The translations under genes were made by a program, and so were the position numbers. 64,000 bases of DNA from Thermotoga maritima MSB8 (GTDB lineage Bacteria; Thermotogota; Thermotogae; Thermotogales; Thermotogaceae). Where the stretch lies: assembly GCF_000008545.1 (NCBI RefSeq), contig NC_000853.1, positions 634,465-698,464 of the forward strand. The letters are read 5' to 3'. Position 1 is the first letter of the stretch, and each line of letters opens with the position of its first letter. The notes beneath the pieces are model-generated. The model was not told where the DNA came from and searched no databases. It saw nothing but the letters and a program-made list of their open reading frames with translations. This document shows, one piece after another, positions 1-64,000 of the stretch.

Positions 1-2
1 TC

Positions 3-1202
3 CGCTATTTTCCTGAAGCGGACCAGTATGTGAATCTGATCGAGGTGGGAAACGGGAACTGGTCCTCCGGAGACGTGATAAACGAAGAGATGTTCGGAAA
101 CTACATCCTCGCTCTGAACAAAGGATGGCACCTCGGTGCTACCGTGGGACAGGACAACCACAAGCCCAACTGGGGGAGCGCGAACGAAGGAAGAACCGGT
201 ATCGTAGCAGACACTCTGACCTACGACGACATCATGGACGCTCTCTGGAAGAGACACACTTTCGGAAGTGAAGACAAGAACGTCAAAGCGCTCTTGAAAA
301 GCGGCTCCCATCTGATGGGGGATATCGTTTCTGTGGAAGATCTCTCTCCACAGAAGATCAGTCTCGAGTACGAAGACACGGAAAAACTCCTCTATCTTGC
401 CGTTATCTCTCAGAGTGGGACCGTTCTGGAGCTCAGACCTAACACGGAGCGACTGAACTTGACCCTTTCGGTCACGCCTCCAGATGGATACGAGTGGTAC
501 TTTGTCTACATGAAACAGTTCGACGGTGATGAGATAGTCACCTCACCGATCTGGTTCCAGACACCTTCTCCTGTCTACGTGAACAGTGTGAGAGTCTCTC
601 CAGAAGAGATACACGACGGTGAATCGGCGAAGGTCTACTTCGAGATCTACAACGTGACCGGTGAAGACCAGAATGTGAAGCTTTCTGTTCTTCTCGATGA
701 AAATCCGCTGAGAGAAGTGGAACTGAGTTTTTCACCGTACCAGGTGAAAAGATTCGTCGTTCCCACGGGATCGCTGGAGAAAGGCTACCATCGTGTTTCC
801 TTCGTTGTGGATGGAAAACTCGTCCAGTCGAGCGGTTTCTCTGTGAAAGAAAAACAGAAAGGTGTGATCATGATCGACACGCTCCACGAGAACGATCACC
901 TGGAAGAACTCAAAGCGCTCGCAGAAGAGCTGGAAAAGAGAGGCTACAACGTGAAGTACCCGAAGGTGATGCTGAAGGACCTGGAAGGTGTGGACATCCT
1001 CATCATCTCAACTCCCAAAGAAGGTGGATTGAGCTTTGCAAAGAAGCTTTCGAACAAAGAGATCGAGGCCATTGAGAACTTCAAGGGCAAGATCTACATC
1101 GTCCCGGGTGGCGACGAAGAGTACAGGAAGCTCTATCTGGAGAAGATAAAAGGGGAGGTCGTCACGCTCGAGGAATTGAGAAAGAAACTGCTCGAGGAGT
1201 GA
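3..1202 (+). CDS. CehA/McbA-type PHP metallohydrolase, C-terminal part (5' end outside window)
   Basis: The frame is open from the first bases of the window, so the true start lies upstream; a GTG at 30 is internal. The visible part begins with the end of a PHP-like metallohydrolase domain: the stretch GWHLGATVGQDNH, followed by a Trp-Gly and GRTG segment, is typical of the CehA/McbA family, where such His/Asp residues bind metals. An Ig/CARDB-like beta domain follows (about residues 190-275 counted from the GTG). The last ~115 residues look like a Rossmann-type DUF4350-like domain (MIDTLHENDH, then VDILIISTP). The next gene starts 3 bases after the stop, so they are probably co-transcribed. 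The substrate is unknown; a secreted or surface phosphoesterase is plausible, but the signal region is not visible. Confidence 0.7.
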   Translation, partial: RYFPEADQYVNLIEVGNGNWSSGDVINEEMFGNYILALNKGWHLGATVGQDNHKPNWGSANEGRTGIVADTLTYDDIMDALWKRHTFGSEDKNVKALLKSGSHLMGDIVSVEDLSPQKISLEYEDTEKLLYLAVISQSGTVLELRPNTERLNLTLSVTPPDGYEWYFVYMKQFDGDEIVTSPIWFQTPSPVYVNSVRVSPEEIHDGESAKVYFEIYNVTGEDQNVKLSVLLDENPLREVELSFSPYQVKRFVVPTGSLEKGYHRVSFVVDGKLVQSSGFSVKEKQKGVIMIDTLHENDHLEELKALAEELEKRGYNVKYPKVMLKDLEGVDILIISTPKEGGLSFAKKLSNKEIEAIENFKGKIYIVPGGDEEYRKLYLEKIKGEVVTLEELRKKLLEE

Positions 1203-1205
1203 TAG

Positions 1206-2549
1206 ATGTTGAAGAGACTTGGAATAGTCGGCTTTGGAGCGAGCGCCATCGGGTTCATCAACGGTCTCATAGAAAGCGGTAAGGTGAAAGACTACAGGAT
1301 CACCGTTCTAGAGAGAGGAAAAGACTACTCCCACAACACCATCTCCGGTGTGAGAATGGATGGGAAGATCTTCATCTCCCACGGCATGGGAGGGGAGATA
1401 TACATTCCCCTTGAGATTCAAGCGAAGACGGTGGAGTTTTATCTGAAGTTCTCCGGCTACACTCCCACCGTCGATAAAAGAGTGGGCATCGTGAACTACC
1501 TGAAGTCCTTCGAAAGGGATGGCAGGAAGATAGAGTTCGGAGAATCCTTCTCGGACGAGGAGATCTACAAGCGCTTCTATCACCACGGTTTCGAGCCGGT
1601 GAAGTCCTATTTCTTCCATCTGGGAACGGACATTCTGAAGGAGACGAACAAAAACATATACGAGTACTTCTCTTCCTTTGAGAACATAGAGTTTCTCTTT
1701 GGAACCACCGTGGAGGACGTTGAGTTCGGTCCTCCCCACAGGGTGCACACGAACAGGGGAGACTTCGAGTTCGACGAGCTCGTGATCGCCGTTGGAAGAA
1801 GCGGACACAGACTCATGGAGCGTCTCAAAGAGAAGTATCCACAGCTTGTCAGGCCGAACCAGTTCGTCGACATCGGTGTCAGGTACGAACTTCCAAACCA
1901 CGTGATGGATCCGTTCTCCGATATGTACGAGGTGAAGGTTCGCTACAGGACCAAAACGGGTTACATCTGCAGGATCTTCTGCCAGAATCCGGCAGGAAAG
2001 GTGACACTGGAAAAATACGAAGACTTCACCACGGTGAACGGCTATTCTGACAGCCTGCATAAGACGGAGAACACGAACTTCGCCATTCTCGTCACCACGC
2101 GCTTCACAGAGCCGTTCAAGGATCCCACGGGATACGGTGTCAACCTCGCAAAGCTCGCAAACATCTTAGCCGGCGACAAAGAGAAAGTGATTCTGCAAAC
2201 GTACGGGGACTTCAAAGAGTTCAGAAGGACGAAGAGGCTCGGAAGGGTCCACCCCACTCTGGATTCTGAGAGTTACATTCTGGGAGACGCGAACCTCGTC
2301 TTTCCGTCGAAGATCAGAGAATCCCTCGTGGATTTCGTGGAGAACCTGGAGAAGGTCATACCGGGGGCTTCCTACTTCGACAACCTGCTCTACGCCGTCG
2401 AGGTGAAGTTCTACACGAACAAGTTCCTGAACGACATCGTGGAAGGTCTCCACGTGGTGGGAGACTGCTCCGGGTGGACCAGATCGATCCAGTACGCCAC
2501 CTCGATGGGATACATGAGAGCTGTTGGAATGAAGATTCAATCCCTGTGA
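1206..2549 (+). CDS. FAD-dependent dehydrogenase (COG2509/BaiN-like)
   Basis: A 447-residue flavoprotein. The N-terminus has the dinucleotide-binding loop GFGASAIG (residues ~10-17), followed by an acidic residue after the second strand (VLERG). The C-terminal segment GDCSGWTRSIQYATSMG (about 420-436) is the second FAD-contact motif of the uncharacterised FAD-dependent dehydrogenases of COG2509. It starts with ATG three bases after the preceding stop, with GAGGAG upstream, so it belongs to the same operon. The substrate is not evident from sequence. The last 13 bases overlap the end of the convergent minus-strand gene. Confidence 0.8.
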   Translation: MLKRLGIVGFGASAIGFINGLIESGKVKDYRITVLERGKDYSHNTISGVRMDGKIFISHGMGGEIYIPLEIQAKTVEFYLKFSGYTPTVDKRVGIVNYLKSFERDGRKIEFGESFSDEEIYKRFYHHGFEPVKSYFFHLGTDILKETNKNIYEYFSSFENIEFLFGTTVEDVEFGPPHRVHTNRGDFEFDELVIAVGRSGHRLMERLKEKYPQLVRPNQFVDIGVRYELPNHVMDPFSDMYEVKVRYRTKTGYICRIFCQNPAGKVTLEKYEDFTTVNGYSDSLHKTENTNFAILVTTRFTEPFKDPTGYGVNLAKLANILAGDKEKVILQTYGDFKEFRRTKRLGRVHPTLDSESYILGDANLVFPSKIRESLVDFVENLEKVIPGASYFDNLLYAVEVKFYTNKFLNDIVEGLHVVGDCSGWTRSIQYATSMGYMRAVGMKIQSL

Positions 2550-2851
2550 GACAGGATAGCAAAGAACCCCCACTCGATGAGAAGAACGGAGAAAAAGACG
2601 ACAAAACCCTCCCAGAAAGTGAACCTGTGCACGTTGAAGATGTGAAGAAACAGAACGGTGGCTATGGCACAGGAAACAAGACCGTTCGGGAAGCCCTTTT
2701 TCACGAGCGCACTGATTCCCGCGTATCCGAAGAGAGCGGCAAAGACGATTCCAAGAAACTTTCCAAACGAAACATCGAACACGTTGAAGACGGAAAGAAG
2801 AATGAGCACACCGAGAAGTATCAGAACCATTCCAAAGAATCTCAAGTCCAT
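2537..2851 (-). CDS. Small integral membrane protein (LiaF-like transmembrane region)
   Basis: A 104-residue, very hydrophobic protein with about four predicted membrane segments (residues ~5-22, 28-47, 57-73 and 78-98) and a short charged tail. The spacing of glycines and aromatic residues in the first helices (MVLILLGVLILLSVFNVFD) resembles the LiaI/LiaF-like transmembrane region of DUF5668-type proteins. Its stop lies inside the 3' end of the convergent FAD dehydrogenase gene (13-base overlap). The function is unknown. An alternative is a shadow of non-coding DNA, but the strongly membrane-like composition argues for a real gene. Confidence 0.65.
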   Translation of the reverse strand: MDLRFFGMVLILLGVLILLSVFNVFDVSFGKFLGIVFAALFGYAGISALVKKGFPNGLVSCAIATVLFLHIFNVHRFTFWEGFVVFFSVLLIEWGFFAILSHRD

Positions 2852-2928
2852 CCCTCCCTCATCTGCACTCGAGAATATTCTACCACTTTGAAACCTGTGT
2901 TAGAATAACCTTAAAGGGAGGTAGAAAT

Positions 2929-3384
2929 ATGTTATCACCAACGGAAAAAAGGTATCTCCTCGCCGTTCTTTTAACAACGGAAGAGGGAAGCACGAGGCTG
3001 AAGAGAGTATCGGACTTTTTGAAAGTGAAAATGCCCTCCGCGAAGCAGATTCTGGAAGACCTCGCATCGAAAAAACTGATAAACTACGTGAGAAGGGGCC
3101 CCATTTCCCTCACAAAAAAGGGTACAGAACTTGCCCAGAAAGAACTGGAGCGCTTCAACAACCTGAAGGAGTTTTTGAAGAAGATCCTGTTCCTCGATGA
3201 GGAAGAGGCAGAAAAGGGTGCGTGGGAGATCTTCTTCAACCTCGAGGAGAGTATCGCCGATAGGGTCGTTGATTTCATGAACTTCCTCACCCACTGTCCA
3301 CACATAACGCCGATATGCATAAAGGGCTTCAAAGAATATCTGGAAACAGGAGAGTTTCCAACTCTTTGCAGACTCAGAAGGTGA
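2929..3384 (+). CDS. DtxR/MntR-family metal-dependent transcription regulator
   Basis: A 151-residue protein with an N-terminal winged helix (residues ~1-65; SDFLKVKMPSAKQILEDLASK is the helix-turn-helix) and a C-terminal dimerisation and metal-binding domain. The pattern E-x(3)-D-x(5)-F-x(2)-H, then CPHITPIC near residues 112-128, matches the metal-site region of DtxR/MntR/IdeR repressors. It probably represses metal-uptake genes in response to Fe(II) or Mn(II); the target is unknown. A strong GGGAGGT site precedes the ATG. The rpsF promoter lies at its 3' end. Confidence 0.8.
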   Translation: MLSPTEKRYLLAVLLTTEEGSTRLKRVSDFLKVKMPSAKQILEDLASKKLINYVRRGPISLTKKGTELAQKELERFNNLKEFLKKILFLDEEEAEKGAWEIFFNLEESIADRVVDFMNFLTHCPHITPICIKGFKEYLETGEFPTLCRLRR

Positions 3385-3393
3385 TGGTATAAT
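3365..3393 (+). promoter_or_regulatory. Promoter of the rpsF-ssb-rpsR operon
   Basis: TTTGCA (3365-3370) and TATAAT (3388-3393) with a 17-base spacer give a near-consensus sigma-A promoter. It lies at the 3' end of the upstream regulator gene. Transcription would start near 3400, giving a ~60-base leader before rpsF. Confidence 0.75.
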
Positions 3394-3408
3394 CGTGAAA
3401 GTGAAATC

Positions 3409-3436
3409 CCGCTCCACCCATCCGGAGGTGGGGCCG
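3409..3436 (+). promoter_or_regulatory. Candidate S6(:S18) autoregulatory leader hairpin
   Basis: The leader between the promoter and rpsF holds a 5-bp stem (CCACC at 3414-3418 with GGTGG at 3427-3431) closing a loop that contains CCGG, and a CCGA segment lies just downstream. Bacterial rpsF leaders are known to carry a CCG-containing hairpin bound by the S6:S18 complex. The position and CCG content fit, but I could not fold it or compare it with an alignment. Confidence 0.4.
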
Positions 3437-3460
3437 AATGTCCGAGGGAGGTGAGTTTCT

Positions 3461-3847
3461 GTGGCTTACGTGAAAGAGAGGATCTACGAGAGCATGTTCA
3501 TCATCGCACCGAACGTTCCAGAGGAAGAGAGAGAAAATCTCGTCGAAAGAGTCAAGAAGATCATCGAAGAAAGGGTCAAGGGAAAGATCGACAAAGTGGA
3601 AAGGATGGGTATGAGAAAGTTCGCCTACGAGATCAAGAAGTTCAACGAAGGAGACTACACGGTGATCTACTTCAGGTGCGATGGTCAGAACCTTCAGGAG
3701 CTGGAAAACTTCTACAGAGTGACGCCCGAGATCATCAGATGGCAGACCTTCAGAAGGTTCGACCTGGAAAAGAAAGAGAGAAAGGCGCAGAGAGAAAAAG
3801 CAGCTGCTGAAGCTACCGAGTCGAGTGAAGGAGGATCCGAAGATTAA
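3461..3847 (+). CDS. rpsF: 30S ribosomal protein S6
   Basis: A 128-residue S6 protein that binds 16S rRNA in the central domain of the 30S subunit together with S18. The core (residues ~5-100) has the family segments YESMFIIAP, KKIIEERVKGKI and the basic RRFDLEKKER; an acidic and Ala-rich tail follows. The start is GTG with GGGAGGTGAG at a good distance. It is the first gene of rpsF-ssb-rpsR, and its TAA overlaps the ssb ATG by one base. Expression is driven by the strong promoter at 3365-3393, probably with S6:S18 feedback. Confidence 0.95.
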   Translation: MAYVKERIYESMFIIAPNVPEEERENLVERVKKIIEERVKGKIDKVERMGMRKFAYEIKKFNEGDYTVIYFRCDGQNLQELENFYRVTPEIIRWQTFRRFDLEKKERKAQREKAAAEATESSEGGSED

Positions 3848-4272
3848 TGTCTTTCTTCAACAAGATCATACTCATAGGAAGACTCGTGAGAGATCCCGAA
3901 GAGAGATACACGCTCAGCGGAACTCCAGTCACCACCTTCACCATAGCGGTGGACAGGGTTCCCAGAAAGAACGCGCCGGACGACGCTCAAACGACTGATT
4001 TCTTCAGGATCGTCACCTTTGGAAGACTGGCAGAGTTCGCTAGAACCTATCTCACCAAAGGAAGGCTCGTTCTCGTCGAAGGTGAAATGAGAATGAGAAG
4101 ATGGGAAACACCCACTGGAGAAAAGAGGGTATCTCCGGAGGTTGTCGCAAACGTTGTTAGATTCATGGACAGAAAACCTGCTGAAACAGTTAGCGAGACT
4201 GAAGAGGAGCTGGAAATACCGGAAGAAGACTTTTCCAGCGATACCTTCAGTGAAGATGAACCACCATTTTGA
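3847..4272 (+). CDS. ssb: Single-stranded DNA-binding protein
   Basis: A 141-residue SSB. An OB-fold occupies residues ~1-105 ([20 protein letters not shown] at the N-terminus, then [14 protein letters not shown]). An acidic flexible tail ends in DEPPF, the conserved tip that recruits repair and replication proteins. It protects single-stranded DNA in replication, recombination and repair. It is translationally coupled to rpsF through a one-base overlap and lies 14 bases before rpsR, the standard bacterial arrangement. Confidence 0.95.
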
Positions 4273-4286
4273 GGGAGGTGTGTTTG

Positions 4287-4514
4287 ATGGCTTACAGAAG
4301 GAGAAAGAAGAAGATCAAGAAGTGCAGACTCTGCGAAATGAAATTGGATTACGTTGATTATAAAGATACAAGGCTTCTCAGTGAATTTCTCACCGACAAG
4401 GGAAAGATCATACCAAAGAGGCTCACCGGAAACTGCTCAAAGCACCAGAGAATGGTAAAGGTGGCCATCAAAAGGGCAAGACAGATGGGACTCCTTCCAT
4501 ACCTGAAGATATGA
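4287..4514 (+). CDS. rpsR: 30S ribosomal protein S18
   Basis: A 75-residue S18 that pairs with S6 on the 30S platform. The start is the ATG at 4287, which follows GGGAGGTG at the right spacing; a TTG at 4269 is in frame but overlaps that ribosome site. The protein has a basic N-terminus (AYRRRKKK) and keeps paired metal-ligand motifs, CRLC near residues 13-16 and CSKH near residue 50. This suggests the zinc-binding form of S18, in line with a hyperthermophile. It is the last gene of the operon and is followed by a strong terminator. Confidence 0.95.
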
Positions 4515-4540
4515 AAGAAGGGCGCTTCGGCGCCCTTCTT
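4515..4540. terminator. Bidirectional terminator with UUCG loop
   Basis: A perfect 11-bp stem (4515-4525 with 4530-4540) is closed by TTCG and has T-rich flanks on both sides. It ends the rpsR operon on the plus strand and the DUF1292 gene on the minus strand. Confidence 0.85.
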
Positions 4541-4887
4541 CATTCCCCGTCCTCTTCGGTGTCCGCTTCGAAGAAGATCTCTTCGATATCGGGAATGCTG
4601 TTCTGCCACTTTTCGAAGACTTTTTGAGCTGTTGCGTATTCTACTCCTTCCAGCATCACGCCTTCCGGAGTGTCGTCTGCTTTGAAGATGTAGACTTCAC
4701 CGAGATCTTCGATCATGTCTCTTGCGTCGTTCAGGAAGACCTCCTCGCAGACCCAGAAGAGATTTCCTTCGTCTTCCACTTCTCCCAGCTTGTGGAAGAA
4801 GACTTCGTTTCCATCCTGATCGATCAGGCTGAAAACTTCCGTTTTGTGTTCGTGTTCATGTTCATGCTCATGTTCGTGCATACTCAT
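4540..4887 (-). CDS. DUF1292-family protein with a His-Glu repeat N-terminus
   Basis: A 115-residue protein. The start is the ATG at 4887, chosen because AAGGAGG lies 8 bases upstream (4896-4902); a longer frame to 4935 lacks such a site. Residues 4-14 are an alternating His-Glu run of about six His. The rest is a DUF1292-like beta domain (VFSLIDQDGNEVFF, then LFWVCEEVF) with an acidic tail. DUF1292 proteins are small, widespread in Firmicutes and uncharacterised. The His-rich arm may bind Ni, Zn or Co, which is inference only. It is a monocistronic gene ending in the shared terminator. Confidence 0.75.
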   Translation of the reverse strand: MSMHEHEHEHEHEHKTEVFSLIDQDGNEVFFHKLGEVEDEGNLFWVCEEVFLNDARDMIEDLGEVYIFKADDTPEGVMLEGVEYATAQKVFEKWQNSIPDIEEIFFEADTEEDGE

Positions 4888-5004
4888 AATAAAAACCTCC
4901 TTGACAAAAAACTGGGCTCTGAGAAATACTACCATTTGTGGAGGATAAAATCAAGTAGCCGGTGTGGTCTTCCAAAGACTCGATCTTCGGGAGGTTCTGA
5001 AACC

Positions 5005-5880
5005 GTGGAAATAAAGCGTCTCACAGAGAGAGTGGCCTACGTTCCAAATCCGGTGAACATAGGTGTCGTGTACACAGAAAACGCTGCCGTTCTCGTGGAC
5101 AGCGGGCTCGATGAGAGCGTGCCAAGAAAGATTTCTCGACTTCTGCAAAAGCCTCCTCTGTATCTCATAAACACCCACTCTCACGCCGACCACTGTGGTG
5201 GGAACGCCTTTCTGAAAAAGCGCTTCTCCACCCGCGTGTTCGCCCCAAAGATGGAAAAAGAGATCATAGAAAACACCGTCTTTGAACCTTTCTACCTGTA
5301 CGGTGCTTATCCACCGAATGAGCTCAGAAACAAGTTTCTCATGGCAGAACCCTCCGCTGTCGATGAAGTGATCGAAGAGGGAACCATCACGATCGAGAGC
5401 GTGGATCTTGAGATAGTACCTCTTTCCGGACACTCGACGAACCAGATCGGAGTGGCTGTGGATGGCGTTCTTTTCTGCGCAGACGCCGTGTTTTCTGAGG
5501 AAACACTGAGAAAACACAGAATATTCGTCATCTACAACGTAGAAAAATTCCTTGAAACGCTCGACTTTCTTGAAAAGACAAGCTACAGCTACTACGTTCC
5601 GTCTCATGGAGAGGTGACTCGAGACATCGGTGAACTTGTGGAGAAAAACAGAAAGGCAGTGGAGAACATCATCAACGCTGTTCTGGAAATCACAGTAAAT
5701 CCTCTGAGCACAGACGAACTGATGAAACAGCTCTTCGACAGATTCGAAATCACCCTGGAGAATCTCACACAGTACATACTCTACAGATCCACCGTTCACG
5801 CGTATCTGAGCTTTCTTCTGGACAGGAAAGAGATAGAGAGGGAATTCAGGAACAACGTTCTTGTGTGGAGGCGGTGCTGA
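5005..5880 (+). CDS. Metallo-beta-lactamase-fold hydrolase
   Basis: A 291-residue MBL-fold enzyme. The start is GTG 5005, placed by GGGAGGT nine bases upstream; the frame is open further upstream only by chance over the convergent gene. The metal-binding motif THSHADHCGG lies near residues 56-65; further ligands are the His of LSGHSTN, the Asp of FCADAVF and the His of VPSHGE. The C-terminal ~80 residues are helical, as in glyoxalase II-like or lactonase-like hydrolases. The substrate is unknown. The last base overlaps the start of the next gene (TGATG), indicating translational coupling. Confidence 0.8.
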   Translation: MEIKRLTERVAYVPNPVNIGVVYTENAAVLVDSGLDESVPRKISRLLQKPPLYLINTHSHADHCGGNAFLKKRFSTRVFAPKMEKEIIENTVFEPFYLYGAYPPNELRNKFLMAEPSAVDEVIEEGTITIESVDLEIVPLSGHSTNQIGVAVDGVLFCADAVFSEETLRKHRIFVIYNVEKFLETLDFLEKTSYSYYVPSHGEVTRDIGELVEKNRKAVENIINAVLEITVNPLSTDELMKQLFDRFEITLENLTQYILYRSTVHAYLSFLLDRKEIEREFRNNVLVWRRC

Positions 5881-6590
5881 TGCTGGTGAACTGGATGTTC
5901 CTTGGACTCGAGTATCTCGTGGGAGTTCTTCTTGTTTTCTTTGCGATACGTTTCTTCGGCCTGAAAGGGATGTACGCTCTTGGAGCGATTCTTGTTCTCT
6001 ACATGAACGTTGCCGTTTTGAAGGCGTACGAACTGTTTCCCGGTGTTCAGCTGTACGCCGGGGTTTTCCTCGGACCTTTCTTTGTCACGCTGATCGCCAT
6101 CGTGACCGAGGTGTACGGGTACAGAGAGGCGCAGAAGCTGGTGGCGGTGGGTTTCTTCGCCCAGGTCGTGTTTCTGGTGGGGATGCTGATCGCGCTCGGT
6201 TACATCCCTTCCAGCGAAGATTGGGCGCACGAACACATGAAGGCTCTCTTTCTTCCCGTCTGGAGAACCACGCTCTTCAGCTGGCTCGCGTTCGTCGTGT
6301 CTGGTATATTCAAGGCGAGGTTTCAGGATTTTTTGAAGCGAACGAAGGGCCTTTTCGGAAAACACCTGTGGCTCCGCGACAACACCGCAACGAAACTGGC
6401 CCAGCTTGTGGACAACGTGATCTTCTTCTACGGAGCCCTCACCGGGTACTTCTCCCTGAGAACGATCACGGTCTTTCTGATCTGGACCACACTCTTTGAG
6501 TGGCTCTTCGACTACCTTGACACGTGGGTCGTAGTGAAGGGTGTGGGGTGGATGTTGAACAGCAGTGAACCTTATCTTCAGAAGGAGTGA
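5880..6590 (+). CDS. VUT-family queuosine-precursor transporter (YhhQ-like)
   Basis: A 236-residue membrane protein with about six to seven helices. The ATG at 5880 is favoured by GGAGG at 5867-5871; GTG 5865 is an alternative. The family hallmark is the segment WLRDNTATKLAQLVDNVIFF near residue 170 (Thr/Gln/Asp residues within a late helix), typical of YhhQ/VUT (DUF165) transporters, which take up queuosine precursors for tRNA modification. It is coupled to the MBL gene upstream and overlaps the next gene's ribosome site. Transport of preQ0/preQ1 or queuine is inferred from family only. Confidence 0.8.
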   Translation: MLVNWMFLGLEYLVGVLLVFFAIRFFGLKGMYALGAILVLYMNVAVLKAYELFPGVQLYAGVFLGPFFVTLIAIVTEVYGYREAQKLVAVGFFAQVVFLVGMLIALGYIPSSEDWAHEHMKALFLPVWRTTLFSWLAFVVSGIFKARFQDFLKRTKGLFGKHLWLRDNTATKLAQLVDNVIFFYGALTGYFSLRTITVFLIWTTLFEWLFDYLDTWVVVKGVGWMLNSSEPYLQKE

Positions 6591-6595
6591 GCGAT

Positions 6596-7687
6596 TTGAA
6601 GGTTCTTGTCATTGGATATATGCACCCGAGAAACGACAAGAGGGTCTTCAGAACGGTTCAGGCTCTGTCCAAGAGAAGTGAGGTTATTTATCAGTACTGG
6701 ACGGAGAAAGAAGAGCTACCTTTTAAGGAGAATAACATCAGATACATCCCCGTGAAATGTTCGAACAGGGGAAATATTTTCCAGAAAGCCGTTAAAAGAA
6801 AACAAGTCGATGAAAAAATCCGTCATCTCGTAGAAACTGAAGATTACGATATCCTCTACATGCATCACTTTCCGGCTACAAAACCTCTAAAACCCTTCGT
6901 TGTGGCTAAAAAGCGTGGAAAAAAGATTGTCTACGATATACACGAGTATCATCCTCAGAATTTTCTCAGTACTCTTCCCAGGCCTTTGAGTGATCTGAAA
7001 GGATTTGTAATGTGGAGGATATTCAAAAAACAGCTTCAGCTGTCTGACCTGTGTATCTTCGTCTCTGAAGAAACACGGAACGATGTTGTGGCAAAGACCG
7101 GACTGGATCCGGAGAAGACTTTCATTGTACCAAACTACGCATCGATGAAAATCGAACCAGATCCGGATAAAAAGAAAATGGAAATCGTTCTGGTAGGAAA
7201 AACACCGAGAAATCTCATTCACGAAAAGAAACTCATAAGAGCACTTGTTGAAAGAGGATTTTCTTTCAGAATAATAGGAATGGATTCAGAAGCATTTTCT
7301 GATGTTCCGCACACGTACACATCTTTTCTGCCGTACGAAAAGATGATGGAGGAACTCTCAAAAAGCATGTTTTCATTGATATCTTATAAACCTACTGGCA
7401 AAGAAGATAAGAACTATTTGTACTCTTTACCGCACAAGTTCTACGACTCCATCGCTGCCGGAACACCCGTTATCGTGAAGAATTCTTTCGTTTCGATGGC
7501 AAAGATGGTCGAGGATCTGGGAATAGGAGTTGTTATAGACCCGGCAAACGTTGAGGAAAGCCTGAAGAGAATAGAAAATGCATGTCAAAGATACGAAGAG
7601 ATACTGGAGAATATCAGAAGACATCAGGAGGGATTCGTGTGGGACGAGAAGAAGGAAGAAGAATTTCTGGAAAGAGTTATGGGTTGA
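6596..7687 (+). CDS. Glycosyltransferase, GT4-like
   Basis: A 363-residue GT-B glycosyltransferase. I prefer the TTG at 6596 because GAAGGAG (6581-6587) sits at proper spacing; GTG 6587 overlaps that site. The N-terminal domain begins KVLVIGYMHPRNDKRVF, and the C-terminal nucleotide-sugar domain has IVLVGKTPRN and the donor-site region PHKFYDSIAAGTPVIVKN. It overlaps the UDP-GlcNAc 2-epimerase start by four bases (TTGA), so the two probably act on the same ManNAc-containing glycan. The donor and acceptor cannot be read from sequence. Confidence 0.75.
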   Translation: MKVLVIGYMHPRNDKRVFRTVQALSKRSEVIYQYWTEKEELPFKENNIRYIPVKCSNRGNIFQKAVKRKQVDEKIRHLVETEDYDILYMHHFPATKPLKPFVVAKKRGKKIVYDIHEYHPQNFLSTLPRPLSDLKGFVMWRIFKKQLQLSDLCIFVSEETRNDVVAKTGLDPEKTFIVPNYASMKIEPDPDKKKMEIVLVGKTPRNLIHEKKLIRALVERGFSFRIIGMDSEAFSDVPHTYTSFLPYEKMMEELSKSMFSLISYKPTGKEDKNYLYSLPHKFYDSIAAGTPVIVKNSFVSMAKMVEDLGIGVVIDPANVEESLKRIENACQRYEEILENIRRHQEGFVWDEKKEEEFLERVMG

Positions 7688-8763
7688 GAGTACTCTCACT
7701 GGTCGGTGCAAGGCCTCAGATCATAAAAGAGGCGATGCTTCACAGGGAATTCAAAGAAAAGGGGATAGAGGAGATCCTCGTTCATTCCGGACAGCACTAC
7801 GACTACAACATGTCCAGCGTGTTCTTTGAAATTCTTGAGATCAGACAACCTCACTACAATCTCAACGTGGGATCTGGAACCCATGGAGAAATGACGGGAA
7901 AGATCATGATCGAGTTTGAAAAGGTCCTCCTCAGTGAAAAACCTGATCTTGTTCTGGTCTACGGCGACACCAACACGACTCTGTCTGGTGCGCTCGTGGC
8001 TGCAAAACTCAAAATACCTGTCGCCCACGTTGAGGCAGGGTTGAGACAGCATCCCAAAGACATGCCCGAGGAGATAAACAGGATCGTCACAGATCGTGTC
8101 TCTCAGCTTCTTTTCTGTCCGAGCAAACTCGCGGTGAGGAATCTCGAAAGGGAAGGAATCACAGAAGGAGTTTACTTTGTGGGGGATGTAATGTACGATC
8201 TTTTCCTCAAAATGGAGGATAGATTCAGATACGATGTGTTCGAAAAGCTGGGGCTGAAAGAGAACGAATTCGTTCTTGTCACCCTTCACAGGGATTTCAA
8301 CGTGGACGATCCAGTAAAACTGAGAAAGATCCTGGAACAGCTCAAAAGGGTTTCCAGAGAAAAGAAGGTGGTATTTCCCATCCATCCCAGGACGAAAAAT
8401 AGAGTGAAGGAATTCGGTCTTGAAAACCTCCTGGAAGGTATGGTTGTGATAGACCCGGTGGATTATCTGAACCTCATGGGACTTGTAAAAAGGTGCTGGA
8501 AAGTGGTGACAGACAGCGGAGGTCTTCAGAAAGAAGCGTACTTTGCAGGGAAAAGAGCGATAGTCGTGATGCCGGATACGGGCTGGAGAGAACTCGTCGA
8601 AGCAGGCTGGAACAAGTTAGCCAGCGAAGAGAATCTCTTCGACGTGACCATGGAAGAAGACCGTTCGGAATATCCATCAGGACTGTACGGTGACGGAAAC
8701 GCCGCTGGAAAGATCGTTGAGGTGATAGAGGAATGGTTTCGAAGCCTTCGAGGAATTCATTGA
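7684..8763 (+). CDS. wecB: UDP-N-acetylglucosamine 2-epimerase (non-hydrolysing)
   Basis: A 359-residue enzyme that interconverts UDP-GlcNAc and UDP-ManNAc for surface glycan synthesis. The start is taken as TTG 7684, because the family N-terminus is RVLSLVGARPQIIK; the frame upstream overlaps the previous gene and is not family-like. Motifs seen are HSGQHYDYNMS, YGDTNTTLSGALVA, HVEAGLR (catalytic Glu), PEEINR (catalytic Glu and Arg), a THRREN-like TLHRDF and TDSGGLQKEA (UDP contact). It is coupled to the glycosyltransferase upstream. No strong ribosome site is visible at the TTG, which suits translational coupling. Confidence 0.9.
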   Translation: MRVLSLVGARPQIIKEAMLHREFKEKGIEEILVHSGQHYDYNMSSVFFEILEIRQPHYNLNVGSGTHGEMTGKIMIEFEKVLLSEKPDLVLVYGDTNTTLSGALVAAKLKIPVAHVEAGLRQHPKDMPEEINRIVTDRVSQLLFCPSKLAVRNLEREGITEGVYFVGDVMYDLFLKMEDRFRYDVFEKLGLKENEFVLVTLHRDFNVDDPVKLRKILEQLKRVSREKKVVFPIHPRTKNRVKEFGLENLLEGMVVIDPVDYLNLMGLVKRCWKVVTDSGGLQKEAYFAGKRAIVVMPDTGWRELVEAGWNKLASEENLFDVTMEEDRSEYPSGLYGDGNAAGKIVEVIEEWFRSLRGIH

Positions 8764-9168
8764 GTCTCTTTGAGTGAAGAAAGAGCGCACAAGTCCCGGT
8801 GATAACACAAACTAAAAAATCCAGAACTACACGAGAAAAACATCCACCCGTGGTTTCAGATACACCCGAGAGTCGTCAGAATCCCTCTAAGGGATTGAAA
8901 GGAAGTCATGAAAAAGCTCTGTCTATGCTGTGGAGCGAGAGTGTGAGATGGAGCAGTAAAATGTGGTGAGTACCTGGTTTCGGGAGATCTTGACGATACC
9001 CTCAGAATCTGAAGAGTCTCTGATGGTAGATTGATCAAAACGTTGAAAGAGCACACAAAAATCGTGAGATCTGTTACCTTTTCACCGAATGGAAAATACC
9101 TGGCTGTAGGTGATATTTGCGGCACCGTTGAGATCTGGCGTGTTTTATAATAGTTTGAGAAGTCCCCA
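8764..9168 (+). pseudogene. Relic of a WD40-repeat protein gene in a 400-base gap
   Basis: No intact gene lies between the epimerase and the HEPN gene. From 8974 to the TAA at 9150 a continuous frame reads like the last two blades of a WD40 propeller: VSGDLDDTLRI, then a TGA where the blade's closing Trp is expected, then SVTFSPNGKYLA and finally GTVEIWRV before the stop. Upstream (about 8880-8970) weaker blade-like text survives (LKGSHEKALS). This is a dead gene with a Trp-to-stop change and further decay, not a functional product. Confidence 0.65.
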
Positions 9169-9579
9169 TTGAAAGGTGGTATTGATCTGGAGAGAAGCAA
9201 AGACTGGTTGGATGCGGCAAAAGATGATCTGGAGCATGCAAAACACGATTTGGAGCACGGCTTCTACAACTGGGCATGCTTTTCTTCCCAGCAGGCAGCA
9301 GAAAAAGCCGTGAAAGCTGTGTTCCAGAGAATGGGTGCACAGGCATGGGGATATTCTGTACCGGATTTTCTCGGGGAACTCTCCAGCCGTTTTGAAATCC
9401 CTGAAGAACTCATGGACCATGCCCTTGAACTGGACAAAGCTTGTATCCCCACAAGGTATCCGGATGCCCTTCCTTCCGGCTCCCCCAGAAACAGGTATTC
9501 CAGAATTGAAGCCGAAAGGCTGGTGAACTATGCTGAAAAGATCATCCGATTCTGCGAAGATCTTCTATCCAGAATATAA
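9169..9579 (+). CDS. HEPN-domain protein (toxin-type partner of MNT)
   Basis: A ~136-residue all-helical HEPN-domain protein. Residues ~10-50 (DWLDAAKDDLEHAKHDLEHG, then NWACFSSQQAAEKAVKAVF) are the classic first helices, and TRYPDALP is the conserved turn of this HEPN subgroup. HEPN proteins are often RNases or nucleotide-binding partners, paired with minimal nucleotidyltransferases (MNT) as toxin and antitoxin. The strict R-x(4-6)-H RNase motif is not obvious here. The start is uncertain: TTG 9169 is the first, but GGTGG at 9176-9180 hints at a slightly later start. It overlaps the MNT gene by 50 bases. I recall a T. maritima homologue as TM0613. Confidence 0.8.
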   Translation: MKGGIDLERSKDWLDAAKDDLEHAKHDLEHGFYNWACFSSQQAAEKAVKAVFQRMGAQAWGYSVPDFLGELSSRFEIPEELMDHALELDKACIPTRYPDALPSGSPRNRYSRIEAERLVNYAEKIIRFCEDLLSRI

Positions 9580-9880
9580 AAGGGAAAAGGTCCTGGGAAT
9601 CATCAGAAATTCCCTTCCACAACTCCTGAAGAAACTTCCTGTGAGACTTGTGGTACTTTTTGGCTCTTATGCGAAGGGAAATTTCACCGTCTTCAGCGAT
9701 GTCGATCTTCTTGTCGTGTACGAAGACCCGTTCAGAGAAGACGCTTATAAAATAGTGAAAAGGACCATCAAATTGAAAGGACTGGAACCGCACGTCTATT
9801 CTCTGAGTGAATACAAACAGATGGAAAAGACCATCTCGAAGATGATCGAGGGTGGAGTGGTTGTTTATAAAGCGTTATAG
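9530..9880 (+). CDS. Minimal nucleotidyltransferase (MNT/MntA-like antitoxin)
   Basis: A 116-residue pol-beta-type minimal nucleotidyltransferase. The signature GSYAKGNFTVFSDVDLLVV (near residues 45-63) supplies the Gly-Ser loop and the two catalytic Asp. In the MntA/HepT type of system such proteins transfer nucleotides to the HEPN toxin and silence it; here that is by homology. It overlaps the HEPN gene by 50 bases, so its first residues may be over-extended. It ends 54 bases from the convergent ATPase gene, with the left iteron array in between. Confidence 0.85.
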   Translation: MLKRSSDSAKIFYPEYKREKVLGIIRNSLPQLLKKLPVRLVVLFGSYAKGNFTVFSDVDLLVVYEDPFREDAYKIVKRTIKLKGLEPHVYSLSEYKQMEKTISKMIEGGVVVYKAL

Positions 9881-9881
9881 A

Positions 9882-9929
9882 AATCTCGACAACCTCGACA
9901 AACTCGACAGACATCGAACGGGATCGACA
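9882..9929 (+). repeat. Left 9-bp iteron array (TCGACA units)
   Basis: Three consecutive 9-base units of the form TCGACANNC, then a degenerate unit and a final TCGACA. Aligned without gaps to 11151-11198, 48 positions differ at only about eight sites, in the same orientation. It lies between the 3' ends of the MNT gene and the convergent ATPase gene. Confidence 0.75.
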
Positions 9930-9934
9930 AACCG

Positions 9935-11092
9935 TCAGATCTCCATGTAACTGAACTTTCCAGAGATCCTGTAGCCTTCCTTTTCAACAAGGAGTATCCG
10001 CTTTTGAAGGAGTTGATCCATGACTGAGTACGCCGTTGTTCGCTTGAAGCCCTCTTTCTGAAGTGTTTCTATGATCTTTTCTCTGGAGTAGACAGAACCT
10101 CTCAGGACTCGAATGGCCTTTTTCTGGTTTTCTGTCAGGTTCAGAGTCAGCCCGGTGTACTCTGATATCGTCCTGTTGATCGTGTTGATCAGATCCTCTT
10201 TACTCAACAGTTCCTTGTGAATGTTGTCGTAGATCGCCTTTGTCAGTATCCACAGGCCGTCTCTTGGGTTTCCATCGGAAAAATCGGCCACTATATCGAG
10301 CACTCCGTCTTCGATGAGTTCAATGTAAGATCCAAGCCTTTTGATGATCAACTCTTTGATCTCAAGTTTCTTCAGAGGCTCAACAAAAACGATGTCTGTG
10401 AATATGTTTTCCAGATTTCCTGCTTCGTTCCATCTCAGTCTGTCGGCAGCGTACTCTCGGTATATAGAAAAGGGAAGAGAAAGTATGACGACAAAGTCCT
10501 CCATGATGATGAAGTTCTTTATCGAATCTATCACCCTGAGAACGTCTTCTTTCTTTTCCTTGTCCAGTTCGTCTATGATCAGAAGGAATTTTCCTTTTCT
10601 CTGAACCGTCTGTTTTATCAGTTCTCCGAGCTTTTCTCTGGCTTTGAAGAAATTGAACCTCGGTCTGATCGATTTTTCATGTGTCAGGCTGGCGTTCACA
10701 CCAAAGGAAACACCGAGGGAAAAGCCCTTTATGGTTGAAACTTCATCCGTTATCCACTTTCTAACCTCTTTTGCAAGATCCGACACTTCCTCCACCTTCT
10801 CCAGGGAAAGCGCCAGACTGTGCAGAAGATCGTAGAGTATACTCTCCATGGAGTCTCTGAGCGAGATGTTCACCCTGACCGTGAAGACTCCTTCCGGGTT
10901 CACGAAGTTGAGTACCGTCGTTTTTCCAATGCCCGTTTCTCCAGAAACACCCACGATCCCAAAAGGTTGATGAAGTGCTATTGAGTTCAGATAGTTTATC
11001 TCCCTGGCCCTGTTCACCAGATATTCTGATTCGCCTTCTCTGAGCGGTCTGTCCACCAGAACACTCAAAAGATCGGCCACCGTTTGCTTCAC
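9935..11092 (-). CDS. AAA+ ATPase with C-terminal winged helix, Orc1/Cdc6-like
   Basis: A 385-residue P-loop ATPase. Walker A is GETGIGKTT (about 51-59), Walker B is LLIIDELDK (about 180-188), and a sensor-2-like GNPRDGL lies near 280. The last ~75 residues form a winged helix (SREKIIETLQKEGFKRTTAYSVMDQLLQ). This layout resembles archaeal Orc1/Cdc6 initiators and related regulatory ATPases. The start is GTG 11092 behind GGGGTGA. A TATAAT (11128-11133, minus strand) precedes it, with the right iteron array covering the -35 position, so self-control by binding is plausible. The replication or regulatory role is inference; the ATPase call is firm. Confidence 0.75.
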   Translation of the reverse strand: MKQTVADLLSVLVDRPLREGESEYLVNRAREINYLNSIALHQPFGIVGVSGETGIGKTTVLNFVNPEGVFTVRVNISLRDSMESILYDLLHSLALSLEKVEEVSDLAKEVRKWITDEVSTIKGFSLGVSFGVNASLTHEKSIRPRFNFFKAREKLGELIKQTVQRKGKFLLIIDELDKEKKEDVLRVIDSIKNFIIMEDFVVILSLPFSIYREYAADRLRWNEAGNLENIFTDIVFVEPLKKLEIKELIIKRLGSYIELIEDGVLDIVADFSDGNPRDGLWILTKAIYDNIHKELLSKEDLINTINRTISEYTGLTLNLTENQKKAIRVLRGSVYSREKIIETLQKEGFKRTTAYSVMDQLLQKRILLVEKEGYRISGKFSYMEI

Positions 11093-11127
11093 AAAATCAC
11101 CCCTGTATTATTTTCTGTTTTGTTTAG

Positions 11128-11133
11128 ATTATA
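11128..11133 (-). promoter_or_regulatory. -10 box of the Orc/Cdc6-like ATPase gene
   Basis: TATAAT on the minus strand, about 36 bases upstream of the GTG. The position 17 bases further upstream (11151-11156) has no good -35 and coincides with the first iteron bases, suggesting an activator- or repressor-controlled promoter. Confidence 0.5.
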
Positions 11134-11150
11134 CTACAAATTCCTGTTAC

Positions 11151-11198
11151 CGTCTCGACACCGTCGACAAACTCGACAGACACCGGACAGGTTCGACA
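11151..11198 (+). repeat. Right 9-bp iteron array (TCGACA units)
   Basis: This is the second copy of the array at 9882-9929, again with TCGACA every nine bases and a partly degenerate last third. It overlaps the -35 region of the ATPase promoter. The two copies lie 1,269 bases apart in direct orientation, with the ATPase gene between them. Confidence 0.75.
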
Positions 11199-11241
11199 GC
11201 TTTCTCAGGCGGACGTGACTTGAAAATCAAACACGTCGATA

Positions 11242-11282
11242 TTTATCGAACCAATTCGATAAATTCGTACGTTTTTATCGAA
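11242..11282. promoter_or_regulatory. Palindromic operator cluster (TTTATCGAA)
   Basis: TTTATCGAA (11242-11250) and TTCGATAAA (11255-11263) form a perfect 9-bp inverted repeat with a 4-base centre. TTTATCGAA recurs at 11274-11282, and a GATAAATTCGAACG variant follows. The cluster lies 70-100 bases upstream of the DUF4143-type ATPase start and looks like a multi-site operator. Confidence 0.6.
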
Positions 11283-11347
11283 TGAGATAGATAAATTCGA
11301 ACGAGTATGGTAAAATAAGATGAAATCTCTCCAGGGAGTGGTTCGCA

Positions 11348-12745
11348 GTGAGGATGGACGAGCTTTACATTATGAACCCCTGGTGGCGAGACCCAGAGAT
11401 CATAAACACTGATCGGCACATATCGATGTTCGAAAACAGCACATTCAAATACTTTCCAGAAAATCTCTTCAAGAAGATTCCGCTGAACAAACCCGGGATA
11501 TACACAATAAGAGGGCCTCGCCAGGTAGGAAAAACTACGTTCTTAAAACTCTACATAAGGAAGCTTTTAAGAGACGGTGTGAAACCATCGAACATTTTCT
11601 TTTTCACATGCGACGCCGTGAAAGATAGGTTCGAATTGATAGAAACGATGAAGGCCTATTTTCAGATTTTCGAAAGGAAAGCCGGTGAAACAAGATACCT
11701 ATTCATAGATGAGATAACCGCGGTGGAAGACTGGCAGAAATCCATCAAATATCTGGTAGATATCGGTTTGCTTGAAAATTCCCTCCTCATACTCACAGGT
11801 TCCTCTGCTTTCGATCTGAAGAGATCGAGTGAAAGACTTCCAGGAAGAAAGGGTTACGGTGAAGACCTGGTGTACCTTCCTCTCACCTTCGGAGAATTTC
11901 TGGAAAGTCTTGGAATCTCAGTGGAAAGAATGTCAGTGGATGATATCTTCTTGAAAAGCGAGGAAGAACTTCGAATTCTGTATCTCAAGAACTCTTTTCT
12001 GAAGGAGTACTTCGTGAAATACCTGAACACAGGTGGATTTCCAAAAGTGATAGATGTTTTCCTGAAAGAAGGCAAGATCGACGAGATCACGAAAGGAGTT
12101 TTTCGAGATTTCATCCTGGGAGACGCGGAGAAATACCTGGGGTCGAGGATTAAGGTCATAGAGATCTTCAAAAAACTTCCAGATATAGTGGGACAGCGTT
12201 TTTCATGGAACTCCCTTGTTGACATATTCAGTGGCGCTATAGAAAGTGTTGACACGATTCAGAAATATTTCGAGTATCTTGGTTACAGCTTCATTCTGAT
12301 GAACGTGTTTTTCGTGGATATTTCCAGAAAAACTGTCAGATTGAAGAAACAGAAGAAGACGTATCCCATCGATAGAGTTGTGGTCGATATCATTGAAGAG
12401 ATCAGCGGAAAGCAGATCAAGCTTCCCCAGATTGTGGAGATGCTAACTCTGAGACATCTCATGGGAAACGGAAAGACCTTGCCGAACGGCATGAACCTTT
12501 ACGACGGACCATTTTTCTGGTATTCGGATCGTGGCAATGAGGTAGATTTCGTTTTCGAACACGGAGATTCTCTCATACCGGTTGAAATCAATTTCCAGAA
12601 CAACATACACAGGTCCGATTATGCTGGGATGAAGAAAGTCTTCAAGAAAGGAATCGTCATCACCCAGGATGCGATCTTCAGAGACGAAAACATCGTGGCG
12701 GTACCGGCATGGCTCTTCTTTGCAGTGTTTGAAGGAAACGAATAG
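11348..12745 (+). CDS. AAA_14/DUF4143-type ATPase
   Basis: A 465-residue protein. The AAA_14 domain has Walker A GPRQVGKTT (about 55-63), Walker B YLFIDEI near 120 followed by a Trp-Gln segment, and LTGSSAFDL (sensor-like). The C-terminal DUF4143-like region shows TGGFPKV in its middle and a late nuclease-like core (GNEVDFVFEHG, then VPVEI-like PVEINFQ) of the kind seen in this family. Such ATPases are common, patchily distributed and uncharacterised in thermophiles and archaea. The start is GTG 11348 with GGGAG 8 bases upstream; ATG 11354 is an alternative. Palindromic sites precede it. It has no close functional partner among its neighbours. Confidence 0.8.
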   Translation: MRMDELYIMNPWWRDPEIINTDRHISMFENSTFKYFPENLFKKIPLNKPGIYTIRGPRQVGKTTFLKLYIRKLLRDGVKPSNIFFFTCDAVKDRFELIETMKAYFQIFERKAGETRYLFIDEITAVEDWQKSIKYLVDIGLLENSLLILTGSSAFDLKRSSERLPGRKGYGEDLVYLPLTFGEFLESLGISVERMSVDDIFLKSEEELRILYLKNSFLKEYFVKYLNTGGFPKVIDVFLKEGKIDEITKGVFRDFILGDAEKYLGSRIKVIEIFKKLPDIVGQRFSWNSLVDIFSGAIESVDTIQKYFEYLGYSFILMNVFFVDISRKTVRLKKQKKTYPIDRVVVDIIEEISGKQIKLPQIVEMLTLRHLMGNGKTLPNGMNLYDGPFFWYSDRGNEVDFVFEHGDSLIPVEINFQNNIHRSDYAGMKKVFKKGIVITQDAIFRDENIVAVPAWLFFAVFEGNE

Positions 12746-12839
12746 TAACCTTTGTCTTCACGCTGTTCAAAGAAATCTCTGTTCTCAGTCCATAGCGCTC
12801 CCATAAATGTCGATCAGTTCCCACCGCCAGGGATAACGA

Positions 12840-13053
12840 TCTCAGAAGCCCCGGTGAAAGCCGAGACGACGCAGTTGCAACAAGGCTGGTGAGCTTGCTG
12901 AAAAGATCGTCTGAGACTCGTGGTGCTCTTCGCTTCTCACGCAAAGAGAAAAATCACCGCCTTCAGTGATATCGATCTCCTTGTGGTTTATGATGATCCA
13001 ACACAAAGATGATCGAAAACGGAGTGGTTATTTACAGGAAAGAAGATATTTGA
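12840..13053 (+). pseudogene. Decayed second HEPN/MNT pair
   Basis: Bases 12883-12911 nearly repeat the HEPN 3' region at about 9516-9546 (GGCTGGTGA, then GCTGAAAAGATC). From 12914 a frame reads LVVLFASHAKRK, then FSDIDLLVVYDDP, clearly an MNT core in which the catalytic Gly-Ser has become Ala-Ser. A deletion and shift then joins to MIENGVVIY, the MNT C-terminus, ending at TGA 13053. The start, the linker to HEPN and the central helix are missing. It cannot make a working pair. Confidence 0.75.
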
Positions 13054-13610
13054 AGAGATTCTATGTACTGTGTTCGAAAGAGACTGACCTACAGAAAGGT
13101 CAAATTTTGACCTGTGGATGGGTCAAATCGAACTATAGTTTCTCCGATGAAGTTCTACTAATGATTTCCAGAATTTTAAGTTCTGTATTGATATATGATA
13201 CATCAGAATGGGAGTGGATGATAATACAACAAAAATTGAAGAAAGACTCTGCTATCTGATGGAACTGTGGAAGGTAGACTGTCTTCCTCTGGTTTCTACC
13301 GTGTCTTTGTAATTCTTCATCTCTCCCACTGGGATTTTCACAAGTACGGCAGTTGAAACTCTCTTTCGAGAAAATTATGCTGGACAGTATGGTGTTGTGC
13401 TCGCTGGTGTGATGAAACTATCTGGATGCTTTGGTATTGAAGATGGTTCAATTTATAAAGACGAAAAGAATCAAATATCTGTCCGATTGTGATAAGGCTT
13501 AGATACTGCTTTCGTTGCCCGGGGTTGATTGATATACTTTCTTGAGGACAAATTGCTGCACAGAAAGGATTAGTTAGGACTGCTCTCGCAAATGTGTGAT
13601 AATTATCATT
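13054..13610. other. 557-base stretch without an intact gene
   Basis: It holds a perfect 8-bp inverted repeat (AGGTCAAA 13097-13104, TTTGACCT 13106-13113) and, at about 13313-13490, a 57-codon open frame with no start codon (text such as YAGQYGVVLAGVMKLSG) that I do not recognise. It is probably debris of lost genes. No promoter or terminator for the helicase gene was seen. Confidence 0.4.
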
Positions 13611-16600
13611 CTATTTTAAATGTTCAATAATGTTTTTTAACACTTTTTCGGGGTCTCTATACCACTCAATTGTCCACAGCCTCTTTAGCTTCCATCCCAA
13701 ACTTTCAAGAACCTTAAACTTAAGGACTTCTCTATCAATCACATCCTGAATCATTGCGTGGTTTTTTCCGTCGTGTATAATACCTATTTTGTATCTTCCG
13801 GGATCTTCAGGATCCTCAATTCCAACACTCACCTGACATAGTCCCATTCCTATGTTGGTATCTGTCAGAAAACCTATATTATTCAACTGTCGAGCTATTG
13901 AGGTGGGAATGATATCATCTGATTCCCCATAAGATCTACAGAATTCAAGCTTACAGTTTTGTTCGGCGTATTTAAGGTAATTTCTAAGTGCCGCTACTCC
14001 TTTATTCTCAGAATTCGCTCTGGAAAGATCCTCAGAACGCAAACTGGTAACCAGTATGATTTGATAACGAGCTCTTGTGATGAGAACGTTTAACCTTCTC
14101 CAACCTCCTTCATTGTTCAAGGGTCCAAAATTGTAGAACAATTCCCCAGAAGGTGTTCTGGCATATCCAATGCTGATAATAATCGTATCTCTTTCATCCC
14201 CCTGAACATTTTCGAGTGATTTTATGAAAAATGGTTCGTTTGATTCTTTAAAAATGACATCCATAAGGTGTGGATACTCCATCAAACGCCTTTGAAGAAG
14301 ATTTTCTATCAAATCACTTTGAGAGGTGTTCATTGTGACAACGCCTATCGAGCGATCTGGATGCTTTTGGAAATGTTCAATAACTATGTCCACCACTTTC
14401 AGGGCTTCCATCGTGTTCACTCTTTTCCCTGCGCGGTCCCAGGTGCCGTTTTCAACATAAACGAGTTTTATACCTTGATCAGAGTTTCTGTATTTTGGTG
14501 ATGGAAAGGTTATCAGCGGGTTCTCTCCGTAAAAATAGTGATTTGAGAACGCTATCAAACGTTCATCACGACTTCGATAGTGCCATCTTAGATACCCCTG
14601 TTTGAACACACGCGGTAAAGCTATGCATTCATCGAGAAAAGAGTCAAGAGGTTCCCTTTCGTCTTCATCATCTTCCAGTTCATAATAGGATTTGAAAAAG
14701 TTAGTGGGAGGGAGTTGCTTTGGATCTCCTGCAACTATTATCTGTTTTCCGCGAACCACAGCAGAGATTGCTTCAGGAGTTCTTAGTTGTGACGCTTCGT
14801 CAAATATCACGATATCAAAATAGTTGATAAACTTGTCTAAGTCCAGAAAAGAAGAAACAGACAGTGGACTCATTAGAATGCAGGGTTTGACGAATCTGAG
14901 AATGTCAGATATTTCCAGGAGAAATTTCCTTATGGGTTTATGCCGCCGTTTTTTCTGGGTTTCCCTCATCAGAATACGTATCTGCTGCGAGTGATTTGTA
15001 TCTGCAAGTATCGTTCGAAATTTCTTTGCGAGTAACGATTTCACATATTGCACCCATCTTTTTCTGAGTGCTTCTTCCGCCTTCTCAAGTGTCAAAATAT
15101 CCTGTTCATATCTTTCACTTGAAAAGTCGCGGAGGTTTTTATCAAGAGTGCAAACATTATCTATCCATTGCTTGTAGAATGATTTCTCAAAAATTCGTCG
15201 AATATTTTTTACGTGTTCTTTTTCCACACTCCGTATGAAAGTCTTTAGCTCCATCTTCTCAAGACTTTCAAGTGTCTCTTGAAGCTGTATCCATTCGTGG
15301 AGTTTTGATTCATTGGCTATAAGATGATCTATTTTGCGAATAAGTTCATCAACAGGAGCTGTCTGAAGTGTTTTTTCGCCCACAAATCCATCTGGCCACA
15401 ATCTGTTCAGATCTTCCATATATTTTTTCAATTGTGTGTCTTCAAGAATCTCAATTGCCCTTGAGATCAGATCTTTTGAAACCCTGGTGAGAATTAGATC
15501 GTTTTTGATGATCTTTATTGGAAGTTTTTTTCTAATTTTCAGCGCTATATCTAATTTTATGAGCGCAAAATCGATTTCTTCTAGTTCTTTCGTTCTGTAT
15601 TCATCAAAAGAAAATTCCTGATCAGGAATCTTTTCCTTGAGATCGTTGTATTTTATTTCCGTGTCTATTAGATTCTTGGATATTTCATAGAGTCGTTGAA
15701 TTTCTTCGAAGTTATGAGGATACCTGAGATTTCTGTTTACGAACTTCTTCCATTTCCAGTAAGATGGATTCAAAATACGTAACCAGCTTCTGGAAAAGCG
15801 TTCCACTGGCTGAAGGATCTCAGTCATTTCTTCAATTGATTTTTCTGTGTGCTGGAAATATTTTTTCATCAGAACTTTTCTTTTACGCAAAATCTCAACA
15901 ATTTCCCTCAGTGTGGAAAGTTCTTCGATTTCAACTTGAAACCATCTACCCGGGAGCACGTCTACATTTTTCAGCGATTTCAAAAGATAGAGAATCTTTT
16001 GAAAATCTTCGAAGCGCAGATTTCCTATATCTGTAAATCCAGCCTTTTCCAGCATTTGTTTCATGTTCTTTAAATTCATCTTGACATACTCTAACATCTC
16101 TATCACTTTTAATGGATAAGAAAGGATGTTTTCTGAGAATTTGAACCCTTTCCAGGGGTGCTGAGATTCGTTGTATACATCGGCGAGCTGTTCCAGTTTT
16201 TCCATCAGTTGGAGAATTTTTTCAAATCTCTCTTTTGAAATCTCCGCTATCGATGAAAGATGGAGGGAGTGAATTACTGGATAGTCTTTTAACCCTTCCA
16301 ATCTTGAAATGGCATCGTAGATGGACATTCCGAGCGGATGATCAGTTCTATGCAGAGAATTAAGAAGGTTGTTCAGATTGTTCTTCAAATGTTCAAATTG
16401 TTTCAGCAGATCTGCTGGCTGTTCAACATCCTGGAAATTTTGAAGAAGATCGATGGTTCTTTTTAGATCAAACATGAGCTCTTGTTTGGACTTTCTAGTG
16501 CTGTGAATTTCTAAACAGAATCTACCCAAACCAGCGTTTTTCAATCGATTGTAAACCACATCGAGAGCGGCCTTTTTTGCACTCACAAAAAGCACTGTTT

Positions 16601-17480
16601 TCTCACGAGCTACAGCATCCGCTATGATGTTGGCGATAGTCTGGCTCTTGCCGGTACCAGGAGGACCATGGATAACCACATTTTCTCCTTCTCTTACCAT
16701 TTCTAGAATTTTTCGCTGACTCGAATCGGCTCTCAGAATAGGTACCAGAGGTACGGAGGACACAGACTCAGTACTGCTTTTGGAAAGAGATAGTACACCT
16801 GAGAAGGCATTTATTAAAGGATGTGTCAGCGCTTCCGTATTTTGCATCATCTTCCCCAGATCGCTGTACAGAACGAACATTTCCGGATTCAATGATATGA
16901 TCCAACATTGAGGAATCACTTTCCAGATGGTGAATTGAGTCTTTAAATTTCCCAGATGTTCGATTATTTCATTAAAGTTTTTGGAATCAATCTCTTCTAT
17001 CTGTGGTAAGGGAAGATCGTATTTCTCGCGAAATAGTAACTCCAAAACTGGATTAAATTGAATTCCTTCTCCAAAGAAGTTGATCCTGGATACCTGGTTT
17101 GTGTGTTTGTTCTTTTCAAATTCGCAGGGGACCATCACTACAGGAGCCGACAGGTATGGTGTTTTAAAACCAGGATCATTCCATTTGAGGACTCCAAAGG
17201 TCATGAACAGTGTTACAACCCCTTTTTCTTCAATAGAAAGTTTTGAAAGGGAATATAATCTGCTTATTTTTCTTACAATTTCCTCTTCGGTGCCTTCAAA
17301 ATTTATTTCCCCAGGTTTTTCAAGAATGTATCTATCGGTTGTTAAATCATATTTGAAAACGGGAAGTTTTAATCCCCTTTTGACCAGCAAGTCGAAAAGG
17401 TCTGTCATCTCTGAATCCTTGATTAAAAGTTTCGATACCCGAGCACGATCTACTGCCAGCAAGGGATTTGACAAACTCAA
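13611..17480 (-). CDS. DUF4011-type superfamily 1 helicase fused to a MTES_1575/Vsr-like nuclease
   Basis: A 1,289-residue protein. An N-terminal DUF4011-like region is followed by Walker A HGPPGTGKSQT (near 270), a long coiled-coil insertion (~330-850), Walker B IFDEASQL (near 893), GDPKQLPPT and the late SF1 motifs (VQGDERDTIIIS, NVLITRAR). The last ~110 residues match a REase of the MTES_1575 type (GIEDPEDPGRYKIGI, then ESLGWKLKRLW). Such proteins recur in defence islands. TTG 17480 is the first canonical start, but the family hallmark WRERLLNLSLSN begins upstream: the frame stays open to about 17582 without ATG, GTG or TTG, so the true start is a rare codon or was lost. The nuclease lacks the usual Glu before the HDG Asp. 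Confidence 0.75.
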   Translation of the reverse strand: MSLSNPLLAVDRARVSKLLIKDSEMTDLFDLLVKRGLKLPVFKYDLTTDRYILEKPGEINFEGTEEEIVRKISRLYSLSKLSIEEKGVVTLFMTFGVLKWNDPGFKTPYLSAPVVMVPCEFEKNKHTNQVSRINFFGEGIQFNPVLELLFREKYDLPLPQIEEIDSKNFNEIIEHLGNLKTQFTIWKVIPQCWIISLNPEMFVLYSDLGKMMQNTEALTHPLINAFSGVLSLSKSSTESVSSVPLVPILRADSSQRKILEMVREGENVVIHGPPGTGKSQTIANIIADAVAREKTVLFVSAKKAALDVVYNRLKNAGLGRFCLEIHSTRKSKQELMFDLKRTIDLLQNFQDVEQPADLLKQFEHLKNNLNNLLNSLHRTDHPLGMSIYDAISRLEGLKDYPVIHSLHLSSIAEISKERFEKILQLMEKLEQLADVYNESQHPWKGFKFSENILSYPLKVIEMLEYVKMNLKNMKQMLEKAGFTDIGNLRFEDFQKILYLLKSLKNVDVLPGRWFQVEIEELSTLREIVEILRKRKVLMKKYFQHTEKSIEEMTEILQPVERFSRSWLRILNPSYWKWKKFVNRNLRYPHNFEEIQRLYEISKNLIDTEIKYNDLKEKIPDQEFSFDEYRTKELEEIDFALIKLDIALKIRKKLPIKIIKNDLILTRVSKDLISRAIEILEDTQLKKYMEDLNRLWPDGFVGEKTLQTAPVDELIRKIDHLIANESKLHEWIQLQETLESLEKMELKTFIRSVEKEHVKNIRRIFEKSFYKQWIDNVCTLDKNLRDFSSERYEQDILTLEKAEEALRKRWVQYVKSLLAKKFRTILADTNHSQQIRILMRETQKKRRHKPIRKFLLEISDILRFVKPCILMSPLSVSSFLDLDKFINYFDIVIFDEASQLRTPEAISAVVRGKQIIVAGDPKQLPPTNFFKSYYELEDDEDEREPLDSFLDECIALPRVFKQGYLRWHYRSRDERLIAFSNHYFYGENPLITFPSPKYRNSDQGIKLVYVENGTWDRAGKRVNTMEALKVVDIVIEHFQKHPDRSIGVVTMNTSQSDLIENLLQRRLMEYPHLMDVIFKESNEPFFIKSLENVQGDERDTIIISIGYARTPSGELFYNFGPLNNEGGWRRLNVLITRARYQIILVTSLRSEDLSRANSENKGVAALRNYLKYAEQNCKLEFCRSYGESDDIIPTSIARQLNNIGFLTDTNIGMGLCQVSVGIEDPEDPGRYKIGIIHDGKNHAMIQDVIDREVLKFKVLESLGWKLKRLWTIEWYRDPEKVLKNIIEHLK

Positions 17481-17620
17481 ATTTAACAGCCGTTCTCTCC
17501 ATCTTTGAATCTGATCGAGAACCTTTTCTGTTACCCCAAACCTATCCCTCCATACTTTATTTAAGATTCTATCATGAAGCTTTTATTCCCCTTTTTGAAA
17601 ACAATCCTCTGATCGTTGTC

Positions 17621-18814
17621 TTACGATTTCAGTACCACCCGTTTGTGCACATCTATTTCCTTTTCCACTATATTCCTCCAGGTGAATCCTTTCGCTCTTT
17701 CCAGGATTCTGTTTACATCGTATCCTTCATTCAAAACCTCAACCACTCTTCTTGCGAATCTTTCTTCGAATTGATCTCCTTCCTCGACAACGTACTCTGG
17801 AAAACCTATTGCTTCTGGAATTCCTCTGTTGCTACTTCCAATCACACATGTACCGCAGGCCTGTGCCTCGAGAATGACACAGGGCCATCCTTCATTTCTG
17901 CTTGGCAATACCATCACGTCCATTGCGTTCATGTACTTTGCCACATCTTTCTGTGGAAGTCTTCCTGTGAAGATGATGTTCAAGCCTTTCGTTTCTTTTT
18001 CGATCTTTTTTCTCAACGGCCCATCTCCAACTATGATGAAGAACGTTTCTGGTATCTCTTTTGCAATGAGATGGAATATCTCTCCCAGTTTATCTGCTCG
18101 CTTTATCGGTATGAGGTTTCCTACAAAGCCCACGTACTTGTAGCCTTCTCTGTGTATTCCAAGTTCTTTTCTTACAGCTTCTTTGTCCATGGGTTTGAAT
18201 ATCGTCTCATCGTAGCCGTTTGGAATCACAACAGCGTTTTTGCCGGAAAATCCTAAAGATTTTGCTTTTTCAAGAAGCGCCTTACTAACAAATATCGTTG
18301 CCGATGCGCTTTCAAGGATGGAGACGTATATCTCTTTTCTGTGTGGCATGAAAAGATTAACATCACTTCCGTGTAAGGTGACAATGAAAGGTTTTCTGTA
18401 CTTTTCTGCTAAGATCTTTGCTGTCAAACCTGCTGGAACACTGTACATACCGTGAGCGTGTATCAGATCGTACTCATTAAGATTGAAAGCTTCTTCGATC
18501 ATTTTCTTATATTCTTTGCAAAGTACTGTGAAGTAGTTGCGAAGAAGTCCATATTTAATGAGTCTTAGTAGATTTATTTCAATGGATACTGGATAAAATT
18601 TTACATTCTCGACCTCTTCTAAAGTTTTCTTGTTACTGTGACCTCGTAATAATTTTTCTAATAACGACGCAATTTTGCTATTGTGATGTCCTAATGAAAT
18701 AGTATCGAGGTTTACATTGAAAGATTTATAGTGCCTCAATCTTTGAACAACAAAGATACCTGAATTTGAATTATTGTTCAAAGGGAAAAGATTGGTGATG
18801 ATAAGAACTTTCAT
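17621..18814 (-). CDS. Glycosyltransferase, GT4
   Basis: A 397-residue GT-B enzyme of family 4. The N-terminal acceptor domain begins KVLIITNLFPLNNNSNSG and has HAHGMYSVPAG and TLHGSD. The donor domain has GFVGNLIPIKRADKL, VGDGPLRKKIEK and the E-x(7)-E region (RNEGWPCVILEAQACG). It adds a sugar to the lipid-linked repeat unit at the cytoplasmic membrane. It is the last gene of the minus-strand polysaccharide cluster. Its C-terminal half is a close paralogue of the gene at 23376-24422, including a 110-base stretch of identical DNA (17832-17941). Confidence 0.85.
   Translation of the reverse strand: MKVLIITNLFPLNNNSNSGIFVVQRLRHYKSFNVNLDTISLGHHNSKIASLLEKLLRGHSNKKTLEEVENVKFYPVSIEINLLRLIKYGLLRNYFTVLCKEYKKMIEEAFNLNEYDLIHAHGMYSVPAGLTAKILAEKYRKPFIVTLHGSDVNLFMPHRKEIYVSILESASATIFVSKALLEKAKSLGFSGKNAVVIPNGYDETIFKPMDKEAVRKELGIHREGYKYVGFVGNLIPIKRADKLGEIFHLIAKEIPETFFIIVGDGPLRKKIEKETKGLNIIFTGRLPQKDVAKYMNAMDVMVLPSRNEGWPCVILEAQACGTCVIGSSNRGIPEAIGFPEYVVEEGDQFEERFARRVVEVLNEGYDVNRILERAKGFTWRNIVEKEIDVHKRVVLKS
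17832..17941 (+). repeat. 110-bp block identical to 23596-23705
   Basis: Every base matches the copy at 23596-23705, in the same orientation. It encodes the donor-site segment around PSRNEGWPCVILEAQ in two GT4 genes. The flanks differ clearly, which points to recent gene conversion or recombination. Confidence 0.85.
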
Positions 18815-18930
18815 GTGAAGTACCCCCAGAAGTTCCTAATCTTTGTAATTAAACATTTAACACTTTAAAGTATTCTACCAGATTTGTGTGAAAAACGACG
18901 GATTCGAACGAAATATGTGGTAACCAAAAC

Positions 18931-20370
18931 TCATTTGCGGTGAAAGGTGGTTTTCAAAAATTCTACACCGATGGACACTACTTTAAGGAATTCACTTTTG
19001 TAGGCAAAGATTGTGACAAAGACACCAAAAACAGATGAAAGAACAGGCAAGAGCAGATTCTGGGAGAATGTATGCAACACTGCCGAGAAGACAAAGAGTG
19101 ATACAAGACAGTAGACTTTCTTCAGATCGTATGGAACAGGGTACAACTTTTTGGACACACTCGACTCGATAGCAAACACGATTATGAAAGATAGCCCCGT
19201 AGAAACAGCAGCTCCTTTGGCTCCAAGTGTGGGAACAAGAAGGAAATTCCCAGCAAGATTGAACAAAGCAGCTGCACCATCGCTCACGATGAACCAGTAG
19301 GTTTTCTTGGAAAAATCGATTCCCCTTGCGACAACAATGGCCATGGTTATCATCACAGGGTTTAATATCAGAAATGGAGAAATTGCCGCGGCTGGGCGGT
19401 AGGATCTTGCGAGCAGAAGGAAAATAACGTCCTTGAAGGAAAGAAGAAGAAAACCAGCGGAAAAGACAAGAAAGGCCATGTAGTCAAGAGCTCTTTTGAA
19501 GATCATTTTGTCTTCAGGATTTTTCTCGTACTGTTCGTATGCGAAAGGGTACCAGAGTGTGGAAAAACCAGTTGTAAGCAAGCTCATCGCTGAAACAATC
19601 TTGAATGCTGCAGAGTACAAACCGATATCAGAAAAACTCGTGTAAAGTCGAAGAACAAATCTGTCTATCCAGTTTAGAAGCCACAAAAGAAGACCTGAGA
19701 AAACGAAAGGATATCCATACTTTATGACCTCAAAAACGAGTTTTTTGTCTATTTTTACAGGAAACCAATAGGACCTTTCAAAGAGCATACCGACAGCAAG
19801 TGCCACAACGTTTGAGAAAAGCTGTGCGTAAAGCAAAGTGTAAAAATCACGGCTCACAAGTAAAGCGTAGAGAACAATAAAACCCATCTGACTCAAAGAC
19901 TGAATTACCTGAATCGCAGAGAAAAGAATGGCTCTTCCCTTGGACCTTACGAGGTTCAAATTGAAGGTTTGGAAAATTCCTGTTATGAGCGTTGCGATCA
20001 AAATGACATGAGCTTTTGAATCAGGTGTTCCTACCAGAAATGTGTTTATGGAAGATCTGAAAATGAAAACAACAAGACTAAGCAAGATACTCAAAAGAAC
20101 CGGTGGCATCACACTGCTCCACAAGAGAACTGGTTTTTCCTCTTCTGACTTTTGTGGAAAGAATCTGAGGAAAGAATTTGGAGTTCCAAGGAGGGCTACA
20201 AGAAGAAGGATGGAATACACTGTGGAGAACATGGTGGCTTTCCCAAACTCTTCGGGATTGATCATCCAGGTTGTGATGGGCGTGGTGAAGAAAGAAATGA
20301 GCGCTCTGAACCAAGTTCCAAGAGAAAAGGAGATGTATTTTTTCAAAAGATCTCGTTCGTTGGGAGTCAT
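18931..20370 (-). CDS. Wzx-type polysaccharide flippase (MOP superfamily)
   Basis: A 479-residue integral membrane protein with about 12-14 predicted helices, starting TPNERDLLKKYISFSLGTWF, of the oligosaccharide flippase branch of the MOP superfamily. It would move lipid-linked repeat units to the outer face of the membrane. The start is ATG 20370: AGGAGG lies six bases upstream, whereas the longer frame to 20409 places that site inside the gene. It sits between the GT2 pseudogene upstream and the terminal GT4 gene, as part of a Wzx/Wzy system with the polymerase at 29100-30356. Confidence 0.85.
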   Translation of the reverse strand: MTPNERDLLKKYISFSLGTWFRALISFFTTPITTWMINPEEFGKATMFSTVYSILLLVALLGTPNSFLRFFPQKSEEEKPVLLWSSVMPPVLLSILLSLVVFIFRSSINTFLVGTPDSKAHVILIATLITGIFQTFNLNLVRSKGRAILFSAIQVIQSLSQMGFIVLYALLVSRDFYTLLYAQLFSNVVALAVGMLFERSYWFPVKIDKKLVFEVIKYGYPFVFSGLLLWLLNWIDRFVLRLYTSFSDIGLYSAAFKIVSAMSLLTTGFSTLWYPFAYEQYEKNPEDKMIFKRALDYMAFLVFSAGFLLLSFKDVIFLLLARSYRPAAAISPFLILNPVMITMAIVVARGIDFSKKTYWFIVSDGAAALFNLAGNFLLVPTLGAKGAAVSTGLSFIIVFAIESSVSKKLYPVPYDLKKVYCLVSLFVFSAVLHTFSQNLLLPVLSSVFGVFVTIFAYKSEFLKVVSIGVEFLKTTFHRK

Positions 20371-20478
20371 AGGGATCCTCCTTGCTTGGTATTGAAATTT
20401 ATTTCTCACTTATCGTGATGTGTCCTTGTCTATGCTCGCTGAGAAAAAACTTCACAATTCTCTGCTCTTTGATCATCA

Positions 20479-21573
20479 TCAATATTCTGGAGTTTTATCT
20501 CTCATGAGTTTTTTTATAAGCCTCCTGCACGCAGCTTTGAGTCTTGAAAGATGAAGCCAGATGGTAAGGAAAACGCGAGGAGAAAACCTAAACAATGAAA
20601 AGTAGACTCTGTCCTTTTTGGTGACCTTTGAAACCAGTCTCGTTATAGATCTGGCATCTCTTACCACCATCTGGAACAACCCGGGATGATGTTGCTCTAG
20701 CCCTTTTAGAAATTCCTTGATCGGAGATTTTTTTGAGTTTCTCAGCTGGAAAAAGACTAAGCCCAGAAAGTTGAAAATTGACCACTCAAGAACAGCTTGT
20801 AGTAACTCGCTCGTGGGTTCATCATCCGAGATCAATTCTTTCTGTTTTTCATAAAGTTGCTTGAGAGCAGGGTAGAAATCGAACTGCCTGAAATTGATGG
20901 TCTTAGTCAATGAAGCGGGACGCTGAACGTAGTACGACAACGTTTTACTAATCGCAAGCACTTTGGGATTCTTCAAAAGAACCCTCCATTCAAATTCAAG
21001 GTCCTCACCAGTGTAATATTTTTCAGCATAAAGGAAATCGTTCTGACTCAGAAAGTGTCGCGAATATGCAGCGCTGCCAGTCCACACCCACAACTGCTTT
21101 TCAATTAGGATTTTTCGAAGAATGGCAATCCCATCCAGTAAATCATACGAATCGGTAAGCCTCCATGGGAACTGCCAGCTCAGTGCAGAACCTGATTCGT
21201 CAACCACTAAAAAATTCCAACAGAAGACATCTGCCTGGGCTATGGACAAGGCTTTTTTCAATTCTTCAACCAAAATCGGGGCTACATAGTCGTCCCCATC
21301 GAGGAAGATCACGTACTGTCCCTGTGCTTCTTTCAATCCTCTGTTTCTCGCTGAACTTGGGCCACCGTTTTCTTTTGTGATGACTTTGTAGTTGCTAAAA
21401 CCGCTGTTGGAAAGTACTTCATAAGCACTTCTTTCGTTCGATCTGTGGAACCATCGTTAACAACTATTATTTCCAGATCCATATCTGTCTGCAAAAGTAC
21501 GCTCTGTTAAAGCCCTGACTATGTATTTTTCCACATTATAAGCGGGTATTATGAAACTCGCAAACACATCCAT
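20479..21573 (-). pseudogene. Family 2 glycosyltransferase broken by two compensating frameshifts
   Basis: From ATG 21573 the frame reads FASFIIPAYNVEKYIVRAL, the usual GT2 N-terminus, then shifts near 21500. In the +1 frame it continues LLQTDMDLEIIVVNDGSTDR (nucleotide site). Near 21435-21445 it returns to the original frame (SNSGFSNYKVITKENGG, then SARNRG and the catalytic FLDGDDYV) and runs to the stop at 20479. Read straight through, a TAA stops the protein at about residue 38. Translation from inside (21336) would give 285 residues lacking the nucleotide-binding strand. Either a recent pseudogene or two sequence errors about 60 bases apart. Confidence 0.8.
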
Positions 21574-21675
21574 TGCCATCCTTCGTAATTACTTCCGGAC
21601 CAATCTGAGTGATGGGAAAGTTCCGAAAGCACTGAATATAACTGGTAATGAAAAATTCTACCACTCCTACAGACT

Positions 21676-22842
21676 TCAGAGAACATTTCCCTTAATGCGA
21701 AACTTCTTAGACCCTTTCTTTTTCTCCAAAAGCTCAAGATACAGTTTCTCATATTCTCTGACGGTTCTTCTGATATCGAACCTTTCCGCTACTAACTTCC
21801 TTCCATAATCCGACAGTTCAGCGCGTTTTTTCTCATCTCTTGCAAGCTCAACAATCGCTTTTGCAAGCGCATCCACATCTTTCGGAGGAACGAGTATTCC
21901 AGCTCTTCCTCCTTCAAGAATTTCTGGTATTCCCCCAATGGCCGTCGCTATCACTGGAAGTCCAGCCGCCATTGCTTCCGCCACTACCAATCCGAACCCC
22001 TCGTAGTCAGAGCTCAGCACAAATATATCAGCCTGTGAAAGCAACTCTGGTACGTCTGATCTTACACCGAAGAACTTGACCTTCTCTTCCAAACCAAGCT
22101 GTTTGACAAGTTCTTCTATGTCTCTTCTCAGCTCTCCATCACCTACGAGCCACAACTCAAGGTTTGGACAAGACTGGACAGCTTTGCTGAAGGCACGAAC
22201 CAAAAGTGCGTGGTTCTTTTCCCTTGAGAGCCTTGCGACATTAATCAGTATGGTTTTATCCCTATCCACTCTTTTCGGTTGATCGATCGAGAATTTTTGC
22301 ACATCTATTCCGTTATAGATGACTGGCGTTGAAATTTTACGACCGTATAGCTTCTTGACACTTTCTGCCACTTCTTGTGAAATGCTCACTGGTACAAAGC
22401 CGAAGAACTTGAAAGCGATTCTATTGAAAAACCTTGTTATACCTTTTGCATCTTTTTCTGCAACAGTATGAATTGTATGGACTTTGACGGGTATGCGACA
22501 GAGTAAAGCTGGTATTAGGGCAATTCTAAGAGCAGAGAGGTGGGAATGTATGATGTCTGGCCTGATCTCACGGAGCAGGTTATATGTTCTTCTCATATTC
22601 TTAATAGCTCTCAGTAATCGTCTAATTACTTTGGAGGGAGCGATCGCCTCGTAATCAAGTACAATCGTGTAAACCTGGTAACCTTTACTTGTAAGCTTTT
22701 CAACTAAAAAACTGTCCGTTCCTGTTATTCTCATGACAGCTACGTCAAACCGGGATCGATCAGCAAATTCAACCATGTCCGAGACTAACTTCTCGGCCCC
22801 TCCAACTGCTAAACTAGGAATGATGTGAAGTACTTTGATCAT
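21676..22842 (-). CDS. Glycosyltransferase, GT4
   Basis: A 388-residue GT-B enzyme. The acceptor domain begins KVLHIIPSLAVGGAEKLV, a typical GT4 glycine loop. The donor domain has INVARLSREKNHALLVRAF, VGDGELRRDIE, FFGVRSDVPELLSQADIFVLSS and the E-x(7)-E motif in EGFGLVVAEAMAAGLPVIAT. It acts in repeat-unit assembly. Its N-terminal segment is closely matched by the broken fragment at 22931-23170, so this locus was once duplicated. The spacing of its ribosome site is loose. Confidence 0.85.
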   Translation of the reverse strand: MIKVLHIIPSLAVGGAEKLVSDMVEFADRSRFDVAVMRITGTDSFLVEKLTSKGYQVYTIVLDYEAIAPSKVIRRLLRAIKNMRRTYNLLREIRPDIIHSHLSALRIALIPALLCRIPVKVHTIHTVAEKDAKGITRFFNRIAFKFFGFVPVSISQEVAESVKKLYGRKISTPVIYNGIDVQKFSIDQPKRVDRDKTILINVARLSREKNHALLVRAFSKAVQSCPNLELWLVGDGELRRDIEELVKQLGLEEKVKFFGVRSDVPELLSQADIFVLSSDYEGFGLVVAEAMAAGLPVIATAIGGIPEILEGGRAGILVPPKDVDALAKAIVELARDEKKRAELSDYGRKLVAERFDIRRTVREYEKLYLELLEKKKGSKKFRIKGNVL

Positions 22843-23375
22843 AATTCAGTTTTCACCTTCCTTTCTAGCTCTATCGCCCTAAGACTTGTTCCATACCCAC
22901 GTTTGAACGTACCCAACACGAATGGCGTTTCTACCTCTCAGTTTCCACGCATTCGGATAGTGTCATATCGGTTGTGTAAACCTTGATACTTGTTTCAGTG
23001 AGCATCTCTTCCTCTGGCCAGTACGTGTCCTGGATGACATTTAGCACGCTGACTTCAAATTTCGATCGATCTGAGAACCCTGCCAGATCAGTCACTAACT
23101 TTTCGACACCACCTGCGGCAGGGGAACCACACGGAACAATTTTATCATCCCGACTGCTTCCCGCTGTCATCCTGCGGAAGAACCGTTTCGATCTTCTTAC
23201 TCCAGTACCGGATCACGGATGAAAGGTATTTCTTGATCCTTTATAAGCGGGAATTACGAAGCTTACGAACATGCATCCAACACTTCCTTCTTCTCTTTAG
23301 TTACTGATATCTCTCCCGCGAACTCATTTTACTTAAGACTCAACCAGAAGACTCTTTTGCTCTTAGAACAACCGT
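22843..23375 (-). pseudogene. Graveyard of GT4 and GT2 fragments (533 bases)
   Basis: A frame at 22931-23170 reads GGVEKLVTDLAGFSDRSKF, the first ~60 residues of a GT4 protein like the gene at 21676-22842, then stops. Upstream on the minus strand, near 23220-23275, an ATG frame reads FVSFVIPAYKGS, the N-terminus of a GT2 protein, and ends within 18 codons. Neither fragment has a catalytic region. They look like the ends of two deleted glycosyltransferase genes, left by recombination. Confidence 0.65.
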
Positions 23376-24422
23376 TCAATCACGCCGAAAGGCCTGTATA
23401 ATTTGTTCGTAAAGCTCGGTCTCTCTTTCGACGACCTTCACCCATGTGAATCCTTTTGCCCTCTCCATGAGCCTGTTCATATCGTATCCTTCTCTTAAAA
23501 CCTCAACCACTCTTTTCCCAAACCTCTCTTCAAATTTATCTCCTTCCTGAACAACGTACTTTTCGAATCCTATTGCTTCTGGTATCCCACCATTACTACT
23601 TCCAATCACACATGTACCGCAGGCCTGTGCCTCGAGAATGACACAGGGCCATCCTTCATTTCTGCTTGGCAATACCATCACGTCCATTGCGTTCATGTAC
23701 TTTGCAACTTCCACCTGCGGCACCCTTCCAGCAAAGACAACATCGAGCCCTTTCATCTCTTTCAGTATTTTATCTCTCAATGCCCCATCTCCAACGATCA
23801 GAAATCTTGTGTTTGGAAGTTCTTTTGCTATTTTTCTAAATATCTCAGGCAGTTTATCTGCCCTTTTTATGGGTATCAGATTTCCGACAAAACCCACGTA
23901 GTGTGTGTTTTCTTTGTATATTCCAAGTTCTTTTCTCACGGTGTTTTTGTCCATGGGTTTGAACACATCCGGGTCGTACCCGTTTGGTATCACAGTTGCG
24001 TTTTGACCAGAATAGCCAAAAGATTTTGCCTTCTCAAGAAGTGCTCTGCTTACAAAGATGCATCTTGCGGCGTTTTCTAGAGTTTCCAGGTATATATCTC
24101 TCACATCTAATGGTTCTTTGAAAATAGATAATTTTAACTTCAACCTTCTTAATTCAAGCAAAACATAAGCAATAATCGCCACATCGCTAGTGGATAAAAC
24201 GAAGAAAATGTTTGGTTCTCTAATCAGAAATAGACTTCCCAGCACCACTAGTTTATGTTTTCTGAATAAGGCATACTGCATTATAACTAAAAACGTTACA
24301 ACTACCCCATAAAGCGTTCTGATGAGAGGAGGTTGCTCCGAATATTTTAATTCTAGTAACAAAACAGACATAACCATAATCAATAAATGTCCTATTCTTT
24401 CTTTTATCTTTGTCGTGTTCAT
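23376..24422 (-). CDS. Chimeric gene: membrane protein N-terminus joined to a GT4 donor domain
   Basis: A 348-residue product. Residues ~1-105 hold three to four hydrophobic segments (LLIMVMSVLLLELKY, VVVTFLVIMQYALF, VLGSLFLI, IFFVLSTSDVAIIAYVLLEL) like the start of an O-antigen polymerase. From about residue 112 (ETLENAARCIFVSRALLEKA) the sequence follows the donor half of the GT4 gene at 17621-18814. The GT4 acceptor domain is absent, so normal transferase activity is unlikely. The start is ATG 24422, with two TTG codons just upstream and AGGAGG nearby. The open frame suggests that the fusion is recent or still tolerated. Confidence 0.75.
   Translation of the reverse strand: MNTTKIKERIGHLLIMVMSVLLLELKYSEQPPLIRTLYGVVVTFLVIMQYALFRKHKLVVLGSLFLIREPNIFFVLSTSDVAIIAYVLLELRRLKLKLSIFKEPLDVRDIYLETLENAARCIFVSRALLEKAKSFGYSGQNATVIPNGYDPDVFKPMDKNTVRKELGIYKENTHYVGFVGNLIPIKRADKLPEIFRKIAKELPNTRFLIVGDGALRDKILKEMKGLDVVFAGRVPQVEVAKYMNAMDVMVLPSRNEGWPCVILEAQACGTCVIGSSNGGIPEAIGFEKYVVQEGDKFEERFGKRVVEVLREGYDMNRLMERAKGFTWVKVVERETELYEQIIQAFRRD
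23596..23705 (+). repeat. 110-bp block identical to 17832-17941
   Basis: This is the second copy of the identical segment inside the chimeric gene, in the same orientation as the first, about 5.8 kb away. It is a likely crossover or conversion tract. Confidence 0.85.
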
Positions 24423-24537
24423 CAACAAAATCTCCTCCTGTAAAAAGATTCCAATCAGGGAAGTAACATCGTAGTTTTTCGATATTATAAAAGTTCTTTA
24501 TCTTGAAATTAATGAAGTGTTAGAGTGTGAATTCTTA

Positions 24538-25689
24538 TTAGTTTCGCTTATTTATTTTCAAATGTTGCGCATATGGAAAGTAATATTTATATATTCTCTC
24601 TATCATCTTTTCATCTAAAGTAATGTTTTTACCTGATATTTCTTGTAGTAGTTCTGATTTATAGTTTGCTTTTTCACACAATTGAATATGCATAAGAGCG
24701 TACAGAAGCTCTATTGGGAAACTTCTTGCCAAGAAGCTTACAGGTATATTTTTAATATTCCAGATAAAGAACTTTAGAAATCCAAAACCATTTATTCCTT
24801 TTTCAAAAAATCCCCTTGTATTCAAGAATTTATTGAAACACTCTATCTTATTATTGCATTTAAAAAAATCCTTTAAAAAATCAAGCAATATCATTTCAGA
24901 AAAAAATAAATACTTTTCTAGCATGTCATAAAGCGCTTGATCATTTATAAAGGATTCATACAATGGTTCCAGTTTGAGAAAAGTACACTTACCAATAAAA
25001 CTAACAAAATTCTCTATGTCTTCCTTTTTCCAATGCGGTAAAATTTCAAATGAGTGCTTCTTAAGATAGTCATACCTTTTTCTATATGATGGTATAAAAA
25101 TGCCATTTTTATAGAGTATAGCTGTCAAAAGATCTAAGGAATTTCTTATAACAGAATAAAACCTACATTGGTGTGTTTTACATTTTCGAATCCCCCAAAA
25201 GACAGAATAATGTCGATAGAGAAGAATATTGTGGATATCCTTCAATCTAATCTTTCTCTCTCCAAGGTGTTGTTTCTGAATATTATCAAATGGGAGATTG
25301 CCGTATAGAATGCAAGAATTGGTTAGGGTTTCCCACATCAAAACTGTATTTGCTTCTTTTAATACTTCCGGATTTACGATTGAAAAATCAACATGAAATG
25401 ACTCTGATAAAAAAGGAAAATGCCTAATTTTATCTTCTATTATCCATTTTAAAATGTTCTTTCTCAAAATACTAAGTCTTTTCGTAGAAATAACGATAAA
25501 CTCTAGATCACCAAGAATTTCATACCCTCCGGGTGTTTCGAGAATAGTTAATTCTCCTCTTCCACCGCTACCTGTGAGAAGCAAAACGACAACATTTTCT
25601 TTTCCACAAGCGGATAATAAAACCTTGGCAATCTGTTTTATAAAATCTTTTAATGTATCAGGGTAGTTTAATTCTTCCAACCTAAACAT
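24538..25689 (-). CDS. Unknown protein with a nucleotidyltransferase-like N-terminus
   Basis: A 383-residue soluble protein that I do not recognise as a named family. Residues ~35-70 read LLLTGSGGRGELTI, then ILGDLEFIVIS. This resembles the Gly-Ser ... Asp-x-Glu signature of pol-beta-type nucleotidyltransferases, with a third acidic residue possible in VDFSIV. The rest is helical and rich in Phe, Lys and Ile. It overlaps the phosphatase-like gene upstream by eight bases, so the two are probably made together. Its place in the polysaccharide cluster suggests transfer of a nucleotide or phospho-group onto a glycan, which is inference. Base composition is AT-rich. Confidence 0.55.
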   Translation of the reverse strand: MFRLEELNYPDTLKDFIKQIAKVLLSACGKENVVVLLLTGSGGRGELTILETPGGYEILGDLEFIVISTKRLSILRKNILKWIIEDKIRHFPFLSESFHVDFSIVNPEVLKEANTVLMWETLTNSCILYGNLPFDNIQKQHLGERKIRLKDIHNILLYRHYSVFWGIRKCKTHQCRFYSVIRNSLDLLTAILYKNGIFIPSYRKRYDYLKKHSFEILPHWKKEDIENFVSFIGKCTFLKLEPLYESFINDQALYDMLEKYLFFSEMILLDFLKDFFKCNNKIECFNKFLNTRGFFEKGINGFGFLKFFIWNIKNIPVSFLARSFPIELLYALMHIQLCEKANYKSELLQEISGKNITLDEKMIERIYKYYFPYAQHLKINKRN

Positions 25690-26827
25690 TTCTATTTGCC
25701 TCCAATATATGTTTAATGATTCTGCTAAAATCTATAGAATTTAAATATTTTGGAGGATTTCCTTGAAAAAGATTATCGATTTTGAAAGCCCTTGAGAACG
25801 CAGCGATACCATGCTGGCGTTCAAATTCAGGCAAATAGCCATGATATCCTTTCATTACACTATAACCAAAATAATTTGGATGAAATGTAAAACCTTCATT
25901 CAGAACGAATATCACATGCCCGTGTTCTTCATGCACTACACCAAATTTTTTCCTATCGTTTGATGATAAAATTTTACCTGGTAATTTGTTTAAGAATTCC
26001 TCTATCTCTAAATAGAGAAAGCTGTCAAAAATCCACGCTCTGAAATATAGACTGTCGTAGAAATAAACAATATATTTACCAAAAAATTTTCCAAAATAAT
26101 GTTCAAAATCGGATAAATTAACCTTTGCTTTGTAAGGAGACATTCCATGATCAGAGAAAAGGATTACATGAAATCCATTTTCCTTGAGGAATATCAATAA
26201 GTCTAAAAGTTTTTTCGCAAATAGATCCAAGAAGTAATCGTACTCAGGGGATTCGGGACCATATTTGTGACCTATGTGGTCTATTATATTTATCGTGAAA
26301 AGAAGCGGATGATCTGTGTTCTTTGCTATGTTAAACATTTTGTTGAACATAGTTTCCATTCTTTTTTCTTCATTTCTTGGCAGCGTCCTATCCAATTCTT
26401 CAATATAACCTCTGAACTGAGTATTGTACAGTATAAAACCTTCCTTTGCTAATTCTCGAAATGCATATGTTCCCTTGCGCAAGAAATATTTTCTTCTTCC
26501 AAGAGGAATCATATCTTCTAACCTCAGAATGATCTTCCTATAACCTTTTCGGATAAGATTGAGTTTTAATTTCCACAGAATACTATCTATTGTCTTATGA
26601 AAACGAAATTTGATAGTATCAAATTTCGTAGAGCATCCGAGACTCCATTCACCGAAGAATCCCACATCGTCAGGTGTTTTTCCATAAAGCAGTTCATAGT
26701 GTTGATTTACACTATAACCAAGCCCAGGTATCAGTCTGTATAGATTCAATATTTGACCAATATTTCTGCTTTTGAAATAAGGTAGCGCATCAATAAATAA
26801 AATGGCTAATTTACCTTTGTTGTTCAT
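25682..26827 (-). CDS. Alkaline-phosphatase-superfamily enzyme (phosphodiesterase/phosphotransferase type)
   Basis: A 381-residue protein. The start is ATG 26827, with GGAGGT just upstream; the frame to 26920 overlaps the previous gene. Metal-site motifs of the alkaline phosphatase superfamily are visible: LAILFIDALPYF (first Asp), IIDHIGHKYGPES (the D-x(2)-GH-x(2)-GP pattern of nucleotide pyrophosphatases), LFSDHGMSPY (Asp-His pair) and a late GYHGYLP His. The nucleophile is less obvious, possibly the Ser/Thr of GCSTKF. It may add or remove a phosphodiester-linked group on the exopolysaccharide. It sits between a GT4 gene and the unknown nucleotidyltransferase-like gene. Confidence 0.7.
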   Translation of the reverse strand: MNNKGKLAILFIDALPYFKSRNIGQILNLYRLIPGLGYSVNQHYELLYGKTPDDVGFFGEWSLGCSTKFDTIKFRFHKTIDSILWKLKLNLIRKGYRKIILRLEDMIPLGRRKYFLRKGTYAFRELAKEGFILYNTQFRGYIEELDRTLPRNEEKRMETMFNKMFNIAKNTDHPLLFTINIIDHIGHKYGPESPEYDYFLDLFAKKLLDLLIFLKENGFHVILFSDHGMSPYKAKVNLSDFEHYFGKFFGKYIVYFYDSLYFRAWIFDSFLYLEIEEFLNKLPGKILSSNDRKKFGVVHEEHGHVIFVLNEGFTFHPNYFGYSVMKGYHGYLPEFERQHGIAAFSRAFKIDNLFQGNPPKYLNSIDFSRIIKHILEANRNV

Positions 26828-26831
26828 ATTT

Positions 26832-28007
26832 CTACCTCCGAAGAATACTTTCGAGAGTTTCCAAAAATCTTTTCTCAAAAGCCAAGATTGAAAATTCTTT
26901 GAGAAATCTATCACGTGCATTTTTGGAAAAAACGTCTCGAAGTTCTTTGTTTTGAATTAGTTCACACAGGGCACTTGCCAACTCTCTCTTATCTTTTTTC
27001 ACCACAAAACCTGTCTCTCCATTTTTCACTATCTCACCACTACCACCAGCATCAGTTGTAACCACGGGTTTTCCAATCATAGATGCTTCAAGTAATATTG
27101 TAGGAAAAGGGTCATCTTCAACAGATGTGGAAATAACAATGTCTGCTTTCAACATTTCATCAATTATATTTGCACTAAATCCTTTAAAAAATACTTGCTT
27201 TTCTAGATTCTTCGATCTCACAAACTGTTTCAATTTCTTGAAGTATTTATAGTCCTGCTTTGACCGCGGCTCTCCAAAGAACCAGATTTCGAAATTTCGA
27301 ACACCTCTTTTGACCAAAAGATCTACAGCTTTCAAAGCAAGGTGCTGTCCTTTCCAGTATGTGATGAAAGCAGGATGAATTATTAAAACCTTATTATTGT
27401 TATACTCGTATCTTACATTTTCTTTTTCAATAGCATTCAACTCGTCAGGTATACCATTATGAACAACATACAATTTCTGTTGTACGTCTTTCAGGTGTTT
27501 ATTGGCCAAATGTTTTGAAACGCAAATAACAGCATCTACAAACTTCAAATAAATTTTATCTAAAATTAGTTGACGTATAATGCTACGTTGGTAACCGTGT
27601 TCATGCCAAATAACCACTGCTTCACATGGTTTCCCATAAGTGCGAACCGTTTCATAGTATAGTACCAAAGATCTCAAGTTGTTCAGATATATAATATCCG
27701 GCTTAAGAATGCGCAAATAATCCCAGAATTTTTTGGATAAAATCTTGATTTTTCTAAGATTTTTAAGTAGATGATGTGGTAATTGGAATCTCCTTCCTGC
27801 TATAACAATGCTGTTTTCACTTAAATCAGGAAAGTTCATAATACTTATGTTAAAATTAAGGTTTCTCAATTTTTCATAAAGAATTCCCCTGGAACCTAAT
27901 AAAACATATAACTCAAATCCTGTTTTTTGAAAAATTTGACTTACCAAAAAGAAGATTTTTTCGGCTCCACCCCATTCTCCAACGGGATTTACAAGCAATA
28001 CTTTCAT
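26832..28007 (-). CDS. Glycosyltransferase, GT4
   Basis: A 391-residue GT-B enzyme. The second ATG (28007) is preferred because GGGAGG abuts the first ATG. The N-terminus KVLLVNPVGEWGGAEKIFF has the acceptor-domain glycine loop. The donor domain has LIHPAFITYWKGQHLALKAVDLL, FFKGFSANIIDEMLKADIVIS and a donor-site region around PFPTILLEASMIGKPVVTTDAGG, where the first Glu of E-x(7)-E is replaced. It ends four bases before the phosphatase-like gene. AT-rich like its neighbours. Confidence 0.8.
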   Translation of the reverse strand: MKVLLVNPVGEWGGAEKIFFLVSQIFQKTGFELYVLLGSRGILYEKLRNLNFNISIMNFPDLSENSIVIAGRRFQLPHHLLKNLRKIKILSKKFWDYLRILKPDIIYLNNLRSLVLYYETVRTYGKPCEAVVIWHEHGYQRSIIRQLILDKIYLKFVDAVICVSKHLANKHLKDVQQKLYVVHNGIPDELNAIEKENVRYEYNNNKVLIIHPAFITYWKGQHLALKAVDLLVKRGVRNFEIWFFGEPRSKQDYKYFKKLKQFVRSKNLEKQVFFKGFSANIIDEMLKADIVISTSVEDDPFPTILLEASMIGKPVVTTDAGGSGEIVKNGETGFVVKKDKRELASALCELIQNKELRDVFSKNARDRFLKEFSILAFEKRFLETLESILRR

Positions 28008-28041
28008 ATTCATCCTCCCAAAAGGTTAGTTTTTTATCACA

Positions 28042-29103
28042 TTAAGCATGATCAATATTTATAATTTCTTTAAATATTTTTAAATAAACTTCATAGTAAA
28101 AAGTTTCGAGAAAAAATTGACGAGATCTTTGAGAGTAATTTTCTAAATCTTTCTTTATCTTAATAATCTGATCTAAGGTCATATCAAAGTTTAATGGCAA
28201 ATAGACAATCTCGCCTGTTTTACCTGCTTCCACAAATTCCGGGAAACTACCTATGTTACTTGCTATCACAGGTGTTCCAAACATGTATGCTTTTGGTAAA
28301 ACACCGCTTTGAGTTGACCTTCTATAGACGTTCCAAATGCAAAAACTTTCTTTATAGGCTCGGTTTATCTCAGAATTTGGAAGAGGTCTTCCATGGGCAA
28401 TTTTTAAAATTTCCTTCTCAATCATTTCTTGTAAAATTTTGTCTTTTTTTAATAGTCTGCTCAGATCAGTACGAGTCGCTATTTGGAATTTCATATCTAC
28501 TCCCTGTTTGTAGATATGCTTTATCAATTCAATGTAAACGTCGAAAGCATGTCCCTTCACAGCATGTCCTATGTAGGAAAAATACTGTTTCTTTGTGATA
28601 TCCACTTCTTCATCCAGTTCATCGTCGAACAACAATGGGATCATTAAAACATTTTCATTGTATTTGATATCTTTGTTCTTGTATAGGTTCAATGCGTACT
28701 TCGATGGTACAATCACAAGATCTGAATTCTTAAGCAATCTTACCGAGAAAAAGTGAGCAATTGTTGCCTTCAATGCTTGTTTTATGCCTTCCTTTAGATA
28801 CTGTCTAAAACTTTCCCATGGTTCATGATAAAGGTAAATAACCTTTGAACCTTTTCTTTTTAAAATCTGAGCGTATTTGTGATTAATTGTGGAAACATTA
28901 ACAAACAAGATAATGTCCGTGTTCCCAATAGATTCTTCGGGATACCATATTATTGGGAATTCTATATCTTTTATCATTCTTTTGTATTCTTTATGCAACC
29001 AGAGAAATACATCATATCCAATTTCACGGAATAATTTGGCATAGGCAATAGTATGAGATAAATGTCCTGGCGAAAAGTTCAAAGAAGATATAATCGCTTT
29101 CAA
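28042..29103 (-). CDS. Glycosyltransferase, GT4-like
   Basis: A 353-residue GT-B-fold transferase. It starts at TTG 29103, which overlaps the polymerase stop (TTGA) and so is coupled to it. The N-terminus KAIISSLNFSPGHLSHTIAYAKLF has a His instead of the common glycine loop. The donor half shows FSYIGHAVKGHAFDVYIELI, then SGVLPKAYMFGTPVIASNIGSFPEFV. The acidic donor-site pair is weak, so it is a divergent member. It acts in the same pathway as the flanking polymerase and GT4. Confidence 0.7.
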   Translation of the reverse strand: MKAIISSLNFSPGHLSHTIAYAKLFREIGYDVFLWLHKEYKRMIKDIEFPIIWYPEESIGNTDIILFVNVSTINHKYAQILKRKGSKVIYLYHEPWESFRQYLKEGIKQALKATIAHFFSVRLLKNSDLVIVPSKYALNLYKNKDIKYNENVLMIPLLFDDELDEEVDITKKQYFSYIGHAVKGHAFDVYIELIKHIYKQGVDMKFQIATRTDLSRLLKKDKILQEMIEKEILKIAHGRPLPNSEINRAYKESFCIWNVYRRSTQSGVLPKAYMFGTPVIASNIGSFPEFVEAGKTGEIVYLPLNFDMTLDQIIKIKKDLENYSQRSRQFFLETFYYEVYLKIFKEIINIDHA

Positions 29104-30356
29104 AATTCATTCACCACCTTATTATATAAATATAAGCTTATTCCAGCAATAAATGCTATGTAGGACGTTGCAAGCGACTCAGAAAAAGTTAGAAAAATGA
29201 ACATGACAAAAAGCTCTATTAAATAATTTCTTAATTTCTTTTTTTTAATACGAAACACCGATAAGATAAAAATGCTCAATATGCTAGCAGAAAACAAAAG
29301 CCCAAAAATCCCAGAATCGTAAACTGGAGAAAATATACTCCCAGTAGGGTAAATAGGAACCCCAGAGCCGAAAACGTTTCCAGAAACAAATGAACTGAAA
29401 TTCCTAATAAAACCACTCAATCGGCTTTTAAAACTTTGATCAACAATAAAGATAAATAGTGAACGATTTTCAAGCATTTTGCTTATATAGTAACCAACTT
29501 TGCCAAAATTGGAGAAATCATGTTTTGTGACAAAGTTCATCAATAATGGAAGAAATAATATCAGAGTTACAATCAAAACACATATTAATATTATCTTTTG
29601 TACTTTTCCAAAATTAGATTTTCTTGCTGACAAAAAAAGCTTTATCAAAAAATAAATTATGACCAAAACAAAACCCGTTAAACTTGCACTTGCTAGTATC
29701 ATTACAAGTGCAAATAAGGTTAAAATCATAGCTTTAACAGGTTTGATACTTCTAAGGTTTTTGTAATAATCAATCATCAAGAGAAAAAAGATACAAACCT
29801 TTGCCATATAGGCTGGCTCAGGAGCAAAGCCTATGGCAAAGTTTCTTCCGTAGACAATTGTATTTCTGGGTAATACGAAGTCGATCAAAACTTTTTTTGT
29901 TATAACCTGTGCTATCACAATCATAAACCACAATAAAATTGAAAAACTCAGAATATTTGGTGAAAATCTTTCAAAGTAGATTATTACGATAGGTATTATG
30001 ATCATGAAATTTATATATTTAAAAATAGTACGCAAATAGAATGTTAATTCTCCACCCTGAAAAATGAAAAATACTGTGACATTAAGAATACAGATTAAAG
30101 ATAAGAATATTATCATCAATGTTATTTTGTGAAAATGAATATTTCGATTTTTAACCAAATTAAATATAAGTAAAAGTGATCCTACCAATACTGCCCATGG
30201 TTGACTGTCAGAAGATGCAGGTAGTCCAAATGTGACATATGGGAAAAGCACTGTTACGAAGAATAGGTTTACCAAAAAGTTTTCTAAACTTATTTTCCTC
30301 TTTGTCTTATACAATTGCTTTTCCATAGAAAGCATATGAGAAGACATTTCGTTCAT
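29100..30356 (-). CDS. O-antigen/exopolysaccharide polymerase, Wzy-like
   Basis: A 418-residue integral membrane protein with about 11-12 hydrophobic helices and a large external loop (about residues 275-345) that holds RLSGFIRNFSSFVSGNVFGSG. This topology is typical of Wzy polymerases, which join flipped repeat units at the outer face of the membrane. Sequence alone gives no strict motif, so the call rests on topology and context: flippase, initiating transferase and Wzz-like protein are all in the window. It is strongly AT-rich. It has an AGGTGA ribosome site and is coupled to the next glycosyltransferase. Confidence 0.75.
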   Translation of the reverse strand: MNEMSSHMLSMEKQLYKTKRKISLENFLVNLFFVTVLFPYVTFGLPASSDSQPWAVLVGSLLLIFNLVKNRNIHFHKITLMIIFLSLICILNVTVFFIFQGGELTFYLRTIFKYINFMIIIPIVIIYFERFSPNILSFSILLWFMIVIAQVITKKVLIDFVLPRNTIVYGRNFAIGFAPEPAYMAKVCIFFLLMIDYYKNLRSIKPVKAMILTLFALVMILASASLTGFVLVIIYFLIKLFLSARKSNFGKVQKIILICVLIVTLILFLPLLMNFVTKHDFSNFGKVGYYISKMLENRSLFIFIVDQSFKSRLSGFIRNFSSFVSGNVFGSGVPIYPTGSIFSPVYDSGIFGLLFSASILSIFILSVFRIKKKKLRNYLIELFVMFIFLTFSESLATSYIAFIAGISLYLYNKVVNEF

Positions 30357-30366
30357 TCTGATGTAT

Positions 30367-31407
30367 TCACCTCACAGCCGAGCTGACGCCTGGTCCAAAT
30401 TCAGCAGATTTTTTTATAAGTTCCCAATTTTGCTTAAACCATTCTACAGTCTCAGCGAGCCTTCCGTCGAAATCTGGATCAGGATTAAAACCAAGGACTT
30501 TCTTTGCTTTTTCGTTGGATGCGAGCATTCTTGGCTTGGTATCCCATTTTCTTCGTGGTTTGAAAACAATACCAGCGGTATTTCCGGTGAGTTCGTTCAC
30601 TTTCTCGGCGAGATACTTTATCTTCACTTCCCTTCCGGCTGCGAGATTGAAAGCCTCACCTATGGCTTCTCTGTAATATCCCATCCTCAACAATCCGTCA
30701 ACAATATCACCTACGTAAGTGAAATCCCTCGTCTCTTCACCCGTACCTGTGATGGGTAACGGTTTACCAAGCATTGCCCAGTATATGAAATTTGGGATAA
30801 CGTTCCTGTACTGTCCAGGGACTTCGCCGGGGCCAAAGGAGTTGAAGAAGCGTGCTTTTGTAATGGGAATGTCGTACATTTTGTAGAAGTAATTGCAGTA
30901 AAGTTCCCCCAGAGCCTTCGTAATCTGATAAGGCGTGCTCATCCAGGAGGATATAGGCAGATCTTCCTTGAAAGGCATGGGAGCATCGCTAGGATAAATG
31001 GAACAGCCTGAAGATGCATAGACGAACCTTTCAACTTTCCCATATATTCTGGTGTATTCCAGAAGTTTCAAAGTGCCAAATCCATTTACCCAAAGATCCT
31101 TTTCAGGATAATCAACGGAATTCTGATTGGCAAAAAATGCCGCAAGGTGAAATATTATCTCCGGTTCCTCGTTGAACACTCTCTTTAAGTCGACATCGTT
31201 TGTTATATCACCCTCTATGAACAGCAGATTCGGGGCATCTTGAGGAAGAAGCCAGGTATACCCGGAACTCAGGTTATCTATAACTATCACAAAAGCTCCT
31301 AAATCTAACAGTCTTCTAACCAGATTCGATCCAACCGCTCCAGCACCACCTGTGACAAGAACTCTCTTCCCACTGTAATAATCCAAGTACTCTGTTTTCC
31401 CCATCAT
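30367..31407 (-). CDS. NAD-dependent nucleotide-sugar epimerase/dehydratase (extended SDR)
   Basis: A 346-residue extended short-chain dehydrogenase. The NAD loop GGAGAVGSNLVRRL begins near residue 20, DNLSSG follows the second strand, the catalytic Ser/Thr region is SSGCSIYP, and the Tyr-Lys pair is YQITK (near 160). These are the hallmarks of UDP-glucose 4-epimerase-like enzymes and GDP/UDP-sugar dehydratases; the substrate cannot be fixed. It supplies a nucleotide sugar to the cluster. The start overlaps the upstream GT4 stop (ATGA), showing coupling. Confidence 0.85.
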   Translation of the reverse strand: MMGKTEYLDYYSGKRVLVTGGAGAVGSNLVRRLLDLGAFVIVIDNLSSGYTWLLPQDAPNLLFIEGDITNDVDLKRVFNEEPEIIFHLAAFFANQNSVDYPEKDLWVNGFGTLKLLEYTRIYGKVERFVYASSGCSIYPSDAPMPFKEDLPISSWMSTPYQITKALGELYCNYFYKMYDIPITKARFFNSFGPGEVPGQYRNVIPNFIYWAMLGKPLPITGTGEETRDFTYVGDIVDGLLRMGYYREAIGEAFNLAAGREVKIKYLAEKVNELTGNTAGIVFKPRRKWDTKPRMLASNEKAKKVLGFNPDPDFDGRLAETVEWFKQNWELIKKSAEFGPGVSSAVR

Positions 31408-32708
31408 TTATCCCTCCTCAGAGCATCCAAGAATATTTTTTCATATTTCTCTGCTGCTTTTCTGGAGGATAGATTTTCTTCTATGTATCTCCTACCATTC
31501 CTTCCTAATGACTCTCTTAATTCCGGGTTTTTATAAAGGAGAAGAATCTTCTCAGCCAAGGATTTATAATCACCAGCCGGGATGGCAAAACCAGCATTTG
31601 CCTTTTCCACAAGCTTTGGTGCATCACCCTCTAAATTCATGACGGCAATGACAGGTATACCTGCTGACATAATACTCAAAATCTTTGAAGGAACCACAGG
31701 AGTTTTTACATCTTTTGTTAACGTTGCTAGCGAAACATCAGATGAGTGAAGAACCAAAGGATAGATTTCTCTTGGTACTGAGGGAATAAATCTGATATTC
31801 TGTAGGTTCAAACTTTCTGCAAGTTTCTTTGATTCTTCAAGTCTTACACCGTTTCCTACGATGATGAAAACAATATCTTTATACTCTTTCAATTCATTCG
31901 CAGCTCTTATAATCACCTCCATATCTTGTGAAAATCCTAAAGTACCAGCAAAAGATACCACGAACTTTTCTGTTAATCCATGTTTAATGGAAAAGTCATT
32001 TATTTTGTCTCCTGGTTTTATTTCGTTTTCATCCACCCAGTTTTCCATGACAAGTACTTTTCTTCCATCTCCGTTTAAGACGGACTTCACAAATTCTTTA
32101 TTCCTTTCAGAATGGACTGTTATTAAATCAGCAAGCTGATACGCTTTCTTCTCAACTTGTTTAAAAAGCCTTATGAGAAGAGGATTCTTCAGAATACCTA
32201 AATCTATCGCTGCTTGTGGAAATAGATCTTGCACGTTAAGCACAAAGGGAGCATCCTTCAATCTTTTTACTTTCCAAGCAGTTTTGTATAAAGTTATAGG
32301 AGGAGAGTAGACAAGAGAAACATCCACCCTTTTATTTCGAAGGTATTCTTTGGCATAACTAAACATCTTGAGAGCTATTTCGAAATGTTCAACACCTCTC
32401 CGTAACAATTGATGCCTTTCTATGTAAGGTAATCTGACTCTTATAACTTCGATATCAGCACAATCACTTATATTTTCGATAACAAATTTTTTATTCTTCA
32501 TCCTTCTTAGATATTGGTTGTATGTTTCTTTCGGAATGTTATAACGTGGGATTCCAGTAAGAACGGTCACTTCATGTCCTCTTTTTGAAAGTTCTCTGGC
32601 CAGGTAGAAATAGAGGTGGGAAGCTGCTCCTATTTCTGGTGGAAAATAGTTGTTGATCAACAGAATCGATAATTTTCTTTTTTCTTTCACTTCGCCCCTC
32701 TTCTCCAT
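31404..32708 (-). CDS. Glycosyltransferase, GT4 (WbuB-like)
   Basis: A 434-residue GT-B enzyme. The acceptor domain SILLINNYFPPEIGAASHLYF, with the N-terminal PPE-x-GAA pattern, is typical of WbuB-like fucosamine-type transferases. The donor domain has VSFAGTLGFSQDMEVIIRAA and VGNGVRLEE; the donor-site area is PSKILSIMSAGIPVIAV. It overlaps the initiating transferase gene by 22 bases. GTG 32690 is an alternative start that would remove most of this overlap. It probably adds the second sugar of the repeat unit. Confidence 0.8.
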   Translation of the reverse strand: MEKRGEVKEKRKLSILLINNYFPPEIGAASHLYFYLARELSKRGHEVTVLTGIPRYNIPKETYNQYLRRMKNKKFVIENISDCADIEVIRVRLPYIERHQLLRRGVEHFEIALKMFSYAKEYLRNKRVDVSLVYSPPITLYKTAWKVKRLKDAPFVLNVQDLFPQAAIDLGILKNPLLIRLFKQVEKKAYQLADLITVHSERNKEFVKSVLNGDGRKVLVMENWVDENEIKPGDKINDFSIKHGLTEKFVVSFAGTLGFSQDMEVIIRAANELKEYKDIVFIIVGNGVRLEESKKLAESLNLQNIRFIPSVPREIYPLVLHSSDVSLATLTKDVKTPVVPSKILSIMSAGIPVIAVMNLEGDAPKLVEKANAGFAIPAGDYKSLAEKILLLYKNPELRESLGRNGRRYIEENLSSRKAAEKYEKIFLDALRRDK

Positions 32709-33913
32709 AACACAGCCTCCAGTGTCTGCAGGATGATTCGAAGATCAAGAAAGATGTTTCTGTTCTTCACGTACCAGAGGTCGTAACTGAGTTTTTTCTT
32801 CACTTCTTCAAGATTGGAGGAATATTTGTACATGAGTTGTGCCCAGCCGGTGATACCTGGTTTTACCCTGTGTCTCAAACTGTAGAAAGGAATCTGCTTT
32901 TCGAAGATCTTTACGAACTCTTCCTGCTCTGGTCTTGGACCGACAACGCTCATCTCACCTTTCAATACGTTCACAAACTGAAGCGCCTCGTCTATTCTGA
33001 ATGGTCTTATGATTCTTCCAATCTTGAGTATCCTGTCTTTTTCCTGGTCTGCGAACTTCGGTGTTTTCTCCTGCTTTTTCCTCATACTTCTGAGTTTTAG
33101 CATCGTGAATGTTTTCCCATCTTTCCCAACCCTCTTTTGCCTGAACACAACGGGCCTTCCATCTTCCAGGTATATAATTATACCAACAACGAGCATGATG
33201 GGGGAGAAGACAGCAAGGGCGATCAGAGAGACAGCGATGTCCAGGATTCTTTTTGCCGGTGAGTCATCATTCACAGCGCTGAAGCAAACCTCGTAGTACT
33301 CTCTGAACTTTTCCAGGACTTTCATGGGGATTCTCTTCAGGGTTTTTTCCACAAGGTTTGGCAGGTATTCCACACGTTCGATGTTCACCTTCTTCAGAAC
33401 GTCTTCGAACTCTGGGTCTGCAAGAAGGACTCCGTCGTAATGGACGAGTTTTCTTTTCAGAACTTCAACCGTTGGGTTTATGTACTCTGCAAAGCGGTAC
33501 TTTCCCGTCGTTTTTTCTTCTATTTCTTTCAGGATGGGTTCTATTTCTTCTTTTCTTCCCACGACAAGGAACGTTTTTGTGGGCTGGTTTTTGATGAGGA
33601 GTTTTCCAAGAAGGGTGTTCAGAGGAGGGATCAAAACGACAGAGACCAAAAAGTTGTAGAAGAAGTTGTATCGGGTGATGTCTTTTTCGAAGAGGGGATA
33701 GAAGAAAAGGATCAGTATGAAAGAAAAAAGAGTGCCAACAGTTGTTCTTATGATTTGTTCGTTGTAGTTTTGAACATTTTCAAGGTCGTAGAGCCTGAAG
33801 GCAAAGAAAGAAAGTGTCATACACAGCGAAAAGAGTATTCCCACGTACCAGTTAAAAAAAGGGAGGTTGAGTGCAGAAAGCACCACAAGATCGAAGACAA
33901 TCAGTTGATACAA
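32687..33913 (-). CDS. Initiating sugar-phosphate transferase (WbaP/WcaJ-like)
   Basis: A 408-residue polyprenyl-phosphate sugar-1-phosphate transferase. Residues ~1-105 hold four helices, followed by a degenerate CoA-binding-like domain (TFLVVGRKEEIEPIL). The catalytic domain (~220-408) opens with KRILDIAVSLIALAVFSPIML and has RQKRVGKDGKTFTMLKLRSM, the DEALQFVNVLKGEMS segment and the signature VGPRPEQ, then KPGITGWAQ. It loads the first sugar phosphate onto undecaprenyl phosphate and thus starts each repeat unit. It is the first gene of the minus-strand biosynthesis cluster. Confidence 0.9.
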   Translation of the reverse strand: MYQLIVFDLVVLSALNLPFFNWYVGILFSLCMTLSFFAFRLYDLENVQNYNEQIIRTTVGTLFSFILILFFYPLFEKDITRYNFFYNFLVSVVLIPPLNTLLGKLLIKNQPTKTFLVVGRKEEIEPILKEIEEKTTGKYRFAEYINPTVEVLKRKLVHYDGVLLADPEFEDVLKKVNIERVEYLPNLVEKTLKRIPMKVLEKFREYYEVCFSAVNDDSPAKRILDIAVSLIALAVFSPIMLVVGIIIYLEDGRPVVFRQKRVGKDGKTFTMLKLRSMRKKQEKTPKFADQEKDRILKIGRIIRPFRIDEALQFVNVLKGEMSVVGPRPEQEEFVKIFEKQIPFYSLRHRVKPGITGWAQLMYKYSSNLEEVKKKLSYDLWYVKNRNIFLDLRIILQTLEAVLWRRGAK

Positions 33914-33939
33914 AACATTCGCCTCCCCTTAATTAAAAG

Positions 33940-34350
33940 TTATTCAACACAATTGTAAACATCAAGGCACTTTTCCGCGTACATTGGATCTGTTGCGTAC
34001 CCATATCTTTGAAGAAGCCTGAAGTATTTCTCTGGCTCTTTTCTACACTCCCAGGCTCTATTATAACACTCTTTTATCAGAATCAGGTATGCGATCATAC
34101 TGTTTTCTGGACTGACAAAGGATTGAAACGTGTCGATCGTCTTCACACCGTCGAATTCTTTCGTTTCTGCTCTAACACCACCTTCGAGCCAGGAGAGTTT
34201 CTTTATGCCGAAGAGGTTGTTTCCCACCGTGTGTCTTCCCCAGCCAGTTTCGAGGGCGGACTGGGCAAGAAGGATCTTTCCGTCTATTCCCGTGAGTCTT
34301 TCAAGGAGGAAGGCGCTTTCGCTGAACCTTTCGAGGAACCTTTCCTTCAT
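33940..34350 (-). CDS. GH73-type peptidoglycan hydrolase (FlgJ/LytG glucosaminidase-like)
   Basis: A 136-residue single-domain protein that matches the glucosaminidase fold of FlgJ and Lyt[17 protein letters not shown] (catalytic Glu within ALETGWG), NNLFGIK, and a C-terminal [13 protein letters not shown]. There is no signal peptide and no binding domain, so export would need a holin, another route or lysis. It follows a terminator hairpin and sits at the end of a module with a sigma-like protein and DUF1659/DUF2922 genes. Phage- or sporulation-like lysis modules use similar enzymes. Confidence 0.8.
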
Positions 34351-34371
34351 GATATCACCTCCAGAAAGAAA

Positions 34372-34388
34372 GCGGGGGAGACCCCCGC
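34372..34388 (-). terminator. Terminator hairpin between sigma-like and GH73 genes
   Basis: A 7-bp GC stem (GCGGGGG/CCCCCGC) with a 3-base loop is followed on the minus strand by TTTCTTTCT. It ends three bases from the sigma-like gene's stop and about 20 bases before the GH73 start, so the hydrolase may be made by read-through. Confidence 0.65.
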
Positions 34389-34390
34389 CT

Positions 34391-34753
34391 TCAGAGATTT
34401 TCTTCTTCGAAGTCCATCAGTTCGCAGCGTGATTTGTACTCTGTTTTCAGAATGTCGAACGGAGCGTCGCTGCATCCCGGGAGAGGGATCCCCTGAATGA
34501 GGTCGATCACTTTTCTGTTTATGGTGGATTTCAAATGAGCGGAGAAGCTTCCTTTGTCCTTGTTCCATGTTTTACGAGCATAGCAGAAGATAGAGCATAT
34601 CGCCTGGTAGAGATCTTCGAAGGAAGAAATCTTTTCCCTGAACTTTTCGAAAAAGAATCCTGCTTTCTTTCTTATCTCGTTCTGGTATCTTTCGTAGAGT
34701 TCATCGATGGTGAGTTCTTCGTCTTTCAGTTTCTTCGTATTTCTCTTAGGCAT
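34391..34753 (-). CDS. Sigma-70 region 2-like protein
   Basis: A 120-residue basic protein. Residues ~25-90 follow the pattern of sigma region 2: a helix of aromatic and basic residues ([12 protein letters not shown]), then [19 protein letters not shown], then the KG-x-F-x-AHL-x(6)-R-x(3)-D-x-I segment ([19 protein letters not shown]) seen in ECF and phage-type sigma factors. There is no region 4 (no HTH at the end), so it may need a partner or may not recognise a -35. It overlaps the small acidic gene upstream by eight bases. Confidence 0.6.
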
Positions 34754-34979
34754 TGTTCCACACCCGATCGTTGAAGAAGTCCACCACGAAGTCTATGGCG
34801 TAGTCCAGGATGTGATCTAAGATATCGTAGTCGAAGGGAAGGTCGATTCCGAAGCTGTCGAAGAGACCGAAGACGATCTCTTTCACTTCCTCCTTCTTGG
34901 ACTCACCGTCCCCCGGTCTTTCGACCAGGGAGACGGCGAGCGGGAGGACGTCCTTGAGAAATGGAAGTATTGTCATCAT
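34746..34979 (-). CDS. Small acidic protein of unknown function
   Basis: A 77-residue product (ATG 34979, GGGAGGG upstream). It starts with a hydrophobic stretch (TILPFLKDVLPLAVSLV), then a charged linker, then an acidic helical tail (ILDHILDYAIDFVVDFF). I do not recognise the family. The size, an N-terminal hydrophobic helix and the place beside a murein hydrolase could suit a holin-like or membrane-associated accessory role, but this is inference. Confidence 0.5.
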   Translation of the reverse strand: MMTILPFLKDVLPLAVSLVERPGDGESKKEEVKEIVFGLFDSFGIDLPFDYDILDHILDYAIDFVVDFFNDRVWNNA

Positions 34980-34997
34980 ACAGACGCCCTCCCTTCG

Positions 34998-35207
34998 TCA
35001 GTGAATTAGATCAAAGAATTCGTTTGAGTTCGTTTCGACTATCACTGCTCTGTCGATCGCGTAGCCTTCCAGAACTTTTGAGTCCAGAAGCGTCTGCATG
35101 GCTGTCTGAACCTGATCCGCTGTGAGTCCGTCAGCTGGGCTGTTGACTATTATTCTTCTTCTCTTCCCTTCTGCCTCATTGTAAAAATCCATGTACAGTC
35201 TCTTCAT
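34998..35207 (-). CDS. DUF2922-family small protein
   Basis: A 69-residue protein with the DUF2922 outline: a short beta-rich start (KRLYMDFYNEAEGKRRRIIV), then LTADQVQTAMQTLLDSKV and a final strand RAVIVETNSNEF. The family is found in Firmicutes and Thermotogae, commonly beside DUF1659 genes as far as I recall, and its function is unknown. It has GAGGAGGTG ahead of the ATG. It lies 14 bases downstream of the DUF1659 gene. Confidence 0.7.
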   Translation of the reverse strand: MKRLYMDFYNEAEGKRRRIIVNSPADGLTADQVQTAMQTLLDSKVLEGYAIDRAVIVETNSNEFFDLIH

Positions 35208-35221
35208 ACCACTTCACCTCC

Positions 35222-35415
35222 TCATATGGTTTCGTACGTGACGAGCTGAGCGGAAACGTAAGTGTAGCTCGAGAGAGAGTCGAGGGTGTTCACCGCGTTC
35301 GCAAGATCCTGTCTGTCGCATTTGGACTGACGGAGATGGTCTGTCTCCTCGTTACGGGGTTTCCGTTTTCGTCCACTTCACCTGTTGCCCACACGATCCT
35401 GAGGGCCTTTTCCAT
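35222..35415 (-). pseudogene. DUF1659-family small protein, interrupted by a one-base shift
   Basis: From ATG 35415 (AGGAGGTG upstream) the frame gives EKALRIVWATGEVDENGNPV, then TISVSPNATD, a DUF1659 N-terminal half, and ends early at a TGA. A -1 shift within the GACAGGATC near 35311 restores the expected second half (DLANAVNTLDSLSS, then YVSAQLVTYETI) and a natural stop at 35222. One missing base explains this. Options are decay, a sequence error, or a programmed -1 shift at GAC. Confidence 0.7.
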
Positions 35416-35578
35416 GATAACACCTCCTGTGAATTTTTTGTGGACTGCGCAGCCCCTCCAATAAATAAGTCCTGACAGGGATGTTAAATCACATATAAAA
35501 TTTTGTATATTCAACATATTAGTGAATAAAAATCGCTAAGCGAATTATTTCTGGTTCGGTCTTTTTTCAGACGTAAGG

Positions 35579-35584
35579 TATAAT
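35579..35584 (+). promoter_or_regulatory. -10 box of the SLBB export operon
   Basis: TATAAT, 34 bases upstream of the SLBB gene ATG, with TTCGGT 18 bases further upstream as a weak -35. It is the only good promoter seen for the 35.6-43.3 kb plus-strand genes. Confidence 0.5.
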
Positions 35585-35617
35585 TTTCAACAGAAAAGAC
35601 GAAGAGGAGGGTTCGAG

Positions 35618-38596
35618 ATGAAAAGAGCGCTGATCTTTCTGTTTCTTCTGATTGCGGTGTTTTCTCTGTCCTACACCATAAGAAAGGGAGACGTTTTGAG
35701 GATCGAAGTGGTGGGATACCCAGATCTGACGAGAAGTTGCGCAGTGGACATAGAAGGTGCGATCACGTTTCCGTACGTGGGACGTGTGAAGGTGGAAGGC
35801 CTCAGCGTGGATCAGGTGACAGATCTCCTCAAAGAGAGGCTCTCCAGGAGTTTTTCTGAACCTGAGGTGATCGTGTCTCTTCAGCAGATTGCTCCAAGGA
35901 ACGTCTACGTCTCCGGTGTTGTGAACAGAGTGGTGAACATGGGAATAGAAGATCTCAGCGTTTCCGAGCTTCTCTCTCTTCTTTCTGTGGATCTTTCCTC
36001 CGTTGATCTTTCGAAGGTGAAGGTTTTGAGAGATGGGAAGGTTTTTGAACTGGATCTCTCCTCGCTTCTCTGGGGTGAAGCTCCCGAGAAAGACGTGATG
36101 CTCCAGGAGAACGATCAGGTGATACTCCCGGAAAAGAGCTACACGGAGTTCGTGAAGATCGTTGGAGCTGTGTCAAAACCAGGTATTTACCCCTACAGAA
36201 GGGAGATGACCTTGCTCGACGCTGTAGCGGCAGCGGGCGGTACCACGCAGGAGAGTTCAGGAAAGATAATCGTCCTTTCGAAAGACGAGACGGTTGAAGT
36301 ATCGGAGAAAGATATCTATCAAAAGAACCTCCTTTTGAAACCAGGAGACACGGTCCACGTTCAAAAGATCGACGAGAGGTTCGCCTACGTTGTGGGAGCG
36401 GTGGCAAGACCGGGAATGTACACCTTCTCCAGAGAAGAGTCTCTCACGCTCAAAAATCTCATCGCAAAAGCCGGCGGAGTCTCCGTCGATAAAAGGTTCA
36501 TCGAGAAGGCCCTCATCACAAGAGGTGGAGAAACTCTCGAGTACGACCCGGACGTTCTGGACGAAAACGTTGAGATAGAAGTCGGCGACGTGGTCGAGAT
36601 AAAGAAGTTCGAAAAGACAGAAGTCTATGTTTCCGGATACGTTTCAAGGCCCGGGGTTTACGAGATCTCCCCAAAAGAGAACGTGACCCTGGAAAAGCTC
36701 CTCTCCATGGCAGGAGGCATAAAGGGTACTCTGGAAGAGGTCGACAGCATCGTCGTGACAAGAGATGGCAGTGTGATCACACTCTCACCGAACAATCTGG
36801 ATTTTTCTGTGAAGCCAGGAGACGTGGTGAACGTGAAAGAGTTCGTCCCGAAGAAGGCCTACGTACTGGGATACGTGAGAAATCCGGGGCTTTACACCTT
36901 CGGAAAGAACGAGGCGTTCACCCTGAGAAACCTCATCGCAAAGGCGGGGGGCTTCGTTGACGAAGGCCAGGTCGTGTCCGTGAAGGTGGCAGGAAAGGAG
37001 TACTCCCCGGACGAGATCGTAAAGGAAGACATCTTGCTCGAAGATGGTGTGTTCGTCTACGTGGAGAGGTATACGGACAGGTTCGTCTACATGGTGGGAG
37101 ACAACGTCTCAAGGAATGGAAAGATGAGTTTCGAGAAGGAAGAACCCTTCACACTTTCGACCGCTCTTAAAAAGTACGGGATCGAGGACTTCTCTTTGAT
37201 AAAGAGCCTTTCGCTTTTGAGGAATGGCAGAGAGATGACTTTCGATCCGGAAAAGATCCTCACAGAAGACGTTCCCCTCGAAAAGGGTGACACGATCCTT
37301 GTGAGAACGGTTCAGACAAAGAGGGTCTACTTCACAGGGGACGTGTACGGCTACGTTGACTTTGCAAAGGACGAGGATATCACACTGGAAAAGGCGCTCG
37401 CAAGGTTTGGAAAGGTTCAGAGAAAGTACATCGCAGGTTTGAAGGTGATCATGGATGGAAGGGTTCAGAAGTTCGATGAACTTGTGGATGTTCCGCTTGA
37501 AGACGGTGCGGTTGTTGAACTGAATCTGAAGGAGTCGATCAGGGTCTACGTGGACGGCTTTGTGAGAGCACCCCAGATGGTCGTGTTCGAGCCGGACGAA
37601 ACTCCCGTGCTCGACAGGGCGATCGTGAAGGCAGGAGGTTACAGAGAAGACACACTCTTTGAGGCAGGAAACATAACTGTTCTGCGAGACGGCCACGAGA
37701 TCACCGTTCCAAAAGAGCAGACAAGTTCCTTTGAACTCGAGGATGGAGATCTTGTCTTTGTGAAGTACAGAGAAAAAACCCACGTGTACGTCTTCGGTGA
37801 AGGGATCACGAACACACTCGTGACCTTCGAGGACGAAGAGACTCCCACTCTGAGGAGCGTTCTTGGAAAGGTCGGTGGTGTGAAGAGCACGGGCTCTGAG
37901 AGGATAGTCGTTGTGAAACCGGACGGCGAAAAAGAAGAGGTGGACTACGAAGAGGTGATAAAAACAGGTGGCCCCGTTCTTGAAAGCGGCAGTGTGGTCT
38001 TCGTGCCCCTTGAGACGGAGAACTTTGCCTACGTGGTCGGAGAGGTGGCACGTCCAGGAGCGTACGAGTTGAAAGGAGACGTGACGCTTCTCAAACTCAT
38101 CGCACAGGCAGGTGGCCTGAGCAACTGGGCACTGAGAACGAAGGTGATCTTGAGAAGAGGAGAGAAAGAGTTCACCTACGACTTCACCAGCATCGAAGAG
38201 GTCCAGAACGTGAAGGTGGAGCCAGGAGATGTGGTGTACGTGCCACCCGTTGAGACGAACTACGTGTACGTTCTTGGAAACGTGAAAAACCCCGGCATTG
38301 TGAAGGTGGACAGGTATTCCACCGTGTTCGATGTGGTGATGAGGGCAGGAGGCTTCACAGAGAAAGCGGCAGCAAGCAGGATCTTCCTCTTCAGGGGAGG
38401 GCCGCAGGGAGAGGTGACCGTCTGTGATCTTTCTGGAGTTTTGTCTGGAAAAGGTGGTGGAGTGAACCTGAACGTTTCGCCGGGTGATGTGGTCTTCGTT
38501 CCGGACAACCCGCTCATACAGGTGACAGAGGCACTCTCCATCGTGAACACCATATTCAGCACTATAAGAAACGTCAAAGACGTGATGGGGTGGTAA
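35618..38596 (+). CDS. Polysaccharide export protein with tandem SLBB domains
   Basis: A 992-residue exported protein. Residues 1-18 are a signal peptide; residues ~19-90 are a Wza-type polysaccharide export domain (TIRKGDVLRIEVVGYPDL). There follow about 11 SLBB-like repeats of ~80 residues, each recognisable by a strand such as AYVVGAVARPGMY, then a TL-x-LIAKAGG-like turn. Ordinary Wza-like proteins carry one or two SLBB units. No C-terminal amphipathic helix is seen, only a short amphipathic tail (SIVNTIFSTIRN). It probably forms a periplasm-spanning conduit or scaffold for the glycan under the Thermotoga toga. GAGGAGG precedes the ATG; the next gene starts one base after its stop. Confidence 0.85.
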   Translation: MKRALIFLFLLIAVFSLSYTIRKGDVLRIEVVGYPDLTRSCAVDIEGAITFPYVGRVKVEGLSVDQVTDLLKERLSRSFSEPEVIVSLQQIAPRNVYVSGVVNRVVNMGIEDLSVSELLSLLSVDLSSVDLSKVKVLRDGKVFELDLSSLLWGEAPEKDVMLQENDQVILPEKSYTEFVKIVGAVSKPGIYPYRREMTLLDAVAAAGGTTQESSGKIIVLSKDETVEVSEKDIYQKNLLLKPGDTVHVQKIDERFAYVVGAVARPGMYTFSREESLTLKNLIAKAGGVSVDKRFIEKALITRGGETLEYDPDVLDENVEIEVGDVVEIKKFEKTEVYVSGYVSRPGVYEISPKENVTLEKLLSMAGGIKGTLEEVDSIVVTRDGSVITLSPNNLDFSVKPGDVVNVKEFVPKKAYVLGYVRNPGLYTFGKNEAFTLRNLIAKAGGFVDEGQVVSVKVAGKEYSPDEIVKEDILLEDGVFVYVERYTDRFVYMVGDNVSRNGKMSFEKEEPFTLSTALKKYGIEDFSLIKSLSLLRNGREMTFDPEKILTEDVPLEKGDTILVRTVQTKRVYFTGDVYGYVDFAKDEDITLEKALARFGKVQRKYIAGLKVIMDGRVQKFDELVDVPLEDGAVVELNLKESIRVYVDGFVRAPQMVVFEPDETPVLDRAIVKAGGYREDTLFEAGNITVLRDGHEITVPKEQTSSFELEDGDLVFVKYREKTHVYVFGEGITNTLVTFEDEETPTLRSVLGKVGGVKSTGSERIVVVKPDGEKEEVDYEEVIKTGGPVLESGSVVFVPLETENFAYVVGEVARPGAYELKGDVTLLKLIAQAGGLSNWALRTKVILRRGEKEFTYDFTSIEEVQNVKVEPGDVVYVPPVETNYVYVLGNVKNPGIVKVDRYSTVFDVVMRAGGFTEKAAASRIFLFRGGPQGEVTVCDLSGVLSGKGGGVNLNVSPGDVVFVPDNPLIQVTEALSIVNTIFSTIRNVKDVMGW

Positions 38597-38597
38597 T

Positions 38598-39800
38598 ATG
38601 AAAAGGAACCTTTTCCTTCTGATCCTCCTTCCGGCGCTTGTCTTTGCCGGAGGGAGCGTTTCTTTTGATCTTTCGTACGAGGGCTCTTTCAGGTGGACAG
38701 GGGAGCTGGACTGGACTCTGCCACTTTTCAGGGACTGGGCCTTCAGTTTCGAGGTCGGTGTGGGAAAGGGATACGGAATCGTTCACACCGGAATCATCGA
38801 CGAACTCAAAAAGTTCGTGGAGTTCTACTACTTTCCAGAAGCGTTCGTTTCCGGAAAGATCGGTCCCTTCGAGTTGAAGGCGGGCATACTGAACGAAGAA
38901 AGAGGCCCCGGAATTGACAAACTCTTTCTGGACGACAACTCCCGCTTTTACGGATTTCCCGGTGTTTCTTTGAAGTACAGACAGGACAACTGGCACGTGG
39001 AATCTCTCTGGCTCAACATAAACGAGGAAAAGAGTTTCAACTACAGAACGGTTGTGTTTGATTTTGGTCTCTTGAAGATCGCCTACGAGGACGCCGTGGT
39101 CTATCTGAACGAGGTGTTCAATCCGTATTACTTCTTCGTTCCACTTCCACCGATCGCCATCCAGGAGATCTGGCTGTCTCAGGAGGGAGCACCCTGGAAA
39201 GATGAGAGCAAAAACGCAAACGCCCTCATGGGAGGATGGATCGAGTTCAACTTCGGTGCGGGAAGAGTCTATTTTGAAGCCCTGATAGACGACATGAGCC
39301 TGAACAGGCTTCTTGGAACAGGAAGTTATCTGAATCCGGACAAGGTCGCACTCCTTCTTGGAGGAGAGTACAGAACTGGTGCGTGGAAGATCTACGGGGA
39401 GGTGTCCGGTGCGAGCGCGTACACCTTTGAGAGAACACAGGAGAATCTTCCGTACGAGTACACCTATTTTGACACGGGAAAGATCGAAGAGAGGATGATC
39501 GGATACAAATACGGCGAGAACTCCTTCTCTTTGAAACTCGGTGTGAGAAGGTTCTCTGGATGGTGCACGCTCGATCTGATGTACCACTACCTCGTCTACG
39601 GAGACAGAACACCGGAGACGCCCTGGCATGGAAAGGAGATGCCACCCGACACCAAGTGGCTCATAGGAGACCTCACAAAAGAGCACACGCTGAAGGTTTC
39701 TGCAGAAAGCGATTTTGGAGAGTACGGTGGAAAGGTGGAGGTCTGGTGGAGCAGTCTTGAGGGGATTGGAGCTGGGGTTTTTTTGAGTTTCAAGATGTAG
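38598..39800 (+). CDS. Exported beta-barrel-like protein, probable outer-sheath component
   Basis: A 400-residue protein with a clear signal peptide (KRNLFLLILLPALVFAGG) and then a sequence made almost entirely of alternating aromatic and polar residues in short strands (FSFEVGVGKGYG, FELKAGIL, YFEALIDDMS). This indicates an outer-membrane beta-barrel. It ends GVFLSFKM, with aromatic residues near the terminus. No named family is certain; a Wzi-like or porin-like role in glycan export or anchoring is suggested by the SLBB gene one base upstream. Confidence 0.65.
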   Translation: MKRNLFLLILLPALVFAGGSVSFDLSYEGSFRWTGELDWTLPLFRDWAFSFEVGVGKGYGIVHTGIIDELKKFVEFYYFPEAFVSGKIGPFELKAGILNEERGPGIDKLFLDDNSRFYGFPGVSLKYRQDNWHVESLWLNINEEKSFNYRTVVFDFGLLKIAYEDAVVYLNEVFNPYYFFVPLPPIAIQEIWLSQEGAPWKDESKNANALMGGWIEFNFGAGRVYFEALIDDMSLNRLLGTGSYLNPDKVALLLGGEYRTGAWKIYGEVSGASAYTFERTQENLPYEYTYFDTGKIEERMIGYKYGENSFSLKLGVRRFSGWCTLDLMYHYLVYGDRTPETPWHGKEMPPDTKWLIGDLTKEHTLKVSAESDFGEYGGKVEVWWSSLEGIGAGVFLSFKM

Positions 39801-39813
39801 CAGGAGGGGTGAA

Positions 39814-40419
39814 ATGATACGAAACATCGTCTTCGATCTTGGAGGAGTTCTGATCGACTGGAGGCCTTGCGAATACCTGGTGGAGTCCTTTCCAGAGGAC
39901 GTGGCAAAGGTTCTGGAGAGGGAGATCTTCAAGCACGAAGACTGGAAGAAAATGGACAGGGGAACTCTTCCAGAGAACGATCTCTGGGAAAAGAAAAAGA
40001 AAGAACTTTCAGAGTACAGAGAGTACGTTGAAAAACTGGAAAGGGAGGTCCCGAAACTCTTAAAACCCATAGAGGAGAACGTGAAGTTGCTTTCTATTTT
40101 GAAGGAAAAGAACTTCAAACTGTACGTTCTTTCGAACTACGGGAAGATCTATTTCGAGATGGTGAGAAGAAGATATCGATTTTTTGACTTTTTCGATGGG
40201 ATGGTGATCTCATCGCACGTTGGTTTCATAAAGCCAGAGAAAGAGATCTATCTTGAGTTGATCAGAAAGTATAAGATCACACCGAAGGAGAGTCTTTTCA
40301 TAGACGACATGGAGGAGAACGTAAAAGCAGCAGAAGAACTTGGCTTCAACACGATACACCTTCCAGAGCCTTCCAGGTTGAAGGAACTCCTGTTTGAAAC
40401 TCTCAAGATCGGCAGGTGA
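39814..40419 (+). CDS. HAD-superfamily hydrolase (YihX-like)
   Basis: A 201-residue HAD phosphatase of subfamily IA: motif I FDLGGVLIDW (the second Asp is replaced, as in YihX-like members), motif II VLSNYGK, motif III KPEKEIY and motif IV IDDMEENV. It probably acts on a small sugar phosphate or other phosphomonoester. GGAGGGGTG precedes the ATG. It lies inside the export operon between two barrel genes, so a role in nucleotide-sugar turnover is possible but unproven. Confidence 0.85.
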   Translation: MIRNIVFDLGGVLIDWRPCEYLVESFPEDVAKVLEREIFKHEDWKKMDRGTLPENDLWEKKKKELSEYREYVEKLEREVPKLLKPIEENVKLLSILKEKNFKLYVLSNYGKIYFEMVRRRYRFFDFFDGMVISSHVGFIKPEKEIYLELIRKYKITPKESLFIDDMEENVKAAEELGFNTIHLPEPSRLKELLFETLKIGR

Positions 40420-40423
40420 GAAG

Positions 40424-41841
40424 ATGAGGTGGCCTGTTTTTCTCTTCGTGATGCTTTCCTGCGTTCTTTTTTCTGAGCCCCTCGTCACACAGATGAGTCC
40501 ACAGTTCGTGTATGAGAGTCTTGAGAGCAAAGAAGCGCTTCCCGGTGTTCTTCCTGTGCCGTCCGGTGAGAAGGGAAATGGAATCTCTTTTCGTGTTTCA
40601 CCGTTTTTCTACTCTGGAAACTTCGAAGGAAAGACGAAAACGGGCTGGTTTGTTCTGTCGGATCCACCCTGGGAAAACTTCTATCTGTACGAGAACACCC
40701 CACCGCTTTTCAGTGTCATTCTGGAAGGAAACGTGGGGGATCTTTCTTTCTACACGGAAATTCCCTTCAACAACAACTACAACTACTTCTACAAGGAGTC
40801 TTTAAACAACATTCCACCTTTGTGGAAGGAGATAGCAAGTCCCGACTCGAACTTTCCTTACACTGCTTACGGTGTCTATGATGGAGACTCCTTCTACGCT
40901 GTCATCGGAAGGTCGAAGATCAGATGGGGAAGTTCTGAGTTTCCGGTTGCGATATCGGACGTGAGTCCTATTTCAATCACTTCACGTTTTCTACAAAAGG
41001 AAAGATCCAGTACACGTTCCATCTTGTATCGATCAACCCGGTTTTGACAGAAGATGAGTGGGAAAAGCAGAGTTCTTTTGTCCCAGTCAACGCGGATCCT
41101 CTTTCTCCTTACACGGAAAAGGTGAAAACACTTGCGGCGCACAGACTGGACTTTCATATCAGAGAGAATCTGAGACTCGGTGTGGGAGAACTCACGATGA
41201 TCGGTGGGAAATACCCGGATCTTTTCGCTGTGAGTCCCTTTTCGATCTGGCACAACAACTACAACGAGGGTTACACGAATTCAATGGCATCTTTCGACTT
41301 TTCCTGGGTCCCAAAAAAAGGCTTTGAAGTTCACGGAGAGTTCGTTCTCGACGATCTTGTGGGAACAACAGAGAATGAGTCAAAACCCACCGCTTATGCG
41401 TTCAACGTGGGTGTGAGAAGAGCGCTTTCCACCGGATCTTTGAAAGGCGTGCTCGGTGTGGAGTACGCTCTGGCTACAAAATTCGTCTACAACACGTTCC
41501 TTCCCTACTTGAAGTTCAACAACAGGATCGTCTATCTCACAAATCTCCCATCTTCCAGAACGATCGTTGACTATCCTGTAGGTTTTGCCTTCGGGCCGGA
41601 CGCAAAACTTTTGAACGTATCTTTTGATCTTTTCAAAGAGAACGTCAGTCTTGAAACGGATTTCTTCTACCTTGTGAAGGGGCCGAACACACTCTATACG
41701 GAATATCCGACGGCGGAGGAAGGGGAAACGAAAACCATTTTCGGGGCGAGTTTGAGGGGGAAAATCGGGCACGTGAGTTTTTCTCTTCTTTTTTCAGGTA
41801 GTGAGTTTCTGGCTGGTCTTGGGATCGAATTTGGCTTTTGA
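40424..41841 (+). pseudogene. Wzi-like capsule-assembly beta-barrel gene, split by a one-base deletion
   Basis: The first frame (ATG 40424 to 41047) starts with a signal peptide (WPVFLFVMLSCVLFSEP) and runs to the Wzi-type segment GRSKIRWGSSEFPVAISDVSP. Near 40966-40972 one base appears missing (CCTATTTC for CCTTATTTC). The next frame continues exactly in register as YFNHFTFSTKGK, then VSINPVLTEDEWE to the stop at 41841. The joined protein would be about 472 residues, mostly beta-strands, ending in Phe as outer-membrane barrels do. Wzi proteins anchor capsule to the surface. Either a recent pseudogene or a sequence error. Confidence 0.75.
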
Positions 41842-41855
41842 GGAGGAAGAGAAGT

Positions 41856-43262
41856 TTGAGATGGTTTCTTTTGATTGTGGTTTCTGCTCTTTTTCTTTCT
41901 GGATGTATGCCGGAGATCTACACACACGCGTCCACACCTTCCACAATAATCGCGGATAATGAAACCCACATCGCTGGGAGATACGCTTTTGTGGACGTTC
42001 AGGTGCTCGACGAGTACGGTCTTCCCGTCTCAGGTGAGGATGTTTCTTTCTATGTGGATGGTGCCTTCCTTGGAGAAGCAACCACCGACACAAGCGGTGT
42101 AGCAAGAATAGGTTTTTTCTCTCCATCGGAGAAAACTTACACATTCACAGCGGTGGCAGGTGGTGTGAGCAGGTCTTTTGATGTTAGTTTCACAAAACCG
42201 AAGTGGCTTTTCATCGTGTGGATGGCAGCAGACAACAATCTTTATTACTACTCCGAGGATGACCTTTCCGAGATGAGAAACGCCAGTGGAAGTGTTTCTG
42301 TGGTTGTTGTCTACGACGGGATAGGGATCGGCGATGGAATGCTGGTGCTCGATGAGAGTGGAAACTTTCAGGCTGTTGTCGGAACGATGGGGATAGACTT
42401 CAACAGTGGATCGTACACAAATCTGGAAGCCTGGCTTGAGATGATTCTCAATCAATTCGATGCCGACCATTACGCCCTTGTGATCTGGGATCACGGGAGT
42501 GCGTGGATCGGTGACTCATACTACATCTCAACGAAGGTGATCGGATACGATGACTTTCAAGGAACAGCCATCGCTGTTTCGAACCTGAGGAAAGCACTTG
42601 AAAACGCTCTTTCTGGAGACAAACTCGACATCCTCGGGTTTGACGCGTGTCTCATGGGATCTCTTGAGGTGATATACGAACTCAGAAACACAGCAGATTA
42701 TATCGTGGCATCAAGTTTCAACGAGCCAGCTGAAGGATGGGATTATTCCTTTCTTGGTGAGATAGCACCAGATAGCACCCCACTAGACGTGGCAAGGATG
42801 ATAGTTGACAGTTACAGAGAGTACTATTCCTCTGATACTTATCAGAACGAACTGAGCCTTGCGGTGTACGACACCTCGCAGGTGGAGGTGTTTGTTTCTG
42901 ATTTAAACTTGTTCATCAGTGATCTGAAAGCAGATCTGAGCAAGGTCGATGCGGTTTATTCTGATGTGGTGAAGAGTTATATTGACGATTACAATCAGAC
43001 AGTTCTTGTTGATCTTGGGGATTTCATAGATAGATGGGTGTCATCGTCAAGGATCACTACTGCTCCAGATTTGAGCTCTGTTGTCGTTTATTCCTACGGT
43101 GAGATAGCCGGCAAGACACTCTCTTTTCCCATCAGTATCTTCATGCCAGAAAGCATGTCGTGTTATCAGGACTATCAGACAGACTATCAGACACTTTCCT
43201 TTCCGTATGACACTCAGTGGGACGAGTTTCTGGAATACTGGTTAAACCAAAAAGGCGGCTGA
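41856..43262 (+). CDS. Clostripain-like (C11) cysteine peptidase lipoprotein
   Basis: A 468-residue secreted lipoprotein. The TTG at 41856 is chosen because AGGAGG lies 9 bases upstream. The signal peptide ends in the lipobox LSGC. Residues ~35-110 form a beta-sandwich/Ig-like domain (AFVDVQVLDEYGLPVSGEDV). The peptidase domain shows the catalytic His in VIWDHGSAW and the Cys in LGFDACLMGSLEV, both hallmarks of family C11, which cleaves after Arg or Lys. It is anchored to a membrane, perhaps processing envelope proteins. It is the last gene of the export operon, followed by a bidirectional terminator. Confidence 0.85.
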   Translation: MRWFLLIVVSALFLSGCMPEIYTHASTPSTIIADNETHIAGRYAFVDVQVLDEYGLPVSGEDVSFYVDGAFLGEATTDTSGVARIGFFSPSEKTYTFTAVAGGVSRSFDVSFTKPKWLFIVWMAADNNLYYYSEDDLSEMRNASGSVSVVVVYDGIGIGDGMLVLDESGNFQAVVGTMGIDFNSGSYTNLEAWLEMILNQFDADHYALVIWDHGSAWIGDSYYISTKVIGYDDFQGTAIAVSNLRKALENALSGDKLDILGFDACLMGSLEVIYELRNTADYIVASSFNEPAEGWDYSFLGEIAPDSTPLDVARMIVDSYREYYSSDTYQNELSLAVYDTSQVEVFVSDLNLFISDLKADLSKVDAVYSDVVKSYIDDYNQTVLVDLGDFIDRWVSSSRITTAPDLSSVVVYSYGEIAGKTLSFPISIFMPESMSCYQDYQTDYQTLSFPYDTQWDEFLEYWLNQKGG

Positions 43263-43270
43263 GCCGCCTT
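43252..43270. terminator. Bidirectional terminator
   Basis: An 8-bp stem AAGGCGGC/GCCGCCTT with a TGA loop lies between the convergent peptidase and Wzz-like genes. A-rich and T-rich edges allow use in both directions. Confidence 0.75.
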
Positions 43271-45192
43271 CATTCCACATACGTTGAATTTTTCTTCGTC
43301 AGGCCGTTCAGGATGAAACCGTCGATTTTTTTCAAAGTGTGGAGTGTTTTCAGGTCTTCGGAGAGGGTGTGTTCCAGTCGGATCACGATGTAGACGGTGT
43401 CGCTCTTTTCTGCAATTGGGAGAAAGTCGGGTGTCCTCTTCAGGGATGGAGCGTCAACGATGATTTTGTCGTAGCGCTCTTTCAGTTCTTCGAGAACGTC
43501 GGGATTTTTCAGAAGGTCGAAAACGTCTTTTCTGTCGAAAGTGCCTTCCACTTTTTCTTCTGTAAGGAGTAATACCTTTTCTTTTTTTGAGAGCAGTTTT
43601 GCCATGTGTTTTGCGAGTGTGCTCACTCCCGCTCCGTCTTCGAGTGCGGTGATGAAGGTAACCTTTCCTGATTTCACGGCGGGGATTCCAAGGGCTTTTT
43701 CCATCACCTCTTCGTTCTGTGTTAGTGGAACTCTTGCGACGATCTTTTCCAGGCCAAGAAGATACTCTGCTTCACTTTCAGACTTGATCCTTCTGTCTGA
43801 GAACTCGGCAAAGAAAACAGCGAGGATTCCAAGGAATATCCCCAGAACACCTCCAATTGCGAGCGTGAGTTTTTTGTTGGGTTTGGATGGTTCAAGAGGT
43901 GGCACCGCCCAGTCTATGACGTTCGCGTTGGCGGTGATGGCGGCTTCGGAGATGAGAGACTCGTACTTTGCCTGAAGCAGTGTGGTGTAGATCGTTTCTT
44001 TCACCTTGTAGTCTCTTTCGAGTTCTATCAGTTTCTGTTCGAGTTCGGGAAGTTTTGAAAGTTCTTTTTCCATGTCCTCGTAGAGTTTCTTGAAGGCTTC
44101 GTACTGAGACTGATACAGGATTTTCTCCGACTCTGCCTTTATGAGACTGCTGAGTGCTTCTTCGTAGACGGGGTTGCCTGTTTTTTTCACCTGGGAGGTG
44201 AGAAGTCTTTTGAGCTCTATTTCGAGCTGTTTCTGTGTCTCCTGGAGTTCAGCTTTTTTCTGCACCACAGCCGGGTTTGTCTCTGTGTAACGTTCCATGA
44301 GACCAGCAAGCTCTATCTGAATGTTGATCATATTGCTTTTGAGTTGAGAAATGATAGGATCGAAGGTGATGCTGTCTTTGATCTGCTCGATTTCGATGTC
44401 GAGATCTTTGAGTTCTTTCGAGAAGAACTCAGACTGTTTCTGTGTTGCTTCCATGGCGATTCTGGCTTCTTCCATCTTTTGAAGAAGAGAAGCGTACCTG
44501 TCTATCAGAACCTGTGTCTGTGCTTCAACAGAATAAATTCTGTTCTGCTCTTTGAAGACCTTGAGTTTGCTTTCTGCTTCTTTGAGTTCTTGCTCCACCT
44601 TCGGGATTTGCTCTTCGAGAAAGTCCATCTTCGCTCCAAGCTGGCTCTTTGCGATGTTTTCACTGATCTTCGTGTAGTTTTCAACGATTTTGTTTGCTAT
44701 TTCTGCTGCAAGTTTGGGTTCGTGCCAGGTAACCTTGACTTCCAGTATGCTCGAGTTTTTCACCGGCTCTACCGTTATGAGTTTTTCCACCATGTAACTG
44801 TAGAGAGAGAGTTTCAGATCGTCTTCTGTGAGGCCGTTTTTCTTTGCCTTCTCTATGTCTTTTTCGTCGAGGAGTTTGTGAACAAGATCGAGTTCGTCGA
44901 TCACGGCTATGATGTTTCGTCTTGAGAGCATGATCTGTATCTCGTCTTCCTGACTTCCACCACCGCCCAGGAGGCTGGAGAGTCCTCCAAGCAGTCCTTC
45001 AATGGAAAGTCCTAGTCTCATACCCTTCTGTGTCGAGACTTTCACCCTCGCGTAAGCTTCGTACTGGGGTGTCGCAAGGAAAAGATAGATCCCTGTTGCA
45101 AAGACTGTCAGAACAAGAACAAGCCAGAAGAGCTTTGACCTTCTTTTGAACATCAAAAGAATGTCAGAGAGTGTGAGTTCTCTTTCTTCCAC
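43270..45192 (-). CDS. Wzz/GumC chain-length protein with a degenerate BY-kinase domain
   Basis: A 640-residue membrane protein. A Wzz domain flanks the first helix (LFWLVLVLTVFATGIYLFL, ~20-38). A long periplasmic coiled coil (~170-420) follows, with the second helix at ~450-470 (LTLAIGGVLGIFLGILAVFF). The C-terminal ~130 residues look like a bacterial tyrosine kinase fold: VTFITALEDGAGVSTLAKHM replaces the Walker A GKS/T with GVS (Lys lost) and IIVDAP remains as Walker A-prime. There is no tyrosine cluster at the end. It should set glycan length with SLBB and Wzy partners but is unlikely to be an active kinase. Confidence 0.85.
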   Translation of the reverse strand: MEERELTLSDILLMFKRRSKLFWLVLVLTVFATGIYLFLATPQYEAYARVKVSTQKGMRLGLSIEGLLGGLSSLLGGGGSQEDEIQIMLSRRNIIAVIDELDLVHKLLDEKDIEKAKKNGLTEDDLKLSLYSYMVEKLITVEPVKNSSILEVKVTWHEPKLAAEIANKIVENYTKISENIAKSQLGAKMDFLEEQIPKVEQELKEAESKLKVFKEQNRIYSVEAQTQVLIDRYASLLQKMEEARIAMEATQKQSEFFSKELKDLDIEIEQIKDSITFDPIISQLKSNMINIQIELAGLMERYTETNPAVVQKKAELQETQKQLEIELKRLLTSQVKKTGNPVYEEALSSLIKAESEKILYQSQYEAFKKLYEDMEKELSKLPELEQKLIELERDYKVKETIYTTLLQAKYESLISEAAITANANVIDWAVPPLEPSKPNKKLTLAIGGVLGIFLGILAVFFAEFSDRRIKSESEAEYLLGLEKIVARVPLTQNEEVMEKALGIPAVKSGKVTFITALEDGAGVSTLAKHMAKLLSKKEKVLLLTEEKVEGTFDRKDVFDLLKNPDVLEELKERYDKIIVDAPSLKRTPDFLPIAEKSDTVYIVIRLEHTLSEDLKTLHTLKKIDGFILNGLTKKNSTYVE

Positions 45193-45219
45193 GTTTTTCC
45201 CTCCCTGGTGTGTTCTGTA

Positions 45220-46065
45220 TCATATTCTATCAAAAGTGATGGGAATGTCTCTTCTGTACTTTTCTGAAAGTTCCAGAATCTTCTTCACCCTCTCGACTTT
45301 TTTCGGGTCCTCGTCTGAGAGGTCTTCGTTTTTTTCGAGTTTCATCAGAATGCGGTCGAGTTCCAAGTAACTCATGTTGAACGCCATCTCGTCTGTGATG
45401 CCGGGAATGAGATCGGGAGAAGGGGGTTTTTTCAGGATCTTTTCTGGAACGTTCATCTCTTTTGCGAGTTCGAAGACCTGTGTCTTGTACAGGTGCATGA
45501 TGGGTTCTATGTCGACTGCCTCGTCACCCCACTTCACATAAAGGCCCGTCAGATACTCCGTTCTGTTCGTTGTTCCCACGACGGCGTATCCTCTCTTTTC
45601 TGCCTCGAAGTAGAGAAGGCACATTCTGATTCTGTGCTTTATCCTGTAGTACGCAAGACCTTTCAGGAACTCTTCAGGGCCGGTGTTTCTGAGATCGTCC
45701 AGGAAAGGGTCTTTCGAGAGTGTGTTCCACCTGTTCAGGACGTACCTTTTCACGATCGAGTCTGGAAGGAAAAGTCTTGGGGGAAAGAGTCTGTAGACAC
45801 CTATCTTTCTCAGAATGGGTGTGATCGATCTTTTTCTGTACTCAACACCCAGTCTCTCACAGAAATCCACGGCATCCTTCAATGAATCTTTCGAGGAGTC
45901 CCTTTCAGGAAGGATGAGCGCAAAGACCCTGTCTTTTCCCAGTGCCTGAACACACAGCGAGAGAACGACGGCGGAATCCACCCCACCGCTCACACCAACG
46001 ACCGCTCCTCTGTAGTTGTATTCTTCTATCTTTTCTTTTATGAAACTGATGAGACTTTCTTTCAT
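45220..46065 (-). CDS. nadE: NAD+ synthase (ammonia-dependent type)
   Basis: A 281-residue NadE that adenylates nicotinate adenine dinucleotide and amidates it to NAD+. The ATP-pyrophosphatase loop VGVSGGVDSAVVL lies near residues 23-35. NRTEYLTGLYVKWGDEAVDIEPI, then KPPSPDLIPGITDE, are the substrate-site segments. There is no glutaminase domain, so ammonia or a separate glutaminase supplies nitrogen. The start is ATG 46065, placed by GAGGGTG; a frame to 46092 lacks support. It lies divergently from the next gene, separated by about 60 bases. Confidence 0.9.
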   Translation of the reverse strand: MKESLISFIKEKIEEYNYRGAVVGVSGGVDSAVVLSLCVQALGKDRVFALILPERDSSKDSLKDAVDFCERLGVEYRKRSITPILRKIGVYRLFPPRLFLPDSIVKRYVLNRWNTLSKDPFLDDLRNTGPEEFLKGLAYYRIKHRIRMCLLYFEAEKRGYAVVGTTNRTEYLTGLYVKWGDEAVDIEPIMHLYKTQVFELAKEMNVPEKILKKPPSPDLIPGITDEMAFNMSYLELDRILMKLEKNEDLSDEDPKKVERVKKILELSEKYRRDIPITFDRI

Positions 46066-46124
46066 TGTGGTCACCCTCTGGGATTTTAACATGTAGAATA
46101 TGTGAATAGAGGAGGGGGATTTAC

Positions 46125-46655
46125 ATGACGGTTTTGATCATCGTAATTCTCATCATCGTTGTTTTTATCCTGACAAGAAACCTTCTGAAAATGTCACGCG
46201 AGATCCAGGAACTCAGGGGAAAAATTGAGAGCAATGCTATGAAAATGTTTGAAGAGTGGAAGAAGAGCGAGTGGGAACTCCAGAGAAGAGTTCTTGAGGC
46301 AAATTTGAAAAGAGAATACGAAGTGAAATTTCAGGAGTGGAAGATGGAAGAGGAGAAAAGGATCAGAGAGGATGCCATCAACAAAAGCAAAAGTGTGATA
46401 ATGGGTCAGGTTACAGAGCACCTGATACCTTTCTTCCCAGAATTCAGATACAATCCAAAAGATGCAAGATTTATAGGAACTCCAGTGGATTTTGTGGTCT
46501 TCGATGGTTTGAGTGAAGGAAACTTGAGAAGAATAGTGTTTGTTGAGGTCAAGACGGGAAAAACGGGAAATCTGAACACCAGAGAAAGACAGGTAAGGGA
46601 CGTGGTGGAAAAAAGAGAGGTTTACTGGGAGAAACTGCACTATCGTGGAGAGTGA
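46125..46655 (+). CDS. Membrane-anchored endonuclease-related protein (PF10107-like, Holliday-resolvase fold)
   Basis: A 176-residue protein. Residues ~2-18 are one membrane helix (VLIIVILIIVVFILT), followed by a charged coiled coil (~25-95). The C-terminal ~75 residues carry the PD-(D/E)XK-type pattern GTPVDFVVFDG, then RIVFVEVKTGK (Asp, Glu, Lys), as in the family related to archaeal Holliday junction resolvases. Function is unknown; it may be a membrane-tethered nuclease. AGGAGGGGG precedes the ATG. It ends 4 bases before ispF. Confidence 0.8.
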   Translation: MTVLIIVILIIVVFILTRNLLKMSREIQELRGKIESNAMKMFEEWKKSEWELQRRVLEANLKREYEVKFQEWKMEEEKRIREDAINKSKSVIMGQVTEHLIPFFPEFRYNPKDARFIGTPVDFVVFDGLSEGNLRRIVFVEVKTGKTGNLNTRERQVRDVVEKREVYWEKLHYRGE

Positions 46656-46659
46656 TCCC

Positions 46660-47142
46660 ATGTTCATCGGCTTTGGATACGACAGACATCCGCTCGTTGA
46701 GGGAAGAAGGCTGGTCCTTGCCGGGGTGGAGATAGACGCACCCCTTGGAAGTCTTGGACATTCCGACGGAGATGTTCTCTCACATGCGATCATAGATGCC
46801 CTTCTGGGGGCAGGGTGTCTTGGCGACATAGGAACGTGGTTTCCGGAGACGAAGGAGTACAAGGACGCAAACAGTCTGGACCTTTTGAAAGAAACGGTGA
46901 AGATACTGGAGGAGAGAGGATTCAGTGTGGTCAACGTGGACGCAACGGTTGTGGCCTCCATCGTGAAACTCTCCCCCTACAGAGAAAAGATCGTGGAAAA
47001 CCTCAAAAGTGCACTTGAAACATCCCGTGTGAACGTGAAGTTCAAGAGCGGAAACACGCTGGGGTTTGAGGGAGAAGAAAGGGGAATCTCCGCATATGCG
47101 GTGTGTCTTGTGGAGGAGAAAGGATGTACGAAGAGTACATAA
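46660..47142 (+). CDS. ispF: 2-C-methyl-D-erythritol 2,4-cyclodiphosphate synthase
   Basis: A 160-residue IspF of the MEP isoprenoid pathway. The start is ATG 46660, because the family begins FIGFGYDRHPLVEGR (metal ligands Asp8 and His10), and GGAG lies 9 bases upstream. LGHSDGDVLSHAIIDALLGA (third metal His) and SGNTLGFEGEERGISAYAVCL (C-terminal trimer core) complete the match. It overlaps the MNT gene by 19 bases, an unusual pairing of core metabolism with a toxin-antitoxin-like pair. Confidence 0.95.
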   Translation: MFIGFGYDRHPLVEGRRLVLAGVEIDAPLGSLGHSDGDVLSHAIIDALLGAGCLGDIGTWFPETKEYKDANSLDLLKETVKILEERGFSVVNVDATVVASIVKLSPYREKIVENLKSALETSRVNVKFKSGNTLGFEGEERGISAYAVCLVEEKGCTKST

Positions 47143-47522
47143 GGGCCTGGGTAGAGAGAAAAAAGAAGGAAGAAGAAAAGATGAAGTTGCTGGCTCATAA
47201 GGCTCTTGAAGAGGCAAGGAAGGTCACCGGTGTACTGAGAGAAAAGTACGGTGCAAAAAGGGTGGTTCTTTTTGGCTCTCTTGCGAAGTACTTAAGAGGG
47301 GCAGGAGAGTTCACTGAGCGATCCGATATCGATCTTGCGGTGGAAGGCCTTCCGAAAGAGGAGTACTTCAGGGTGCTCTCTGAAATCAACAGGCTCTCTG
47401 AGTTCGAGGTAGATCTGATCGATCTTGAAGGATGTCCTGCGTTCCTCAGAAGCCTGATCGAGAGGGAGGGAATGGAGATTGAAGAGGGAACAGATTCTCT
47501 CACTGATAGCGGAGATAGATGA
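47124..47522 (+). CDS. MntA-like minimal nucleotidyltransferase (antitoxin)
   Basis: A 132-residue pol-beta-type nucleotidyltransferase. A basic coiled N-terminus precedes VVLFGSLAKYLRG, then ERSDIDLAVEG (Gly-Ser and the Asp-x-Asp) and FEVDLIDLEG (third Asp). In the MntA/HepT (type VII) systems this enzyme polyadenylates the toxin's Tyr. The start ATG 47124 has GGAGGAGAAAGG upstream. It overlaps ispF and the HepT gene (44 bases). Its loop, with an RG insertion between GS and the Asp pair, is longer than in the MNT at 9530. Confidence 0.85.
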   Translation: MYEEYIRAWVERKKKEEEKMKLLAHKALEEARKVTGVLREKYGAKRVVLFGSLAKYLRGAGEFTERSDIDLAVEGLPKEEYFRVLSEINRLSEFEVDLIDLEGCPAFLRSLIEREGMEIEEGTDSLTDSGDR

Positions 47523-47967
47523 CCTTTTAAACGCTCTCAATATGGTCGTGAAAGAGATAGAAGAGAAAAAGAGGGAATTTTCGGATAAAGAACCAGATCA
47601 GTTCATCTTGAGAGCACTCGGTAGCCTTCTTCATGATTTCTACACGATCATAGAAGATATTTTTGAACTGATATCTTCGGAGATGAACGGGGTGAGGCTG
47701 GACAGCTTTGATTGGCATAAGAGACTGCTGAACAAAATGACGCTCGAGATACCGGGGCTTCGCCCTGCCGTGATTTCAAAAAGGCTCAAAGAAATGCTGG
47801 ACGAATATCTGAGATTCAGACATGTTTTCAGAAACGTGTACGGTTATCTTCTGCAATGGGAGAGGATGAAGCCTCTTCTGGAAAAAGCAGGCGCTGTTTA
47901 CGAGCGCTTCGAAGAGGAAATAGAAAGATTCAAAGACTTTCTGAGAGAACTTGCTGAAAAAATGTGA
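47479..47967 (+). CDS. HepT-like HEPN ribonuclease (toxin partner)
   Basis: A 162-residue helical protein. The segment YLRFRHVFRNVYGYLL (near 113-128) matches the RFRH-x-FR-x-x-YG motif of HepT-like ribonucleases: the Arg-x(4-6)-His pair and the target Tyr of AMPylation are present, although the second His is Asn here (FRNVYG, family usually FRHAYG). That could alter or reduce RNase action. It starts at TTG 47479 with GGGAGGG upstream. It pairs with the upstream MNT gene, in the order MNT-HEPN, the reverse of the 9.2-9.9 kb pair. Confidence 0.8.
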   Translation: MKREQILSLIAEIDDLLNALNMVVKEIEEKKREFSDKEPDQFILRALGSLLHDFYTIIEDIFELISSEMNGVRLDSFDWHKRLLNKMTLEIPGLRPAVISKRLKEMLDEYLRFRHVFRNVYGYLLQWERMKPLLEKAGAVYERFEEEIERFKDFLRELAEKM

Positions 47968-47968
47968 G

Positions 47969-48739
47969 TTAGGGCACTCTTCCTGTGGGATTTCTCTTTC
48001 CGTTCAACACAGCCTGTGCGATCTTCAAAAGCCACTCTTCATCCGAGAAGACAAGCACCCCGCCACCCCACGGATCGTTCACGCTGATTTTCTTTGTATC
48101 CTTATCCAGAAGGACTACGGAGCTTTCCAGAACTTCCCTTCTGAGATCTTCGTAGTCTATCTCCTTTCCATAGGCCCAGGAGAATCTTACTGGCCTTCCC
48201 ACGAGCACGTTTCCCTTCGTGTCCATAACGAACGTTGTGGTGTAGCCGAGTTTTTTCAGGTACTCGTACTTTTCCATATCTTCCACCATCACAGGGTAGG
48301 TGGCCTTTCTCGTGATGAGAGCGGTGACAACCTGATCATTGACGGGGCCTGTTGCGTTGAAGACAGGAACGACACCGGCGATGGAGAGCCCCTCTGCAAG
48401 GAGAGAGAGAACCTGTGCGGTGATGTATGGGGAGGAGGAAACTTTCAGGAGGGGATCAGGGTCTGTTCTTCTCAGAACGTCGAAACTGCCAAATACGTAG
48501 TAAGAGACTCCCCTTTCTTTCAGGATCTTTCCCACAGCGATCCCCACATCCCTTGAGAGGTTCAGGTTTCCAGAACTTCCAAGACATAGAAGGGAAACAT
48601 CCTTCAGTATGCTCTGAAGGGGAACGCTCACCGCCACAGAAGTACTGGTGCTCTCCGGTATCTCACTCATCAAGACAATCTGTGGAAATGCGCTCAAGAA
48701 CATAAGACACACCAGAATCGTTGTTAGTGAGCGTGACAA
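47969..48739 (-). CDS. Exported GH3-like (NagZ N-terminal-like) protein
   Basis: A 256-residue product. TTG 48739 has AAGGAGG at 48749-48755, nine bases upstream, and gives a signal peptide (SLTTILVCLMFLSAFPQIV). It therefore overlaps the HAD gene by 77 bases; ATG 48670 would avoid this but has no ribosome site. LNLSRDVGIAVGKILKERGVSY, then SSSPYITAQVLSLLAEGL, and FNATGPVN follow the N-terminal TIM-barrel layout of GH3 N-acetylglucosaminidases, but the catalytic Asp region is truncated. Probably a divergent or non-catalytic family member. Confidence 0.55.
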   Translation of the reverse strand: MSRSLTTILVCLMFLSAFPQIVLMSEIPESTSTSVAVSVPLQSILKDVSLLCLGSSGNLNLSRDVGIAVGKILKERGVSYYVFGSFDVLRRTDPDPLLKVSSSPYITAQVLSLLAEGLSIAGVVPVFNATGPVNDQVVTALITRKATYPVMVEDMEKYEYLKKLGYTTTFVMDTKGNVLVGRPVRFSWAYGKEIDYEDLRREVLESSVVLLDKDTKKISVNDPWGGGVLVFSDEEWLLKIAQAVLNGKRNPTGRVP

Positions 48740-49469
48740 TATCCGATGCCTCCTTCACCTTCTCTATGGCGTTTTCCATTGCAACACGAAGGCCTGCCTC
48801 TTCGAACATGAACAGGTCGTTCTCGTTGTCACCGAAGACGACGATCTCTTCCTTTTTCCAGTTCATCCTCTCTCTCAAAAACCTCAGGGCCTTTCCCTTG
48901 TCCACGTTCTTCGGAACGATTTCAAGGTAAGTAGGGAAGGACTTGAAGACCTTCACCACATCTTTGAACCTTTCAGAGAGAATCTCTTTCAACTCGTCGA
49001 GTCTTTCCGGGGTATCGATGAGAAGAAGTTTCGTCGTTCCCATCTTTGAGACGAGTTCAGAAAGGTTCGGTTCAACGCGGTAGTCCACGTTCGAGTGTCT
49101 TGCGTAGCTTTTTATCTCTTCGTTGTCCTTTTCGGAGTAGAGCACATCGTCAATGTAAGCCTGCCAGTGAACGTTGAGCGGTTTTATGTATTCTATGATG
49201 TCTTTTGCTACCTCAGGCGGGATCTTCTCGTTCAGGATCACGCCTTCTTCTGGAAGGTACACTATCGCACCGTTGTAAGCGATCGTTGGAAAGGTTCTTT
49301 TGAAGTACTTCTTTTCCACGTTCAGTGTGGAAACGAGCATTCTTCCGCTTGCAAAGACAACATAGCACTTTCTGGAAAGTTTCTCTATGTTTCTTCTGTC
49401 CTTTTCTGATATCTCCAGGTTGTCGTTGAGAAGTGTTCCGTCCAGGTCAAAAACGAACACCCTGTACAA
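48663..49469 (-). CDS. HAD-superfamily phosphatase (Cof type)
   Basis: A 268-residue HAD phosphatase of class IIB. Motif I is [12 protein letters not shown] (residues 5-16), motif II FASGR, and motif III/IV a Lys in DKGKALRFL, then VVFGDNENDLFMF. The cap domain lies between ~80 and 190. It acts on sugar phosphates or similar. I recall a T. maritima homologue, TM0651, of the same length. It overlaps the PLD-like gene upstream by 23 bases. Confidence 0.9.
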   Translation of the reverse strand: MYRVFVFDLDGTLLNDNLEISEKDRRNIEKLSRKCYVVFASGRMLVSTLNVEKKYFKRTFPTIAYNGAIVYLPEEGVILNEKIPPEVAKDIIEYIKPLNVHWQAYIDDVLYSEKDNEEIKSYARHSNVDYRVEPNLSELVSKMGTTKLLLIDTPERLDELKEILSERFKDVVKVFKSFPTYLEIVPKNVDKGKALRFLRERMNWKKEEIVVFGDNENDLFMFEEAGLRVAMENAIEKVKEASDIVTLTNNDSGVSYVLERISTDCLDE

Positions 49470-50307
49470 AGTATCCCCTCCAGATCCTGTTGAACTCTTC
49501 CTCGAAAGATTCTACGTACTCTCTGTTACTCGTTTCGAACATCACTTCCACATTTCTGTGAAACCCGCTCTCTGTGAAGTTGGCAGAACCCGTGATCAGG
49601 ATCTTCCCATCAATGACCAGAAACTTATGATGCATGAGGGGCTCTTTCACCTCGAGAACGTGGAAGGTTTCAAGGGGAAGTTCTCTGAGCCTTGAAGACT
49701 CGAACCACTCGTCCGTGATGATGTAGATCTCCACTCCACGGGAGGAGAGGAACTTCAGTGTGGCGAAGACGTCTTCGTCTGTGAAGGCGTAGCTGCAGAG
49801 GAGAACGTATCTTTTTGCCTTCCACAGGGCATCGAGAACGATCTTTTCCCCGTCAGCGATCGGTATGAGAAAGAACGTTCCCTCCTCTGTTTCGAGTCTG
49901 GCCTGCGGCCTTTTCCCGAAGACGAGCCAGTCGTATATTCTCTCAAAGAAAGTCGCTATCTCTTTTGAGTGGAACACGATGAGGTTGTTCAGATGTTCTT
50001 CGAGACTGGGCCTGTTGAAGTTCGCAGAGCCGAAGATCACCGTTTTGTGGTCGAGAACGATGAACTTCGAGTGAAGAAGCCCATCTGAGATGTGAACGAA
50101 GGCACCTTCTACGGGAACTTCTGTGGCCATGCTGCACTCTTTCAGGCCAAGATAATCAGGGTCGATCGAGTAGGCGACCACCGTCACATCGCTTGCAGAC
50201 TCCAGGTGTGAGATGACAAGGGAAGAAAGATCGTCCACCGTGCTGAAGTAGACCTGTGAAAGAAGAACTTCACTCAGAAGAAGAAACGGGAGAAGGAGTC
50301 TTTTCAA
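49447..50307 (-). CDS. Exported phospholipase D-like protein with two HKD motifs
   Basis: A 286-residue protein with a signal peptide ([17 protein letters not shown]). Two HKD motifs are complete: [21 protein letters not shown] (near 79-99) and [21 protein letters not shown] (near 224-244). The PLD fold uses both His residues in one active site and can cleave DNA or phospholipid. The signal peptide suggests an envelope-located nuclease or lipase, for example for DNA scavenging. It overlaps miaB by 38 bases. Confidence 0.85.
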
Positions 50308-51601
50308 CCCAGACCACCTTTCCGTAGAGGGGCCCTGCAGTGATCTTTTCCACTTTCACGTCCGCAAAGCGCCCTATCATCCAATCTTCACCTTCGAAGG
50401 CGATGATCTTGTTCCTGATGTCGCGGCCGTAGAAGAGGCCGTTCTTTGCCTGCGCTTCGACGATGATACGCACCGTCTTTCCTCTGTATCGCTCGTTGAG
50501 TTTTCTGTTGATCCTCTTCTGGAGGTTCATGAGAAACTGCATACGTCTCACCTTTTCTTCGTAGGGCACGTCGTCTTTGTAGTACTTCCAGGCTACAGTT
50601 CCCTCACGTGGAGAGTAAATGGCAAGGTTCAGACGCTCGAACTGTGCCTTCTCTACAAGGTCCACCGTCTCCATGAAGTCCTCTTCCGTTTCTGTGGGAA
50701 AGCCCACGATGATGTCACTGCTTATTGCAACCTCTGGCACCTTCGATCTGATCTTCTCGAGGAGGGCAAGGTACTCTTCCTTCGTGTACCTTCTGTTCAT
50801 GAGTTTCAAAATTCTGTTGCTTCCGGACTGAACGGGAAGGTGAACGGACTTTGCCACTTTCGGGTTTTTTGCTATCACCTCTATGAGTTCATCGGAAAAG
50901 TCCGTTGGATAGGAGGTGAGAAACCAGATTCGCTCTATTCCCTCGATCTTCGAGGCTTCCTCGAGGAGTTTTGCAAGAGAGGAGCCATCCTTCAGGTCCT
51001 TTCCGTAGGCGTCCACGTTCTGGCCGAGGAAGGTAACCTCACGGTAGCCCTGCTCTGCGAGTTTTTTCACCTCTTCCAGGATGTCCGCCATCGGTCTGCT
51101 TCTTTCCCTGCCCCGTGTGTAGGGAACGATGCAATAGGTACAGAACCTGTCACAGCCGTGGATGATCGTGACCCATGCGTGGTGCCTGCTCGTTCTTATC
51201 CTTGGGAGTTCGTGTGTGTACTCGTCCAGGTGGTCTTCAAAGAGCGCCACCTTTTCTCCTTCGAGTGCTTTTTTGACGGCCTCTGTCACCCTCGGAACGG
51301 CACGGGTTCCAAGAACAAAGTCCGCTCCTTTTTCGAGGAACTTTTCTCTTTCCTTTTCTGCGACACATCCTGCGACGCCAACGACGATCTTCTTTTTCTT
51401 CTTCAGTTTCAGGACCTGTCCCAGTTCGCTGTAGGCTTTCTCCTCGGACTTTCTCCTCACCGCACAGGTGTTTATGATGACCACATCCGCCTCCTCAGGG
51501 CTCGAGGCGGGGGTGAAGCCCTCTTTTACAAGAAGACCTGCCATCGCTTCCGAGTCGTTCTCGTTCATCTGACAGCCGAAGGTCTTTATGTAAAATCTCA
51601 T
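50270..51601 (-). CDS. miaB: tRNA-2-methylthio-N6-isopentenyladenosine synthase
   Basis: A 443-residue radical-SAM methylthiotransferase that modifies A37 of tRNAs. The N-terminal domain has its three cluster-binding Cys in [19 protein letters not shown] and VAGCVAE. The radical-SAM CX3CX2C is CDRFCTYC (near 150-158). The C-terminal TRAM domain follows ([14 protein letters not shown]). The gene overlaps the PLD-like gene downstream. A terminator from speE lies upstream. Start ATG 51601. Confidence 0.95.
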
Positions 51602-51653
51602 GTTCGACCTCCCAGTTTGCTCAGACTAATTAGATTATACCAGAAAGGAAAAA

Positions 51654-51669
51654 CCCCGCCGAAGCGGGG
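51654..51669 (-). terminator. Terminator of the spe operon
   Basis: A 6-bp CCCCGC/GCGGGG stem with UUCG loop on the minus strand is followed by TTTTTCC. It lies between the speE stop and the miaB start. Confidence 0.8.
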
Positions 51670-51673
51670 CTGT

Positions 51674-52564
51674 TCACATCAGTCCGAGTTCTTTCTTCAC
51701 GAAATTCGGGAGGGCAAAGGAGGCAACGTGGACTTCTTCGTTGTAGTACTTCAGTTCTTTGTTGAACTTTCTCACCTTTTCCGGGTCGAAGTCTTTTATC
51801 GGGTCTATTCCCTTGGAGGCGAAAGTGTAGGACCACATGCCGGAGGGATAGGTGGTCATGAAACCAAGGTAAACCCTTGTAATCGGAAAGACCTTGCTGA
51901 TCCTCCTGTAGGCGAGTTTGAACCATCCGATGTCGTAGAACGGATCCTCCGTTTCTGCAGAGAAGACTCCGTCTTCCTTCAATGCGTCGTAGCAGGCCTG
52001 GTAGAACTCCTCGGTGAAGAGGTGCCCGCCCTGACCCGCCGTCGGGTCCGTGGAGTCTATGATGATGACGTCGAACTCGTTTTTGAACTTCCTCACGTAT
52101 TCGGCACCGTTTGCTATCACGATCTCCGCTCTGGGATCGTCGAAACCACAGGAGGTCTGTTTCAGATATTTCCTCGCCGCTTCTATGACGAGGCCATCGA
52201 CCTCGCAGAGAATGGCTTTTTCTACGCTATCGTGCTTGAGGACTTCTCTGAGCGTTCCCCCATCTCCACCACCGATGATGAGCACCTTCTTCGGATTGGG
52301 ATGAAGGAACATGGGAACGTGTGCGAGCATCTCGTGGTACATGAACTCGTCTTTCTCTGTTGTCATTGTGATTCCATCGAGTGCGAAGACCACACCGAGA
52401 TCGGGGTTTTCGAAGATGTCGATCCTCTGTATATCGCTCTGTCCTGAATAAATCACGCGGTTCATCTTCATGAAAAGACCCACGTTGTTTCCCGTGTAGT
52501 ACTCGAAGTACCAGAGGTGCTGTCTTGGCTGAAGTTCCCTTTCCAGTTCCTTCAACGTTCTCAC
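51674..52564 (-). CDS. speE: Spermidine synthase (polyamine aminopropyltransferase)
   Basis: A 296-residue enzyme that transfers aminopropyl from decarboxylated SAM to putrescine or a longer amine. Motifs are VLIIGGGDGGTLREVLKH (SAM site), LCEVDGLVIEAARKYL, and DVIIIDSTDPTAGQGGHLFTEEFY (catalytic Asp pair). It lies four bases after speD, in one operon, and thus next to its substrate-making enzyme. Thermotoga produces long and branched polyamines suited to high temperature, so broader acceptor range is expected from family knowledge. Confidence 0.95.
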   Translation of the reverse strand: MRTLKELERELQPRQHLWYFEYYTGNNVGLFMKMNRVIYSGQSDIQRIDIFENPDLGVVFALDGITMTTEKDEFMYHEMLAHVPMFLHPNPKKVLIIGGGDGGTLREVLKHDSVEKAILCEVDGLVIEAARKYLKQTSCGFDDPRAEIVIANGAEYVRKFKNEFDVIIIDSTDPTAGQGGHLFTEEFYQACYDALKEDGVFSAETEDPFYDIGWFKLAYRRISKVFPITRVYLGFMTTYPSGMWSYTFASKGIDPIKDFDPEKVRKFNKELKYYNEEVHVASFALPNFVKKELGLM

Positions 52565-52568
52565 CTCC

Positions 52569-52961
52569 TCAGACGGCGGCCTTGTGCGGCGAGTCCTCCG
52601 GGATTCCTATCTCGTCGTACCTGCCTCTTTCATGCTCCACCACGTGAACTCTCTTTGCCTTCAGCGCTTTTTTCAGATGTTCGAAGGCTTTCCAGGGATC
52701 GACATCCTCTCCGCAGGTGAAGAGATCGATAGCAGCGTACCCGTACTCTGGCCAGGTGTGAATGGTTAGGTGGGATTCAGATATCACCACCACACCACTC
52801 ACCCCATAGGGGAGGAACCTGTGAAACGTTGACGTGACTATTGTTGCTCCACTTTCATAGGCTGCCTGCTTCATCTCCTGTTCTATCAGCTGCACGTTGT
52901 CAAGAACCTCTCTGTCACATTCGTAGAATTCCGCCACCAGGTGCCTTCCCAGACTCTTCAT
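52569..52961 (-). CDS. speD: S-adenosylmethionine decarboxylase proenzyme (pyruvoyl)
   Basis: A 130-residue proenzyme cleaved before Ser63 to yield the pyruvoyl cofactor. The cleavage site is [12 protein letters not shown] (Ser63), with the active-site His and Cys in the following [18 protein letters not shown]. It provides decarboxylated SAM to speE downstream. GGGAGGG precedes the ATG. The PuuR-like regulator lies just upstream and is probably part of the same control unit. Confidence 0.95.
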
Positions 52962-52985
52962 GTTAATCCCTCCCCTCTGAAATTT

Positions 52986-53552
52986 TTAGTCAATCATGAT
53001 CCAAAGTAACACCGCCTTTTTCTTTCCCGGATTCTTCACGTAATGCTTTTTGTCTGCTTTGTAGTAGAAACAGTCTCCTTCTTTCAATCTGTAGCGTTTG
53101 CCGTCGAGGTAAAGATCTATCCTTCCCTGAATCACAAAGCCGAACTCTGAACCTTCATGGTACGATTCTTCCTCCGTCTGTGCGCCGGGTTCCAGTGTCA
53201 CGAGAATCGGATCGATCTCTTTGTCTTCCACACCGCTCATCAGAATCTCACTCTTCACACCCTCTGGCTCGTCGTAGACCGGAACCCTCTCTTCCTTTTT
53301 GAACACAATCCTCTCTTCTTCCACGTCGGAGAAAAAGTGCTTCAAATCTGTACCCAGTGCTTCTAAGATCCTTTCAAGAGTATCTATGGATGGAGACGTC
53401 TTGTCCGATTCGAGCTGTGAAATGAAGCTTCTTGAAAGATCTGTGCGCTCTGCGAGTTCTTCTTGTGTGAGTCCTCTTGAGAGCCTTAATTTCCTGAGTT
53501 TTTCTCCGATCCTCACAAAGTTCCCAACCCCTTTGTCCACTATAGTTGACAA
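52986..53552 (-). CDS. XRE-family regulator with cupin domain (PuuR-like)
   Basis: A 188-residue regulator. The HTH domain (about 15-70: LRKLRLSRGLTQEELAERTD, then SRSFISQLESDK) is followed by a cupin (about 110-185: EESYHEGSEFGFVIQGRIDL, then LKEGDCFYYKADKKHYV). This is the layout of PuuR and similar polyamine or small-metabolite regulators. It is encoded immediately upstream of speD-speE. TTG 53552 is the longest start; GTG 53516 behind GGGGTTGGG is a good alternative. A palindrome covers the TTG, so auto-control is likely. Confidence 0.85.
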   Translation of the reverse strand: MSTIVDKGVGNFVRIGEKLRKLRLSRGLTQEELAERTDLSRSFISQLESDKTSPSIDTLERILEALGTDLKHFFSDVEEERIVFKKEERVPVYDEPEGVKSEILMSGVEDKEIDPILVTLEPGAQTEEESYHEGSEFGFVIQGRIDLYLDGKRYRLKEGDCFYYKADKKHYVKNPGKKKAVLLWIMID

Positions 53553-53553
53553 A
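53532..53553. promoter_or_regulatory. Palindromic operator of the cupin regulator-spe operon
   Basis: TTTGTC (53532-53537) and GACAAA (53548-53553) form a perfect 6-bp dyad with a 10-base centre. It lies just downstream of the promoter and over the proposed first codon, a place where a repressor would block both transcription and translation. Confidence 0.55.
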
Positions 53554-53575
53554 CTTGTTCAGTATCACAGACATT

Positions 53576-53603
53576 ATTATACCCACCCCCCTTTCGTTGT
53601 CAA
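53576..53603 (-). promoter_or_regulatory. Promoter of the cupin regulator-speDE genes
   Basis: On the minus strand TTGACA (53603-53598) and TATAAT (53581-53576) with a 16-base spacer match the consensus perfectly in both hexamers. It is one of the best promoters in the window. Confidence 0.85.
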
Positions 53604-53621
53604 GGTTAATTTTGTGTTACT

Positions 53622-53643
53622 TAAGTTACATTAAGGTAACTTA
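53622..53643. promoter_or_regulatory. Inverted repeat in the divergent regulatory region
   Basis: TAAGTTAC (53622-53629) and GTAACTTA (53636-53643) form a perfect 8-bp dyad with six bases between. Further GTTAC or GTAAC elements occur at 53616-53620 and 53715-53719. It lies between the polyamine regulator and the rubrerythrin operon, so either could be controlled. Confidence 0.5.
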
Positions 53644-53730
53644 TCTTGGAGGAATGATCTAAAAGCAGATCGCAATCTTTTCTCGATTCAATTAGAACAG
53701 CCTCATCGTTTAATGTAACTATTCAAAATC

Positions 53731-53758
53731 ATTACAGTTTATAATTATGTGGTAAAAT
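53731..53758 (+). promoter_or_regulatory. Putative promoter of the rubrerythrin operon
   Basis: ATTACA (53731-53736) and TAAAAT (53753-53758) with a 16-base spacer lie upstream of the ribosome site. An imperfect dyad TGTAA-N13-TTACA (53714-53736) overlaps the -35, as an operator would. Confidence 0.4.
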
Positions 53759-53797
53759 AAATCCAGGAAATACCATGGAAATAGGGAGGTGCAGGGT

Positions 53798-54310
53798 ATG
53801 AGAGAGATGACGAAGAAGTTCCTTGAGGACGCTTTCGCAGGGGAGAGCATGGCGCACATGAAGTATCTGATCTTCGCGGATGAAGCAGAGCAGAGGGGAC
53901 TGAAGAAACTCGCGAATCTCTTCAGGGCGATCGCGTACGCGGAGTACGTCCACGCGAGGAACCACTACAGAGAACTCGGAAAGATCTACAAAGAGATGGC
54001 CGAAAACGTCCAGCAGTGCATCGACGGTGAAACCTTCGAAATCGATGAGATGTACCCGGTTTACAACACCGTCGCACAGTTCCAGGAAGAAAAAGGAGCG
54101 GAAAGAAGCACCAAGTTCGCCTGGGAAGCCGAAAAGATCCACGCGGAGATGTACAAAAAGGCCAAAGAACTCGTGGAAAAGGGAGAAGACTACACAGCGG
54201 AGAAGATCTACATCTGTCCCGTCTGTGGTCACACCGTTGAAGGAGAGCCACCAGAGAAGTGTCCGGTTTGCGGAGCACCGAAGAGCGCTTACAGGGAATT
54301 TTCAATTTAA
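53798..54310 (+). CDS. Rubrerythrin
   Basis: A 170-residue NADH-linked peroxide scavenger. The four-helix di-iron domain has EDAFAGESMAHMKYLIFADEA (Glu ligands), FRAIAYAEYVHARNH, and the later EEKGAERSTKFAWEAEKIHAEMY. The C-terminal rubredoxin-like zinc/iron ribbon is ICPVCGHTV, then CPVCGAPKS. The start is ATG 53798 with GGGAGG 8 bases upstream; a GTG at 53789 is in frame but overlaps that site. It leads the operon with superoxide reductase and rubredoxin, a classic anaerobe oxygen-defence set. Confidence 0.95.
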   Translation: MREMTKKFLEDAFAGESMAHMKYLIFADEAEQRGLKKLANLFRAIAYAEYVHARNHYRELGKIYKEMAENVQQCIDGETFEIDEMYPVYNTVAQFQEEKGAERSTKFAWEAEKIHAEMYKKAKELVEKGEDYTAEKIYICPVCGHTVEGEPPEKCPVCGAPKSAYREFSI

Positions 54311-54322
54311 AGGAGGGATAGC

Positions 54323-54718
54323 ATGAAACTTTCTGATTTCATCAAGACGGAAGATTTCAAGAAGGAAAAGCACGTTCCGGTCATAGAAGCACCCGAGAAG
54401 GTGAAAAAAGACGAAAAAGTTCAAATCGTGGTTACCGTGGGAAAGGAGATCCCGCACCCGAACACAACAGAACACCACATCAGGTGGATCAAAGTTTTCT
54501 TCCAACCTGATGGTGATCCATACGTTTACGAGGTGGGAAGGTACGAGTTCAACGCGCACGGAGAGTCCGTTCAGGGGCCGAACATCGGCGCTGTTTACAC
54601 AGAGCCTACTGTCACAACCGTGGTAAAATTGAACAGATCGGGAACGATCATAGCCCTCTCCTACTGCAACATACACGGCCTCTGGGAAAGCAGTCAAAAG
54701 ATCACTGTTGAAGAGTGA
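54323..54718 (+). CDS. Superoxide reductase (neelaredoxin)
   Basis: A 131-residue class II superoxide reductase, reducing superoxide to peroxide. The mononuclear iron site is formed by Glu and the four His/one Cys: [10 protein letters not shown] (Glu15 area and His17), [12 protein letters not shown], and [10 protein letters not shown] (Cys and His). There is no desulforedoxin domain. GGAGGG precedes the ATG. It sits between rubrerythrin, which removes the peroxide, and rubredoxin, which is the likely electron donor. Confidence 0.95.
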
Positions 54719-54728
54719 GGTGAGTTCT

Positions 54729-54890
54729 GTGAAGAAGTACAGGTGCAAACTCTGTGGTTACATCTACGATCCTGAACAAGGAGATCCCGACAGCGGAATC
54801 GAACCGGGGACACCCTTCGAGGATCTTCCAGACGACTGGGTCTGTCCGCTCTGTGGAGCTTCGAAGGAGGATTTTGAACCGGTTGAGTGA
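54729..54890 (+). CDS. Rubredoxin
   Basis: A 53-residue electron carrier with the two CxxC pairs of the Fe(SCys)4 site, [15 protein letters not shown] and [13 protein letters not shown]. It starts at GTG 54729, ten bases after the superoxide reductase stop, with GAGGTGAG upstream. It probably donates electrons to the rubrerythrin and superoxide reductase of the same operon. It is followed by a strong terminator. Confidence 0.95.
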
Positions 54891-54908
54891 TCTGGAAGTC
54901 TTACCGTC

Positions 54909-54941
54909 AGAGAAAGGGGAGGCTGGCCCTCCCCTTTCTCT
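54909..54941 (+). terminator. Terminator of the rubrerythrin operon
   Basis: A perfect 14-bp stem (54909-54922 with 54928-54941; one side AG-rich, the other TC-rich) with a CTGGC loop is followed by TT. It is the strongest hairpin seen in the window. Confidence 0.9.
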
Positions 54942-55045
54942 TTCCCCACGACCCGGCGGGCTCGGGCGGGATCCGAAAAGAAAATGATAACTCTCGTTAT
55001 AATAATACCATAAAGTAGATAAACAAAAAATCTGGGGGGAGAAAG

Positions 55046-55837
55046 ATGATCGGATTTCTCACAGACTGGGGCTTGAAGAGTCACTACGTGGGAGTCGCGA
55101 AGGCGGTGATCAAGAGGATAAACCCCTCCGCGGAGATCATCGACATCACGCACGAAGTAGAACCTTTCAACGTGAGAAAGGCGAGTCACGTTCTCTACAG
55201 AGCCTCCCTCGATTTTCCTCCTTCCACCGTCTTTCTTGTGGTTGTCGACTACGGCGTTGGAACTTCAAGAAAGGCGATCGTGATGAAGACCAAGAACGAC
55301 CAGTACTTCGTGGCACCCGACAACGGAGTTCTCACGGTTGTAGCTGAAGAATACGGAGTTGCCGAGATCAGAGAGATAGAGAACAGAGAGCTCTTCTACA
55401 AGAAGAATCCTTCCTTCACTTTCCACGGAAGGGACATCTTCGCACCGGTTGCCGCCCACCTCGACATGGGACTTCCGCTGGAGAGAGTGGGAGACAGACT
55501 GCTCTCGTACGAGGTTCTCAAGATGAGAAAGCCTGTTGTCGAGAACGAGAAAGTCATCGGAGAAGTGGCGATAGTTGACACCTTCGGAAACGTGTCGACG
55601 AACATTCCCTTCGATCTCTTTTTGAAGCTCAGTGTGGATTTCGACGACGTGGTGAGAGTGAGAGTGGGAAGAAAAGAGTTCAAAGCGGCTGTCGCGAAGG
55701 CCTTCGGAGATGTGGACACGGGAGAACTGCTCGTTCATCCAGACAGCGCAGGTTTCCTCGAAATCGCCGTGAATCTGGGAGACGCGAGTCAGGTGCTTTC
55801 GGTTAAAGAAGGAGACGAGATCGAGATATGCAGATGA
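55046..55837 (+). CDS. SAM hydroxide adenosyltransferase (DUF62)
   Basis: A 263-residue enzyme of the fluorinase/chlorinase-like fold that hydrolyses S-adenosylmethionine to adenosine and methionine. Motifs include IGFLTDWGLKSHYVGVAKAV, IDITHEVEPFNV, VVDYGVGTSRKAIV and the later VAIVDTFGNVSTNIP. The role in cells is uncertain; SAM pool control is one proposal. It overlaps the next gene by 10 bases, so the two are likely coupled. Confidence 0.9.
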   Translation: MIGFLTDWGLKSHYVGVAKAVIKRINPSAEIIDITHEVEPFNVRKASHVLYRASLDFPPSTVFLVVVDYGVGTSRKAIVMKTKNDQYFVAPDNGVLTVVAEEYGVAEIREIENRELFYKKNPSFTFHGRDIFAPVAAHLDMGLPLERVGDRLLSYEVLKMRKPVVENEKVIGEVAIVDTFGNVSTNIPFDLFLKLSVDFDDVVRVRVGRKEFKAAVAKAFGDVDTGELLVHPDSAGFLEIAVNLGDASQVLSVKEGDEIEICR

Positions 55838-56763
55838 AACAGGTTCTTCTTGAGGCAAGGCAGGATTTTCTGAGTCTTCTCAAAAGAAGAGGCTGGAAGG
55901 AGAAAGACCTGAATATACTGAGAGGAATCTTCCTTGGAGAGCTTTCCAGGGTGGACGTGCCGGCTGACATCTTTGAGCTTGCTATCAAGGAGGCCGTGAA
56001 GGGGAACTTGAAGCTTTCTTCGAAACTCCTTGGAGTGAGTGAGATAGACACTCTTGAGATCCTCTTCTGGTACCTGCCGAAGAAGTATCCCCTTCCTTCA
56101 GAGAGGCTCAAAAAGAGGCTGAAAGCCGAAAGCGTGAAAGAGTTCATCGAAGAAGCCAACAGACTTAGGGTGAAACTTGGAAAGAAGGATTTCATGGAGC
56201 TCTACCTTCATCTCGAAGAAGCGGAAGAAGAGGAAGAAAAAAGAGAGAACACGGATCTTCTGGAGAGAGTTCGAAACCTTTCGATTGAGAAACTATCAGA
56301 GAGTGAGATTGAGGAGTTGAGATACTTCTACTCCTTGCTCGATCTTCGAGGAAAGGAATCCGTGAGAACGCTGAACGTTCACCCGTACATTCTTTCTGCC
56401 ATCATCAGAAACCCTTCTGCACCGATCGTCATCGATGGAAGCAACCTGCTCTGGCGTGGAGGACTCTCCGTCTCTTACATCTACGAGGTGTTTGAGAGGC
56501 TTGCTGTTTTCAGGGAGTTCTTCTTTCCCTACAGGATCGTTTTCGACAGGAACGCGGAGTTCGTGCTGCCAGTTCACGAGAGGAAGGGATTCGAAAGGTG
56601 GAAAAACTCTCCGAACGTTCTCTTCGAATCTCCAGCGGATGGCCTCATCATCTCCCTTGCGAACACCATGGACGCGGTGGTTCTGAGCGGTGACAGGTTC
56701 AGAGATCACGGTCTTCCCAGGAGGGTTAGGGTCCTAACACCGGAGGAGATAGAAAAGGGGTGA
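55828..56763 (+). CDS. Unknown protein with C-terminal NYN/PIN-like ribonuclease domain
   Basis: A 311-residue protein. Residues ~1-185 are helical and charged, with an acidic stretch near 133-145. The C-terminal part (about 195-311) has IVIDGSNLLWRGG (Asp-Gly-Ser-Asn), VFDRNAEFVLP and SPADGLIISLANTMDAVVLSGDRFRDHG, the pattern of NYN/PIN (Zc3h12a-like) nucleases, with conserved Asp at each motif. It is probably a metal-dependent RNase. It is coupled to the SAM hydrolase by a 10-base overlap. The target is unknown. Confidence 0.75.
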   Translation: MQMKQVLLEARQDFLSLLKRRGWKEKDLNILRGIFLGELSRVDVPADIFELAIKEAVKGNLKLSSKLLGVSEIDTLEILFWYLPKKYPLPSERLKKRLKAESVKEFIEEANRLRVKLGKKDFMELYLHLEEAEEEEEKRENTDLLERVRNLSIEKLSESEIEELRYFYSLLDLRGKESVRTLNVHPYILSAIIRNPSAPIVIDGSNLLWRGGLSVSYIYEVFERLAVFREFFFPYRIVFDRNAEFVLPVHERKGFERWKNSPNVLFESPADGLIISLANTMDAVVLSGDRFRDHGLPRRVRVLTPEEIEKG

Positions 56764-56776
56764 GCGAGCTCACCCC
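56757..56776. terminator. Bidirectional terminator
   Basis: A 9-bp stem GGGGTGAGC/GCTCACCCC with a 2-base loop lies between convergent genes, with A-rich and T-rich flanks. It serves the NYN gene and acpP. Confidence 0.8.
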
Positions 56777-57015
56777 AATTTCTTTTCAATGTAGCTGACG
56801 ATGTCGCCGACCGTTGAGATCTTTTCAAGATCGGCGTCATCCACCTTTACACCGAACTCGCTTTCGAAATCCATCACGAGATCAACGAGGTCGAGGGAAT
56901 CCGCACCGAGATCGTCTATGAGTTTTGCCTCCTCTGTGACCTGTGACTCATCCACTCCGAGTTTTTCAGAGATTATGCTCTTCACCTTTGAAAAGATCTC
57001 CTCTCTGCTCGCCAC
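56770..57015 (-). CDS. acpP: Acyl carrier protein
   Basis: An 81-residue acidic four-helix carrier for fatty acid synthesis. The phosphopantetheine Ser is Ser40 in DLGADSLDLVDLVM. The acidic KLIDDLGADS and FESEFGVKVDDADLEKIS are typical. AGGAGGTGG precedes the ATG. It is a single gene ending in the shared terminator, which is common for this highly expressed protein. Confidence 0.95.
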   Translation of the reverse strand: MASREEIFSKVKSIISEKLGVDESQVTEEAKLIDDLGADSLDLVDLVMDFESEFGVKVDDADLEKISTVGDIVSYIEKKLG

Positions 57016-57048
57016 TTTTCCACCTCCTCTTAGAAGTGTCGAAAAAAA

Positions 57049-58617
57049 TTATAACACAATCACATTCTCAAGTAAGACCCTTTCACCCCAGCGCTCGACG
57101 AACCAGCCCGGATTCAGGGTGTGAACGGGCACTATGTAATCTGGGTTCAGTTCGTTCAAAATCTTTTCCAGACCCTGAGGAGAGACGTGGCCCGAGGCGT
57201 GGAACTCTTTTGTGAAGACAATGTTTCCGTTCACTTCTCTTATGCCGAAAGGAATTATATTGAAGTACCTGAGCCAGTTCATGAAGCGCTTCGCGTCGAT
57301 CTCCTGCTCTTCCGTGTAGGCTTCGCTCGTCGAATGGATATAGACGGCGCCGTTCAGAACTCTTTCGTCGAGATCGAGGATGTGCGGGAAGTCCCAGTAT
57401 CCCGCGACCATGGTGTGTTTTTCTGGATGCAGGTTTATTTCCTCTGGTGAGAGAAGGATCCCTTCCTCTCTGGCTCGAAGCAGTGCGTCTTTTTCGAGGT
57501 TTATGTAGGTGACCTTCCCGGGGTGGTAGACACGAACGAAAGACCTTTCCTCATCCGTCAGCTTCCAGAGTGGTTCCACTCGTTCCATCTCGAGAAGATA
57601 GGCATAGTCTTTTGGCATGAGAACGAGTCTTCTGTCGTTTTCCATGCAGACCTTAAGGAAGGTGAAGAGCCTCTCCAGGTGTCTGATGGGAAAATCCACG
57701 AGTATCAGGTTCTTTGTCCCCCTGAAAACTCTCATCGCGTTTTCGAAGACGTCCTTTTCCGTGTTCTCAATGTTCTCTTCCCTCGTGACTCTGGTTCCCT
57801 CAACGATGAGAACGAGCGGGCGCTTGTCCTTCAGATTCTCAAAAAATCTCGAGGTCCTGAGGGAAAGTGCGAGTCTCTTTTCACCGAGAGTGTCCAGCCA
57901 GTAGCGCTCTTCTTCTGCTGTCTCGGGACCCGTTCTGAAGTCTCCGGTGTAGGCGAGCCAGAGATCGTCCACCCTTGCCGCAAGACCCGCGGCTCCTATG
58001 ACGGAGTGGTACACGGGTTCAACGAACAGTTCGTTTTTCCACAGAGAGTTCACATCGACGACTGTTAAGTCATCGTTGAACTCTATATTCTTGGGAAAAG
58101 AAACGCGTCTTGTCAACTTCTCCGCGTTTTTCGAATTTCCCGGGCTCACCGTGAGGTCTTCGCGGATTCCGTTTTCCAGATCTTTATCGTTGACCTTTCT
58201 TCTTTTCTTTCCACCGAGCTGAGTCAGAACGTTCGAGTTGCTCGTGTACACACTGGCTCTCATCACCGCGAAGGTTTCACCGGTCATGAGGAGGGGGATC
58301 TTTTCGTCTATGAGGCCCACCATTCCGGTGTGATCCGCGTGCGCATGGCTCAAAAAGAGAAAGGCGTGGTTCACAGGATCTTCGAACTTTCCATCGAAGA
58401 GGTCGTCTCTGTAGATGTTGAGCCGGGGAACCATTTTGAGCTTCAGCAGGTCATGAAGGATCTTACCTGTTCTGGGGTTCAAAAACTCCTCAAAGAACTC
58501 TCCCCATCTGGAAAAGTTCAACCCGAAATCCAGAAGAAAACCGTCGTTCTCAGAATCAACCACTCTGATTTTGTTTCCCCCTATGTTTCTGTGCCCGTCG
58601 AATATCTCTATTCTCAC
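57049..58617 (-). CDS. RNase J-like metallo-beta-lactamase/beta-CASP protein
   Basis: A 522-residue protein. GTG 58617 is chosen because GGGGGG lies upstream and it reduces the overlap with the upstream gene to 62 bases; TTG-type starts further upstream are also open. Motifs: LFLSHAHADHTGMVGL (metal site), a conserved Asp in YTGDFRTG and the late ASGHVSPQGL (His). The beta-CASP region sits around 300-450. The 120-residue KR-rich insertion around VLTQLGGKKRRKV is unusual. It is probably an RNA-processing nuclease, distinct from the canonical RNase J. Confidence 0.75.
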   Translation of the reverse strand: MRIEIFDGHRNIGGNKIRVVDSENDGFLLDFGLNFSRWGEFFEEFLNPRTGKILHDLLKLKMVPRLNIYRDDLFDGKFEDPVNHAFLFLSHAHADHTGMVGLIDEKIPLLMTGETFAVMRASVYTSNSNVLTQLGGKKRRKVNDKDLENGIREDLTVSPGNSKNAEKLTRRVSFPKNIEFNDDLTVVDVNSLWKNELFVEPVYHSVIGAAGLAARVDDLWLAYTGDFRTGPETAEEERYWLDTLGEKRLALSLRTSRFFENLKDKRPLVLIVEGTRVTREENIENTEKDVFENAMRVFRGTKNLILVDFPIRHLERLFTFLKVCMENDRRLVLMPKDYAYLLEMERVEPLWKLTDEERSFVRVYHPGKVTYINLEKDALLRAREEGILLSPEEINLHPEKHTMVAGYWDFPHILDLDERVLNGAVYIHSTSEAYTEEQEIDAKRFMNWLRYFNIIPFGIREVNGNIVFTKEFHASGHVSPQGLEKILNELNPDYIVPVHTLNPGWFVERWGERVLLENVIVL

Positions 58618-58987
58618 GGAACCCCCCCAGAAGAGAAAAGAGTTTGTCTGGATCAACGTGGTAGAGGTTGGTCTTCACCCTGAGATCGCTCGCACCGAAG
58701 TCCTCTATTCCTTCAAAATGATATGATAGCACATTCGAGATCTCCTCTTCGATCCTTTTCCCGCTGAACATTATCAATCCAGCGATCTGTGCGTGATCCA
58801 GCAGGTAGTCGATGTGCCAGTGCCTCTTTCGGGAGCCGAGAAAATAACGGGGGATCCTCTTGAAGAATCCCCCCATTGCAGATCCAACGTAGGCGTAGTA
58901 GCCCGGCTCCAGATGAGATGCTTTCTTTCCATACCTCAAAGCAACACTCTCTTCGAGTTTCAAAAGCAAAACGTAAGTTCCCTTCAT
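58556..58987 (-). CDS. DUF123/GIY-YIG-type endonuclease-like protein
   Basis: A 143-residue protein. KGTYVLLLKLEES at the start, LEPGYYAYVGSAMGG (the GIY-YIG-like pair), RHWHIDYLLDHA and GASDLRVKTNLYHVD match the DUF123 family, a GIY-YIG-superfamily member. It may act in DNA repair. It overlaps the cysK gene by 4 bases (ATGA) and the RNase J-like gene by 62. Confidence 0.85.
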   Translation of the reverse strand: MKGTYVLLLKLEESVALRYGKKASHLEPGYYAYVGSAMGGFFKRIPRYFLGSRKRHWHIDYLLDHAQIAGLIMFSGKRIEEEISNVLSYHFEGIEDFGASDLRVKTNLYHVDPDKLFSLLGGFRENRDIRRAQKHRGKQNQSG

Positions 58988-59859
58988 AGGATACTCAGGT
59001 ATCTTTCCGCGTGGTCCGGTGCAACGGTCACAACCCTCGCGTCTGGCCCGAGTTTCTGGGCTACTTTCAAAGCGGCTGCGACGTTGGCACCGGAAGAGAT
59101 CCCTACGAGAAGTCCCTCTTTTTTTGCGAGGTACCTCGCCATCTCGTAGGCCTCTTCGTCCTCCACGGTGATCACTTCGTCTATCACGGATCTGTCCAGG
59201 ATCTTCGGAACAAAGCCCGCTCCTATACCCTGGATGGCGTGTTTTCCCGGCTGGCCTCCAGAGAGAACGGGAGATTTTGCGGGCTCTACCGCTACTATCT
59301 TCACTCCGTTTCCAAAGAAGCCTTTCAAAACCCTTCCCACTCCGCTGATCGTGCCTCCCGTTCCCACTCCCGCGACGAAGGCGTCTATCTGATAGTCCAT
59401 CTGTTTGAGGATCTCCGGACCTGTAGTGAACTGGTGAGAGTAGACGTTGTAGGGGTTTTCGAACTGGTTGAGCATGTGCGCGCCGGTTTCTCTGGATATC
59501 TCGAGCGCCTTTTCCACCGCACCTTTCATTCCCAGTTCCCCTGGTGTGAGAACGAGTTCTGCTCCGAGCATTTTCAGGACCTTTCTTCTCTCAACGCTCA
59601 TGGTTTCGGGCATCGTGAGGATCACCCTGTGTCCTCTCTTTGCTCCGATCATCGCTATGGCGATTCCCATGTTGCCGCTCGTTGGTTCCACGATACCGTT
59701 CTTGAGGAGTCCTCTTTTCTCTGCGTCGAGAATCATGAAGAGGGCGGGTCTGTCTTTTACACTACCACCGGGATTATTCTTTTCCAGTTTCAAGAAGATT
59801 CTCGAGTCTATCGAATCGAGTCTCACTATAGGAGTGCTCCCTATCAGTCTTTCCATCAT
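58984..59859 (-). CDS. cysK: Cysteine synthase (O-acetylserine sulfhydrylase)
   Basis: A 291-residue PLP enzyme that makes cysteine from O-acetylserine and sulfide. The PLP lysine is Lys35 in NNPGGSVKDRPAL, preceded by LIGSTPIVRL. Phosphate contacts are GVGTGGTISGVGRVL, and the loop VEPTSGNMGIA binds substrate. It follows cysE with an 86-base overlap, so the two enzymes of the pathway are made together. Start ATG 59859 (59856 is an alternative). Confidence 0.95.
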   Translation of the reverse strand: MMERLIGSTPIVRLDSIDSRIFLKLEKNNPGGSVKDRPALFMILDAEKRGLLKNGIVEPTSGNMGIAIAMIGAKRGHRVILTMPETMSVERRKVLKMLGAELVLTPGELGMKGAVEKALEISRETGAHMLNQFENPYNVYSHQFTTGPEILKQMDYQIDAFVAGVGTGGTISGVGRVLKGFFGNGVKIVAVEPAKSPVLSGGQPGKHAIQGIGAGFVPKILDRSVIDEVITVEDEEAYEMARYLAKKEGLLVGISSGANVAAALKVAQKLGPDARVVTVAPDHAERYLSIL

Positions 59860-60436
59860 CGCAGAAATCCCTCCTCCACTTGACTATTCTCGCAGGAACA
59901 CCTACGACAACGGCTCCGTCTGGAACATCCTCAAGGACGACCGCGTTCGCACCCACAACGGCGTTGTTTCCCACCCTTATCGGGCCGAGGATCTTCGCTC
60001 CCGTTCCAATCATCACGTTCTCACCCACGTCGGGGTGCCTTTTTCCGGAGCACGGCTTTCTCGTTCCAAGAGTGACTCCGTGGTAGATGAGTGTTCCTCT
60101 TCCCACCGAGGCAGTGCTTCCGATGACCACACCGATACCGTGGTCTATCACCACTCCCGGAGCGATCCTTGCCGCTGGATGGATGTCCATGGAGAACACA
60201 ACACGCACAAAGTAATAAATGAGGTAGGCGAGAACTTTCAGTTTCCACTTGTAGAAGAAATGGGCGAATCTGTACCACATGAGACCCTGGAAGGAAGCGT
60301 AGAAGAAAAACACCTGAAGCTTACTCTCTGCGGCGGGATCGAGCTTGAGGTACATCTCAAGATCATCTGATATGTGCTTGAAAATACTCACGAAATCCCT
60401 GAAAAACTCACCAGCCTTTCTGAACAACAGCCGCAT
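59774..60436 (-). CDS. cysE: Serine O-acetyltransferase
   Basis: A 220-residue hexapeptide-repeat acetyltransferase. The catalytic His/Asp region is DIHPAARIAPGVVIDHGIGVVIG, with the left-handed helix GVTLGT, GENVMIGTGAKILGPIRVGNNAVVGANAVV and ending VPARIVKWR. An N-terminal helical part is present. The tail RRDFCDDGKTDREHSYSETR after the helix is a possible binding site for cysK. It overlaps cysK by 86 bases. A TATAAT (60481-60486) lies upstream. Confidence 0.95.
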   Translation of the reverse strand: MRLLFRKAGEFFRDFVSIFKHISDDLEMYLKLDPAAESKLQVFFFYASFQGLMWYRFAHFFYKWKLKVLAYLIYYFVRVVFSMDIHPAARIAPGVVIDHGIGVVIGSTASVGRGTLIYHGVTLGTRKPCSGKRHPDVGENVMIGTGAKILGPIRVGNNAVVGANAVVLEDVPDGAVVVGVPARIVKWRRDFCDDGKTDREHSYSETRFDRLENLLETGKE

Positions 60437-60480
60437 CCCGATACCATATCCACCACCTCCAGATCGTTTGATTCAATGGA

Positions 60481-60508
60481 ATTATATCAACCTAATTGTT
60501 AAAACCAA
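60481..60508 (-). promoter_or_regulatory. Promoter of cysE-cysK
   Basis: On the minus strand TTGGTT (60508-60503) and TATAAT (60486-60481) with a 16-base spacer. The -10 is perfect; the -35 matches four of six. Confidence 0.6.
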
Positions 60509-60547
60509 AGAAACCTTTTCATCACAGAAAGGTGAACCTCTTCACTT

Positions 60548-60576
60548 TTTTCACAAAAGCCTTTGTGTAGTATATT
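60548..60576 (+). promoter_or_regulatory. Putative promoter of the tatD gene
   Basis: TTTTCA (60548-60553) and TATATT (60571-60576) with a 17-base spacer lie about 24 bases upstream of the ATG of the TatD gene. Confidence 0.4.
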
Positions 60577-60599
60577 AACACAGGAGGAGGGATATTTCA

Positions 60600-61370
60600 A
60601 TGGTGGACACACACGCGCATCTTCATTTTCACCAGTTCGACGACGACAGAAACGCTGTCATCTCCAGCTTTGAAGAGAACAACATCGAATTCGTGGTGAA
60701 CGTGGGTGTGAACCTCGAAGATTCGAAGAAATCCCTCGATCTTTCAAAGACAAGTGATCGCATTTTCTGTTCTGTGGGTGTACATCCGCACGACGCGAAG
60801 GAAGTTCCCGAGGATTTCATAGAACATCTCGAAAAATTCGCGAAAGATGAAAAGGTGGTCGCCATAGGTGAGACCGGACTCGATTTCTTCAGGAACATCT
60901 CTCCAGCTGAAGTCCAGAAAAGGGTCTTCGTTGAACAGATCGAACTCGCAGGAAAGTTGAACCTTCCCCTCGTTGTTCACATCAGGGACGCGTACAGCGA
61001 GGCGTACGAGATACTCAGAACAGAATCACTTCCGGAGAAGCGGGGTGTGATTCACGCTTTTTCTTCGGATTACGAGTGGGCGAAGAAGTTCATAGACCTC
61101 GGTTTTCTGCTTGGAATAGGAGGTCCTGTGACGTATCCGAAGAACGAGGCTCTGAGGGAAGTGGTTAAAAGAGTGGGCCTTGAATACATCGTTCTGGAGA
61201 CGGACTGTCCTTTTCTTCCACCACAGCCGTTCAGGGGAAAAAGAAACGAACCGAAGTACTTGAAGTACGTCGTGGAAACAATCTCGCAGGTGCTGGGTGT
61301 GCCTGAAGCGAAAGTGGATGAGGCGACCACAGAGAACGCCAGAAGGATCTTTCTGGAGGTGAAGGAATGA
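60600..61370 (+). CDS. TatD-family metal-dependent DNase
   Basis: A 256-residue TIM-barrel hydrolase. The metal ligands are VDTHAHLHFHQFDDDR (His pair), Glu in AIGETGLDFF, His in VHIRDAYSEA and HAF, and Asp in LETDCPFLPP. TatD enzymes are 3'-5' exonucleases in DNA repair or quality control. AGGAGGAGG precedes the ATG; the stop overlaps the aminotransferase start by four bases (ATGA). I recall T. maritima TM0667 as its counterpart. Confidence 0.9.
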   Translation: MVDTHAHLHFHQFDDDRNAVISSFEENNIEFVVNVGVNLEDSKKSLDLSKTSDRIFCSVGVHPHDAKEVPEDFIEHLEKFAKDEKVVAIGETGLDFFRNISPAEVQKRVFVEQIELAGKLNLPLVVHIRDAYSEAYEILRTESLPEKRGVIHAFSSDYEWAKKFIDLGFLLGIGGPVTYPKNEALREVVKRVGLEYIVLETDCPFLPPQPFRGKRNEPKYLKYVVETISQVLGVPEAKVDEATTENARRIFLEVKE

Positions 61371-62500
61371 TCCCCCTTTTTGATCTCACGAGGCAGTACG
61401 AGAGAATCAGGGGAGAAATCTTGAACGCGATAGACAAGCTGATCTCTTCGGGAAATGTGATTCTCGGAGAGAACGTGAGAAGACTCGAGGAAGAAATCGC
61501 CAGTTTTACCGGCGTGAAGCACGGTGTTGGTGTTGCGAGCGGGAGCGACGCGCTTCTCATAGCGCTGAGGGCGATGGGAGTGGAAAAGGGAGATACGGTG
61601 GTTACAACACCCTACACCTTCTTTGCCACGGCGAGCGCACCCTACAGACTCGGTGCCAGGGTAATTTTCGTCGACGTGGACGAAAGCACCTTCAACATGG
61701 ATCTGAACCAGCTCGAGCATGTTCTGAAAAAAGAGAAGGTGAAGGCGATCATTCCCGTTCATCTCTTCGGTAGAACCGTGGATCTCGAGGCGCTGAGCTT
61801 TTTGAGGGAGAAATACGGAGTGATGATTCTTGAAGACTGTGCTCAGTCGATGGGATCGGAGTGGAAGTTCTCGAGCGGCGAGATTAGAAAAAGTGGTTCT
61901 GTGGGGGATGCGGCGATTTTCTCTTTCTTTCCCACGAAGAACCTGGGGACCTACGGCGACGGCGGGATGATCGTGACAAACAGCGATGAGATAGCGGAAG
62001 AAAGCAGGATCCTGAGAGTGCACGGTGCAAGAAAGAAGTACTTTCACGAAAAGGTGGGATACAACTCGAGGCTCGACGAGATACACGCGGCGATTCTGAG
62101 GGTGAAACTCAGGTATCTGGAAAGGTGGACAGAAGAGAGAACACGTGTGGCGAGGACGTACCAAAAACTGTTCGAGGAGAAAAAACTGCCTGTGGTCTAT
62201 CCCCGCGTGGAGGAGAAAGGCTTCAGGTACCACGTTTTCCACCAGTATGTGGTGCTCTTCGAAAATGAAGAGGTGAGGGAGAGAGTCAGAGAAGGATTGA
62301 AAGAGAGAGGCATTCAGACAGCGATTTATTACCCCCTGCCTCTCCACCTTCAAAAGTGCTTCAGGGATCTGGGATATCAGGAAGGAGATTTCCCGGTGGC
62401 CGAATCTCTTTCGAAGAGAAGTCTTGCGCTTCCCATGTTCCCAGAACTGAGAGACGACGAGATAAAAGAAGTCGTCGACACGATAGCGCTCTTTCTTTAG
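61367..62500 (+). CDS. DegT/DnrJ/EryC1-family PLP aminotransferase
   Basis: A 377-residue sugar aminotransferase that acts on nucleotide keto-sugars. The substrate loop GVASGSDALLIALRAMG, ILEDCAQSMGS (Asp for PLP) and the Schiff-base lysine of FFPTKNLGTYGDGG (near Lys190) are all seen, as is the C-terminal YYPLPLHLQ. It lies far from the polysaccharide cluster but could supply an amino sugar for it. It is coupled to the TatD gene; the last four bases overlap the stop of the convergent gene. Confidence 0.9.
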   Translation: MIPLFDLTRQYERIRGEILNAIDKLISSGNVILGENVRRLEEEIASFTGVKHGVGVASGSDALLIALRAMGVEKGDTVVTTPYTFFATASAPYRLGARVIFVDVDESTFNMDLNQLEHVLKKEKVKAIIPVHLFGRTVDLEALSFLREKYGVMILEDCAQSMGSEWKFSSGEIRKSGSVGDAAIFSFFPTKNLGTYGDGGMIVTNSDEIAEESRILRVHGARKKYFHEKVGYNSRLDEIHAAILRVKLRYLERWTEERTRVARTYQKLFEEKKLPVVYPRVEEKGFRYHVFHQYVVLFENEEVRERVREGLKERGIQTAIYYPLPLHLQKCFRDLGYQEGDFPVAESLSKRSLALPMFPELRDDEIKEVVDTIALFL

Positions 62501-63096
62501 GTGAGATCTTTCACCACCTTGAGTGTAGCCGTGGCCACTGATTTCAAAAAGTCTCCTTCGAGGGGTGCAACCCCCACTTCTGTTCTTTCTCGATCTTCGT
62601 CCTGGATCGTGAGGTGGACGAGTACGAACTCTCTTCCAGCCAGAAAGACCTTCTGAACGTCGTCCACCGAGACGGGACAGTCAGGATTGAAAGCCTCTAT
62701 CACCGCTTCTCCAACGAGCCTTGGAAGGTTCGTGGATGTCCCGGGACCCGCGCTTTCACCCACCATGTCTTCGTCTTCGAGAGGGTTGTGTATCGTGACC
62801 TTCACCTGCTTTTTCCTGTCGAGGTTTTTCACCTCTATGGAGGTGATCTCATAAGTTTGAGAAGAAGGGAATCTTCCCTGACTCAGCTGGGCGACACTGA
62901 TGATCCTTCTGTCTATCTTCATTCCAAGAGATGCGAGGGCAACAGTTTCGATATCGCGAACGATCTGTTTTGGATTTCTGGAAGGGTCCGCTATGACGTG
63001 GATCTCTCTGGGTTGACCGTCTTCCTCTATCACCTTGGCGGAGATGACCCCGGATATCTTCGATATGACTTCTTCCAGTGTCTTTGCGCTGCTCAT
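62497..63096 (-). CDS. Uncharacterised protein, paralogue of the upstream gene
   Basis: A 199-residue soluble protein. The ATG at 63096 (GGGGGG upstream) is preferred over 63111. Residues ~1-60 (ISKISGVISAKVIEEDGQPREIHV) look like a small alpha/beta domain with a DPSRNPKQIVRDI segment. Residues ~105-199 (AGPGTSTNLPRLVGEAVIEAFN, then SVDDVQKVFLAGREFVLVHLT) resemble the next gene's C-terminal domain. The function is unknown. It could be a regulatory or binding domain repeated in tandem. Confidence 0.65.
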   Translation of the reverse strand: MSSAKTLEEVISKISGVISAKVIEEDGQPREIHVIADPSRNPKQIVRDIETVALASLGMKIDRRIISVAQLSQGRFPSSQTYEITSIEVKNLDRKKQVKVTIHNPLEDEDMVGESAGPGTSTNLPRLVGEAVIEAFNPDCPVSVDDVQKVFLAGREFVLVHLTIQDEDRERTEVGVAPLEGDFLKSVATATLKVVKDLT

Positions 63097-63124
63097 CCAA
63101 ATACCCCCCACGCACTGTTTTTTA

Positions 63125-63595
63125 CTATTTTACCAGAGCATCTATCACCGCGAAAACAACGCTCTGGAGAAGATCTTTTTCCAGAGGAGCCGCACCGATT
63201 CGCCAGCTTTCCTTTCCGTTCTTCAAAAACGTGAGATGAGCAAAAACGAACCTTCTTCCTGCGAGAGCGACTTCTTTGATGTCGTCTACAGATACTTCAT
63301 CGTATTTATGAAAAGCTCTGTTGAAAGCTTCTGTTGCCGCTTCTCCGATGAGTTTGAGAAGGTTCCGGGATGTTCTGGGCCCTTCACTCTCACCAGAAAA
63401 GATCTTACCATGAGGATCTTTCAAAACGATCTCCACGCGGTATCTCTTTCCAGAAGAAGAGATTTTCAAATCGGATACATAAAAATATTGTTCATCACTT
63501 TGTGAAGATAGAAATCTGTCCACATAAGATTTGATCGATTTTCTATCGATATACAATACTTCCCCGCTTCGTTTTATCACGGGTATTCTATCCAT
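63125..63595 (-). CDS. Uncharacterised protein, paralogue of the gene downstream
   Basis: A 156-residue soluble protein, start ATG 63595 (GAGGGG upstream). The segment GPRTSRNLLKLIGEAATEAFN, then SVDDIKEVALAGRRFVFAHLT, aligns without gaps to the same region in the downstream gene; the N-terminal part differs. This is a tandem duplication of one small domain, 28 bases apart. The final LEKDLLQSVVFAVIDALVK matches LEGDFLKSVATATLKVVKD. The family is not recognised. Confidence 0.65.
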   Translation of the reverse strand: MDRIPVIKRSGEVLYIDRKSIKSYVDRFLSSQSDEQYFYVSDLKISSSGKRYRVEIVLKDPHGKIFSGESEGPRTSRNLLKLIGEAATEAFNRAFHKYDEVSVDDIKEVALAGRRFVFAHLTFLKNGKESWRIGAAPLEKDLLQSVVFAVIDALVK

Positions 63596-63690
63596 ATTTG
63601 TTCCCCTCTTTTGTTTTACCATATTTTACCATCCTTTAGGAAAAGATAGATCTCCCGTAGAAGAATGAAACCGAGGGAGGTAGATGGACC

Positions 63691-64000
63691 TTGCCTGGAA
63701 AACGAAGAGGTTTTTTCGTTGTTTTTTTAATAACGTTTCTGATACTCGTGATTCTGTTCATGTACGGCTACATCTCCTTTGAAATAAACAGGCTGTACGG
63801 TGGAAGGGTGTCTCCTTTTGAAGACTGGAAGAGTTATATCGCTTTTCTTGCTTCCAAAGTTCCGTTTTTGAAGGACAGAATCAGCTATCAGCCTCTTAAA
63901 GCGGAAAGTCCCGCTGAGTACTACTCGAGAATCTATCAGAGGTACATCGAGATATACAACCAGAAGATAGACGAATTGATCAGCAAAGAAAAAGAACTCG
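63691..64000 (+). CDS. Membrane-anchored coiled-coil protein (3' end outside window)
   Basis: The open frame starts at TTG 63691, with GGGAGG at 63675-63680, and runs to the window edge. Residues ~8-26 are one membrane helix (FFVVFLITFLILVILFMYG), followed by a region rich in Tyr and charged residues and then a helix of coiled-coil type (IYQRYIEIYNQKIDELISKE). A MotE-like or structural role is possible but not supported beyond this layout. The start is inferred from the ribosome site; an ATG at 63684 leads to an out-of-frame stop. Confidence 0.6.
   Translation, partial: MPGKRRGFFVVFLITFLILVILFMYGYISFEINRLYGGRVSPFEDWKSYIAFLASKVPFLKDRISYQPLKAESPAEYYSRIYQRYIEIYNQKIDELISKEKEL

Follow-up and report, generated by a model that had tools for sequence, protein, structure and literature searches.

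The window analysed here comprises 64,000 nucleotides of DNA from Thermotoga maritima MSB8 and contains, at positions 33940-35415, five small genes that all lie on the minus strand. A check of open reading frames, coordinates, strand and Pfam calls agrees with the initial annotation, which had described five small co-directional genes. The most 5' of them (35222..35415, minus strand) encodes a DUF1659 protein that matches Pfam PF07872 at 7.8e-10 when read across a frameshift, with X placed at the break. The gene had been called broken, and the frameshift was located at about 35320, in the T. maritima sequence only; six aligned relatives are intact. Next are the gene for a 69-amino-acid DUF2922 protein (34998..35207, minus strand; PF11148, 9.5e-16) and P77 (34746..34979, minus strand), a putatively holin-like protein of 77 amino acids with the motif VE.PG.GE.KK. 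These are followed by SIG2 (34391..34753, minus strand), a 120-amino-acid protein comprising sigma-70 region 2 only, and by a GH73 N-acetylglucosaminidase (33940..34350, minus strand). Outside the cassette, a bacterial sugar transferase of an exopolysaccharide cluster (32687..33913, minus strand; PF02397, 1.9e-63) flanks GH73, and an SLBB/Poly_export polysaccharide export protein (35618..38596, plus strand; PF02563, 6.9e-20; PF22461, 4.2e-75) is transcribed divergently from the other end. This export protein has 992 amino acids and many SLBB repeats, and its upstream region is common with that of the cassette.

Hydropathy analysis found no hydrophobic segments in DUF1659 or DUF2922. Both are predicted to adopt a beta-beta-alpha-beta fold (pLDDT 88 for DUF1659, modelled on the Clostridia homologue at locus L126, and pLDDT 91 for DUF2922), although profile comparison gave a probability of 1.2% and they were rejected as detectable homologues. 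Fold searches returned no significant structural relative of either protein; the best match of DUF2922 was the RNA polymerase subunit YkzG (4njc; E 0.28, non-significant), and YkzG, p56 and phi29 p6 were all discarded as noise-level matches. The C-terminal tail of DUF2922 is conserved and was modelled with low confidence in the monomer, a combination that a binding tail would be expected to show. Literature searches on the DUF families, TM0633-TM0637 and biofilm links yielded no description of the cassette beyond enzyme work on TM0633, and the cassette is apparently undescribed so far.

Distribution of the cassette and its gain and loss

Within Thermotogota, DUF2922 is present in 82 of 103 genomes and DUF1659 in at least 61, with HMMs trained on the phylum finding more; SIG2-like proteins occur in at most 68 genomes, a tally into which weak matches to ordinary sigma factors also enter. 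The genes recur in the order DUF1659-DUF2922-P77-SIG2, as a conserved operon, in different Thermotogota families, and the recurrence of these four in the same order across the phylum puts the arrangement far beyond chance. Genome contigs were also probed with an approximate DUF2922 family consensus, which served only to pull loci; DUF2922 was identified at each locus by an HMM iterated from Thermotogota sequences, the alignment of the whole family being too diverse for scanning. This yielded 53 loci with DUF2922, mostly from Clostridia, Bacilli and Atribacterota. DUF1659 lies 5' of DUF2922 in nearly all loci of sufficient length, and the small membrane protein YvrJ is encoded in most. Plasmids of Lactobacillus and Vagococcus carry DUF2922, YvrJ and a recombinase, with a DUF1659-type neighbour in several; those of Lactobacillus add SSB, and a LysM protein or Amidase_3 is found on some plasmids. 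The expectation that these families would co-occur outside Thermotoga was thus borne out for DUF1659-DUF2922, which are linked in Clostridia, Bacilli, Atribacterota and plasmids of Lactobacillales, and this pair is the invariant core of the cassette. Three small Lactobacillus plasmids (L092, L093 and L096), which may form a plasmid family of their own, combine a DUF1659-type gene, DUF2922, a Cys-rich zinc-ribbon-like protein and YvrJ with a tyrosine recombinase, SSB and Rep.

The five genes are gained and lost as one unit. One Thermotoga genome (G096; L181, 42-1501) has a precise empty site, where the sugar transferase directly adjoins the SLBB gene and all five genes are gone, and family and alignment searches found no DUF1659, DUF2922, SIG2 or GH73 elsewhere in this genome. 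The empty site rests on locus comparison, as a whole-genome DNA search for the cassette was uninformative alone. The other Thermotoga genomes and genome G090 have a single GH73, located beside the cassette, and within Thermotogota an adjacent GH73 was found only in these. The empty site, the co-absence and the single GH73 beside the cassette therefore place GH73 within the unit in the genus Thermotoga. The divergent arrangement with the SLBB gene is likewise kept in this genus, and exopolysaccharide-type genes lie within 6.5 kb of the cassette at 29 of 61 Thermotogota loci, compared with 2 of 53 elsewhere. Decayed second copies of the cassette were seen at L055 (G093, about 7049-7774) and L196 (G064, 2652-2819). 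Because the L055 copy sits in another polysaccharide cluster, horizontal movement of the cassette with such clusters is suggested.

Wall hydrolases, P77 and sigma-type regulators

The hydrolase in the window matches the Glucosaminidase family (GH73; PF01832) at 1.8e-22, is the sole Pfam GH73 match in the T. maritima genome and is identical to TM0633 (PDB 4QDN; 136/136 match), for which N-acetylglucosaminidase activity has been reported (PMC8943055). No signal peptide was seen, and its initial description as signal-less agrees with hydropathy analysis, in which the N-terminus has no strongly hydrophobic stretch. The structure was deposited as FlgJ; it is the identical protein, but its genomic context is the cassette, which lends no support to a flagellar FlgJ role. 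The structurally solved TM0633 would thus be moved from the 'FlgJ' label to an envelope-opening context. In other phyla, M15_3 peptidases, Amidase_2 and Amidase_3 (Pfam) occupy a similar position. Together, four unrelated peptidoglycan-hydrolase families gave 30 matches at distances of up to 2.5 kb, each on the same strand as the cassette, and one further out; the families were chosen for recurrence near the cassette, which inflates this near/far ratio and leaves the strand agreement unaffected. About five separate associations were counted, the hydrolase-bearing lineages being related rather than independent, and a hydrolase is absent from 31 of the 53 loci of the genome-contig set.

Evidence on P77 comes mainly from its family. 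The holin family phrog_6918 was matched by 18 of 29 members (best 7.9e-5) and the LLH holin family PF09682 weakly by nine of the 29 (best E-value 0.013), with all 29 falling short of the curated cut-off; the window's own P77 matched neither of these nor any Pfam family. A clearer holin from Atribacterota matches the same phrog_6918 family at 3.1e-9, and its direct profile-profile match to P77 is weak. Holin-family matches in these cassettes involve P77 members, YvrJ and the Atribacterota protein. Residues 1-19 of P77, with a best 19-residue hydropathy of 1.71, are hydrophobic enough for a membrane segment. P77 thus resembles LLH holins in its recurrent weak matches and in the clearer member found in Atribacterota cassettes, but it is shorter, scores below the curated cut-off and has a single marginal hydrophobic segment; a holin-like nature is weakly suggested.

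SIG2 had been called a sigma-type factor with region 2 only, and the call withstood profile searching: Pfam Sigma70_r2 (PF04542) was matched at 3.3e-8, above the family cut-off, and FliA in the PDB at 4.7e-7. Region 2.2 keeps its DLxQ motif in SIG2, and this motif is almost invariant in the family alignment; the family also has a conserved PP....PFT.L tail. A region-4-only partner was found neither in the T. maritima cassette nor, as far as recognisable, elsewhere in the genome, where candidates were ordinary sigma factors or, where inspected, XRE-type regulators. The region-2-only form looks reduced, since one Thermotogota family keeps a SIG2 homologue with an extra C-terminal HTH. Other lineages place different regulators at the cassette. 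At the Atribacterota loci L133 and L143 a split sigma is encoded beside the cassette by two genes, one for region 2 and one for region 4 (E 1e-10), whereas Clostridium cassettes have a complete sigma factor close by. ComK-family regulators adjoin DUF1659-DUF2922 cassettes at four Clostridia loci (L099, L115, L118 and L126), of which only L118 passes the Pfam cut-off (PF06338, 1.3e-6), the other three being its homologues. The cassette brings YvrJ and holins together with wall hydrolases and with unusual sigma or ComK regulators.

The closest parallel for the regulator is the two-part sigma SigO-RsoA of Bacillus subtilis, in which sigma region 2 also occupies its own polypeptide. The SigO-RsoA regulon includes yvrJ. 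Likewise, Atribacterota cassettes have a separate region-4 partner adjoining, and the YvrJ family appears in the same setting; by contrast, T. maritima has no recognised region-4-only partner and no YvrJ was found in Thermotogota cassettes. Neither DUF1659 nor DUF2922 was found in the B. subtilis control genome. SIG2 genes also occur alone (L151-L160 and L162), in several copies per genome in places, and many of these have the element GTATAC-N4-GTATAC with no DUF cassette near.

Candidate promoter, operator and terminator

Gibbs sampling of upstream regions recovered GTATAC-N4-GTATAC upstream of DUF1659 in several families (motif score 897 vs 534 for shuffled sequence), and the element also lies 5' of P77-SIG2 operons and single SIG2 genes that are detached from the cassette. 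Exact copies were found at 11 sites in 20 genomes, and by its coordinates every one lies a short distance 5' of a cassette or SIG2 gene. When up to one mismatch over 19 positions was allowed, 19 of 20 sites in 45 genomes were at a cassette, a SIG2 gene or a decayed DUF1659 copy. The sole near-exact site elsewhere (L197, G077, about 2545) falls where a DinB-like polymerase gene begins. Such placement at cassette and SIG2 genes points to auto-regulation of the cassette. In the g10 genus (L035-L038) no element was seen 5' of DUF1659. The exact element is not preserved in the genus Thermotoga, where another palindrome and a GGAG-hairpin block are conserved instead. In the window this block, a 5' hairpin-forming sequence with a GGACTTATTTATTGGAG-type block (35442..35482, minus strand), is kept across the genus and is a candidate promoter and transcript start. 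It is likely the counterpart of the ..GTATACTATATTATGGGAG..CTCCC region elsewhere in Thermotogota, the two having been compared by eye. The palindrome TATTCA-N9-TGAATA (35508..35528, unstranded) sits between the cassette and the divergent SLBB gene, is also kept across the genus and is a candidate operator.

Between SIG2 and GH73 lies a G+C-rich hairpin (34372..34388, minus strand), for which folding of a 76-nt stretch gave -28.2 kcal/mol (z -1.9). Of the terminator previously proposed here the hairpin stands, but it is a weak terminator at most. Since its T-run is interrupted and a terminator scan did not report it, transcription is likely to read through into GH73, and a terminator isolating GH73 was rejected.

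Proposed envelope opening and competing explanations

The best reading of the locus, a tentative one with slightly less than an even chance, would be an auto-regulated, sigma-controlled cassette that opens the cell envelope. In this mechanism, SIG2 would join RNA polymerase, either by itself or together with a region-4 partner encoded elsewhere, and drive its own operon. P77 would then act on the cytoplasmic membrane, allowing the signal-less hydrolase to pass through and, by its reported activity, to cut glycan strands locally. The small, presumably cytosolic DUF1659 and DUF2922 proteins would either pass through as well or form a working part that sets the time and place of opening. Several findings count against this reading: the window's own P77 matches no family and the profile match to the Atribacterota holin is weak, hydrolases are missing from many loci, T. 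maritima has no recognised region-4-only partner, the GTATAC element is not kept in the genus Thermotoga and was not seen in the g10 genus, DUF1659 is frameshifted in T. maritima, and no fold match accounts for DUF1659 or DUF2922. The switch for cell-wall opening put forward in the initial annotation gains strong comparative support from the sigma profile, the spread outside Thermotoga and the recurring non-homologous hydrolases; opening in vivo stays a prediction from sequence. The setting in Thermotogota is likely to be biofilm or surface remodelling, because the cassette there often sits in exopolysaccharide clusters.

A known system of the same plan comprises the sigma factor UviA, the holin UviB, an amidase and a signal-less bacteriocin (PMC9527704), and because of this match the cassette is filed as a variant of holin/hydrolase release modules. 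Both the Clostridium UviA-UviB-amidase-Bcn5 system and the cassette combine a dedicated sigma, a small membrane protein of holin type (a putative one in the cassette), a peptidoglycan hydrolase and signal-less co-encoded protein(s), and both are chromosomal or plasmid-borne. They differ in that the cassette has a sigma of region 2 only, P77 as the holin-like part, GH73 as the hydrolase, and DUF1659 and DUF2922 instead of a bacteriocin. By analogy, the DUF pair is probably cargo or a working part of a release module. Type 10 (holin/endolysin) secretion, as in Serratia chitinase export, similarly clusters non-phage holin-like and peptidoglycan hydrolase genes, but the cassette has no Sec-exported cargo enzyme or recognised spanin and includes a sigma factor.

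The initial annotation also proposed a domesticated phage late (lysis) module, which now appears very improbable. GH73, M15_3 and the LLH-type holin do match phage lysis families, but a resemblance to phage lysis genes is limited to the hydrolase and the holin-like part, no phage structural genes were recognised nearby and conservation spans a phylum. Furthermore, the queries run against 50,697 phage records and IMG/VR, among them the probe that found the 53 cellular loci, recovered neither DUF1659 nor DUF2922; two small PHROGs families (phrog_20302 and phrog_21372) do match DUF1659/DUF2922. Competence or fratricide offers a different model, in which the envelope is opened for DNA uptake or for release to kin under competence-type regulators. 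This DNA-exchange explanation is unlikely, but draws on the ComK-family proteins directly beside the cassettes at L118, L099, L115 and L126, seven loci with SSB genes close to the cassette, the tyrosine recombinase found with SSB and Rep on Lactobacillus plasmids, and the likening of a two-part sigma to the sigmaX-ComW competence pair (PMC7218084). However, ComK adjacency is limited to a few Clostridia, and no competence genes were recognised next to Thermotogota cassettes, the neighbours of which are exopolysaccharide genes.

Those same neighbours speak for programmed lysis, whereby a lysing subpopulation would release DNA and protein into the exopolysaccharide of the flanking cluster as biofilm matrix. 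The excess of exopolysaccharide-type genes at Thermotogota loci and the divergent SLBB arrangement conserved in the genus fit this idea, yet the cassette and surface clusters may simply have moved together by horizontal transfer, given the decayed L055 copy, and the cassette is also found on plasmids and in Bacilli that lack exopolysaccharide genes or hydrolases; its probability is low. Still less probable is that DUF1659 and DUF2922 are RNA-polymerase or anti-sigma accessories of SIG2, with the hydrolase linkage incidental. Sigma factors are frequently linked to the DUF pair and YkzG is the best DUF2922 fold match, but that match is non-significant, g10 genomes have SIG2 without the DUFs nearby, and the four unrelated hydrolase families beside the cassette are left unexplained.

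The envelope-opening reading offers a testable role for DUF1659 and DUF2922, widespread families that the open-access literature does not describe as a system. It could be extended, more doubtfully, to a multi-phylum release apparatus: a DUF1659-DUF2922 core exported via a holin-like protein and exchangeable wall hydrolases, perhaps to assemble extracellularly, and switched by a sigma that has shrunk to region 2 in Thermotogales and still controls a dedicated palindromic promoter. If true, a sigma that comprises region 2 only and has a conserved cis-element of its own would represent a minimal sigma factor in nature. Among individual DUF2922 proteins, that of Enterococcus gilvus (L094:5728-6330) carries a long C-terminal extension that is proline-rich and basic.
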